Source: an uncultured Bacilli bacterium
Lineage (GTDB): Bacteria; Bacillota_I; Bacilli_A; RF39; UBA660
Length of the DNA stretch: 40,337 nucleotides
Reading direction: 5' to 3'
NCBI GenBank assembly: GCA_947626655.1
Contig: CANQTA010000008.1
Location: 1-40,337, forward strand
A program made the translations under genes and the position numbers. Positions 1 through 40,337 of this stretch are shown here, in pieces (within the stretch, counting starts at the first letter, position 1; each line of letters opens with the position of its first letter). The notes under the pieces are model-generated. The model was given only the letters and a program-made list of their open reading frames with translations. It searched no databases and had not been told where the DNA came from.

Positions 1-2103
1 GAAGAAGAAGGAAGTACAAATAAAATAATAAATTGTGTTAATTATGGAGAAATAAGTAATGGAAATAATACCGGAGGGTTAGTAGGATATTTAGCTAATA
101 AAACAAGTTTAATAATAGAAGAAAGTGCTAATTATGGAATAATAACAAATAATTTAGGAAGTCATGCTGGAGGATTACTAGGAAGAGATAATGGAACAGC
201 ATCAAATACAACTATAAGTAAAAGTCATAATTATGGAAAGATACAATTAGAAAAAAATGAATCGACAACTGCATCTTATGTAGGCGGATTAATGGGAAAA
301 GTAAATGGTGTTATTACGATAGAAGAAAGTACAAATGAAATAGAGACAGTTAATGAAGAAGCAGGAATAAATGTAATATCCAAAGGAACAGGTGAAGTTG
401 CAGTAGGTGGAATAATAGGATATGAATATAATCAAACAAAAACAATTACTAAAAATTATAATACATCAAATATAAAAGTAAAAAGCGAAATGAGTAATGG
501 TAACGGGACAAATGTGGGAGGAATAATAGGATGGCAAAGTACAGCCGAAACAATTGGAAATTTAGTTGATAATTATAACACTGGAAAAATAGACGTAACA
601 GCAACAGGAACAACTATTACAAGAGTTGGTGGAATAGTAGGATGGCAAAGTAATGGTAATTTAACAATAGATAAAAATTATAATGAAGGCATAATAAGTG
701 TTAATGCTAAAGAAGAAATAAATACAGGTGGTATTATTGGAAATTCTTATAATGCTTCAATAACAATAACTGATAGTCATAATTATGGAGAAATAAATAT
801 ATTAAAAAATGAAAGTACATCTGCAAGATTAGTAGGCGGTTTAATAGGTGTTTCTTGTGAAAATACAACAATAGAAAATAGCACCAATGAAAATAAAATA
901 ACAGTAGATGCACTAGGAACAGGATATGTTGCAGTCGGAGGATTAATTGGAGAAAAAAATACAGCAAATACAACGCTTGTTATTAATAATAGTGTGAATA
1001 CAGAAAAAGGAGAAATAGATGCTAAATCATCAGATTCCGTTCTTATAGTCGGCGGAATAATAGGGAATACTACAAGATATGAAGTAACAGTTAATTTATA
1101 TGATGTACATAATAAAGGGAAAATAAAATCGGAAAATGAACCAACTGGAAAGCAAATATATGTAGGCGGAATAATAGGCTATAATTCAGCAACAACAACC
1201 ATAACCAATAGTTCAAATGAAATAGAAACAACAGAAGGTGAAAAAGGTATAATTTCTATAAATAATACTTCAAACGAAACAGGTGTTGGAGGAATAATAG
1301 GCCATAATAATGCAAATGCTATAGTAAAAATAGAAAATAGTTATAATACAAGTGATATATATGGAGGAACTAGAGTGGGAGGAATATCAGGAAACAATGT
1401 TAATGCTAAATTAATAATAAACAAATGTTATAATACAGGAAATCTGACAGGTCAAGAAGATACAAAATATACTTCATCTGTTTTAGTAGGAGGAATAATA
1501 TCACAAACATGGAGTGATTCTTTATCTGCAACATCATATATAATAAATTCATATAATACAGGAATATTAACAGCCAAAGCAACAAATACAGGAAATTATG
1601 TAAGTGGAATAGGAGGAGAAGTTAATAATAATGGTACAAATCCATCAACAACTATAGTATTAAATTCATATAATTTAGGAAATATAGTATCTAAAAATAT
1701 TGGAGTTGGAATTAATCGGGTTGTGACAATTAGTAATACTAAAATTAATAATGTATATAATGCAGGGAATATAGAAGGAACAGAAAAAAATAGTGTAATA
1801 AGAAATACATCAACAGGAACTGTAGATATTCAAAATACCTATTATAAAGAAATAAGTGGAATAGACGAAAGTAATAAAGGAGACATAGGTGGTGCCAATC
1901 CAATAACTGATGCTAACATGAAAAATACTAATGGCAATGATACTAATAGTTTACTTTATAAATTAAATACTAATGTAGGGACACTAAATAATCAAGGCTT
2001 AACAACATATAGTGAAGACTTAAAAGATTATACCTTAGTAGATTGGATAATAGATCCAGTAACAGGTTATCCAACATTAAATTATAACTTAGAAGGTAAT
2101 TAA
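1..2103 (+). CDS. Secreted GLUG-repeat surface protein, 5' end cut off by the window
   Basis: The reading frame is open from base 1 to the TAA at 2101, so the gene starts before the window and about 700 C-terminal residues are visible. The visible protein is a chain of roughly 14 repeats of the type GG[IL][IVL]G, spaced 35-60 residues apart, alternating with Asn/Tyr/Thr-rich blades such as NYNTGKI. This is the GLUG-type beta-repeat seen in secreted adhesins and repetitive cell-surface proteins. No LPXTG motif or C-terminal membrane anchor is present; the protein ends LVDWIIDPVTGYPTLNYNL plus three residues. That tail, and a region near 1420-1700, closely match the second GLUG protein at 7254-10115, so the two are paralogues. 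Binding partner unknown. A strong hairpin terminator follows directly. Confidence 0.85.
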   Translation, partial: EEEGSTNKIINCVNYGEISNGNNTGGLVGYLANKTSLIIEESANYGIITNNLGSHAGGLLGRDNGTASNTTISKSHNYGKIQLEKNESTTASYVGGLMGKVNGVITIEESTNEIETVNEEAGINVISKGTGEVAVGGIIGYEYNQTKTITKNYNTSNIKVKSEMSNGNGTNVGGIIGWQSTAETIGNLVDNYNTGKIDVTATGTTITRVGGIVGWQSNGNLTIDKNYNEGIISVNAKEEINTGGIIGNSYNASITITDSHNYGEINILKNESTSARLVGGLIGVSCENTTIENSTNENKITVDALGTGYVAVGGLIGEKNTANTTLVINNSVNTEKGEIDAKSSDSVLIVGGIIGNTTRYEVTVNLYDVHNKGKIKSENEPTGKQIYVGGIIGYNSATTTITNSSNEIETTEGEKGIISINNTSNETGVGGIIGHNNANAIVKIENSYNTSDIYGGTRVGGISGNNVNAKLIINKCYNTGNLTGQEDTKYTSSVLVGGIISQTWSDSLSATSYIINSYNTGILTAKATNTGNYVSGIGGEVNNNGTNPSTTIVLNSYNLGNIVSKNIGVGINRVVTISNTKINNVYNAGNIEGTEKNSVIRNTSTGTVDIQNTYYKEISGIDESNKGDIGGANPITDANMKNTNGNDTNSLLYKLNTNVGTLNNQGLTTYSEDLKDYTLVDWIIDPVTGYPTLNYNLEGN

Positions 2104-2128
2104 TAAATAATACTTTTTAGGACTATAA

Positions 2129-2179
2129 AAGTGTAATATAAATTACAGAAATGTAATTGAATATTACACTTATTTTTTT
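2129..2179 (+). terminator. Rho-independent terminator after the GLUG gene
   Basis: A long hairpin with outer arms AAGTGTAATAT and ATATTACACTT and an inner AATTACA/TGTAATT stem is followed by ATTTTTTT. It lies 26 bases after the stop codon. Confidence 0.85.
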
Positions 2180-2210
2180 AATTAATTTAGTATTTCGTTT
2201 TATAATTAAT

Positions 2211-2239
2211 GTATAAAAAGTAAGAAAAATAGCCATAAT
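2211..2239 (+). promoter_or_regulatory. Candidate sigma-G/sigma-F type promoter before sigG
   Basis: GTATA at 2211-2215 and CATAAT at 2234-2239 are separated by 18 bases. This resembles the sigma-G pattern (-35 GHATR, -10 CATNHTA) and would fit autoregulation of sigG. The seventh -10 base is T instead of A, so the match is incomplete. No good sigma-A promoter was seen between the terminator and the gene. Confidence 0.35.
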
Positions 2240-2260
2240 TTGGTTAGAGGTTAGAAAATT

Positions 2261-3037
2261 ATGGCAAAATATAAAGTGGATATTACTGGTATTAATACAA
2301 GTGAGATTGAAGTATTAAATAATGATCAAACTTTAGAATTATTTAATCGTTTACAAAATGGGGATTATTTAGCTAAAGAAGAATTAGTTAATGGCAATTT
2401 AAAATTAGTTTTATCTATCTTAAAGAGATTTAGTAATTCTCGTTATAATATGGATGATTTATTCCAAGTTGGGGTAATTGGTCTTATTAAAGCAATTGAT
2501 AATTTTGATGTTTCTTTAGGATTGCGCCTTTCAACTTATGCGGTTCCCTTAATAATTGGTGAGGTCAAAAGATATATTAGAGATAATACTTCAGTAAGGG
2601 TTAGTCGTAGTGTTAAAGATTTAGCTTATAAAATAATTAGATTTCAAGATGAATATTTAAGTATGTATGGGTTACAACCTACTAATGACATAATTGCTAA
2701 AAATTTAGATATTGATGAGTATGAGATAGCTTATGCCCTAGATTCTTTAAAAGATCCAATGAGTATTTTTGAACCTATTTATAATGATGGTGGTGATACT
2801 ATTTATTTGTCTGATCAACTAGCAGATATTAAAGATATTAATACTGATAAAGATATGTTGATTTCTTTGCGAAAAGCTTTGCAAAAAATAAAAGACCGGG
2901 AAAAAGATATTTTAGTAAGTCGTTTTATTGTTGGGAAGACACAAATGGAAATAGCGGATTCTTTAGGTATTTCTCAAGCCCAAGTTTCAAGGATTGAAAA
3001 AACTGCGATTGAAAATGTGCGAAAACTGATAAAATAA
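2261..3037 (+). CDS. sigG: RNA polymerase sporulation sigma factor SigG
   Basis: A sigma-70 family factor of 258 residues, the size of Bacillus SigG (about 260). It has region 2 (NGNLKLVLSILKRF, then DDLFQVGVIGLIKAIDNFD and STYAVPLIIGEVKRYIRD), region 3, and a region 4 helix-turn-helix ending GKTQMEIADSLGISQAQVSR. The linker signature DPMSIFEPIYNDGGD is specific for the SigF/SigG group. The N-terminal KVDITGINTSEIEVL matches the SigG start better than SigF. In Bacillus, SigG directs late forespore transcription after engulfment. The following ylmC and the nearby lspA–rluD fit the Bacillus sigG region. sigE and spoIIGA are not next to it inside the window. RBS GAGGT lies 9 bases before ATG. 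Confidence 0.93.
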   Translation: MAKYKVDITGINTSEIEVLNNDQTLELFNRLQNGDYLAKEELVNGNLKLVLSILKRFSNSRYNMDDLFQVGVIGLIKAIDNFDVSLGLRLSTYAVPLIIGEVKRYIRDNTSVRVSRSVKDLAYKIIRFQDEYLSMYGLQPTNDIIAKNLDIDEYEIAYALDSLKDPMSIFEPIYNDGGDTIYLSDQLADIKDINTDKDMLISLRKALQKIKDREKDILVSRFIVGKTQMEIADSLGISQAQVSRIEKTAIENVRKLIK

Positions 3038-3064
3038 CATATAATTAATTAGGGTGAAGCCTAG

Positions 3065-3286
3065 ATGATGTTAAGTGATTTACAAGCTAAAGATATTATT
3101 AATATTAAAGATGGTAATAATTTGGGAAGAATTGTGGATGCTAAAGTTGATGAAAGAGGACAAATAAATTATTTTGTGGCAGAACCTAAAAAAATGTTTA
3201 AAATGGTAACTAGAGTGGGAGATGTCTCCTTTGGTTTTGATAAAATAAAGAAAATTGGGGAAGATGTTATTTTAGTCGAAATATAG
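3065..3286 (+). CDS. ylmC: YlmC/YmxH-family PRC-barrel protein
   Basis: A 73-residue protein with the compact beta-rich PRC-barrel layout of the YlmC/YmxH sporulation-associated family: LSDLQAKDIINIKDGNNLG, then RIVDAKVDE, and a C-terminal GFDKIKKIGEDVILVEI. Two Met codons open the frame (3065 and 3068); the upstream AGGGTGA serves either. It sits 27 bases after sigG and before a terminator, so it is probably co-transcribed with sigG. That is the arrangement known from spore formers, where ylmC/ymxH lies near sigG or the mother-cell sigma operon. Its exact role is not established. Identification rests on size, fold pattern and position. Confidence 0.8.
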   Translation: MMLSDLQAKDIINIKDGNNLGRIVDAKVDERGQINYFVAEPKKMFKMVTRVGDVSFGFDKIKKIGEDVILVEI

Positions 3287-3313
3287 CAAAGTTAGAATTG
3301 ACTTTGTTTTTTT
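3287..3313 (+). terminator. Terminator of the sigG–ylmC unit
   Basis: Stem CAAAGT/ACTTTG with an 8-base loop, followed by seven T, begins immediately after the ylmC stop. Confidence 0.75.
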
Positions 3314-3331
3314 ATGATGAAGTGATATAAT
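3304..3331 (+). promoter_or_regulatory. Sigma-A promoter of lspA–rluD, overlapping the terminator
   Basis: TTGTTT (3304-3309), a 16-base spacer and a perfect TATAAT (3326-3331). The -35 box lies inside the T-run of the preceding terminator. Transcription should start near 3338, leaving only about 9 bases before the lspA ATG. Confidence 0.6.
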
Positions 3332-3346
3332 AAAGATGTGATTTTG

Positions 3347-3814
3347 ATGAAGAAAAAAATAATAATATTAGCATTATTTTTCCTTTTAATAGATATTATC
3401 ACTAAATTAATTATTGATAAAAGTTTTAATTTGATGGAAACATATTCTTTAATCCCTAATTTCTTTTATTTAACAAAAATTTATAATTATGGGGCAAGTT
3501 GGAATATTTTATCGGGTCATGTTATATTATTAGTTTTAGTAACTTTTATAATGTTAGGAATAATCTATTTTTATCAAAAAAGTTTTTTAAGTAATAAACG
3601 AAATAATTTAGCTTTTGCATTGCTTTATGCTGGTATTATTGGCAATTTGTTAAATCGAATAATTTATGGTTATGTAATTGATTTTCTTGATTTTAAAATA
3701 ATTGGTTATAATTTTCCGGTTTTTAATATTGCTGATATTGAAATATTTATGGGAATAGTATTATTAATTATAGCCATTTATAAAAAGGAAGATGAATATG
3801 GAAATAATAGTTGA
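3347..3814 (+). CDS. lspA: Lipoprotein signal peptidase II
   Basis: An integral membrane protein of about 155 residues with four hydrophobic segments, the normal size for LspA, which cuts lipid-modified signal peptides of lipoproteins. The catalytic aspartates are visible in YVIDFLDF and FNIADIEI (residues about 112 and 130 from this start). The NYGASW motif matches the family NxGAAF/W motif. The GNLLNR motif has Asn where most family members have Asp (GNxxDR), a mild deviation outside the catalytic pair. The ATG at 3347 is preferred. GTG at 3338 is in frame but would coincide with the predicted transcription start, and neither has a Shine-Dalgarno site. The rluD start overlaps its 3' end. 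Confidence 0.9.
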   Translation: MKKKIIILALFFLLIDIITKLIIDKSFNLMETYSLIPNFFYLTKIYNYGASWNILSGHVILLVLVTFIMLGIIYFYQKSFLSNKRNNLAFALLYAGIIGNLLNRIIYGYVIDFLDFKIIGYNFPVFNIADIEIFMGIVLLIIAIYKKEDEYGNNS

Positions 3815-4685
3815 GGAAAGTGGAATAAGAATTGATAAATATTTAAGTAGGCATACTTCTTATAGTAGAGAGTTAATTACTAAAATGCTTAAAGAAAATT
3901 ATATTCTTTTAAATAAGCAAAAAGTAAAACCAAGTATGAAAATTAAAAGTGGGGATCATATTATAATTGATGAATCTTTTGAGCAAAGAAGTGAAATAGT
4001 ACCGATGGAAATGCCTTTAAATATTGTTTATGAAGATAATGATTTAATGGTTATTGATAAACCAAGTGGTTTAGTAGTTCATCCTGGGGCAGGTAATTTT
4101 AATAATACCTTAGTTAATGGCCTTATGTATTATACAGATAATTTAAGTGATATTGGGGGAAGTGAACGAGTAGGAATAGTGCATCGTTTAGATAAAGATA
4201 CCTCGGGTTTAATGTTAGTTGCTAAGTCTAATCAAGCTCATGTTCTATTAGCTGCTGATTTTAAAAATAAAAGAATTTACCGTGAATATTATGCGTTGTT
4301 AATTGGTAATTTTCCTAGCAAGACAGCTTTTATTGATGCACCGATTGGGCGTAGTAAACAAAATTTTAATAAAATGGAAGTACGGGAAGATGGTAAAAGT
4401 GCTAGAACTAATTTAAAAGTATTAAAAAGATATAAAGATTATACTTTAGTTAGTTTAGTTTTAGAAACGGGTAGAACCCATCAAATTAGAGTGCATATGG
4501 CTTATATTGGCTATCCAGTTTATAATGATCCTTTATATGCTAAAGGAAGTGCTAGTGAGTTTGGACAATTCTTGCATTCCAAAGTTTTGCGTTTTACTCA
4601 TCCTATTACCAAAGAAAAAATGGAGTTTGAAAGTAAACTCCCATCATATTTTCAAGAATTTTTAGATAAATTAGATAAGGACTAA
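3798..4685 (+). CDS. rluD: RluA/RluD-family 23S rRNA pseudouridine synthase
   Basis: A 295-residue protein with an N-terminal S4 RNA-binding domain (RIDKYLSRHTSYSRELITKM...) and the RluA-type catalytic domain. The signature HRLDKDTSGL holds the catalytic Asp at about residue 132. VIDKPSGLVVHPG and RTHQIRVHMAYIGYPVYND are also present. It converts uridines of large-subunit rRNA to pseudouridine. The ATG at 3798 is chosen over the one at 3792 because AAGGAAG (3785-3791) leaves six bases before 3798 but none before 3792. The gene overlaps lspA by 17 bases, the same lspA–ylyB pair as in Bacillus. The exact target uridines cannot be told from sequence. Confidence 0.9.
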   Translation: MEIIVEESGIRIDKYLSRHTSYSRELITKMLKENYILLNKQKVKPSMKIKSGDHIIIDESFEQRSEIVPMEMPLNIVYEDNDLMVIDKPSGLVVHPGAGNFNNTLVNGLMYYTDNLSDIGGSERVGIVHRLDKDTSGLMLVAKSNQAHVLLAADFKNKRIYREYYALLIGNFPSKTAFIDAPIGRSKQNFNKMEVREDGKSARTNLKVLKRYKDYTLVSLVLETGRTHQIRVHMAYIGYPVYNDPLYAKGSASEFGQFLHSKVLRFTHPITKEKMEFESKLPSYFQEFLDKLDKD

Positions 4686-4991
4686 AATACTACTGAAGGT
4701 AAAGACAATAAAAACAAAATAGGGTAGACTTAGAAGTTGATAATGTCCAAATAAAGCTTTTAGTTTTCTAATTAGTAAGAAAGCCATTATCATTAAAGTT
4801 AAACTAATTAAAATACTATAAAGTAAATTAGTTTGAAAATTAAAAATTACAGATAGTAGAAATAATAAGATGTAATTAGTACAAAGTAAAAATGTTAAAT
4901 CATTATCAATTAAGTCATACCAGACAGTTTTACATATTGGTATAGTAATGTATAAAATAACTGCAATGTAAATAAGAAAATATAAATTCAT
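4671..4991 (-). CDS. Small four-helix membrane protein of unknown function
   Basis: A 106-residue protein with about four hydrophobic segments covering most of its length. Segments start near residues 3, 33, 57 and 88, with a short polar loop KTVWYDLIDND and a basic stretch RKLKALFGHY. The ORF is supported by a good ribosome-binding site (AAAGGGTGA, five to six bases before ATG) and by being the only coding-like frame in this stretch. It is encoded against its neighbours and overlaps the 3' end of rluD by 15 bases. It is not recognised as a known family. The spacing of helices is loosely like small prepilin-peptidase-type proteins, but the catalytic aspartates of that family are not evident. 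Confidence 0.6.
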   Translation of the reverse strand: MNLYFLIYIAVILYITIPICKTVWYDLIDNDLTFLLCTNYILLFLLSVIFNFQTNLLYSILISLTLMIMAFLLIRKLKALFGHYQLLSLPYFVFIVFTFSSILVLI

Positions 4992-5050
4992 AAATTCACC
5001 CTTTACTAATAATATGAAAAGGGATAGAATAATATACGTAAGGAGAGGTC

Positions 5051-6202
5051 ATGAATACACTTTTAAGTAATAAAGATGAAATAATAATGAGTTTAGTTCA
5101 TTATTTTGTTACCGAAGAAAATTATACACCAATAAATGTTCAAGGTGCAAAAAATGAAGTTTGGTTAGAAAATTTAGAAAATCCGATTAAAATAGTTAGA
5201 ATTAATTCGAAATATATTCATAATGATGAGCAATATAATATGGATTTATATAAGATGAATTTTGTAATGAGACAAATTAAACGGAAGACTTTATCTTTTA
5301 AAATGAATGCTTTAAATATTTGTTTAGATTTAAATAATACTATTAAATTAGAAGATTATAATAATAAATATATTAATACTATATCAATTGATAATATTAA
5401 GGATATTGCTAAAAACTCTTTATTGGGTAATTTTTTTCCGAAGATAAAAACTAATAGTTTTAAAATAACGGATAATTTGGAACAAATTATCAATGTAACC
5501 CAAGATATTAATAAAAAAACTAGTAAAGAAAATGATAAGTTTGAAGATGTTTTTAGACCTAAAAAAATTATTATGACAAAAATAATTATGCTATTATGTG
5601 TGATATTATATTTAGTATCTTTATTTTTAACTGATAATTTTAATTTATCATTGATTATTTTAGGGGCTAATCATAAAGAATTAGTAATGCAAGGGGAGTT
5701 CTGGCGGATTTTTACAAATGCTTTTTTACATGGCTCTTTATGGCATTTATTAATTAATATGTATTCATTATGGATTATTGGTACTCAAGTAGAAAATTAT
5801 ATTGGGAAAGTTAAATTTTTAATAATATATATTTTAAGTATAATTATGGCTAGTTTATTTAGTTTATTATTCTTAGGTCCAAATAGTATTTCGATTGGTG
5901 CTAGTGGGGCGATATTTGGTTTAATGGGGGCATTGTTATACTTTGGGTATCATTATCGGCTTTATTTAGGGGGAGTTTTAAAAAGTCAAATAATTCCGAT
6001 AATTATTGTTAACTTGTTCTTAGGTTTTAGTTTAAATGGTATTGATAATGCTGCCCATATTGGGGGACTTATTGGGGGTTATTTAGCTACAATGGCAGTT
6101 GGTCTTAAATATAAAAGTAATAAAAGTGAATCTATTAATGGTATTATTGTTTATATTCTGCTTTGTGCTTTTCTAATTTATGCTTTGTTTCGTTTAGTGT
6201 AA
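5051..6202 (+). CDS. Rhomboid-family intramembrane serine protease (YqgP/GluP-like)
   Basis: A 383-residue protein. Residues 1-170 form a soluble N-terminal domain as in Bacillus YqgP. The rest is a rhomboid domain with six to seven helices. Visible family motifs are GEFWRIFTNAFLHGSLWHLLIN, the catalytic serine in GASGAIFG (about Ser285) and the catalytic histidine in AAHIGGLIGG (about His336). It would cleave transmembrane substrates within the membrane. There are no C-terminal TPR repeats, unlike some Bacillus homologues. RBS AAGGAGAGG precedes the ATG. The gene stands alone between divergent and independent neighbours; the substrate cannot be predicted. Confidence 0.9.
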   Translation: MNTLLSNKDEIIMSLVHYFVTEENYTPINVQGAKNEVWLENLENPIKIVRINSKYIHNDEQYNMDLYKMNFVMRQIKRKTLSFKMNALNICLDLNNTIKLEDYNNKYINTISIDNIKDIAKNSLLGNFFPKIKTNSFKITDNLEQIINVTQDINKKTSKENDKFEDVFRPKKIIMTKIIMLLCVILYLVSLFLTDNFNLSLIILGANHKELVMQGEFWRIFTNAFLHGSLWHLLINMYSLWIIGTQVENYIGKVKFLIIYILSIIMASLFSLLFLGPNSISIGASGAIFGLMGALLYFGYHYRLYLGGVLKSQIIPIIIVNLFLGFSLNGIDNAAHIGGLIGGYLATMAVGLKYKSNKSESINGIIVYILLCAFLIYALFRLV

Positions 6203-6279
6203 TAATTTTCGTATTTGTAGGTATTTCCACCATTCATTTTAAAAAGTTTCGCATAACTTATAAGTGAAGGGGATTTTTA

Positions 6280-7017
6280 ATGAGTATTAAATTTATTGAT
6301 GTTAAAGAAGCTGTTTTAAAAAAAGGCAAGCATTATATGACTAGTGATTATAAGACTCGTAATAAAAGAAATCATAATGGAATTGATTTAATTGGGGAAA
6401 ATAGAACGACTGATGATGTAATTGCTATTGAAGATGGAGAAGTTATAACTAGTAAATATTCGCAAACAGCAGGTTATTATGTGGAAATAAAACATCAAAA
6501 TAATTATATTTCTCGCTATTTACATTTAAAGAAAGGTTCTCTAAAAGTTAAAGTAGGAGATATAGTTACTAAAGGGACTATTTTAGGTTATATGGGAAAT
6601 ACTGGTAATAGTAATGGTGCTCATTTACATTTTGCTATTTATGATAATAAACGTGTTTTTCAAGATCCACTTCCATACCTCCTTGGTACTAAGATTTTGA
6701 CAAATGATCCATTTAAGGAATTTGTTTCCAATGTAGAAGCCTCTTTCCAAACTAAAGTTGATGGTATTCCTGATTTTGAAACTTTAGATAAAACTATTAC
6801 AGTATCTGCTCGTATTAATCGTAAACATCCGGTAGTAAAACATTTACAAAAGTATTTGGCTTATCTAGGTTATACTGAAGTAGGACCTGTTGATGGTATT
6901 GCTGGTCCTAAGTTTACACAAGCTATTAAACATTTCCAAACTGATAATAACTGTGTTGTTGATGGTATTCTTACCAAGAAAAATAAAACATGGCAAACTT
7001 TGTTAAAACTACTCTAA
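6280..7017 (+). CDS. M23 metallo-endopeptidase with peptidoglycan-binding domain
   Basis: A 245-residue protein. Residues about 15-130 are an M23 (LytM-type) peptidase domain with the zinc ligands in HNGIDL (His32, Asp36) and HLHF (His115, His117). Residues about 170-245 resemble a PG_binding_1 domain (HPVVKHLQKYLAYLGY... DGIAGPKFTQAIKHFQ). Such enzymes cut peptide cross-bridges of peptidoglycan. There is no signal peptide or transmembrane helix, so it looks like a phage-type endolysin or an enzyme released by lysis, perhaps at mother-cell lysis. No holin or phage genes are seen nearby. RBS AAGGGG lies six to seven bases before ATG. A terminator follows. Confidence 0.87.
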   Translation: MSIKFIDVKEAVLKKGKHYMTSDYKTRNKRNHNGIDLIGENRTTDDVIAIEDGEVITSKYSQTAGYYVEIKHQNNYISRYLHLKKGSLKVKVGDIVTKGTILGYMGNTGNSNGAHLHFAIYDNKRVFQDPLPYLLGTKILTNDPFKEFVSNVEASFQTKVDGIPDFETLDKTITVSARINRKHPVVKHLQKYLAYLGYTEVGPVDGIAGPKFTQAIKHFQTDNNCVVDGILTKKNKTWQTLLKLL

Positions 7018-7029
7018 TGTGTTCTATAA

Positions 7030-7058
7030 TAATGGTCTTTAATGGCCATTATTTTTTT
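7030..7058 (+). terminator. Terminator after the M23 gene
   Basis: Stem TAATGGTC/GGCCATTA with a six-base loop, followed by seven T. Confidence 0.85.
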
Positions 7059-7081
7059 GTCAAGTAATGCCACAAATGTTA

Positions 7082-7110
7082 TTGACACCAAACATAGTAA
7101 AAGATATAAT
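7082..7110 (+). promoter_or_regulatory. Perfect-consensus sigma-A promoter of surface cassette 1
   Basis: TTGACA (7082-7087), a 17-base spacer and TATAAT (7105-7110). Transcription should start near 7117, giving a leader of about 70 bases before the ATG at 7186. Confidence 0.9.
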
Positions 7111-7185
7111 TTAGATATGATATGCAAATAATATAAGAATAAAAAAGTATTAAAAAAGCATAATGAGAATAAAGGAAGAGATTAA

Positions 7186-7242
7186 ATGAAAGCCAAACTA
7201 AAATATTTTAGTTTGTTAATACTAATAGTATTAACAAACTAA
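7186..7242 (+). CDS. Truncated signal-peptide leader ORF, cassette 1
   Basis: ATG at 7186 with RBS GGAAG seven bases upstream encodes MKAKLKYFSLLILIVLTN and then stops at TAA 7240-7242, exactly where the second 41-bp unit begins. The peptide has a lysine-rich start and a hydrophobic core, i.e. the first part of a signal peptide. If one 41-bp unit is removed, this ATG reads in frame into the GLUG protein as ...LIVLTIILSNVIFSKKE, a normal secretory signal sequence. I therefore regard it as the true start of the downstream gene, disconnected in the present allele. Confidence 0.75.
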   Translation: MKAKLKYFSLLILIVLTN

Positions 7243-7276
7243 AATATTTTAGTTTGTTAATACTAATAGTATTAAC
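7195..7276 (+). repeat. Two tandem 41-bp palindromic units in a signal-peptide region (cassette 1)
   Basis: Units at 7195-7235 and 7236-7276 are identical. Each is a perfect 20-bp palindrome (AAACTAAAATATTTTAGTTT) joined to a 21-bp palindrome with arms GTTAATACTA/TAGTATTAAC around a single central A. The array starts at codon 4 of the leader. The same array, with paired base changes, occurs at 30470 and 40221. Confidence 0.95.
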
Positions 7277-10115
7277 AATAATATTATCAAATGTAATATT
7301 TTCTAAGAAAGAGAAAGTAATCTTAGATGAAGTAAGTTTATTAAGTGAAGGAAGTAAAGGAACCAGTTTTGCTATGTATTATGAAACTCAACAAGAAGGT
7401 GGAACTTATACTTATGTCGAAAGTGAAGATACAACTTGGCCTACAGATTTAAGATATAATGATAAGAAATCAGGATGTATAGATTATAATGGAAACAAAA
7501 TAGATGGTACTTTAACATATAATAAAGAAAATAATAAAGTAACATTAAGAACTAAAGGTGCTACGTTATGTTATTTATACTTTGATTTAGGAACAGAAGA
7601 AAAACCATATAAAATTCAATATATCGAAGATTTAGTAGATTTAAGTAATAAAGTAAATAAAGGTGAAACAAATGAAGATGCTTATTTTACTTTAGAAAAA
7701 AATTTAGACTTTAAACAAGAAGAAAGTTATAGACAATATGATCGAACCGATTATGGAGATATCAATGGTGTAGGTGGAACAGAACAACTTATAACGGAAC
7801 TTACCAATCCCGAAGGAACAGGCTTTCCACCAATAGGAACAGGAAATACCTTTGATGGTAACTTTAATGGTCAAGAATTTACTTTGAGTAATTTGTATGT
7901 TAATGTCACAGATAAACATGCTGGTTTGTTTGGGTTGGTAGGGATAGCTGGTTCAACAAATACGATAAAGAATTTAACTATAACAGGTAGTGTAAATAAA
8001 AAAGGTACAACAGGACATGCTAGTGGAATAGTAGCATCAAGTAGTGCGAATAGTATAATAATTGATAATGTTCATAATAAAGTAAATGTAACTATAGAAG
8101 GAACAACGCAATATGCAGCAGGGATATTAGGATATAGTGAAAATTCAGCAAAATTTATAAATAGTGATAATAGTGGAAATATAAGTGGTGGAGAAGTAGC
8201 AGCCGGAATAATGGCAAAAACAGAAGGAAAAGGTAAAATAGAAGTAGATACGTGTAATAATACCGGAAACATAACAACAGATAATCTTGATACCGGAGGA
8301 TTATTAGGATATTTAATTGGACCATATACAATAAAGAATAGTAATAATAGAGGAACAATAACAGGATTAAAACATATGGGAGGATTAATAGGTTCAGGAG
8401 GAAAACCATCAACAGGACCAGGAGAAGGAATAATAAATGGAAGTCATAACTATGGAGAGATAGTAAGTAGTGCTCCAACAACAGATGGATACATAGGAGG
8501 GCTAGTAGGTTCAGTACCAGGTAGTAGTAAATTAGAGATATATGATAGTAGTAATGAAGGAAATATAGGAAATGCCTCAGGTTATATAGGAGGAATAGCA
8601 GGTTTTGTAGATACTTTAAAAATGGATAATTGTAGTAATACAGGAGCATTAACAGAAGTTAATAAAAATGTTGGTGGTTTAGTAGGAAATTTAGGAAACA
8701 CAACTGATGATATTGGTACTATAAGTAGAAGTAATAATGAAGGAAATATTATAGCAGGGAATAATGGTATAAATGTCGGTGGCTTAGTAGGAAACACTGG
8801 AGTAACTACAACAATAGAAGAAAGTCATAATTATGGACAAATAAAAGTAGAATACAATGAATTATTAACAAGTTCAAAGTCTATAGGAGGTTTAGTAGGT
8901 TTAACACAGGCAAATGTTACGATAGAAAATAGTACTAATAAAGCAAATATAATTGTTGAATCTAAAACAACTTCAGGAGAAGGGGCAAGTGTTGGAGGGA
9001 TAATAGGAAGAAAGGCAAATCCTGGAACAGTAGGAATATTAACAAATAATTATAATACTGGCAAAATAGACGTAACAGAAACAGGAACTCCTGAAACAAG
9101 AGTAGGCGGGATAGTAGGATGGAAAAGTAATGGCGAATTAACAATAGATAATAATTATAATGAAGGTATAATAAATGTTAATGCTAAAGTTTCAATAAGT
9201 ACAGGTGGTATTGTTGGTGATTCTTGTGCAACATCTGAATCAATATTAATAATAAATAGTTATAATACTGGAGAAATAAATTCGAAAAATACTGACAATT
9301 ATCTAAATCATGTTGGTGGTATAGTAGGACGTCTTATAAATTCTAATTCATCAAGAATAGAAAACAGTTATAATAAAGGTAACATAAATGGTGGTAATAG
9401 AACTGGTGGAATAGTTGGAGTTGTTTCAGGAAATTCAAAAGTAATAATAAATAAATGTTATAATACAGGAAATTTAACCGGTCAAGAAGATACAAAATAT
9501 ACATCTTCAGTTCATGTAGGTGGAATAATATCACATACGTGGAGTAATTCTTTATCTGCAACATCATATATATTAAATTCATATAATACTGGAATATTAA
9601 CATCTAAAGCTCCAAATACTTCAAATACTGTAACTGGAATGGGAGTAGTTAATGATAATGAATCAAGTCCTTCAACATCTGTAGTATTAAATTCATATAA
9701 TTTAGGAAAGATAATATCTATTGAGAATGGAGCTGGTATCAATAGTGTTAGTGTAATTAGTAATTTGAAAATTAATAATGTTTACAATTTAGGCAATTTA
9801 GAAGCTCCTACTAAATATGGAATATTGAGATCTAAAACAACTATAGGTACAGTAGATGTAAAAAACGCTTATTATTTATCAGGGATAAATGGAAGTAATG
9901 TTTCATCTAATGGTACAAATTTATCAATAGATACAAAAAGTATGAGTGAAAGTGAAATAAAATCGCAAAGCTTTGTAGATGTATTAAATAGTAATATAAA
10001 TAATATTGATTTAGGAAGTATAGATTCAGACTTAAAAGATTATACCTTAGTAGATTGGGTAATAGATTCAAATACCGGTTATCCAACATTAAATTATAAT
10101 TTAGAAAGTAACTAG
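7254..10115 (+). CDS. GLUG-repeat surface protein, frame-disconnected from its start (phase-OFF allele)
   Basis: The long frame encodes about 953 residues. The N-terminal part (to about residue 200) includes NTFDGNFNGQEFTLSNLYV, the typical lead-in to GLUG proteins. About 17 GG[IL][IV]G repeats with Asn/Tyr-rich blades follow, ending in LVDWVIDSNTGYPTLNYNL. It is a secreted, probably adhesive beta-repeat protein with no wall anchor seen. The only in-frame start candidate near the 5' end is TTG at 7254, inside the second 41-bp unit and without a ribosome-binding site. The proper ATG and RBS at 7186 are out of frame by two bases. With one unit deleted the protein would gain a full signal peptide. 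It is a paralogue of the gene at 1-2103. Confidence 0.85.
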   Translation: MLILIVLTIILSNVIFSKKEKVILDEVSLLSEGSKGTSFAMYYETQQEGGTYTYVESEDTTWPTDLRYNDKKSGCIDYNGNKIDGTLTYNKENNKVTLRTKGATLCYLYFDLGTEEKPYKIQYIEDLVDLSNKVNKGETNEDAYFTLEKNLDFKQEESYRQYDRTDYGDINGVGGTEQLITELTNPEGTGFPPIGTGNTFDGNFNGQEFTLSNLYVNVTDKHAGLFGLVGIAGSTNTIKNLTITGSVNKKGTTGHASGIVASSSANSIIIDNVHNKVNVTIEGTTQYAAGILGYSENSAKFINSDNSGNISGGEVAAGIMAKTEGKGKIEVDTCNNTGNITTDNLDTGGLLGYLIGPYTIKNSNNRGTITGLKHMGGLIGSGGKPSTGPGEGIINGSHNYGEIVSSAPTTDGYIGGLVGSVPGSSKLEIYDSSNEGNIGNASGYIGGIAGFVDTLKMDNCSNTGALTEVNKNVGGLVGNLGNTTDDIGTISRSNNEGNIIAGNNGINVGGLVGNTGVTTTIEESHNYGQIKVEYNELLTSSKSIGGLVGLTQANVTIENSTNKANIIVESKTTSGEGASVGGIIGRKANPGTVGILTNNYNTGKIDVTETGTPETRVGGIVGWKSNGELTIDNNYNEGIINVNAKVSISTGGIVGDSCATSESILIINSYNTGEINSKNTDNYLNHVGGIVGRLINSNSSRIENSYNKGNINGGNRTGGIVGVVSGNSKVIINKCYNTGNLTGQEDTKYTSSVHVGGIISHTWSNSLSATSYILNSYNTGILTSKAPNTSNTVTGMGVVNDNESSPSTSVVLNSYNLGKIISIENGAGINSVSVISNLKINNVYNLGNLEAPTKYGILRSKTTIGTVDVKNAYYLSGINGSNVSSNGTNLSIDTKSMSESEIKSQSFVDVLNSNINNIDLGSIDSDLKDYTLVDWVIDSNTGYPTLNYNLESN

Positions 10116-10130
10116 TTGGAATTTTAAAAT

Positions 10131-10162
10131 AACAAAAAGAAGTAAGAACAATATCTTACTTC
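10131..10162 (-). terminator. Terminator on the minus strand, downstream of spoIVB
   Basis: Stem GAAGTAAGA/TCTTACTTC with a six-base loop. Read leftwards it is followed by CTTTTTGTTATTTT. On the plus strand no T-run follows. Confidence 0.6.
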
Positions 10163-10175
10163 CTAGAGTGGATAT

Positions 10176-10210
10176 AGAACTGAGTAGAGATTATTTTGCT
10201 CAGTTCTTTT
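10176..10210 (+). terminator. Terminator after the GLUG gene of cassette 1
   Basis: Stem AGAACTGAG/CTCAGTTCT followed by TTT. The distal arm overlaps the last codons of spoIVB on the other strand. Confidence 0.65.
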
Positions 10211-11183
10211 CGCCTTCTTCTAACATTGTTGTGATAAATAAACCATAGCCAGTGTAAGGATTGTCTACGATAACATGGGTAACAACTCCAATTATTTTAT
10301 TGTTTTGCATAATTGGTGAACCACTCATGCCTTGAATTACACCACCAGTTTTATTAAGTAATTCTTGATCAGTTATAACAAAGGTTATATTCTTAGTATC
10401 ACTTGTTTCATTAATTCTTTCAATATTTATTTCATATTGATTTATTTCTTCACCATCTAACACCGTATAAATATAAGCTTTACCTATTTTAACTTCATTT
10501 TTAGCTGCTACTTTGACTAAAGGCCAATCTTCATTAATTTTATTTTGATATAAACCAAAAATACCATGATTAGTATTTTTATTAATACTTCCATAGATAG
10601 TATCATAATAATATTTAGCATTTTTACTACCAGCATGACCAACGGTTGATTTATCAATTGATACTATACTATTTCGAAAAATATTACCAGTTTTTATTTC
10701 TACTATTTTTTTACTATTACTTTCAATTATTTCATGTCCTAAAGCTCCATATATCAAAGTTTCAGGATCAACATATGTCAATGTTCCAATACCTGTTATG
10801 CTATCTTTTACGTATAATCCAGTTTTATAAACACCATTTTCATTTATTAATTCCAGCATGGTTTTACCAATTGTTTTATCTCGCTTATAGGTTATTTCTA
10901 CTTGTCCTACATCAGTGTATTTTTCTATTTCTTCAGTTAATTCATTTAAAGTATTAACGGGAGTGCCATTAACCTCTTTAATATAATCACCAACTTTAAG
11001 ACGAGGATTACCTTTATTATATTTGCCAGCGATTTGATAAAAACCGACCACTAAGACACCATCACAGGATATTTCAATTCCTAAAGTACTGCCTCCCAAA
11101 TAAATGTAATCTGAATAAGCAAAAACATTTAAGGGCATAAATAATATACACAAACATAATATTAATTTTTTTATACTTTTCAT
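10200..11183 (-). CDS. spoIVB: SpoIVB serine peptidase (S55)
   Basis: A 327-residue protein from the ATG at 11183. Residues 1-23 are a signal peptide or membrane anchor. Residues about 30-105 are a PDZ domain (LGIEISCDGVLVVGF... RLKVGDYIKEVNGTPV). Residues 125-327 are the S55 peptidase with the triad candidates His150 (GALGHEI), Asp272 and Ser288 (GMSGSPIMQ). In Bacillus, SpoIVB is made in the forespore under SigG, crosses to the intermembrane space and triggers SpoIVFB-dependent processing of pro-SigK. A GGTGAT site five bases before 11183 favours this start over the TTG/ATG codons 12-15 bases upstream. The usual partners recN and spo0A are not adjacent. Confidence 0.93.
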   Translation of the reverse strand: MKSIKKLILCLCILFMPLNVFAYSDYIYLGGSTLGIEISCDGVLVVGFYQIAGKYNKGNPRLKVGDYIKEVNGTPVNTLNELTEEIEKYTDVGQVEITYKRDKTIGKTMLELINENGVYKTGLYVKDSITGIGTLTYVDPETLIYGALGHEIIESNSKKIVEIKTGNIFRNSIVSIDKSTVGHAGSKNAKYYYDTIYGSINKNTNHGIFGLYQNKINEDWPLVKVAAKNEVKIGKAYIYTVLDGEEINQYEINIERINETSDTKNITFVITDQELLNKTGGVIQGMSGSPIMQNNKIIGVVTHVIVDNPYTGYGLFITTMLEEGEKN

Positions 11184-11256
11184 ATATATCACCATCAATA
11201 TTATTGTGTCCTTTTTTAGCCAAGTTAAATAACCAATTATTGGCGACTACCAAAAT

Positions 11257-11856
11257 TTAGAAAGTAAAAAAGATAAAATCTTTAACGCGAGCTAATATTT
11301 CTCTTATATCTCTTACTGATTGTCCTACATAGCGTTCTTTTTTAGCACTAACCCCAATTGCTTTAATTTGGTAATATTTGGCTATATATAAAGAACGATA
11401 CATATGATATCTTTGAGTAACAATAATAACTTTTTGGTCTTGATAATTTTCATGATAATTAGTTATAGATTCATTAGTAGAATTACCATAGTCGTCTCTA
11501 ATTATAACGGTACTAGGAATATTATTTTCTTTTAAGTATTTTTCCATAGCATTAACTTCACTATAATTACTTAGATGGGTTCCACTAACAATTATTTTAG
11601 CAACTTTGCTATTTTCATATAATTTTATGGCCATATCAAGACGATCTTGCAACATTAAACTTGGTTTACCATTTTTAAGACCGCAACCTAATACTAGAGC
11701 ATAATCATAAGTTTCACGAAGATCATCTAATTCTTTAATATTACTACTTACTGATAAAATAACATATAAATTAATAAGAATAGGTATTAGCATTAAAGCT
11801 AATACAATAATTAAAATAATTTTCAATATTTTTTTAAATTTTTTCATAAACATCAT
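11257..11856 (-). CDS. DUF218 (SanA/YdcF/ElyC-like) membrane-anchored protein
   Basis: A 199-residue protein with one N-terminal transmembrane helix (residues about 8-35) and a DUF218 domain. Visible motifs are YDYALVLGCGLKNGKPS, KIIVSGTHLSNYSEVNAMEKYL, the STNESITN region and VIIVTQRYHMYRSLYIAK. Relatives in Escherichia coli (SanA, ElyC) influence envelope integrity and undecaprenyl-carrier metabolism; the biochemical activity is not settled. That it is divergent from a DUF368 lipid-carrier transporter 38 bases away may be meaningful. A TATAAT box (11861-11866 on the minus strand) lies so close that the mRNA may be leaderless. The Met codons at 11856, 11853 and 11847 are all possible starts. 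Confidence 0.8.
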   Translation of the reverse strand: MMFMKKFKKILKIILIIVLALMLIPILINLYVILSVSSNIKELDDLRETYDYALVLGCGLKNGKPSLMLQDRLDMAIKLYENSKVAKIIVSGTHLSNYSEVNAMEKYLKENNIPSTVIIRDDYGNSTNESITNYHENYQDQKVIIVTQRYHMYRSLYIAKYYQIKAIGVSAKKERYVGQSVRDIREILARVKDFIFFTF

Positions 11857-11894
11857 TTTAATTATAACATATATTTTTAGAAGGTTGGTTAATT

Positions 11895-12686
11895 ATGCTC
11901 ATAAAAAATTTACTTGACGGTTTAATTATTGGTCTTGGCTTTATTATTCCTGGTGTTTCTGGTGGTGTTTTAGCAACTATTTTAGGTATTTATGAAAAAA
12001 TAATTGACACTTTATTAAATTTAAAAAAAGATTTAAAAAACAATTTGTTATTTATTGTTCCTCTTTTGATAGGAATATTAATTAGTGTTTTATTATTTAG
12101 TAATGTTATATTATATTTATTAAGGGTTAGAAGAGATTTCATTTCTTATGTGTTTATTGGTCTTATTTTGGGATGTATCCCTTATTTAGCTAAAGAAATT
12201 AAAAATAAAAGTAATAAAAATTTAGCTCTGATACCTTTTATTTTAGCTTTTAGTTTAGGGGTTATTTTATTTATATTCCAAAAAAGTAATTTAAATATTG
12301 AAACACATCCTAGTATTATAACTATGTTTGGAGCTGGTGTGTTGTATGCCATTGGTAAAATAGTTCCAGGTATTAGTGGAGCAGCTTTATTAATGTTAAT
12401 TGGGGTTTATACTTATTTTTTAGAAACGATAGCTAATCCTTTAGCTATTAATTTAGAGACTATAATTACTTTTATTCCCTTTATTATTTCTTTTTTAATA
12501 AGTGCTATTATTATTTTAAAATTGATAAATTATTTACTGCATCAGCATTTTCGTTTAACTTACAGTATCATTATTGGCTTTGTAGTATCATCTATTTTAT
12601 TTATATATCCTGATTCTTTTACTTTGATGAGTATTGTTATTACTATATTAGCCTTTTTGTTATCGTATAATTTAGCTAAAAAATAA
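11895..12686 (+). CDS. DUF368 polyprenyl-phosphate transporter (PopT-like)
   Basis: A 263-residue polytopic membrane protein with about eight hydrophobic segments. The DUF368 repeats are clear: IIPGVSGGVLATILGIYEKII near residue 20 and IVPGISGAALLMLIGVYTYF near residue 155. These are two pseudo-symmetric re-entrant motifs. DUF368 proteins have been shown to return undecaprenyl phosphate to the cytoplasmic face of the membrane, recycling the carrier for wall synthesis. RBS AGAAGG lies about 8 bases before ATG. The gene is divergently arranged with the DUF218 gene and convergent with pilB. Confidence 0.88.
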   Translation: MLIKNLLDGLIIGLGFIIPGVSGGVLATILGIYEKIIDTLLNLKKDLKNNLLFIVPLLIGILISVLLFSNVILYLLRVRRDFISYVFIGLILGCIPYLAKEIKNKSNKNLALIPFILAFSLGVILFIFQKSNLNIETHPSIITMFGAGVLYAIGKIVPGISGAALLMLIGVYTYFLETIANPLAINLETIITFIPFIISFLISAIIILKLINYLLHQHFRLTYSIIIGFVVSSILFIYPDSFTLMSIVITILAFLLSYNLAKK

Positions 12687-12695
12687 AGTTGCTAT

Positions 12696-12726
12696 AAAAA
12701 AAGAAGTAATAGTGTTAAATTACTTC
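12696..12726 (-). terminator. Minus-strand terminator of pilB
   Basis: Stem GAAGTAAT/ATTACTTC (12703-12726), followed on the minus strand by seven T. Confidence 0.8.
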
Positions 12727-12769
12727 TTGATATTGACATTTTATTAACACAAGTTTTACATGATGCTTA

Positions 12770-14086
12770 TTATAATTGTTCGACACTTTCATTTGTGACT
12801 TGACCTTCGGCAATTTTATTTATATTTTTTACAAAAGGATTGTTGCGACCAATAACAGCATTCTTTATTTCTTCTTCATCTTCGCCAAAGTCATCATCAA
12901 CATCAATTACTCTTAAGACTTCATCGATAGAAGTTAAGCCTTCCATAACTTTAGTTAAGCCATCTTTTAAAAGCGTAGAGGAATCTTTGCCATAAACTAA
13001 TTTTCTTAAATCTTCTTTTCTAACATTATTGATAATAGCATCTCTAATATCTTGATTAATTATGACAACTTCGTGGATAGCAATTCGCCCTTTGTAACCA
13101 TTAATGCATTCTTCACACCCAACATGAGTATATATTTGTTCAACATCTAATCCTAAAACTTTTTTAAATAAATTTTTTTCATAACTATTAGTAGGGCGAC
13201 TAGTACGACATTTTGGACATAATTTTTTAACTAATCTTTGGGAAATAATACCCGATAAAGCTGATCCTAATAAATATCTTTCAACATCCATGTCTAAAAG
13301 TCTTTCAATAGTAGTTAAAGAATTGTTAGTGTGGATAGTTGATAAAACTAAATGACCAGTAATAGCTGCTCTTACGGCAATACGGGCTGTTTCGTTATCT
13401 CTAATTTCACCAACCATTATGATATCCGGGTCTTGTCTTAAAATACTTCTTAAAGTATTACCAAATGTTAAACCAATTTCACTCATTACTTGTACTTGAT
13501 TAATGCCGGCAATTTTCATTTCAACGGGATCTTCAACGGTAATAATATTTCTTTCAGTTGTATTTAGAACTTGAAGCATAGAATATACGGTAGTTGATTT
13601 ACCAGTACCAGTAGCACCAGTTACCATAATAATACCATTAGGTTTTTTAATTAAATCATTGATTTTTTCATAATTAGTTTTAGATAAGCCAATTGAATTT
13701 AAACCATTTAAACTCATACGATAATCGAGGATACGAATAACTATTTTTTCACCATCGACAATAGGTAGAGAAGAAACACGTAAGTCAACATCTAAATTTT
13801 CAATTAAACCTTTAATGGCTCCATCTTGGGGTAATCTAGCTTCCGTAATATTCATCCCCGAAATAATTTTAATTCTCGTTATTAAGTTTCTTTTGACGGT
13901 AGCGGGTACTTTAGCGTAATCTAAAAGAGAACCATCAACCCTTATTCTGACGTTTAAATCATCGGGAGTAGGGTCAAAGTGAATATCTGATCCTCCCCGT
14001 TTAACGGCATCAATGATCATTTCATTAACAATATCAACAACTGGTTTATTATCATAATCGAATTCTCTAAACAAAATGCCACACAC
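12770..14086 (-). CDS. pilB: GspE/PilB-type secretion ATPase, short form
   Basis: A 438-residue hexameric ATPase that powers type IV pilus, pseudopilus or competence-pilus assembly. Visible are GGSDIHFDPT (the linker domain), Walker A GATGTGKST (157-165), the Asp box (IITVEDPVE), the Walker B region DPDIIMVGEIRD (219-230), the His box TGHLVLSTIHTN and a tetracysteine zinc site (Cys290, Cys293, Cys324, Cys327). The N-terminal GspE-N domain of full PilB (about 560 residues) is missing, while an acidic tail of about 60 residues follows the core. The size is closer to ComGA. The start is GTG at 14086, with AAAGGG eight bases upstream. pilC and pilD lie 8-10 kb away on the other strand. Confidence 0.9.
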   Translation of the reverse strand: MCGILFREFDYDNKPVVDIVNEMIIDAVKRGGSDIHFDPTPDDLNVRIRVDGSLLDYAKVPATVKRNLITRIKIISGMNITEARLPQDGAIKGLIENLDVDLRVSSLPIVDGEKIVIRILDYRMSLNGLNSIGLSKTNYEKINDLIKKPNGIIMVTGATGTGKSTTVYSMLQVLNTTERNIITVEDPVEMKIAGINQVQVMSEIGLTFGNTLRSILRQDPDIIMVGEIRDNETARIAVRAAITGHLVLSTIHTNNSLTTIERLLDMDVERYLLGSALSGIISQRLVKKLCPKCRTSRPTNSYEKNLFKKVLGLDVEQIYTHVGCEECINGYKGRIAIHEVVIINQDIRDAIINNVRKEDLRKLVYGKDSSTLLKDGLTKVMEGLTSIDEVLRVIDVDDDFGEDEEEIKNAVIGRNNPFVKNINKIAEGQVTNESVEQL

Positions 14087-14113
14087 CCAATCTACCCTTT
14101 TATTACTAAATTA

Positions 14114-14142
14114 ATTATACAATAACTAAAGAATTTATACAA
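14114..14142 (-). promoter_or_regulatory. Sigma-A promoter of pilB
   Basis: On the minus strand TTGTAT (14142-14137), a 17-base spacer and TATAAT (14119-14114). Confidence 0.65.
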
Positions 14143-14172
14143 TAATTAAAAAGCATTTTTTAGGAGACTTTA

Positions 14173-14201
14173 TTTACATAAAAAGACTAATTTGTTAAAA
14201 T
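14173..14201 (+). promoter_or_regulatory. Sigma-A promoter of the rnfC-like gene
   Basis: TTTACA (14173-14178), a 17-base spacer and TAAAAT (14196-14201), 24 bases before the start codon. Confidence 0.65.
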
Positions 14202-14225
14202 AGATATAGGAATTGTGGTGGTAGG

Positions 14226-15374
14226 ATGAATCTATATAAAATTGATGATCAAAGAATAATTAATTTGTCTAATCATATCTACGATTACTTAAGTCCTAAT
14301 AAAATTTATATTCCAATAAAAAAAAGGATGACTTTTAAAAAAAATACTTATATTTATAAAAATACTTATTATGATGAATATCTTACTTCGATATCAGGAA
14401 CAATATCTGGTTATAAAAAAATACTTTTACAAAAAAAATATTTACCAGCTTTAGAAATTACCAATGATTTTAAAGAGAATATGGCAAGTAAATTAAAAAC
14501 GAAGAAAATAACTAATAGGGAAGAATTGATTAGAGCCTTAAAAGATAATCATTTTAATAGTATAGTGGAAAAATTATTGGCTCAAGAGCATTTTACAAAT
14601 TTAATAATAAGTAGTATCGATGAAGAAAAATATAATGTACGGGAATTAACTATATTAAAAGAATATTATGAAGAAATAATAGAAACTATTGAACTATTAC
14701 AAAAAATATTAAAGGTTTCTAGTACTTTAATTGTGGCTAAAAATACGAGTTCAGAAAGTATTAAAAAAGTTAAATCTATCTTGGGGACTTATCCTAGTAT
14801 TGAATTTGTTTTAACAGCAGATAAATATCTTTTAAGTTATCCGGATTTTTTATGTGAATATTTAAATATTTTTCCTAATGATACTTTAATTTTAAAAACT
14901 AGTGAAGTATATGATTTATATTTAGCCCTTATTAAAAAACGTTGTTTAGATACGTTAATTGTAGCTCTGACGGGTGATGCTTTAAAAAAATCAAAGATTA
15001 TTCGGACGAAAGTGGGGGTTTCTTTAGAAGAATTAGTCAATAATTATGGAGAATTTATAACTAATGATTATGAAATATATCTAAATGGTTATTTAAAAGG
15101 ATGGAAAGTTAATAAAATTGAAGATATTATTATGACGCCCGATATTGATACAGTTGTATTTAATGTTAAAAAAGATGTAGAAGAAGAAAAGTGTATTAAC
15201 TGTGGAGCATGTCTTAAAGTATGTCCAATGCATATAAATGTTAAATTATGTTATTTAAAAAATGTAGGTAATAGTAAATGTTTAGGTTGTGGCTTATGTA
15301 GTTATATCTGTCCTGCTAAACTGTCTTTAAAAGAAATAGTAATGAGTGAGGAAAATGCAAGCAAAAACGATTAA
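14226..15374 (+). CDS. rnfC: Divergent RnfC-like protein with two [4Fe-4S] motifs
   Basis: A 382-residue protein. The N-terminal third holds a biotinyl/SLBB-like segment (SISGTISGYKKI). The middle follows the RnfC order, including EYYEEIIETIELLQKIL and VALTGDALKKSKIIRTKVG. The C-terminus has two ferredoxin motifs, CINCGACLKVCP and CLGCGLCSYICP. In canonical Rnf complexes RnfC carries NADH and FMN sites and feeds electrons to the membrane. Here the glycine-rich GGIHPP and GLGGAxFPT motifs that form those sites are not visible. Only an RnfD-like gene follows; rnfG, rnfE, rnfA and rnfB are absent from the window. The assignment rests on the order of segments, the iron-sulfur motifs and the neighbour. 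Electron donor unknown. Confidence 0.7.
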   Translation: MNLYKIDDQRIINLSNHIYDYLSPNKIYIPIKKRMTFKKNTYIYKNTYYDEYLTSISGTISGYKKILLQKKYLPALEITNDFKENMASKLKTKKITNREELIRALKDNHFNSIVEKLLAQEHFTNLIISSIDEEKYNVRELTILKEYYEEIIETIELLQKILKVSSTLIVAKNTSSESIKKVKSILGTYPSIEFVLTADKYLLSYPDFLCEYLNIFPNDTLILKTSEVYDLYLALIKKRCLDTLIVALTGDALKKSKIIRTKVGVSLEELVNNYGEFITNDYEIYLNGYLKGWKVNKIEDIIMTPDIDTVVFNVKKDVEEEKCINCGACLKVCPMHINVKLCYLKNVGNSKCLGCGLCSYICPAKLSLKEIVMSEENASKND

Positions 15375-16224
15375 AAATTTAGTAGTAACTAATTTATTAA
15401 TTTTAATTCCCTTTGTTTTATATGGGATTTTTAAGAATGGCTATTTACTTTATGAACATCATTTAATTAATTTTTGGTTAATTTTTAAACCTTTATATTT
15501 AGTGATAATAGCTTTTTTAGTAAAATTAATGGGAGATTTATTCTCTTATCATAAGTTTAAAATTGATTATAATTTACTTTGTCTTATTTTAGTAGCTTTA
15601 ATAATGCCTTATAATATTAATTTATTAGTATTTTTTATGAGTTTAATTATATTATATCCGTTAAGTAATTTAGTGAATAGATATGGGAATATTAATAAAG
15701 TTTGTTTGATTTATTTAGTTATAATTTTAATAAATAGTATTTTTACGAATTTTACTTATGAAAGTTTGTTAGAAAGTAGTCATACTTTTAGTTTTACTTA
15801 TTTTGATTTATTATTAGGAAGATCCGTTGGGGGTATTTCTTCAACATGTATATTAGCTTCCTTAATAATTTATCCTTATTTAACTTTTAGTATTTATTAT
15901 AAGAAAGAAATTCCACTTACGATTAATATAACTTATTTAGGGTTAATGTTTATATATTATTTAGTAACTCAAAATAGTGCTTCTTTATTAAATAGTGATT
16001 TAATTTTTGCTAGTATTTTGATTTGTCCTTTGCCAGAATATTCGCCGACTAATCGTTTAGGTAAAATTATTTATGGAGTGATTATTGGCTTTTTAGCTTT
16101 CTTAATTGCTATATTTTTTAATAGCACTATAAGTATTTATTTAGCGACATTGGTGACATCTTTATTATTAAATTTCCTTATTTGGGGCGAAAATCAGCAT
16201 AAAAAGCTTGCCAAAAGAGCTTAA
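15355..16224 (+). CDS. rnfD: RnfD/NqrB-like membrane protein
   Basis: About 289 residues with nine to ten predicted transmembrane segments. The loop LLLGRSVGGISSTCILASLI lies where RnfD/NqrB proteins carry their covalently bound FMN (family pattern GxxGETS, flavin on Thr), but the sequence is altered, so flavin attachment is uncertain. The gene overlaps the rnfC-like gene by 20 bases, indicating translational coupling. ATG at 15355 follows GAGG at short spacing; GTG at 15346 is an alternative. A membrane electron carrier or cation-translocating subunit working with the upstream iron-sulfur protein is inferred. The other Rnf subunits are missing here. Confidence 0.65.
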   Translation: MQAKTIKNLVVTNLLILIPFVLYGIFKNGYLLYEHHLINFWLIFKPLYLVIIAFLVKLMGDLFSYHKFKIDYNLLCLILVALIMPYNINLLVFFMSLIILYPLSNLVNRYGNINKVCLIYLVIILINSIFTNFTYESLLESSHTFSFTYFDLLLGRSVGGISSTCILASLIIYPYLTFSIYYKKEIPLTINITYLGLMFIYYLVTQNSASLLNSDLIFASILICPLPEYSPTNRLGKIIYGVIIGFLAFLIAIFFNSTISIYLATLVTSLLLNFLIWGENQHKKLAKRA

Positions 16225-16250
16225 TTCTGTTAAATTTAAGATGCACAGGT

Positions 16251-16281
16251 AAATTTGAAAGGTAACAATTTCAAATTTTTC
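16251..16281 (+). terminator. Terminator after the rnfC/rnfD-like pair
   Basis: Stem AAATTTGAAA/TTTCAAATTT with an eight-base loop, running into TT and then TTCTTGTGTTTTT. Outer CACA/TGTG and TTTAAGA/TCTTAAA segments could extend the stem. Confidence 0.65.
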
Positions 16282-16333
16282 TTGTGTTTTTAATTTGTCT
16301 TAAATACCAAGAAATGGAAGAGAAAGGTAATTT

Positions 16334-17872
16334 ATGAAAAAATTAATATTTATTTTGTTATGTTTTAGTATGAGTATTATTTTAGGTAAATGTGCTACGA
16401 TTGTAGGAACTGATACTCCTTATTATGTTACTTATAAGTCTAATACGGTTACTAAAATTGTTAATGTAAAAAAACTTTATGATAAAGATACTAAAGAACC
16501 AATTTTTAGTGTTACTTTAAATGGTAAAGATGATACATATTATATTGGCGATAATTTTGAAACAACATTGGAGTATTCGAAAGAAAAATGTTTTAAGGAT
16601 AAAGATAATTATATGCTTTTTCCTACTTATGTTTATTATGGTTATCAAAGCTATTTAGATGATTATCATTATTTTTTAACCCAATATTTAATTTGGAAAA
16701 TGTTTAATTATAATACTTATTATATAAGTGATGCGGAAGGTAATAAAATTACGACATATGATATAGAAGCTGATAAACTTTTTCAAAAAATTATGTTACC
16801 ATCAGCAACACCACCAGCATTTTATCATGAACAACGGATGGAAATATGGGATACTTATCAAATGAAATATTATAATAATTGGATAGTTTATGATGATCCT
16901 ATAGTCAAAGGGTTAAAAATTCATACTATTGATAGAACTATTAATATTTACAATGAGGAAGTAGGAGATTATGAAATTGAATTTTCAAAAACTTATGAAC
17001 AAGAAATAAAATGTTATACTGATGGAAAAGCATATTATTGGTCTAGTACGAAAGGTCCGAGTAATGTTAGTAAAACTTTAAAGTATTCGGTTTATGGAAC
17101 AATGTTACATTTAAATGAAGTTGTAGATGGAGTAGATAATCGTTTAGGAGATGCAAAACTTTTAAATAGTCAGTATGAAATTTATTTAGATGGGGATTTA
17201 AAACTTACAACATCTGCTTTAAGTTTTCCGGTAAAATCTAATAGTGAGTATGTGATTAAAGATATTTCTCAAAATGAGGGTTTTCGGAAAAGTGCTGATG
17301 TTCTTTATGTGATGTCCGATCAAGAAAGTACTTTAGATATTAATAAAGAAGTGATTCGAAAACAATTTAGTGTAGAAGTTAAAACCCCTTTAGAATATCA
17401 AATATATTTAAAAAGTAATAATGAATTATATGCTACTATAAATAAAGATACTAAAGAGTTAGTGCTGCCTTATGGAATTTATGAATTAAAAGAAAATGAT
17501 TTAACTTTAAAAGAAATTGAAGTTTTAGATGAAGAGGCTGAGGAAATTATTATTGAAGAGATTAAGGAAGAAGTAAAACCACCGGTAGTAGATGTTCCGA
17601 AAGATGAGGTAATAGAAAACTCTAAGTCTGATGATTTAGAAGATGATTTAAATGATAAATTGGAAAATAATATAGAAGAGAATAATTGGGAAGATAATAT
17701 AGAGTTTGAGCCTTTAGAAAATTTAGAAGAGAAAGATGCCGATTTAATTATTGAAGAAATAGCGATTCCAAAGACTTTTGATTCAATTTTTCAATATTTA
17801 TTTTTGGCTCTATTGTCTAGTTTATTTTTGGGCTGGTTACTTAAAAAGGGTAAATTTAATTATAGGGATTAA
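16334..17872 (+). CDS. Wall-anchored adhesin with a thioester-domain-like region
   Basis: A 512-residue protein with a signal peptide (residues 1-20). Residues about 60-180 resemble a TQXA/thioester domain: Cys86 in EKCFKDKD, the motif TQYLIW (116-121, family TQxxIW), and possible thioester glutamines in FQKIM (Gln151) or YQMKY. Residues about 275-330 look like a small Cna-B/SpaA-type beta domain (DAKLLNSQYEIYLDGDLKL). An acidic spacer rich in Glu and Asp follows (400-470). The C-terminus has the layout of a sortase signal: IPKTFD, a hydrophobic segment, then KKGKFNYRD. The motif has Phe where LPXTG has Gly. Thioester adhesins attach covalently to host or matrix amines. Function is inferred from motifs only. 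Confidence 0.6.
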   Translation: MKKLIFILLCFSMSIILGKCATIVGTDTPYYVTYKSNTVTKIVNVKKLYDKDTKEPIFSVTLNGKDDTYYIGDNFETTLEYSKEKCFKDKDNYMLFPTYVYYGYQSYLDDYHYFLTQYLIWKMFNYNTYYISDAEGNKITTYDIEADKLFQKIMLPSATPPAFYHEQRMEIWDTYQMKYYNNWIVYDDPIVKGLKIHTIDRTINIYNEEVGDYEIEFSKTYEQEIKCYTDGKAYYWSSTKGPSNVSKTLKYSVYGTMLHLNEVVDGVDNRLGDAKLLNSQYEIYLDGDLKLTTSALSFPVKSNSEYVIKDISQNEGFRKSADVLYVMSDQESTLDINKEVIRKQFSVEVKTPLEYQIYLKSNNELYATINKDTKELVLPYGIYELKENDLTLKEIEVLDEEAEEIIIEEIKEEVKPPVVDVPKDEVIENSKSDDLEDDLNDKLENNIEENNWEDNIEFEPLENLEEKDADLIIEEIAIPKTFDSIFQYLFLALLSSLFLGWLLKKGKFNYRD

Positions 17873-17880
17873 GATTAATA

Positions 17881-17905
17881 AAAAGGATCAAGGGGTCCTT
17901 TTTTG
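17881..17905 (+). terminator. Terminator after the adhesin gene
   Basis: Stem AAAAGGATC/GGTCCTTTT followed by TT; about eight paired bases with one G·T. Confidence 0.8.
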
Positions 17906-17906
17906 T

Positions 17907-17934
17907 TTGACATTATTTTAATATTTGATATAAT
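17907..17934 (+). promoter_or_regulatory. Sigma-A promoter of the dnaG-region operon
   Basis: TTGACA (17907-17912), a 16-base spacer and TATAAT (17929-17934). Both boxes match consensus perfectly. Confidence 0.85.
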
Positions 17935-17958
17935 AAATTTGCTATTGAAGGGGATAAT

Positions 17959-18555
17959 ATGGCAAATTTTTATGAAGATGCTAATATCTTAAAATTACGT
18001 AGTATTATTAATGAATTATCTGATTATTTTTATGCAGTAATAAGCACTGATACAACTTCTTTAAGTGAACAAATTTATTTAATACAAGGGGTTTTAGAAA
18101 TTGTTTTAAACTATCAAAAAATGGCAGCAAATTTAACTTATGATATTAAATATCAGGATATTAAAATTATATTTAAAAGAAAATTATTGAAGCAAATTTT
18201 AAATGAATATCGTGGTGAATTGTTGGCATTATCACAAGAAATTGAAATTTTAGTGGCTAATATTTTTACTTTTTTAAATCGTAATAAAAGAAATTGGGAG
18301 AGTAGCATTATTTTAACTCCTGATGATATACCTATTTTAGAGGAAGCTCATTTGGTTTTAGAATATTATCAAAATACGGGTGATTTACCAAGTGATATTC
18401 CTAAACAGGTTCAGAAAATGCTTCTAAAAATGTGGCAAAAAGATTTATCTAGTTCGGAGTCTGAGTTTTCGATATTGTTTCAAGAATTTGCCGACAAAAT
18501 TCAAAATGGTTTAGAAGAAAGAGGTTTAAAATTGCATCTAAATGTGTTAAATTAG
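17959..18555 (+). CDS. Conserved-looking alpha-helical protein of unknown function
   Basis: A 198-residue protein, predicted cytoplasmic and mostly helical, without signal peptide, transmembrane helix or recognisable catalytic motif. It has long amphipathic stretches (ALSQEIEILVANIFTFLN and ILFQEFADKIQNGLEERGLK) and a Pro-containing segment, LTPDDIPILEEAHLVLEYY. It follows a consensus promoter and has AAGGGG seven to eight bases before ATG, so it is a real gene. It is 93 bases before dnaG and may be the first gene of the dnaG–rpoD–trmK unit. I do not recognise the family; nothing in the sequence fixes a function. Confidence 0.7.
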   Translation: MANFYEDANILKLRSIINELSDYFYAVISTDTTSLSEQIYLIQGVLEIVLNYQKMAANLTYDIKYQDIKIIFKRKLLKQILNEYRGELLALSQEIEILVANIFTFLNRNKRNWESSIILTPDDIPILEEAHLVLEYYQNTGDLPSDIPKQVQKMLLKMWQKDLSSSESEFSILFQEFADKIQNGLEERGLKLHLNVLN

Positions 18556-18648
18556 TGTCAAATTTAGCATTTTTTGCAAAAAATTGTCATTTAAAAAAAG
18601 GAAATCAAGGGGTAGGCGCAAATATATATAAGTAGAGGGTAAAAATTT

Positions 18649-20403
18649 ATGCAATTAATAAATGAAGAAAAAATTAATGAAATAAGGAATTCGGCCGATA
18701 TTGTTAGTGTTATTTCTGATTATGTTACTTTAACGAGACAAGGCAAAAATTACTTTGGGCGTTGTCCTTTTCATGATGACCATAAACCTAGTATGTCGGT
18801 TTCTAAAGAACGGCAACTTTTTAAGTGTTTTGTGTGTGGTAAAGGTGGTAATGTGTTTAATTTTATTCAAAATTATGAAAATGTTACGTTTATGGAAGCG
18901 GTTAAAAAAGTTGCAGACCGGGTTGGCATTTATTTAGACATAAATCCTGGTAAAACGGAAAATACTAAGTTTCAAGAAGAATACGAAATAATGGATTTTA
19001 CAACAAAAATATTACAAAATAATTTAAATAGTAAGGAAGGCATTAAAGCTAAAGAATATTTAGCCAAACGAAATATTGATGAAAATATTATTAAAGAATT
19101 TCGAATTGGCTATGCAATTAATGATAATACTTATCTCTATAATGTTTTAACTAAGAAAAATTATTCTTTGAATAAGTTAGATGATTTGGGTTTAATTAAT
19201 AAAGATGGTCTTAAAGGCTATGATAAATTTATCAATCGTATTATGATTCCAATAACTAATTTAGAAAATAAAGTCGTGGGATTTACCGGGCGTATTTTTA
19301 ATGGGGAAGATACTGCTAAATATATTAATACTAAAGAAACTATTATTTATAAAAAAGGGAATATATTATTTAATTATTATAATGCTAAAAATTATATTCG
19401 CGAAAATAAATGTGCTATTTTAGTAGAAGGCAATATGGATGCGATTCGGATGTATTCTAGTGGTATTAAAAATGTTTTAGCGTTAATGGGAACTGCTATA
19501 ACTAAAGAACAAGTGGAAATATTAAAAAAATTGCGAGTACCAATTGTGTTGATGCTAGATAATGATGATGCTGGTAATCTAGCTACTTTAAACGTGGGAA
19601 GTCTTTTAGTGGCAAATAATGTTCCTTGTCAGGTGATAAGATTATCGGGTAGTAAAGATCCGGATGAATATATTGTGAATTTTGGAGTTGATGCTTTGAA
19701 GGAAGTGTTGACTAAACCACTTAGTTTTTTAGATTTTCGTTTGCAAGAGTTAAAAAATAATAAAAATTTAGAGAATACAGAAGAGTTAATTAAATATGTA
19801 AAAGAGGTAATTAAATTATTAGCAAATGAAGATAATTTAACTAAAGAAATAACTTTGAAAAAAATAAGTGATGATTATAATTTAGATTATGAATTATTGA
19901 AACAAGAAATAACTTTTAATAAAGAAGAACCAGCAAAAGAAGTAGTGGTGCCAAAAGTAGTCGAAAATAAGGATAATAAATATCAAATTTGTGTTTATAA
20001 TATTTTGTATTATATGATGTGTGATAGTAAGTATTTAACGATTTTTAATAAGAAGTTAGGTTATCTTAAAAATAAAGAAGAACGAGATTTAGTGACAGAA
20101 ATTGAGTATTTTATTAATAAATATGGCAAAATAAATATGGCTGATTTCTTAACTTATTTAGAAAATTATGATAATCTAAAAGATTTAGTTAATAATATTA
20201 CTAAAGTGGTTTCTTTGGAAATACTTGACGAAAAAACGTTTTTAGAGTATATTAATGCATTAGATAGATTATTAAACAGGGAAAATATTAAAAATATTAA
20301 GAATAAAATCAAAAGAACTTCTTCGGTTGATGAACAATTGGAAAATATTAATAAACAGATTTTATTGCAAAAAAAAATGTTAGAAGTAAAAAAGGAAGTG
20401 TAG
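18649..20403 (+). CDS. dnaG: DNA primase
   Basis: A 584-residue primase that makes RNA primers for replication. The N-terminal CHC2 zinc domain has Cys39, His42, Cys60 and Cys63 (CPFHDDHKPS... KCFVCGKGG). The catalytic core includes the TOPRIM fold, with VEGNMDAIRMYSSG around residue 260 and LMLDNDDAGN around residue 305 providing metal-binding acidic residues. The remaining C-terminal region (about 430-584) should contact the replicative helicase. RBS AGAGGG lies nine bases before ATG. rpoD starts three bases after the stop, so the two are coupled. This is the classic macromolecular-synthesis operon without the rpsU of enteric bacteria. Confidence 0.96.
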   Translation: MQLINEEKINEIRNSADIVSVISDYVTLTRQGKNYFGRCPFHDDHKPSMSVSKERQLFKCFVCGKGGNVFNFIQNYENVTFMEAVKKVADRVGIYLDINPGKTENTKFQEEYEIMDFTTKILQNNLNSKEGIKAKEYLAKRNIDENIIKEFRIGYAINDNTYLYNVLTKKNYSLNKLDDLGLINKDGLKGYDKFINRIMIPITNLENKVVGFTGRIFNGEDTAKYINTKETIIYKKGNILFNYYNAKNYIRENKCAILVEGNMDAIRMYSSGIKNVLALMGTAITKEQVEILKKLRVPIVLMLDNDDAGNLATLNVGSLLVANNVPCQVIRLSGSKDPDEYIVNFGVDALKEVLTKPLSFLDFRLQELKNNKNLENTEELIKYVKEVIKLLANEDNLTKEITLKKISDDYNLDYELLKQEITFNKEEPAKEVVVPKVVENKDNKYQICVYNILYYMMCDSKYLTIFNKKLGYLKNKEERDLVTEIEYFINKYGKINMADFLTYLENYDNLKDLVNNITKVVSLEILDEKTFLEYINALDRLLNRENIKNIKNKIKRTSSVDEQLENINKQILLQKKMLEVKKEV

Positions 20404-20406
20404 ATT

Positions 20407-21519
20407 ATGGTGGAAATTAAAACAATTAAGGAAAGAAAAGAGGAATTAATTAAAAAAGGGGAAGAAAAAGGTTATATAACTTTTGAAGAATTAGCTAAGT
20501 CTTTAAAGGGATTAGAAATTGATAGTGATACTTTAGATGATTTATATAATACTTTTGTCGATGCAGGAATATCAGTAATAACAGAAGAAGATGCAGAAGA
20601 GGCTGGTAGTGCTGCGGGGGAAATTAATTTTGCTAAATTAGAAGAAGAACCTCTTTTGTTAGATGATGCCGAAATAACTAAGGATGTCAATATTAATGAT
20701 CCAGTAAGGATGTATTTAAAAGAAATAGGAAGAATTAGTTTATTATCCAATGAAGATGAAATGAATATTAGTATTAGAATAGCTGATGGAGATGAAGAAG
20801 CTAAAAGGGTTTTGGCAGAGTCTAATTTGCGTTTAGTAGTAAGTATTGCTAAAAGATATGTTGGTCGGGGACTTTTGTTTTTAGATTTAATCCAAGAGGG
20901 TAATATTGGTTTGATGAAAGCCGTTGAAAAATTTGATTATGATAAAGGTTATAAATTTTCTACTTATGCTACTTGGTGGATAAGACAAGCGATTACGAGG
21001 GCTTTAGCTGATCAAGCAAGAACTATTAGAGTACCTGTTCATATGGTAGAAACTATCAATAAAATGGTAAGAGTCCAAAGACAAATGACTTTGGAATTAA
21101 ATCGGGAACCATCTGATGAAGAAATTGCTAAAAAGATGGGAATTTCAGTCGATAAAGTAAGAGAAGTTATTAAAATTAGTCAAGAACCAGTTTCTTTAGA
21201 AACACCAATTGGTGAAGAAGATGATTCACATTTGGGAGATTTCCTTAAAGATGAAAGTAGTTTGTCACCAGAAGAGTATACAGAAAATGAGATTTTAAAA
21301 GAAGAAATAAAAGATGTTTTACAAACGCTACAACCAAGAGAACAAGAAGTATTGGAATTAAGATTTGGATTAATAGATGGTACTTGTCATACTTTAGAAG
21401 ATGTTGGGAAAAGATTTAATGTTACAAGAGAGCGGATTAGACAAATAGAAGCTAAAGCATTACGAAAATTACGGCATCCATCACGGGCTAAAAAATTGCG
21501 AGATTTTTTAGATAACTAA
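20407..21519 (+). CDS. rpoD: Primary sigma factor SigA (RpoD)
   Basis: A 370-residue vegetative sigma-70 factor, the usual size for Bacillus SigA. It has a short acidic region 1.1, then [17 protein letters not shown] (region 1.2), [38 protein letters not shown] and [16 protein letters not shown] (region 2, with the -10-melting aromatic residues), region 3, and the region 4 helix-turn-helix [22 protein letters not shown]. It recognises TTGACA/TATAAT promoters, many of which are evident in this window. It sits between dnaG and trmK with almost no spacing, the normal Bacillota order. Confidence 0.97.
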
Positions 21520-21521
21520 TT

Positions 21522-22142
21522 ATGGATAGTTTACGAATAAGGGCAATCGCATCAGATATATCGCTTAATGATGTTGTTTTAGATCTTGGTTGTGATCATG
21601 GTTATTTAAGTATTTATTTAAAAGAAAATAATTTATGTAAAGAAGTATATGCTAGTGATATATCGCCGAATGCTCTGGCATTTGCCCAAAAGAATATTCA
21701 AAAGTCAGGTCAAAAAATTCAAACATTTTTAAGTGATGGTTTTGAAAATATCCCCGTAAGTTTTAATACAGTAGTGATTGCGGGGATGGGAACAAGTAAT
21801 ATTTTAAGTATTTTAGAACATGAGAAATGTCCTAATAAATTGGTTTTGGCTAGTAATAATGATTATTATAAATTACGAAGTTCTTTAAATAAAAAGGGTT
21901 TTAAAATTGTCGATGAACAAGCTATTTATGAAAATAAGCATTATTATATTATTTTATTATGTATTAAAGGTCACCAACATTTAAAAAAAAGAGAATTGAA
22001 ATTTGGAATTAGTAATAACGAAGATTATTATGCTTATTTAATGAAACATAATCTAGAATTAATTCCGAAGGTTCCTTGGCTTTTGAAAATTAAACTAAAA
22101 TGGGATAATGTCCTGTTAAAAGGTCTTATTGAAAAAAAGTAG
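21522..22142 (+). CDS. trmK: tRNA (adenine22-N1)-methyltransferase TrmK
   Basis: A 206-residue class I SAM-dependent methyltransferase. It has the SAM-binding motif VLDLGCDHGYLSIYL (about residues 19-33), an acidic residue after beta-2 (EVYASDISP), and the TrmK signature VVIAGMGTSNILSIL followed by LVLASNNDYYKLRSSL. It methylates N1 of adenine 22 in the D-loop of certain tRNAs. It begins two bases after rpoD, as in Bacillus, where yqfN follows sigA. The next gene of the Bacillus cluster (yqfO) is absent here. Confidence 0.93.
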   Translation: MDSLRIRAIASDISLNDVVLDLGCDHGYLSIYLKENNLCKEVYASDISPNALAFAQKNIQKSGQKIQTFLSDGFENIPVSFNTVVIAGMGTSNILSILEHEKCPNKLVLASNNDYYKLRSSLNKKGFKIVDEQAIYENKHYYIILLCIKGHQHLKKRELKFGISNNEDYYAYLMKHNLELIPKVPWLLKIKLKWDNVLLKGLIEKK

Positions 22143-22152
22143 GACCTTTTTT
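22118..22152 (+). terminator. Terminator overlapping the trmK 3' end
   Basis: Stem AAAAGGTC/GACCTTTT with a 17-base loop, followed by TT. The hairpin is built into the last codons of trmK and the convergent yqfQ-like gene. Confidence 0.65.
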
Positions 22153-22425
22153 AGTGGGAGTAAAACTGGTTTCATAGCTAGAAACATTATTTATTTTATC
22201 TTTAATTGGTTTTAAATTTTTATTAGTATTTGTTATTACTCTGTTAGTAGTTGTCGTACTCATTTCTTTTATTAAATTAAAAGCATTGCGAGCATTATTT
22301 AACATGGGTTTAGCTTCTTTATAAAGGGGAATTATTTGATTAACAACTCCTAAAGTTTTAGAAATTCCTCCGAGGACTTTACCAAAAGAAAGGCCGCCCA
22401 TTAAACTTCGTGGTCCAAACATCAT
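22126..22425 (-). CDS. Small YqfQ/VrrA-like protein
   Basis: A 99-residue basic protein. The start MMFGPRSLMGGLSFGKVLGG and the glycine-rich N-terminus, followed by a helical segment (IIPLYKEAKPMLNNARNAF) and a low-complexity Thr/Lys tail, resemble the YqfQ (VrrA) proteins found near sigA in Bacillus. Those are linked to spore coat or otherwise poorly understood. RBS AGGTGA lies three to six bases before the paired ATG codons. It converges with trmK and overlaps its 3' end by 17 bases. Family assignment is from pattern and position only. Confidence 0.55.
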   Translation of the reverse strand: MMFGPRSLMGGLSFGKVLGGISKTLGVVNQIIPLYKEAKPMLNNARNAFNLIKEMSTTTTNRVITNTNKNLKPIKDKINNVSSYETSFTPTKKGPTFFQ

Positions 22426-22458
22426 TAATCACCTACTATATTTTATGCTTATTGCTAC

Positions 22459-22487
22459 TAGAAACATACAAATAATTATGTTATAAT
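22459..22487 (+). promoter_or_regulatory. Promoter of pilC–pilD with extended -10
   Basis: TAGAAA (22459-22464), a 17-base spacer and TATAAT (22482-22487) preceded by TGT, an extended -10 element. Confidence 0.6.
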
Positions 22488-22515
22488 AAACGAGGATAGT
22501 AAGGAGTAAATTCTT

Positions 22516-24078
22516 ATGGAAGAAACGACTAAGAAACCAAAGAAAAAATTTTCAATTATTAATTTCTTTAAGAATATTATCTTAGTTATTTTTTCTATTT
22601 TTTCCTATGCTTTTATTGGAATTAAAGCTTGTACATTTGATTTTTTTGTTTTTATTTATAACAGTTTAAGTTGGCGCCTTGATAAGGCTTATAAAAGGAC
22701 TAAACAAACTATTGGGGCTCCAACTTATGAAAATGAAGAGAAGAAAAAGAAAAGTAAGAAAGTATATAATTATAGTGCTAAAACAATGCAAAAATTGCAA
22801 GCTGAGTCGCAAGAATTGTTGAAAGATTTACAAACTACTGGAGCAACTCGTAGTAAAGAAGTCAATGCTTATCGTTTTAAAGTTCGTAATAAAAATGGTA
22901 AAATTGTTAAAGGAACTATGAATGGTCAATCAAAACTTGATATCAATGCTTTTTTAGTTAATGAAGGATATACAGTGTATAGTATTGAGACAAGTTCTTG
23001 GATTAATTTTGTTTATAAGGAAACAACTTTAGGTAATCCAAAGATGTCAACTAAGGAACTAATTTTTTTCTTAACGCAATTATCAACTTATTTAAAAGCA
23101 GGTTTAACTTTAAATGATTCAATAAAAATTTTGACAAAACAAATAAAGAAAAAAAATCGTAAAAGAGCATTTGCTTCGATTTCTTATGAATTAGTTTTAG
23201 GTTCTTCTTTTAGTCATGCTTTAGAAAAACAAGGGACACTTTTTCCAGCCCTTTTGATTAATATGATAAAAGCGGCGGAAGCAAGTGGAACTTTAATTGA
23301 AACTTTAGATGATATGGCTAATTACTATACTGATGTGGATGAAACGAAAAAGCAAATGATTAGTGCGATGACTTATCCCGCTATTGTGGCAGTTTTTTCA
23401 ATTGTGGTCGTAGCTTTTATTTTAATTAGTATAATTCCAAAATTTGTCGATATCTATGCAGATGCTGATGTAGAAATAAGTGGTTTAACAGCATTAATTA
23501 TTAATGTTAGTAATTTTTTGAAATTAAATATTGTCTCAATCGTGGGAGTTTTCCTTTTTATTGTTATTTTTCTCATTGTGGCTTATAAAAATATTAAAGC
23601 TTTTCGTAAAGCAATTCAAATAATTTTTATGCATATTCCGATTATTAAAAATATAATTATATATAATGAATTATCTATTTTTACTAAAACGTTTGCATCA
23701 CTTTTAAGAAATAATGTATTTATTACTGATAGTATTGATATTTTAAGTAAAGTGACGAGCAATGAAGTATATAAAGGTATTTTATATAAAACGATTAATA
23801 ATATTGTCAAAGGGGAAAAGATATCCGAGGCTTTTAAAGATCATTGGGCTATTCCAGATGTTGCTTATTTTATGATAGTTACGGGGGAATCAACAGGAGA
23901 ATTAGATAATATGATGGAAAAAGTAAGTTCTTATTATCAAGGGTTACATAAAAATATTGTCAATAATTTAAAATCATTTATAGAACCAGTTTTAATAAGC
24001 CTTTTGGCATTTGTTGTTGGAGGTATTATTATTGCAGTTGTCATTCCAATGTTTGGGATGTACGAAAATGTTATGTAG
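22516..24078 (+). CDS. pilC: PilC/GspF inner-membrane platform protein with N-terminal extension
   Basis: A 520-residue protein. The C-terminal 400 residues hold two GspF domains, with signatures FFLTQLSTYLKAGLTLNDSI and FTKTFASLLRNNVFITDSI, each followed by membrane helices and the GES/AEASG motifs (AAEASGTLIETL, TGESTGELDNMM). It is the membrane platform on which the pilus ATPase acts. The N-terminal 115 residues are unusual: a lysine-rich start, a hydrophobic segment (residues about 18-50) and a charged stretch before the YRFKVRNKNGKIVKG domain found at the start of normal PilC. The extension probably adds a membrane anchor. pilD overlaps or abuts the 3' end. Confidence 0.9.
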   Translation: MEETTKKPKKKFSIINFFKNIILVIFSIFSYAFIGIKACTFDFFVFIYNSLSWRLDKAYKRTKQTIGAPTYENEEKKKKSKKVYNYSAKTMQKLQAESQELLKDLQTTGATRSKEVNAYRFKVRNKNGKIVKGTMNGQSKLDINAFLVNEGYTVYSIETSSWINFVYKETTLGNPKMSTKELIFFLTQLSTYLKAGLTLNDSIKILTKQIKKKNRKRAFASISYELVLGSSFSHALEKQGTLFPALLINMIKAAEASGTLIETLDDMANYYTDVDETKKQMISAMTYPAIVAVFSIVVVAFILISIIPKFVDIYADADVEISGLTALIINVSNFLKLNIVSIVGVFLFIVIFLIVAYKNIKAFRKAIQIIFMHIPIIKNIIIYNELSIFTKTFASLLRNNVFITDSIDILSKVTSNEVYKGILYKTINNIVKGEKISEAFKDHWAIPDVAYFMIVTGESTGELDNMMEKVSSYYQGLHKNIVNNLKSFIEPVLISLLAFVVGGIIIAVVIPMFGMYENVM

Positions 24079-24085
24079 GGTAGTT

Positions 24086-24862
24086 GTGGTTATGGAAATA
24101 TTAATGTTTATTTTAGGGAGTATTATGGGTTCTTTCTTTTTGTGTTTAGGGACTAGATTACCTTTAAAAGAAAATTTTATTAATGCACGTAGTAAATGTG
24201 ATTATTGTCATGAAAATTTGAGATGGTATGAATTAATACCTATTTTTTCTTATCTTATACAAAAAGGTAAATGTCGGCATTGCCATCATGATTTAAGTAT
24301 AACTTATCTTTTAATGGAATTAATTACTGGTTTCCTTTTTTTAGGTGGTTATTTATATTTTGGATTTACAATTAAATTAGCTATTTATTTAGTTTTGGTG
24401 TCTGTAACATTGATTATTTTTGTTAGTGATTTTAAATATATGGTAATTTTAGATTCACCTTTAATTATAGGTAGTATTATGTTAATTGTATTAAAATATT
24501 TAGAGGGTGGTTGGCAATATACTTTTGTTGCTCTTATTTATGGAGTAGTAGCTTTTAGTGTTATGTATTTAATTAAATTATTAGGAGATAAAATTTATCA
24601 CCGAGAATCTTTGGGAGGTGGAGATATAAAATTAGCTTTTTTAATTGGTCTTACATTAGGTTATCCTTATATTGGTTTAAGAATGAGTTTAGTTTGTCTT
24701 ATTTTTGCCTCATTTTTAGCATTGCCTTATGCTTTAGCTAATCTTTATTTAAAGAAAAAAAATGAACTTCCTTATGGTCCATTTTTAGCTTCTTCATTAT
24801 TAATAATTTTTATTTTTTTAGAAAAATTTCAAAATTTATTAATCTTTTTTAATTTAACTTAG
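24086..24862 (+). CDS. pilD: Prepilin peptidase (A24)
   Basis: About 258 residues, polytopic. The N-terminal part carries the conserved GSFFLCLGTRLP and two CxxC pairs (CDYCHENL, CRHCHHDL) typical of the cytoplasmic zinc-binding loop. The aspartyl protease residues lie in SDFKYMVILD and GGGDIKLAFLIG. It removes the leader of type IV prepilins or pseudopilins and may N-methylate them. GTG at 24086 is five bases after AGGG; the ATG at 24092 is an alternative. It is in the pilC operon. No prepilin gene is visible in the window, so its substrates are encoded elsewhere. Confidence 0.9.
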   Translation: MVMEILMFILGSIMGSFFLCLGTRLPLKENFINARSKCDYCHENLRWYELIPIFSYLIQKGKCRHCHHDLSITYLLMELITGFLFLGGYLYFGFTIKLAIYLVLVSVTLIIFVSDFKYMVILDSPLIIGSIMLIVLKYLEGGWQYTFVALIYGVVAFSVMYLIKLLGDKIYHRESLGGGDIKLAFLIGLTLGYPYIGLRMSLVCLIFASFLALPYALANLYLKKKNELPYGPFLASSLLIIFIFLEKFQNLLIFFNLT

Positions 24863-24949
24863 AACGTAAACAATAACTCCGGAAATGAAACTAGCTATCA
24901 TTAAAAATAACATAACCCATACAATAGCTTTTCTGGTTTTTTTATTCAT
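24854..24949 (-). CDS. Prli42-like 31-residue membrane microprotein
   Basis: ATG at 24949 (minus strand) encodes 31 residues: a basic start MNKKTRKAIVW, one hydrophobic helix (VMLFLMIASFISGVIVYVL) and Ser. A strong ribosome-binding site GAGGAGAG lies six bases upstream. Length, basic N-terminus and single helix match Prli42, the membrane miniprotein of Bacillota reported to anchor the stressosome in Listeria. The gene converges with pilD and overlaps its last three codons. No stressosome genes are seen in the window, so only the family resemblance is claimed. Confidence 0.6.
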   Translation of the reverse strand: MNKKTRKAIVWVMLFLMIASFISGVIVYVLS

Positions 24950-25030
24950 ACAAACTCTCCTCGTTTAAAAATATATCATATTTTTGGTCTTTTTTAAAGT
25001 CTTTTTGCATAATCTTAAGTGGTGAATAAT

Positions 25031-25606
25031 ATGCTAAAAATCAAAGTAGCTCATAAGAAGTACTTGTCGTTTGCCTGTATTATCATTGTTTTAGGTTTAG
25101 TTTTAGGTTTTATTTATTATTATTGTTTAGATGCTAATGTAGAAGCTAATTTAATTTATACGTTAAAAAATTCACCTAGTTTTACTTATAATGCAATTAT
25201 TAAAGATTTAATTATGATGTCTTTAATTTTAATATCAGCGACATTTATTATTGGTTTACCTTTGGCTATTTTTTATCTTTTTTATGAAAGTCTTTCAGTT
25301 AGTTTTTTAATATGTTTATTTTTTAATGCTTTTAAAATTAAAGGTTTATTTTATATATTAATTTATATTATTTTTAATAAATTAATTCCAATAATTATTA
25401 TTGTTTTCTTCATGTATAAAATTATGAATATCAGTCGTTTAGTTGTTGGTTTAATAATTTATAAAAAAGATCCACATATTTTGAATAAATTAATAATTTA
25501 TTTTAAAAATTCTTTGTCTTTAATAGTTATTATGACTTTTATAAATATTTTTTTGTATTTTGCTTCTTCCTTTATCTTTGGTAAGTTAGCTTTTCTAATA
25601 AGTTAA
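25031..25606 (+). CDS. spoIIM: Stage II sporulation protein M
   Basis: About 191 residues with five hydrophobic segments, matching the SpoIIM/DUF95 layout. An N-terminal helix (ACIIIVLGLVLGFIYY) and an extracytoplasmic loop are followed by FIIGLPLAIFYLFYESLSVSF and FKIKGLFYILIYI, which correspond to the conserved core of SpoIIM. In Bacillus it forms the DMP complex with SpoIID and SpoIIP and drives engulfment of the forespore. ATG at 25031 is preferred over GTG at 25019 because GGTGA lies five bases upstream. spoIID and spoIIP are not in the window. Confidence 0.75.
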   Translation: MLKIKVAHKKYLSFACIIIVLGLVLGFIYYYCLDANVEANLIYTLKNSPSFTYNAIIKDLIMMSLILISATFIIGLPLAIFYLFYESLSVSFLICLFFNAFKIKGLFYILIYIIFNKLIPIIIIVFFMYKIMNISRLVVGLIIYKKDPHILNKLIIYFKNSLSLIVIMTFINIFLYFASSFIFGKLAFLIS

Positions 25607-25610
25607 AACC

Positions 25611-25639
25611 TTTACATTAACCGCATTTTATTATATAAT
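25611..25639 (+). promoter_or_regulatory. Sigma-A promoter of the orphan ATPase gene
   Basis: TTTACA (25611-25616), a 17-base spacer and TATAAT (25634-25639). Confidence 0.75.
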
Positions 25640-25663
25640 ATTCTTTCAAAAAGAGGGGATTAT

Positions 25664-26620
25664 ATGGCAAAGGAGATAGTAAGAGAACCAATTAAAAAAA
25701 TAATTGAACATTTTAATCATAGTGATGATAGTATTTTTTTATTAGGAACGGCTGGAAGTGGAAAATCTTTAATTTTACAAGAATATCTTTCTCATAGTAA
25801 TTGCTTAGCAGTTTCTTTTGAACAAAATGTTTTTAGTTCTAGCGATAATCTTTTAATTTTAGATAGAGAATTATGTAATTTATATTATACTTGTTTTTTT
25901 ATGAAAAAACTTTTAGAGAGAATAAGTTTTGAGCACCCCTTAATATATAAAAAAGTTTTTTTAACATTTAATAATTATCTTGATAGTTTAATCGAAAAAA
26001 TTCATTTTATTTTTAATAGTTATAGTTTTAAAAATAAATATCAAGAAATAGGAATAGCTTTGTGTCAAAAACCAGAATTACTTTTAGATTATTTCTTAAA
26101 ATTATATTGGCGATATTTTCATTTCGATAATTTAACTATTATATTAGATGATTTTGATATTATTAATAATTCCCAACTTTTAGCAACTTATTATCAAAAA
26201 ACAATGTATCAATTATTAAAGAACCGTTTACGTTTTATTATGACTGTGTCTGATTATTCATTCTTAACTGATCCAAATAAACAAGAAAAATTACAAGAAA
26301 ATAATTCTTTAGTAACAATTGATTATAATAAAGATGTTGATTATATTTATGCTATTTTAGATTCTTATCTTTTGCAAAAAAATTTAGTAGCTTCTAATTT
26401 AATGTTTAAAAAAAGAATTCGTTTTATTATAAAACCTACTACTATAAAAAAAATGATTGAACTTACTAATGGTAATATTGATTTAATGAAACAAGCTATC
26501 AAAGAATTATATTTACAGCTTTCTTGTATTGATGAAAAAGATATTGATAATTATTTAATTAATATTTTGGATAATATTTTAAAATCTTATCATCCACTTA
26601 AAAGAGAGTTATATCTTTAG
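25664..26620 (+). CDS. Orphan P-loop (AAA/ORC-like) ATPase
   Basis: A 318-residue soluble protein with Walker A GTAGSGKS (28-35) and Walker B LTIILDDFD (157-165). A possible sensor 1 region follows (RFIMTVSDYSF). The C-terminal half is helical and winged-helix-like. The layout resembles archaeal-type ORC/STAND ATPases that bind a partner or DNA. No effector domain is attached, and no neighbouring gene suggests a complex. It has its own promoter, and its 3' end overlaps the convergent regulator gene by four bases. Function unknown; a role in a defence or regulatory system is possible but unsupported. Confidence 0.65.
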   Translation: MAKEIVREPIKKIIEHFNHSDDSIFLLGTAGSGKSLILQEYLSHSNCLAVSFEQNVFSSSDNLLILDRELCNLYYTCFFMKKLLERISFEHPLIYKKVFLTFNNYLDSLIEKIHFIFNSYSFKNKYQEIGIALCQKPELLLDYFLKLYWRYFHFDNLTIILDDFDIINNSQLLATYYQKTMYQLLKNRLRFIMTVSDYSFLTDPNKQEKLQENNSLVTIDYNKDVDYIYAILDSYLLQKNLVASNLMFKKRIRFIIKPTTIKKMIELTNGNIDLMKQAIKELYLQLSCIDEKDIDNYLINILDNILKSYHPLKRELYL

Positions 26621-26889
26621 AATTTTCTTTCTATAAAAAATTCTTTGATATCTACTTCTAAAACTTTACTTATTCGATAGAGTACAGCAATACTAAAATA
26701 TTGTTGTACTTTTTTTGATTCAATGTTGGCTATTAAACTATGGCTTAAATCACAATATTCTGCTAATTCTGCTTGTGTCAATTTACCAAATTTTGCATAT
26801 TTACTTTGGTTATGCATTCGAAAATATTTAATATTTTTACTAACTATATCATAAATATAGCGGTCATCATCTTCATTAAAATTATTCAT
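26617..26889 (-). CDS. XRE-family helix-turn-helix regulator A
   Basis: A 90-residue single-domain Cro/CI-type DNA-binding protein. The HTH covers about residues 37-58 (LTQAELAEYCDLSHSLIANIES), followed by the usual LYRISKVLEVDIKEFF tail. RBS GAGGT lies four bases before ATG. It is transcribed away from the paralogous regulator at 27005; the two share the pattern NIES.K..Q.FS and the VLxVDIxxFF ending. A palindrome in the 115-bp intergenic gap is a candidate binding site. Target genes unknown. Confidence 0.8.
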   Translation of the reverse strand: MNNFNEDDDRYIYDIVSKNIKYFRMHNQSKYAKFGKLTQAELAEYCDLSHSLIANIESKKVQQYFSIAVLYRISKVLEVDIKEFFIERKF

Positions 26890-26929
26890 AATACCTCAAA
26901 TCTATTTCTTTGAATAATTTTATTATATC

Positions 26930-26960
26930 ATAATCTCATTTAATAAGTGAGATTATTTTT
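26930..26960. promoter_or_regulatory. Inverted repeat between divergent regulator genes (operator or terminator-like)
   Basis: Arms ATAATCTCA (26930-26938) and TGAGATTAT (26948-26956) around a nine-base centre, followed by TTTT. Position between two divergent XRE genes favours an operator, but the T-run also makes it terminator-like. Confidence 0.45.
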
Positions 26961-27004
26961 GCAAAATAATAAGAAAATTATATTGATAGGAAGAGTGATG
27001 TAAC

Positions 27005-27262
27005 TTGGTAACTAAAAAAGATGAGAATTATATTTATTACTTAGTTGGGCAGAATTTAAGAAAACAAAGAAAATTAAAAAATTTATCAGTGGTTAAATTT
27101 GCTCAAATGTGTCATTATAGTGAAGGCTTTATTATGAATATTGAAAGTGCCAAATATCATCAAACTTTTAGTTTAGGAACTATTTGGAAATTTGCCGAAG
27201 TTTTAAATGTCGATATTAGTGTATTTTTTCAAGAACTAGATAAAGAAGATAGCAAAAAGTAG
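27005..27262 (+). CDS. XRE-family helix-turn-helix regulator B
   Basis: An 85-residue Cro/CI-type DNA-binding protein and paralogue of the minus-strand regulator. The HTH is LSVVKFAQMCHYSEGFIMNIES (about residues 28-49), followed by IWKFAEVLNVDISVFFQEL. The start is TTG at 27005; the only nearby ATG is followed directly by a stop. The GGAAG upstream is a little far, so translation may be weak. It lies 97 bases before a DUF285 surface-protein gene, with a terminator between, and could regulate it. That is inference from position. Confidence 0.75.
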   Translation: MVTKKDENYIYYLVGQNLRKQRKLKNLSVVKFAQMCHYSEGFIMNIESAKYHQTFSLGTIWKFAEVLNVDISVFFQELDKEDSKK

Positions 27263-27299
27263 AATTTTCTTCTATAATTTGTAGATATTTACTCATTTT

Positions 27300-27323
27300 A
27301 AGTATATTTTATACTTATTTTTT
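27300..27323 (+). terminator. Terminator after regulator B
   Basis: Stem AAGTATA/TATACTT with a three-base loop, then ATTTTTTC. Confidence 0.75.
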
Positions 27324-27358
27324 CTATGCTATTCTAATTTATAGAATGAAGGTAGAAA

Positions 27359-29887
27359 ATGAAGAGTAATAAGAAAATAATAGTAAGCTTAGTAGGAGTT
27401 TTAATGATGTTATTGTTAATAATAAGTGCAACGTATGCATATTTTAGTGTAACAATAACAGGTGATGGTAGTAAAACTATGATAACAGCAAATACACCTA
27501 AAAAACATTCATTATCAGTAAGTACTTTATATGACGATATACATATTCATGTTGATAATAATGATATGAAACTAGCTAATATAGGAAGATATTATGGAGC
27601 AGTAGATAAAGACAATAGATATGAAAAAACAAAAGAAGAGGGAACTCATAATATAATTGAAGTATCATCCAAAGGAATGGAAAATATCAGATATAGTTGT
27701 AGTGGAGATATCAAAGTAACTTTAGAAAACAAAGATGGAAGTATGGGCAGTGTTTTAGATAAAGAGGATGTACTTTTATATTTAAAAGGCTTAGGCTTAG
27801 ATGAAACCCTAGATTTAAGTACTTTAAAAGTGAATAATACTAAAGTATATAACACAAGTTTTGAAATAGATGGAGATAGTAGTGATTATTTAAGTGCCAT
27901 AGTAGAATTAATTAATAAAGAAAGTTATCAAAATTATATAGCTAATAAAATGTTAAATGTAAGTATTGAAGCTGATAATATGGTATGTCGAGAAAATGGA
28001 ACCTATAAATACTTAGTTAAGTTAAATAAGAATATAAAAGAAAAACAAAATGGAAAGGAAACATCAAAAACAGTATCAATATTTTATGATGACGAAGGAA
28101 TATATCAAAAGATACAAAATATATATTTAGTAGATTACATAAACACATCAAAAGCAATTAAAACATGGGAATTAGGAGATACCGAAAGAGGAACCAAGTT
28201 AGATGAAGTACTGGGCTGGTTAAAAGCAACCCCAGATATAGAAGATAGTTATGATTTGTATATCGGAGCAAATGGACCAATGCAAGCACCAAAAGATATG
28301 AGTTATGCTTTTTATAACTTTATTAATTTAAAAAAGATAACTGGTGATGTTTTAGATACTAGTGAAGTAACAAATATGTCATATTTATTTAGACAAAACA
28401 CAAATTTAACAGATATAAGTGCCTTAAGTAATTGGGATGTATCAAAAGTAACTAATATGGAAAGTGTGTTTGATAGTTCTGGAATTAGTGATATAACTTC
28501 TCTAGCCAATTGGGACGTATCTAATGTTACTACTTTGTGGGGGTTATTTAGTAAATGTACAAATTTAACAGATATAAGTTCTTTAAGCAATTGGGACGTC
28601 TCACATGTAACTGCTATGCCTTCTATATTTAATAGTACTAAAGTAAGTGATTTAACACCCTTAAGTAATTGGGATGTATCAAATGTTACTCTTATGTCAT
28701 ATGTATTTGAAAATAATCGAAATTTAATTAGCTTAATAGGTTTAGAAAATTGGGATGTCTCACATGTGATGAGTATGCAATCTATATTTTATAATACATC
28801 AATAAGTGATTTAACCCCCTTAACAAATTGGGACATGTCTTCTATGAAAGATATGGGAGGTATGTTTTATGGGACATTAATATCAGATTTAAGTCCATTA
28901 ACAAGTTGGAATGTATCTAGTGCTACAAGTATGGGAAATATGTTTTATAATACAAAGATAAATGATTTAACGCCAATAGCTAACTGGAATGTCTCAAAAG
29001 TAACAAATATGAGTAATTTATTTGCATACACATTAATTGATGATATATCGCCATTAAAAAATTGGAATATGTCAAGTATAACAAATATTGGTTCTATGTT
29101 TAATTATACATTAATAGATAATATAGAAGTGCTTTCGAAATGGGATGTCTCTCAAGTAACGAATATGAATAGTTTGTTTCAAGGTACTTTAATAAGCGAT
29201 ATAACACCACTTAAAGATTGGCAAACCTCTAAAGTTACAACTATGGAATCATTATTTAATAATTGTCAAAATTTAGAAGATATAAGTGCATTATTAAATT
29301 GGGATGTATCCAATGTGACTACTACTGGAACAACATATAGTGGAGGTCTATTCTCAGGTACGAAAATAAAAGATTTAAGTCCATTAAAAAATTGGAATGT
29401 TTCAAATATGACTGATATGAGAAGTATGTTTTCAGGTACGCTAATAAGTGATTTAAATCCAATTAGTGGTTGGAATACTCGTAATGCTATAGATATGTCA
29501 GGTATGTTTGCGAATACTCAAATAAGTGATATCGCGCCAATAGCCAATTGGAATGTCTCTCATGTTACAAATTTAGGTACTAATTTTCATACAATACCAG
29601 GTATGTTTCAAAATTGTCGGAATTTAACAAAAGTAGATTTAAGTAGTTGGAATGTTCCAAAATTAACAGATATTTCCAAAATGTTTTCGGGATGTACAAG
29701 TTTAAGTGAATTAAAGTTACCGAAAGCTTCTTATAAAAATATAGTTCCAAATAATTATGTAAGTATTTTTGCAAGTGTTCCAAAAAACATAACAGTATAT
29801 ACAGAGTCATCGCAAGTTCAATGGGTAACAGATAGACTACAAGAAGCTTTAGAAGAAAATAATAATAGTACAGTCATTGCTTATTAA
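27359..29887 (+). CDS. BspA-like (DUF285) repeat surface protein 1
   Basis: An 842-residue secreted protein. The N-terminus has a lysine-rich start, a hydrophobic core and SATYAYFSVT, an arrangement also seen at TasA/CalY-like exported protein starts. Residues about 40-330 are a conserved non-repetitive domain. Residues about 335-780 contain some 16 repeats of about 24-28 residues with consensus NWDVSxVTNMxxMF, the DUF285 (mycoplasma/BspA leucine-rich-like) repeat found in host-binding surface proteins. The end is conserved (ITVYTESSQVQWVTDRLQEA). No LPXTG motif or C-terminal membrane helix is present. It is a paralogue of the gene at 30597, nearly identical in the N-terminal domain but different in the repeats. 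Unlike that copy, it has no 41-bp cassette upstream. Confidence 0.85.
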   Translation: MKSNKKIIVSLVGVLMMLLLIISATYAYFSVTITGDGSKTMITANTPKKHSLSVSTLYDDIHIHVDNNDMKLANIGRYYGAVDKDNRYEKTKEEGTHNIIEVSSKGMENIRYSCSGDIKVTLENKDGSMGSVLDKEDVLLYLKGLGLDETLDLSTLKVNNTKVYNTSFEIDGDSSDYLSAIVELINKESYQNYIANKMLNVSIEADNMVCRENGTYKYLVKLNKNIKEKQNGKETSKTVSIFYDDEGIYQKIQNIYLVDYINTSKAIKTWELGDTERGTKLDEVLGWLKATPDIEDSYDLYIGANGPMQAPKDMSYAFYNFINLKKITGDVLDTSEVTNMSYLFRQNTNLTDISALSNWDVSKVTNMESVFDSSGISDITSLANWDVSNVTTLWGLFSKCTNLTDISSLSNWDVSHVTAMPSIFNSTKVSDLTPLSNWDVSNVTLMSYVFENNRNLISLIGLENWDVSHVMSMQSIFYNTSISDLTPLTNWDMSSMKDMGGMFYGTLISDLSPLTSWNVSSATSMGNMFYNTKINDLTPIANWNVSKVTNMSNLFAYTLIDDISPLKNWNMSSITNIGSMFNYTLIDNIEVLSKWDVSQVTNMNSLFQGTLISDITPLKDWQTSKVTTMESLFNNCQNLEDISALLNWDVSNVTTTGTTYSGGLFSGTKIKDLSPLKNWNVSNMTDMRSMFSGTLISDLNPISGWNTRNAIDMSGMFANTQISDIAPIANWNVSHVTNLGTNFHTIPGMFQNCRNLTKVDLSSWNVPKLTDISKMFSGCTSLSELKLPKASYKNIVPNNYVSIFASVPKNITVYTESSQVQWVTDRLQEALEENNNSTVIAY

Positions 29888-29927
29888 AAGAGTAAAAAAA
29901 TGTCAAATTTGTGTCAAAAATGATGAT

Positions 29928-30026
29928 TTGCGAAATCTCTAGAGATTTGGTCACTTTTTGGTGCGAAATTTATAGATATTTGGTAAATATTTATTGCGAA
30001 ATCTCTAGAGATTTCGCAATTTGTTT
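29928..30026. repeat. Three tandem 33-bp palindrome-bearing repeats
   Basis: GCGAAAT begins at 29930, 29963 and 29996, an exact 33-bp period. The first and third copies contain CGAAATCTCTAGAGATTT; the middle one is degenerate (CGAAATTTATAGATATTT). A related hairpin sequence occurs in the terminator at 33101-33136. Confidence 0.8.
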
Positions 30027-30030
30027 TTTT
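29993..30030 (+). terminator. Terminator downstream of DUF285 protein 1
   Basis: A perfect 28-bp palindrome at 29993-30020 (half-site ATTGCGAAATCTCT) is followed by TTGTTTTTTT. It is the last of the three 33-bp repeats. Confidence 0.7.
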
Positions 30031-30049
30031 ATGTTATTTATGTTTAAAT
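30021..30049 (+). promoter_or_regulatory. Candidate promoter of the toxin-like microprotein
   Basis: TTGTTT (30021-30026), a 17-base spacer and TTAAAT (30044-30049). Predicted RNA start is near 30056, the outer end of the left inverted-repeat arm. The -10 box is weak. Confidence 0.4.
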
Positions 30050-30055
30050 GAACGT

Positions 30056-30286
30056 GGAGGTGCAAGGGATAGCATTACCGTAAAAACTTTTATTAATTTG
30101 AAATTCTAATACAGGGGGATTTGGTTGATAAAAAGGAGGTATAAATATGAGAGTATCAACACAACGTGATATACTTTTAATAATTAATTTTATTTTAACA
30201 TTGCTTTTAGTAATTGTTACATTAAAAATGCTAACCCTAATGGATTAGCGTTACCATAATGGTAGTGCTATTTCATTCGCACTTCC
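30056..30286. repeat. Imperfect inverted repeat framing the toxin-like gene
   Basis: The left arm at 30056-30082 (GGAGGTGCAAGGGATAGC, ATTACCGTA) matches the reverse complement of 30252-30286 (GGAAGTGCGAATGAAATAGC, ACTACCATTA) apart from a few changes and small gaps. The 231-bp element between the arm ends contains the 33-codon ORF. RNA made across it could pair its 5' and 3' ends. Confidence 0.7.
30147..30248 (+). CDS. 33-residue type I toxin-like membrane microprotein
   Basis: ATG at 30147 follows a perfect AAAGGAGGT six bases upstream. The protein has a polar start (MRVSTQRD), one hydrophobic helix (residues about 9-26, ILLIINFILTLLLVIVTL) and a short tail. Size, single helix, very strong ribosome-binding site and long 5' leader (about 90 bases) are typical of type I toxins of Bacillota (TxpA/BsrG and holin-like families). 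A candidate antisense promoter faces it from 30322, and inverted-repeat arms flank the gene. Such toxins depolarise or disturb the membrane when their antisense RNA is lost. No direct family match can be claimed from sequence reading. Confidence 0.6.
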   Translation: MRVSTQRDILLIINFILTLLLVIVTLKMLTLMD

Positions 30287-30293
30287 TATATAT

Positions 30294-30322
30294 ATTTTAA
30301 CAATAAATTTATATTAGAACAA
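30294..30322 (-). promoter_or_regulatory. Candidate antisense promoter facing the toxin-like gene
   Basis: On the minus strand TTGTTC (30322-30317), a 17-base spacer and TAAAAT (30299-30294). Transcription would start near 30287, the outer edge of the right arm, and run antisense through the ORF 3' end. Confidence 0.5.
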
Positions 30323-30373
30323 GTTTTTTTGATAATTTTAAAAAAATGTGAAGAATAATTTACACCAAATATG

Positions 30374-30402
30374 TTGAAATATAAATAATTATTGATTATA
30401 AT
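30374..30402 (+). promoter_or_regulatory. Sigma-A promoter of surface cassette 2
   Basis: TTGAAA (30374-30379), a 17-base spacer and TATAAT (30397-30402), 58 bases before the leader ATG. The same promoter and leader occur at 40125. Confidence 0.85.
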
Positions 30403-30460
30403 TAAAACAAGATATACATAGTAAGAAGTATATATAAGTAGGAAAGGAAAAGAAAAAAAG

Positions 30461-30517
30461 ATGAAAGCCAAACTAAAATATTTTAGTTTGTTAATACCAA
30501 TGGTATTAACAAACTAA
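30461..30517 (+). CDS. Truncated signal-peptide leader ORF, cassette 2
   Basis: ATG at 30461, preceded by a purine-rich leader containing AAAGGAAAAG, encodes MKAKLKYFSLLIPMVLTN and stops at TAA 30515-30517 at the unit junction. With a single 41-bp unit the frame would continue as ...TNILPRLILEERELSL and stop at the TGA at 30598-30600. That TGA overlaps the ATG (30597) of the DUF285 gene, giving translational coupling. Confidence 0.65.
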   Translation: MKAKLKYFSLLIPMVLTN

Positions 30518-30551
30518 AATATTTTAGTTTGTTAATACCATTGGTATTAAC
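30470..30551 (+). repeat. Two tandem 41-bp palindromic units (cassette 2)
   Basis: Units at 30470-30510 and 30511-30551. Each has the 20-bp palindrome AAACTAAAATATTTTAGTTT and a 21-bp palindrome with arms GTTAATACCA/TGGTATTAAC. The central base is A in the first unit and T in the second. Compared with cassette 1 both arms carry matching changes (CTA to CCA, TAG to TGG), so pairing is preserved. Confidence 0.95.
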
Positions 30552-30596
30552 AAATATCTTACCAAGATTAATTCTTGAGGAAAGAGAGCTAAGCTT

Positions 30597-33077
30597 ATGA
30601 AAAATAAGAAAATAATAATAAGCTTAGTAGGAGTATTAATAATGTTATTACTTATAATAAGTGCAACATATGCTTATTTTAGTGTAACAGTTAACGGTAA
30701 TGGTAGTAAATCTATGATAACAGCCAATACTCCAAAAAAACACTCATTATCAGTAAGCACTCTATATGATGATATTCATATTCATGTTGATAACAATGAT
30801 ATGAAACTAGCAAATGTCGGAAGTTATTATGGAGCAGTAGATAAAGACAATCGATATGAAACTGATTTAACAACCGGAACCCATAATATAATCGAAGTAT
30901 CATCAAAGGGTATGGAAAACATCAGATATAGCTGTAGTGGAGATATTAAAGTAACCTTAGAAACTAAAGAAGGCAGTATGGGTAGTGTCTTAGAAAAAGA
31001 AGATGTATTGTTATATTTAAAAGGTTTAGGCTTAGATGAAACATTAGATTTAAGCACTTTAAAAGTGAATAATACCAAAGTATATCAAACTACATTTGAA
31101 ATAGATGGAGATAGTAGCGATTACTTAAGTGCCATAGTAGAATTAATAAATAAAGAAAGTTATCAAAATTATATAGCTAACAAAATGTTAAATGTTAAAA
31201 TAGAAGCCGAGAATATGGTATGTCGAGAAAATGGAACCTATAAATACTTAGTTAAGCTGAATAAATATGTAACAGAAAAACAAAATGGTACAGAAACAAA
31301 TAAAACTGTTTCAATATTTTATGATGACGAAGGAATATATCAAAAGATACAAAATATTTATTTAGTAGATTATATAGACACATCAAAAGCCATTAAGACA
31401 TGGGAATTAGGAGATACCAATAAAGAAACCAAATCAGATGAAGTAATGGGCTGGTTAGAAGAAACTCCAAATGAAAATGATAGTTATGATTTATATATAG
31501 GAGCAAATGGACCAATGCGAGCACCACAAGATATGAGATATGCTTTTTATCAATTTACCAATTTAAAGAAGATAACTGGTAATGCTTTAGATACCAGTGA
31601 AGTAACTAATATGAATAATTTATTTTATCAAGATACAAATTTAACTGATATAAGTGCATTAACTAATTGGAATGTACAAAATGTAACAAATATGAAGTGG
31701 ATGTTTCAAAATTGTACTAATTTAAATGATGTTTCTTCATTAAGTAATTGGAATACTATGAATGTAACAAGTATGTATGGTATATTTTGGGAAAGTGGTA
31801 TAAATGATGTAAGGGCTTTGCAAAATTGGAATACATCTAAATTAACCGATACGGTTAATATGTTTAATAGATGTCGAAATTTAACTGATATTACTTCTCT
31901 AAAAAATTGGGACGTCTCAAATGTAACAGATATGGATCAAATGTTTGTTGGCGATATAAATTTATCAAATATCGATTCATTGGCTAATTGGGATGTTTCT
32001 GAGGTTAAAAATATGAAATCTATGTTTCAAAGTACTCTAATAAGTGATTTAACACCACTAAGTAAATGGGATGTATCTAAAGTCACAAATATAACTTATA
32101 TGTTTTCTGGTACTCAGATAAGTGATATAACACCGCTAGCCAATTGGGATGTCTCACATGTTATTTATATGTCTGGTACATTTAATGACTGCAAAAATTT
32201 AACGGATATATCTCCAATAGCTACTTGGGATACTACATCAGTTACAGATATGAGTAGACTATTTAATAGTACAAAAATAAGCGATTTAACACCAATAAAA
32301 AATTGGAGTATGTCAAATGTGACAACTATTAATTATATGATTGCTGCTACTTTAGTAAAAGATTTAAGTCCAATTGCCAATTGGGATATTTCTAATGTAA
32401 CTAATATTGGTGGTTTTATATGGGGAAATAGTGTAATAAGAGATATATCAGTAATGGGTAATTGGGATGTCTCCAAAGTTACAGATATGAATAGATTATT
32501 TGCAAGTACAAATATATCTGATTTTAGTCCAATAGCCGATTGGAATACTCAAAGTGTGAAGAGTATGTATGCTATGTTTAACAATTGTCCTATAAGTGAT
32601 CTTACTCCACTAAGTAAATGGAAAGTATCTTCAGTAACAGATATGGGAGTTATGTTTAGAGGTTGTACAAATTTAACCGACATAAGTCCAATAGGAAATT
32701 GGGATGTATTTAATGTAACAAATATGGGTGATCGGTATTATGGAGGCATGTTTCAAGATTGTACAGGTTTAACCAAAGTCGATTTAAGTAATTGGAATGT
32801 TCCGAAATTAGAATCGGTATTTGTAATGTTTGCAGGAGATACAAAACTAACAGAATTAAAATTACCTAAAGCTCCCTATAACACAATAACTGGTGTGTTA
32901 GAATATCAAGCTATGTTTGGTGGACCATCTACTTCTCCTACTGGTAATCCAGTTACAGTGGCTTCAGTTTCACCTGACATAACAGTTTATACTGAATCAT
33001 CACAAGTAAAATGGGTAACAGATAGACTGCAAGAAGCCTTAGGTGAAAATAACCATAGTACAGTTTTAACTTACTGA
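30597..33077 (+). CDS. BspA-like (DUF285) repeat surface protein 2
   Basis: An 826-residue secreted protein, paralogue of the gene at 27359. It has the same start (SLVGVLIMLLLIISATYAYF), an almost identical N-terminal domain to about residue 330, then about 15 DUF285 repeats (NWDVSxVTxM) of different sequence and order. The same C-terminal block follows (ITVYTESSQVKWVTDRLQEA). The repeats form a right-handed LRR-like solenoid in relatives that bind host proteins. No wall anchor is seen. The gene lies 79 bases after the stop of the short leader. GAGGAAAG is about 12 bases before its ATG, a rather long spacing that could make it depend on leader translation. Confidence 0.85.
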   Translation: MKNKKIIISLVGVLIMLLLIISATYAYFSVTVNGNGSKSMITANTPKKHSLSVSTLYDDIHIHVDNNDMKLANVGSYYGAVDKDNRYETDLTTGTHNIIEVSSKGMENIRYSCSGDIKVTLETKEGSMGSVLEKEDVLLYLKGLGLDETLDLSTLKVNNTKVYQTTFEIDGDSSDYLSAIVELINKESYQNYIANKMLNVKIEAENMVCRENGTYKYLVKLNKYVTEKQNGTETNKTVSIFYDDEGIYQKIQNIYLVDYIDTSKAIKTWELGDTNKETKSDEVMGWLEETPNENDSYDLYIGANGPMRAPQDMRYAFYQFTNLKKITGNALDTSEVTNMNNLFYQDTNLTDISALTNWNVQNVTNMKWMFQNCTNLNDVSSLSNWNTMNVTSMYGIFWESGINDVRALQNWNTSKLTDTVNMFNRCRNLTDITSLKNWDVSNVTDMDQMFVGDINLSNIDSLANWDVSEVKNMKSMFQSTLISDLTPLSKWDVSKVTNITYMFSGTQISDITPLANWDVSHVIYMSGTFNDCKNLTDISPIATWDTTSVTDMSRLFNSTKISDLTPIKNWSMSNVTTINYMIAATLVKDLSPIANWDISNVTNIGGFIWGNSVIRDISVMGNWDVSKVTDMNRLFASTNISDFSPIADWNTQSVKSMYAMFNNCPISDLTPLSKWKVSSVTDMGVMFRGCTNLTDISPIGNWDVFNVTNMGDRYYGGMFQDCTGLTKVDLSNWNVPKLESVFVMFAGDTKLTELKLPKAPYNTITGVLEYQAMFGGPSTSPTGNPVTVASVSPDITVYTESSQVKWVTDRLQEALGENNHSTVLTY

Positions 33078-33100
33078 AAATTAATATATATCATAAAATA

Positions 33101-33136
33101 AATTGCTAAATCTATAAAGATTTGGTAATTTTTTTT
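33101..33136 (+). terminator. Terminator after DUF285 protein 2
   Basis: A 13-bp stem with two G·T pairs, AATTGCTAAATCT/AGATTTGGTAATT, loop ATAA, followed by TTTTTTTG. It is related in sequence to the 33-bp repeats at 29928. Confidence 0.75.
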
Positions 33137-33239
33137 GATATGAAAAACAATAAAAATAAAAAAATTTATAAAAAAGACAAAAATTGACAATTATTTCTTA
33201 AATGATGTGTTATAGTATTGCCTCAAAAGAGGAGATACT

Positions 33240-33689
33240 ATGGCAAAAAAGATATATGAAAAAATCATTAGAGAAATTGAAAGTGTAGAAAAAATGCAAA
33301 AAGAATATGAGTTAAATATGAATAATTATGTATTAGAACATTTTTGGAATATAGGAAAAATATTACAAAATGCTTCCCAATCTAAAGAAGATATTGATGT
33401 ATTACAAGAAAGCTATGATACTTTAGCCAAAAATTATGGTAAATTTTATAATCATCGTAATTTTGTTAAATTTAAAAAATTTTATAATGATTTTCCTAAT
33501 CTTGAAATTTTAAAAAATAATTTTAGTTGGGAGCATATTGCATTACTTTTAGCTATTCATAATATTTCTAAAAGAAAATATTATGAAAATTTAGTTATTT
33601 TAAATAAGTTAAGTGCGAGAGAATTAAATAGTAAAATTAAAAATCACAGTTATGAAAAAGATGAAGCACATATAAATCATCATATTTAA
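33240..33689 (+). CDS. DUF1016 N-terminal domain protein without nuclease domain
   Basis: A 149-residue protein matching the N-terminal domain of YhcG/DUF1016 proteins: the HFWNIGKILQNA motif, LAKNYGKFYNHRNFVKFKKFYNDFP, NFSWEHIALLLAI and the KYYENLVILNKLSARELNSKI region. Full-length family members are about 340 residues and end in a PDDEXK nuclease domain, which is missing here; the protein stops soon after the first domain. It is either a remnant of a nuclease gene or a stand-alone regulator. An extended -10 (TGTTATAGT) and an AGGAG site precede it, so it is probably expressed. It lies between the surface-protein locus and ireB, a typical insertion position. Confidence 0.65.
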   Translation: MAKKIYEKIIREIESVEKMQKEYELNMNNYVLEHFWNIGKILQNASQSKEDIDVLQESYDTLAKNYGKFYNHRNFVKFKKFYNDFPNLEILKNNFSWEHIALLLAIHNISKRKYYENLVILNKLSARELNSKIKNHSYEKDEAHINHHI

Positions 33690-33707
33690 GCTAAAGATTA
33701 AAGTGTA

Positions 33708-33736
33708 TTGAAAATGACAGTTTTATTTGATAGAAT
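33708..33736 (+). promoter_or_regulatory. Sigma-A promoter of the ireB–ruvX–mltG operon
   Basis: TTGAAA (33708-33713), a 17-base spacer and TAGAAT (33731-33736), 23 bases before the ireB ATG. Confidence 0.75.
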
Positions 33737-33759
33737 TATAAGAGTAAAGAGGTAAATTT

Positions 33760-34002
33760 ATGGACAAAACAAGTATTTTTAATGTAGCAGCTTTAAGACA
33801 AGAATTAATTTTATTAACGTTAAATGAAATAATTACATCTTTAAATAAAAAAGGTTATAAAGCTGAAAATCAATTAGTAGGATACTTATTAACTGGTGAT
33901 CCTACTTATATATCCAATTTTGAAGGGGCTCGTGAAAAAATTAAAACTTTAAAAAGAGAAGAAGTATTACTAGCACTTATTAATTCATATGAAGGTAAAT
34001 AA
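33760..34002 (+). CDS. ireB: IreB family regulatory protein (UPF0297)
   Basis: An 80-residue protein with the UPF0297 pattern: a short start, then LNEIITSLNKKGYKAENQLVGYLLTGDPTYIS, where Tyr-Leu-Leu-Thr-Gly-Asp-Pro is the family signature, and a helical end REEVLLALINSY. In Enterococcus, IreB is phosphorylated by the kinase IreK and modulates cephalosporin resistance and wall homeostasis. RBS AGAGGT lies six bases before ATG. It opens the conserved yrzL–yrrK–yrzB–yrrL block of Bacillota. Confidence 0.93.
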   Translation: MDKTSIFNVAALRQELILLTLNEIITSLNKKGYKAENQLVGYLLTGDPTYISNFEGAREKIKTLKREEVLLALINSYEGK

Positions 34003-34003
34003 T

Positions 34004-34417
34004 ATGCGAATATTGGGATTAGATTTAGGAACTAAAAGTTTAGGAATAAGCATAACTGATAAAACTAATACTTTAGTTACTCCTTTAAAAACTATTAAAT
34101 TTGCAAGTGAAGATTATGCTAGTATTATTCCTGAATTGTTAGAGCTTATTGCTAATTATAATGTTACTAAAATAGTTTTAGGATTTCCTAAAAATATGGA
34201 TGGTAGTGTTGGCTTTGCTGGTAACCGAAGTCTTAAATTTAAAGAATTGTTGGAAGAACATAATTTAGATGTAGTATTAATGGATGAACGTTTAACTACA
34301 AAGAGTGCTGAAGATATTATTCATTTAAATAATGAGCATGTTAAAGATACTAAAAATAAAATTGATAGTATTGCAGCTTCAGTAATATTAGAAAGTTATT
34401 TGCGGGGGTTAAAATGA
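34004..34417 (+). CDS. ruvX: Holliday-junction resolvase-like protein RuvX (YqgF)
   Basis: About 137 residues with an RNase H-like fold: the first motif ILGLDLGTKSLGISITD (Asp in strand 1), IVLGFPKNMDGSVG, the acidic VVLMDERLTTKSAE, and a final Asp in KIDSIAASVILESYL. YqgF proteins act in 16S rRNA 5' maturation and are related to resolvases. ATG at 34004 is used because AAGGT lies seven bases upstream; the ATG at 33989 lies inside ireB. It is one base after the ireB stop and overlaps the next gene by four bases. Confidence 0.93.
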   Translation: MRILGLDLGTKSLGISITDKTNTLVTPLKTIKFASEDYASIIPELLELIANYNVTKIVLGFPKNMDGSVGFAGNRSLKFKELLEEHNLDVVLMDERLTTKSAEDIIHLNNEHVKDTKNKIDSIAASVILESYLRGLK

Positions 34418-34617
34418 TTTTAAAGAATAGTAAAGATAAAACTAGAAATTTTAAATTATTGTTTAAATATGAAAATAGAGAGGGAACTTATTTAACTTAT
34501 CAGGATGTGAATAGTAAAAAATTATATGCTGGTAAAAAAGAGGGTAATGTTTTAAAAAAAGTAGATAGCGACGAAGTGCAAATGTTAGAAAAAATTTTAG
34601 AAAGAATTAGTGGTTAA
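34414..34617 (+). CDS. DUF1292 protein (YrzB-like)
   Basis: A 67-residue protein at the position of yrzB, between ruvX and mltG, with an ATGA overlap with ruvX. It has a beta-rich start (FKLLFKYENREGTYLTYQDV) and an acidic end (DSDEVQMLEKILERI), like other DUF1292 proteins but shorter than most (about 90). Function unknown. Confidence 0.75.
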   Translation: MILKNSKDKTRNFKLLFKYENREGTYLTYQDVNSKKLYAGKKEGNVLKKVDSDEVQMLEKILERISG

Positions 34618-34620
34618 TTA

Positions 34621-35652
34621 ATGAAGAAGATAATTATAGTTATAGTGAGTATTTTAGTTGTATTATTATTAATAGTAAGTTTATATTTTTATGGTTTAAC
34701 TAGTGTTTCTAAAACAAGTGACATAGTTAGTATCAATATTAAAGAGGGGATGGGAAAGAAAGAAGTTATAAAAGAATTAACAGCTTCTAAACTTTTGAAA
34801 AGTAAGTTTTCAGCCTATATATATGTTCTTTTACATCGTAATTTAATAATTCAAGCCGGAGAATATGAACTGGATCGAAATTTTGATGCTAAAGAAATTT
34901 TTAAAAGATTAAATGAGGGGACTTTATTTGTTGATGGGGTGACTTTGACTTTTATTGAAGGGAAAAGACTTACTACTTATATGGAACAATTAGAAGAAAG
35001 TTTGGGCTTTAGTGAAGAAGAAATATTAAATACTTTAAAAGATCAAGATTATTTAAAAAGTTTAATTAAGGAATATGATTTTTTGGATGATAGTATTCTT
35101 AATTCAGAACTTTATTATTCTTTAGAGGGATATTTATTTCCAGCGACTTATAATTTTAGCAAAAAGATTTCAATTGAAGATGTTTTTAGAAAAATGTTAG
35201 ATAAAACGGGAGAAATATTAGCAAAATATCAAAAAGAAATTGCAGATTCTGATTATACAAATCATGAAATTTTAACAATGGCGAGTATTATCGAAAATGA
35301 AACGATGAGAAGTGAAGATCGCAGTATAGCTAGTCAAGTAATTTACAAACGATTAGCGGAAAATATGAACTTGGGAATGGATGTTACGACGTATTATGGA
35401 GCTAGGAAAAATTTGGGAGAAGTATTAACAGAGGTTGACCTTAAAGCCAAAAACGCATATAATACTAGAGCAAGTGGTTTTTTAGGTTTACCAGTTGGAC
35501 CTATCTGTAATCCTAGTGAAGCTTCAATAAAAGCAGCTTTAAATCCTAGTTCTACAGATTATTTGTATTTTTATGCTGATAAAGATGGAAAACTACATTT
35601 TGCGAAAGATTATGATGAATTTCAAGAGATAATAAATGAGTATAGGTGGTAA
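34621..35652 (+). CDS. mltG: Endolytic murein transglycosylase MltG (YceG-like)
   Basis: A 343-residue protein with an N-terminal membrane helix (residues 3-25), a LysM-like region (INIKEGMGKKEVIKELTASKLLKS) and the YceG catalytic domain. The catalytic glutamate lies in ILTMASIIENETM. NLGMDVTTYYG, YNTRASGFLGLPVGPICNPSEAS and TDYLYFYADKDGKLHF are conserved blocks. It cuts nascent glycan strands and sets their length in the periplasm-like space. It is the fourth gene of the ireB operon, three bases after DUF1292, the order seen in Bacillus (yrrL). Confidence 0.95.
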   Translation: MKKIIIVIVSILVVLLLIVSLYFYGLTSVSKTSDIVSINIKEGMGKKEVIKELTASKLLKSKFSAYIYVLLHRNLIIQAGEYELDRNFDAKEIFKRLNEGTLFVDGVTLTFIEGKRLTTYMEQLEESLGFSEEEILNTLKDQDYLKSLIKEYDFLDDSILNSELYYSLEGYLFPATYNFSKKISIEDVFRKMLDKTGEILAKYQKEIADSDYTNHEILTMASIIENETMRSEDRSIASQVIYKRLAENMNLGMDVTTYYGARKNLGEVLTEVDLKAKNAYNTRASGFLGLPVGPICNPSEASIKAALNPSSTDYLYFYADKDGKLHFAKDYDEFQEIINEYRW

Positions 35653-35655
35653 GAT

Positions 35656-36252
35656 ATGAAAGAATTAATATTAGAAATGGAAGATTATGCCCAAGAAAAG
35701 AATGTGCCGATTATTGAAAAAAAATCCATAGCTTTTATAATGAAATATATAAAAGAACATAATATTAAAAATGTTTTAGAAATTGGTTCAGCAATTGGCT
35801 ATTCAGCAATTTTGATGGCAAGTGCTAAAGAAGATACATTAGTAACAACGATTGAAAGAGATGAAACTCGCTATATGGAATGTTTAAAGAATGTCAAAAG
35901 ATGTGGTATGGATAAAAAAATTAATGTGGTTTTTCAAGATGCCTTAGATGTTAATTTAAGAGAAGAAGTTAAATATGATTTAATATTTATTGATGCTGCA
36001 AAAGGACAATATACTAAGTTTTTTGAGAAATATAAATATTTTTTAAAACCAGAGGGAGCTATAATTACAGATAATCTTAAATTTCATGGATATGTGGGGA
36101 AAAGTTCGAAAATAGAAAGTAAAAATTTAAAAAGTTTAGTAGAAAAAATTGAAAACTATATTGATTTTTTAAAAAATAATGAAGAATTTAATACGGAATT
36201 TTATGATATTGGTGATGGTTTATCAGTAAGTACGTGGAAAAATGCAAAGTAA
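35656..36252 (+). CDS. trmR: tRNA 5-hydroxyuridine methyltransferase TrmR (YrrM)
   Basis: A 198-residue class I O-methyltransferase of the catechol-OMT-like family. The SAM motif is NVLEIGSAIGYSAILMA (about residues 37-53), with TIERDETRYMECLKN and the metal-binding DLIFIDAAKGQYTKFFEKY; IITDNLKFHGYV completes the site. In Bacillus, TrmR makes 5-methoxyuridine at the wobble position of tRNAs from 5-hydroxyuridine. The two following U32-family genes match the Bacillus hydroxylation pair, so the pathway is laid out in order here. The next gene overlaps its end by 11 bases. Confidence 0.88.
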   Translation: MKELILEMEDYAQEKNVPIIEKKSIAFIMKYIKEHNIKNVLEIGSAIGYSAILMASAKEDTLVTTIERDETRYMECLKNVKRCGMDKKINVVFQDALDVNLREEVKYDLIFIDAAKGQYTKFFEKYKYFLKPEGAIITDNLKFHGYVGKSSKIESKNLKSLVEKIENYIDFLKNNEEFNTEFYDIGDGLSVSTWKNAK

Positions 36253-37030
36253 AAATATTTTAATTACAATTAATAATTTAGATGATTTAAAAGTTTATGA
36301 AAAGTTAGGTAATGTTTCCTATGTTTATCCTTTAAAAGATTTTTGTGTAGGGATGCCTAATACTTTTTTAATTTCTGAAATTGTTACACCAGCATATCTT
36401 TTTATTAATCGAATTTTAGATAATGCTGCAATTGATGCTTTAAAAGAAATTTTAAAGAAATTACCTGCTAATATTAAGGGAATAATCTTTGATGATTTAG
36501 GGGTTTTAGAATTATTGCAAGAATTAGATTTAAAATTAGAGAGAATTTTATATTTAAGTCATTTTAATACTAATTTAGAATCTATTAAAATATATTTGGA
36601 ATATGTAGATTCTGTTATTGTACCTTTTGATATTACTAAAGAAGAAGCAGCATATATAATTAATAATTTAAAAGATAAATTAACTGTTTTAGTTTTAGGG
36701 TATTTACCCGCTATGTATTCAAGAAGACTTCTTTTAGATAATTATAGTAAATTTTATAATTTAGCTAAAACTAATCCTTTAGTTATTACTAATAATAAAC
36801 AACAATTTTTAGTAAGTGAAAATGCTTATGGAACCGTTTTTTATCATTTACCTTTATATAAAGCTTTGGATTTGTTTGATTTTCCTTGTCGCTATTATTT
36901 TATAAATACGGCTTTTTTAAGTAGTCAAGAAGTAATTTCGTTATTAGAAGGGAAGAGTTCGATACCAACGGCTCGAGGTTTTTTAGAGATACCTACAATA
37001 TATAAGTTAAGAGGTGAGAATGATGCCTGA
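36242..37030 (+). CDS. trhP1: U32-family tRNA hydroxylation protein TrhP1-like (YrrN)
   Basis: A 262-residue protein at the yrrN position, between trmR and trhP2. The barrel-like order is recognisable but divergent: a strand-rich start (ILITINNLDDLKVYEKLG), VDSVIVPFDITKEEA, then LVLGYLPAMYSRRLLL, which corresponds to the region around the family cysteine motif, and a late YYFINTAFLSSQEVISLLEG. It is shorter than Bacillus YrrN (about 309). In Bacillus, YrrN and YrrO together hydroxylate wobble uridine using prephenate. Assignment depends mainly on synteny. It overlaps both neighbours, indicating translational coupling. Confidence 0.7.
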   Translation: MQSKNILITINNLDDLKVYEKLGNVSYVYPLKDFCVGMPNTFLISEIVTPAYLFINRILDNAAIDALKEILKKLPANIKGIIFDDLGVLELLQELDLKLERILYLSHFNTNLESIKIYLEYVDSVIVPFDITKEEAAYIINNLKDKLTVLVLGYLPAMYSRRLLLDNYSKFYNLAKTNPLVITNNKQQFLVSENAYGTVFYHLPLYKALDLFDFPCRYYFINTAFLSSQEVISLLEGKSSIPTARGFLEIPTIYKLRGENDA

Positions 37031-38195
37031 ATTATTGGCTCCAGCAGGAGATTTAGAAAGACTTAAAATTGCTCTTTTATATGGTGCTGATGCTGTTTAT
37101 ATTGGGGGTAAAGATTATAGTTTAAGAGCTAATGCTAAGAATTTTAGTTTAGAAGAAATTAAGGAAGCTACAGCATTTGCTCATAGTTTAGGGAAAAAAG
37201 TTTATGTGACAGTAAATATAGTCTTTCATGATTCTAATTTGTTTAATTTAGATACTTATTTAGCCAAGTTAAAAGCTTATCAAGTTGATGCTGTAATTGT
37301 GAGTGATATTATAGCTGTTAAAATGGCTTTAGAAGCGGGGCTTGAGGTTATATTATCGACACAGGCAAGTACCCTTAATTATCGGGCGATTAAATTTTGG
37401 CAAAAATTGGGAGTTAAAAGATTTGTTTTAGGAAGAGAAGCGACTAGAGAAGATATAATTAAAATAAAAAAAGAAACTGGAGCTTCTTTAGAGTGCTTTA
37501 TTCATGGGGCAATGTGTACATCTATAAGTGGTAAATGTATTTTATCTAATTTTTGTACTGGTCGTGATTCTAATCGGGGTGGTTGTGCCCAAATATGTCG
37601 GTGGGTTTTTGAAACAGATTCAATTCCTTTTACTTTTATGAGTAAAGATTTAAATATGGTCGAATATTTAGAAGATATGATTCAGATTGGTGTTGATTCT
37701 TTTAAAGTAGAGGGAAGAATGCGGTCAGTTTATTATATTGCTACTGTTATTAAATGTTATCGAGAATTGATTGATGGAATTATAAATCATACTTTGACTG
37801 AAGAAGATAAAGAATATTATCATCATGTTTTAGATAGAGTAGCTAATAGAGATACTAAACCCCAATTTTATCATAAATTTCCAACTGCTGATGAAAGTTA
37901 TTTTAATGATCGAATTGAGGTAAGTAATCAAGATTTTTTAGCCTTAGTAGTGGGTTATGATTCAAAAAGAAAACTTTTAGAAATAGAAGAACGTAATTAT
38001 TTTAAAGTTGGTGATGTTGTAGAATTTATTGGTCCTAATTTTACAACATTTACATATACTATAAAAGATGTTTTAGATGAAGATGGTGCATCTATTGAAG
38101 TGGCAAGACATCCTAAAGAAAAGTTGTATTTACCACTTGATATTAGTTTACCAGCATTTAGTATGATGCGTTTAAAAATATTTGACAAAAAATAA
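37023..38195 (+). CDS. trhP2: U32-family tRNA hydroxylation protein TrhP2 (YrrO)
   Basis: About 390 residues with the peptidase-U32 family signature. MPELLAPAGDLERLKIAL opens the barrel. GADAVYIGGKDYSLRANAKNF follows, then the cysteine cluster in ECFIHGAMCTSISGKC and the following NFCTGRD.NRGGCAQICRW, which may bind iron-sulfur. FKVEGRMRSVYYIATVI closes the core, and a C-terminal beta domain follows (GDVVEFIGPNF). Despite the family name, these proteins act in tRNA uridine hydroxylation. ATG at 37023 is favoured because GAGGTG lies six bases upstream; GTG at 37014 is also in frame. A promoter for greA lies in its last codons. Confidence 0.9.
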   Translation: MPELLAPAGDLERLKIALLYGADAVYIGGKDYSLRANAKNFSLEEIKEATAFAHSLGKKVYVTVNIVFHDSNLFNLDTYLAKLKAYQVDAVIVSDIIAVKMALEAGLEVILSTQASTLNYRAIKFWQKLGVKRFVLGREATREDIIKIKKETGASLECFIHGAMCTSISGKCILSNFCTGRDSNRGGCAQICRWVFETDSIPFTFMSKDLNMVEYLEDMIQIGVDSFKVEGRMRSVYYIATVIKCYRELIDGIINHTLTEEDKEYYHHVLDRVANRDTKPQFYHKFPTADESYFNDRIEVSNQDFLALVVGYDSKRKLLEIEERNYFKVGDVVEFIGPNFTTFTYTIKDVLDEDGASIEVARHPKEKLYLPLDISLPAFSMMRLKIFDKK

Positions 38196-38210
38196 ATTTT
38201 ATTGTATTAT
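38182..38210 (+). promoter_or_regulatory. Sigma-A promoter of greA
   Basis: TTGACA (38182-38187), a 17-base spacer and TATTAT (38205-38210). The -35 box is inside the trhP2 3' end. Confidence 0.75.
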
Positions 38211-38243
38211 TTTGTACGTCATATAAAAAGGAGAAATGTTTTG

Positions 38244-38714
38244 ATGAAAAAAGAAGATTTTTTCGAACTAACTGCTGAAGGGTATTTAGAGTTAGAAAAT
38301 GAATTAAATGATTTAAAAAATGTTAAAAGAAAAGAAGTAATTATTGCTCTTAAAGAAGCACGGGCGATGGGTGATTTATCAGAAAATGCAGATTATGATG
38401 CTGCTCGTAATGATCAAGCCCAAATTGAAGCACGTATAAAAGAGTTAGAATATAAATTGGAACATAGTAAAATAGTGGATTCACGTAAAAAGGGAAATGG
38501 GATTGGGATTGGCTCAGTTGTTACTATTAAAGATGAAGATGGTGAAGAAGAGGAATATAAAATTGTTTCTTCAGTTGAATCAGATCCATTTAATAATAAA
38601 ATATCTGTTGAAAGTCCAATTGGAATTGCTATGAAAGGACATAAAACTGGAGATGAAGTTTTAGTGGAAAGTCCTAATGGTGGTTATAAAATTACAATTT
38701 TAAAAGTAGCTTAA
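38244..38714 (+). CDS. greA: Transcription elongation factor GreA
   Basis: A 156-residue protein. The N-terminal coiled coil (LTAEGYLELENELNDLKNVKRKEV... ARAMGDLSENADYDAARNDQ) carries the acidic tip residues Asp and Glu that stimulate transcript cleavage in backtracked polymerase. The C-terminal FKBP-like domain follows (VVTIKDEDGEEEEYKIV and GHKTGDEVLVESPNGGYKITI). ATG at 38244 is chosen: AAAAGGAG lies ten bases upstream and the protein begins MKKEDFFELT, like other GreA proteins. Upstream in-frame codons encode a basic stretch with no family counterpart. It has its own promoter and terminator. Confidence 0.95.
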   Translation: MKKEDFFELTAEGYLELENELNDLKNVKRKEVIIALKEARAMGDLSENADYDAARNDQAQIEARIKELEYKLEHSKIVDSRKKGNGIGIGSVVTIKDEDGEEEEYKIVSSVESDPFNNKISVESPIGIAMKGHKTGDEVLVESPNGGYKITILKVA

Positions 38715-38742
38715 GAATTTATCAAAAGATAAGTTCTTTTTT
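38713..38742 (+). terminator. Terminator after greA
   Basis: Stem AAGAATTTATC/GATAAGTTCTT with loop AAAA and one T·G pair, then T-run. Confidence 0.8.
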
Positions 38743-38751
38743 AACTTTTAG

Positions 38752-38780
38752 TTGCTTTAAGCAAGTATTTATAATATAAT
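38752..38780 (+). promoter_or_regulatory. Sigma-A promoter of tig
   Basis: TTGCTT (38752-38757), a 17-base spacer and TATAAT (38775-38780). Confidence 0.75.
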
Positions 38781-38807
38781 ATAGGAAGATTTGGAAAGAG
38801 GAATTTT

Positions 38808-40067
38808 ATGAAAAATGTACACGAAATTGAAATTAAATTAGAAGGCGAAAAATGGACTAAATGTTTAGATAATGCTTACAAAAAACAAAATAAAGAAATT
38901 AAAATTGATGGGTTTCGTAAAGGTTGTGCTCCAAAAGATGTTTTTATTAAAAAATATGGAATTGAATCTTTATATCAAGATGCTGTTGATGAAGCCATTA
39001 ATGTTGCTTATAAAGAATTATTAGATGAACATAAACTTATTCCGGTAGTAGAACCAGCTGTTGATGTTACAGGTATTTCTGATGGTTCAGTTATTTTTAA
39101 ATTTACAATCATTACTAAACCAGATGTTAAGTTATCAGAATATAAAAATTTAGGAGTTAAGAAAGAAAAAGCTAAAGTATCTAAAGAAGAATTAAATCAA
39201 GAAATTGAACACTTAAGAAATGAATTAGCAGAAGTTATTGTTAAAGAAAATGGTGAAGTAGTTGATGGTGACACCGTAGTTATTGATTTTGATGGTTATG
39301 TTGATGGTAAACCTTTAGATGGTGGTAAGGGGGAAAATTATCCATTAGAAATTGGTTCACATACTTTTATTCCTGGATTTGAAGAAGGTTTAATTGGTCA
39401 TAAAGAAAATGATGAATTAGAATTAAATTTAAAATTTCCAGAAAATTATGTAGAAGATTTAAAAAATAAAGATGTTACTTTTAAAGTTAAGATTCATGAA
39501 ATTAAGACAAAAGTATTACCAGAAATTAATTCAGACTTTTTTGCGGATTTAGGTTTAGAAGTAAAAACAGAAGAAGAATTTAGAAAAGAAGTAGAAAAAA
39601 CTATCAAAGAAAGAAAAGAAAAAGATTTAGAAGATCAATTTATTGAAGATTTACTTGCTAAGGCTAGTGAAAACTTAGAGGTAGAAATTAATCCGGAAAT
39701 TTTAGCAGCTGAAGTTCATCAAATGATTGATGGATATGCAAGACAATTAAAAATGCAAGGTATTGATATAGAACAATATTATAAAATAACAGGAACTACT
39801 CATGAAGATTTACATAAACAAATGGAGCCAGAAGCTTTAAAGAGAATTAAATATCGTTATGTTATTGAATTTATAGCAGAAAATGAAAAAATTGACTTTA
39901 AAGAAAGTGAAGTTGAAGCTAGAGCTAAAGAAATGGCTGAAAATTATGGTATTTCTGTTGAAGAACTTCTTAAAGCCTATGGTTCACTTGAAGTGGTTAA
40001 ATATGATATGCGGATGCATAGAGCTTTAGAAATTCTTAAAGAAAGTAATGAAAAAGAAAATAAATAA
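38808..40067 (+). CDS. tig: Trigger factor
   Basis: A 419-residue ribosome-associated chaperone and peptidyl-prolyl isomerase. The N-terminal ribosome-binding domain has the loop IDGFRKGCAPKDV (family GFRxGxxP). The FKBP-type PPIase domain spans about residues 145-235 (GDTVVIDFDGYVDGKPLDGG and IPGFEEGLIGHKENDELEL). The C-terminal helical arms form the chaperone cradle. It normally precedes clpX in Bacillota. Here the next element is the 5' end of a surface-protein cassette, so the tig–clpX link appears broken at this point. RBS AAAGAGG lies five bases before ATG. Confidence 0.96.
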   Translation: MKNVHEIEIKLEGEKWTKCLDNAYKKQNKEIKIDGFRKGCAPKDVFIKKYGIESLYQDAVDEAINVAYKELLDEHKLIPVVEPAVDVTGISDGSVIFKFTIITKPDVKLSEYKNLGVKKEKAKVSKEELNQEIEHLRNELAEVIVKENGEVVDGDTVVIDFDGYVDGKPLDGGKGENYPLEIGSHTFIPGFEEGLIGHKENDELELNLKFPENYVEDLKNKDVTFKVKIHEIKTKVLPEINSDFFADLGLEVKTEEEFRKEVEKTIKERKEKDLEDQFIEDLLAKASENLEVEINPEILAAEVHQMIDGYARQLKMQGIDIEQYYKITGTTHEDLHKQMEPEALKRIKYRYVIEFIAENEKIDFKESEVEARAKEMAENYGISVEELLKAYGSLEVVKYDMRMHRALEILKESNEKENK

Positions 40068-40075
40068 TTAAACTG

Positions 40076-40100
40076 AGTTCTTTTAAAAAGAACTTTTTTT
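40076..40100 (+). terminator. Terminator after tig
   Basis: Stem AGTTCTTTT/AAAAGAACT with a minimal loop, followed by six to seven T. Confidence 0.8.
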
Positions 40101-40124
40101 AATGTTTAAAATACAATAAATGGC

Positions 40125-40153
40125 TTGAAATAAAGAAGAATAATGATTATAAT
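40125..40153 (+). promoter_or_regulatory. Sigma-A promoter of surface cassette 3
   Basis: TTGAAA (40125-40130), a 17-base spacer and TATAAT (40148-40153), 58 bases before the leader ATG. The sequence from the -10 box to the ATG is almost identical to that of cassette 2. Confidence 0.85.
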
Positions 40154-40211
40154 TAAAGCAAGATATACATAATAAGAAGTATATATAAGTAAGAAAGGAA
40201 AAGAAAAAGAG

Positions 40212-40268
40212 ATGAAAGCCAAACTAAAATATTTTAGTTTGTTAATACCATTGGTATTAACAAACTAA
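40212..40268 (+). CDS. Truncated signal-peptide leader ORF, cassette 3
   Basis: ATG at 40212 encodes MKAKLKYFSLLIPLVLTN and stops at TAA 40266-40268 at the junction of the two 41-bp units. A single unit would let it continue as ...TNILPRLNLGER to the window end. The sequence after the repeats matches cassette 2 up to its last base, so a third surface gene probably begins just outside the window. Confidence 0.65.
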   Translation: MKAKLKYFSLLIPLVLTN

Positions 40269-40302
40269 AATATTTTAGTTTGTTAATACCATTGGTATTA
40301 AC
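40221..40302 (+). repeat. Two tandem 41-bp palindromic units (cassette 3)
   Basis: Units at 40221-40261 and 40262-40302 are identical, with the 20-bp palindrome AAACTAAAATATTTTAGTTT and arms GTTAATACCA/TGGTATTAAC around a central T. Position relative to the ATG is the same as in the other two cassettes. Confidence 0.95.
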
Positions 40303-40337
40303 AAATATCTTACCAAGATTAAATCTTGGAGAAAGAG

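Follow-up and report, generated by a model that had tools for sequence, protein, structure and literature searches.

The 40,337-nt stretch of DNA analysed here, named the window (contig CANQTA010000008.1 of an uncultured Bacilli bacterium), includes elements made of 41-bp palindromic units, of which the genome harbors at least 43, located at the 5' ends of surface-protein genes. These elements very probably constitute a multi-locus system of translational phase variation governed by the number of units, in which one unit would be the ON state and two or more units the OFF state. This reading, put forward in the initial annotation for the locus at 7186, is supported in the assembly by the existence of fully assembled loci with one and with two units, by a frame logic that is identical at every testable locus, those with diverged palindromes included, by a second predicted output, translational coupling, that follows the same frame logic, by purifying selection on two-unit genes, by assembly forks located exactly between one- and two-unit sequences, and by the poly-G promoter tracts that congeners have on the same gene family. 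The switch would begin with a promoter, an RBS and a start codon, after which come one or more units, each encoding the positively charged residues and the hydrophobic stretch of a signal sequence. When one unit is present in a locus of the fused type, the signal sequence would be joined to the surface protein; when two or more are present, the 41-nt shift of frame would lead to a stop in the second unit and the gene would be off.

The coordinates of the features of the window are shown in Table 1. The first element was found as initially described: it is an exact 41-bp duplication, extended by three bases, preceded by a promoter, an RBS and the ATG of a short ORF, and the 953-codon frame that follows is out of frame with ATG 7186 when two units are present. 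Reading the locus with one unit does fuse the N-terminus to the surface protein, generating a 962-aa ORF that starts with MKAKLKYFSLLILIVLTIILSNVIFSKKE. The stop codon, on the other hand, had been placed exactly at the unit junction but lies 5 nt into the second copy. The frame of the GLUG protein is open as claimed, while the GLUG label relates to a single weak motif (E 4e-4). The N-terminus had been called a textbook signal peptide; it has the long hydrophobic stretch but no obvious AXA cleavage site, and may therefore act as a signal anchor instead of being cleaved like a textbook signal peptide.

Table 1. Features of the three elements of the window and of their associated genes.
Feature	Position	Strand	Basis or remark
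Promoter, sigma-70-type, of the 7186 switch	TTGACA 7082-7087, 17-nt spacer, TATAAT 7105-7110	+	sequence
RBS AAAGGAAGAG of the 7186 switch	7171-7180	+	sequence
Short ORF of the two-unit (putatively OFF) state, MKAKLKYFSLLILIVLTN then stop	7186-7242, ATG 7186, TAA 7240-7242	+	
Unit 1 of first element	7194-7234; P 7194-7215, Q 7216-7234	+	
Unit 2 of first element	7235-7275; P 7235-7256, Q 7257-7275	+	repeat extends to 7278
Surface protein with GLUG-type repeats	TTG 7254 to 10115	+	953 aa
Leader ORF of second element, two-unit state, MKAKLKYFSLLIPMVLTN then stop	30461-30517	+	
Second element, two units	30469-30554	+	Q centres A then T
Hairpin spanning the DUF285 start codon	arms CTAAGCTTAT 30589-30598, ATAAGCTTAG 30618-30627	+	
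DUF285/BspA-type surface protein, target of second element	30597-33077	+	
Leader ORF of third element, two-unit state	40212-40268	+	
Third element, two units	40220-40305	+	

Tandem Repeats Finder located two further copies of the element, at 30469 and 40220, which the initial annotation had missed and which bring the total of the window to three. If the second element is read with one unit, the TGA of its leader (30598-30600) overlaps the ATG of the DUF285 gene. The last 77 bases of the contig (40261-40337) begin precisely at the last P palindrome of the third element. Nucleotides 29929-30014 include another tandem repeat, with a 33-bp unit present 2.6 times (core TCTCTAGAGA), which is located 3' of an unswitched DUF285 gene at 27359.

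The 41-bp unit is, as had been noticed at 7186, a long double palindrome: a 22-nt palindrome, named P (CAAACTAAAATATTTTAGTTTG), is followed by a 19-nt palindrome, named Q, that has an unpaired centre base. There are six copies of P in the window versus 0.00 expected in shuffled sequences, and 55 matches with up to three mismatches in the genome versus none for the reversed control, which excludes chance. Fifty-three of these matches are full-length exact copies and the two others differ in their first bases only; the Q pattern has 69 matches in the genome. Four forms of P, all perfect palindromes, and seven forms of Q were distinguished, and at each of the eight arm positions that vary between palindrome forms the partner base changes too. 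Only in three loci (L016, L039 and L086) is the symmetry broken: P1 there begins with ACA, while P2 is perfect. Q1 and Q2 of the same two-unit locus differ, if at all, only at the centre base. In five of 23 cases (L020, L025, L038, L086 and the window element at 30469) the two centres are discordant, one being A and the other T, and each time it is Q1 that has the A and Q2 the T. At the RNA level two units fold as a strong hairpin of about -34 kcal/mol. A rival explanation of the elements is that P is a recombinase site for shuffling or inverting DNA between loci. The invariance of P in 53 full-length copies across three gene classes agrees with it, as do the ten tyrosine recombinases and one serine recombinase found in the genome and the flips between A and T at the centre of Q, which resemble an inversion of Q; inversion would yield exactly A/T centre pairs, the constant A-then-T order being left unexplained. 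Nevertheless, other loci have three other P palindromes of the same design, the nearest recombinase match on an element-bearing contig is about 18 kb away, and the flanks include neither a cassette nor an invertible segment, and we consider a recombinase site improbable.

The elements were counted from the stretches read around P and Q matches in the 1.48-Mb genome (84 contigs), and their number is a lower bound, as those in sequence absent from the assembly would be missed. A start codon precedes the element at a fixed distance wherever the promoter side was read; a dispersed palindromic mobile element, which had been another candidate, was rejected for this reason. In class A the element belongs to a leader located ahead of a DUF285/BspA gene. 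The elements of the remaining classes are fused to the gene, those of class B to a GLUG-type family, while class C is characterized by a Q of the TTGATAC-N-GTATCAA type and class D by other P sequences. Both flanks were assembled for 27 elements. Two units are present in 23 of them, a single unit in four (C28:5106, C42:12718, C53:9346 and C80:614), and three units in none. Members with one unit and members with two are found in each of classes A, B and D (C1:64924 and C42 for the latter). At every testable locus one unit leaves an open route. In the fused loci it opens from about 220 up to 962 codons, contig ends truncating the shortest of these, and in class A the product is a 32-aa leader with a TGA that overlaps the gene's ATG (13 of 13 DUF285/BspA loci), with a spacer of exactly 37 nt in all 13. 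With two or three units there is a stop at codon 19 or 25, again at every testable locus. Since two units are the clear majority, at a given moment most such genes would be OFF, which is a point against the switch reading. Some paralogues of the switched genes (L081-L085) lack P, and have their own promoters and an apparently divergent regulator upstream.

Around the ATG, the final codons of the leader (CTAAGCTTAT) can pair with gene codons 8-11 (ATAAGCTTAG) in each of the 13 genes of class A. A similar inner stretch, but not the outer arm, is found in the unswitched DUF285 gene at 27359. We propose that this class is regulated by translational coupling, in which a ribosome reading the one-unit leader would open the start hairpin and halt on the start codon, the leader handing ribosomes to the DUF285 gene at the ATGA overlap. 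RNA folding predicted the same accessibility of the DUF285 start with one and with two units, and for this reason the coupling is proposed to operate via translation and not via refolding.

The frames of the two-unit genes are open over hundreds of codons. The closer two-unit pairs of class B showed dN/dS values of 0.19-0.5 at dS of about 0.16-0.5; the values were 0.24 for the window gene versus C21 and 0.19 for C6 versus C9. Comparisons with the distant class B locus of C34 resulted in 0.67-0.78, and class C pairs, which are more diverged and less informative, in 0.47-1.17. The class B values, obtained for genes in the presumed OFF form, indicate that these genes are not decaying pseudogenes, which contradicts the fixed pseudogene listed in the initial annotation as an alternative for 7186.

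The ends of the contigs provided another line of evidence. The overlap is exactly 77 nt long in the pairs C31/C32, C42/C60 and C75/C80, and the stretch common to the starts of other contig pairs has this same length, from which it follows that the assembler used k = 77. At 13 contig ends, corresponding to 10 loci, the terminal 77-mer ends exactly where the extra unit and the exit into the gene diverge (CAAA in class A, CAA in classes B and C, and CAATA in class D). These 77-mers include 31-33 nt of promoter-side flank and are locus-unique among the stretches read. This is the pattern expected of a de Bruijn assembler if reads of both unit numbers came from one locus, and suggests that both states may occur in the sampled population; switching would be live and reversible. 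Seven further ends, the right end of the window included, carry a 77-mer starting at base 1 of P, the merge point; they are weaker indications because the gene-side flank may be common to paralogues. Contigs C3 and C4 end right after a Q centre base, as though both centre bases were present. The ends of C16, C57 and C79 do not fit the fork pattern, and the element at 7194 has no fork. The fork evidence is drawn from contig ends, and loss of a hairpin unit during PCR or sequencing could mimic a one-unit branch. De Bruijn contig ends can hint at phase variation without raw reads.

These results also bear on the possibility that two units are fixed and that the element is an ordinary cis-regulatory, attenuator-like leader with hairpins, the one-unit copies being chance losses. 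Two units are indeed found in 23 of the 27 spanned loci and form the RNA hairpin mentioned above. However, they strip the fused proteins of their start and signal sequence despite the selection on the coding sequence, one-unit loci occur in three classes, and forks are found at 10 loci, all of which makes a fixed leader decidedly improbable. Ribosomes could also bypass the extra 41 nt, in which case the fused protein would still be made from the two-unit mRNA. As in T4 gene 60, the gap contains a stop and a hairpin and lies between matching codons (PMC11194080), but here it is an exact extra copy of the preceding unit that is missing from the DNA at some loci, and read-through in class A would yield only the 32-aa leader; bypassing, an alternative also raised in the initial annotation, is thus very unlikely. 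An assembly or library artefact at palindromes, suspected in a short-read assembly with k = 77 when PCR can drop a hairpin unit, is scarcely credible considering that the 23 two-unit and four one-unit elements lie in independent flanks, that an 85-nt element fits one short read of usual length, and that neither the frame logic nor the covariation of the arms is of the kind that artefacts produce.

Phase variation by unit number is also in agreement with what was found in the relatives. All 38 genomes of the genus encode the N-terminal domain of the 7186 protein, in up to 52 copies, and 26 of the 38 have a poly-G tract between -35 and -10; no poly-G promoter was found in this genome. Poly-G was present at 21 of the 29 congener loci of the gene family that were read (19 by pattern and two by eye), and a divergent, regulator-like upstream region was found instead at other loci. 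The tracts, mostly of 8-9 G, are located in many surface-protein promoters (e.g., L092-L098, L101-L110 and L115-L120), and many contigs end beside them. Neither P nor Q was found in the 37 congeners, and in 386 family genomes, this one excluded, Q was matched only at single places with two mismatches. A search for P in GTDB contigs returned one match, an unrelated hairpin without Q, and in viral contigs none; no tandem repeat of the same design was found in 232 kb of congener loci. Within the genomes searched the design was found in this species only. This distribution suggests that different hypermutable switches, a poly-G promoter or a palindromic unit, act on one surface-protein family depending on the sister species. 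SbcD was not found over the cut-off in any of the 38 genomes of the genus by a search that matched 13 of 14 control genomes, and its absence may let long palindromes persist.

With respect to the changes in unit number, a unit could be lost by slipped pairing of the two exact copies, aided by a 30-bp hairpin for which two units suffice. Gain from a single unit cannot occur via ordinary slippage, and fold-back copying at Q then P, or recombination between loci, is proposed. Plain slippage gives no explanation for the identity of P in most loci of three types either. A possible, still speculative extension is that the switch is self-regenerating: fold-back copying at the abutting palindromes would yield a second unit from one, the palindrome would double as the signal sequence, the A/T flips at the Q centre would be traces of copying, and the device would replace the poly-G promoters of the congeners. 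If so, the ON state would return to OFF without a second repeat, unlike in a slippage switch.

In Neisseria opa, CTCTT repeats lie within the coding region of the leader peptide, and there too a repeat-number switch in signal-sequence codons of a dispersed surface-protein family sets on or off through the frame (PMC3745409). The unit described here shares with Opa-type repeats its place in the 5' coding region, right after the start codon, and a length, 41 nt, that is not a multiple of 3. Unlike the short and many units of opa, it is a double palindrome present in one or two copies, every number above one would be off whereas opa is on in one frame of three, and a second output is predicted through translational coupling. 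The duplications of the pneumococcal capsule genes cap3A, cap8E and tts (Waite et al. 2001, 2003, cited in PMC4022640) are reportedly also long duplications in an ORF that are associated with phase variation, the single copy being on. In our case, as judged by reading frame only, an exact duplication within the ORF would be off and a single copy on. The pneumococcal duplications reportedly arise at varied places in single genes, whereas here at least 43 loci have a standard palindromic unit, always in the same position. Poly-G tracts in promoter spacers are an established phase-variation device, as in PorA of N. meningitidis (PMC3639595). Such a switch, whose tracts precede the same gene family in the congeners and were not found in promoters of this genome, is transcriptional and based on a homopolymer. 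The PARCEL repeats of DUF285 proteins, members of the same family, likewise consist of coding DNA with palindromes in tandem, but they are imperfect palindromes located in the repeat domain of the protein, while those described here are perfect, encode the signal sequence, and set the frame by their number (PMC2996958). A literature search of incomplete coverage returned no report of a palindromic unit-number switch. The element would add to the known kinds of phase-variation repeats a long, palindromic unit that codes for a signal sequence and is used by dozens of genes, in bacteria with small genomes that belong to a group known here from assemblies only.
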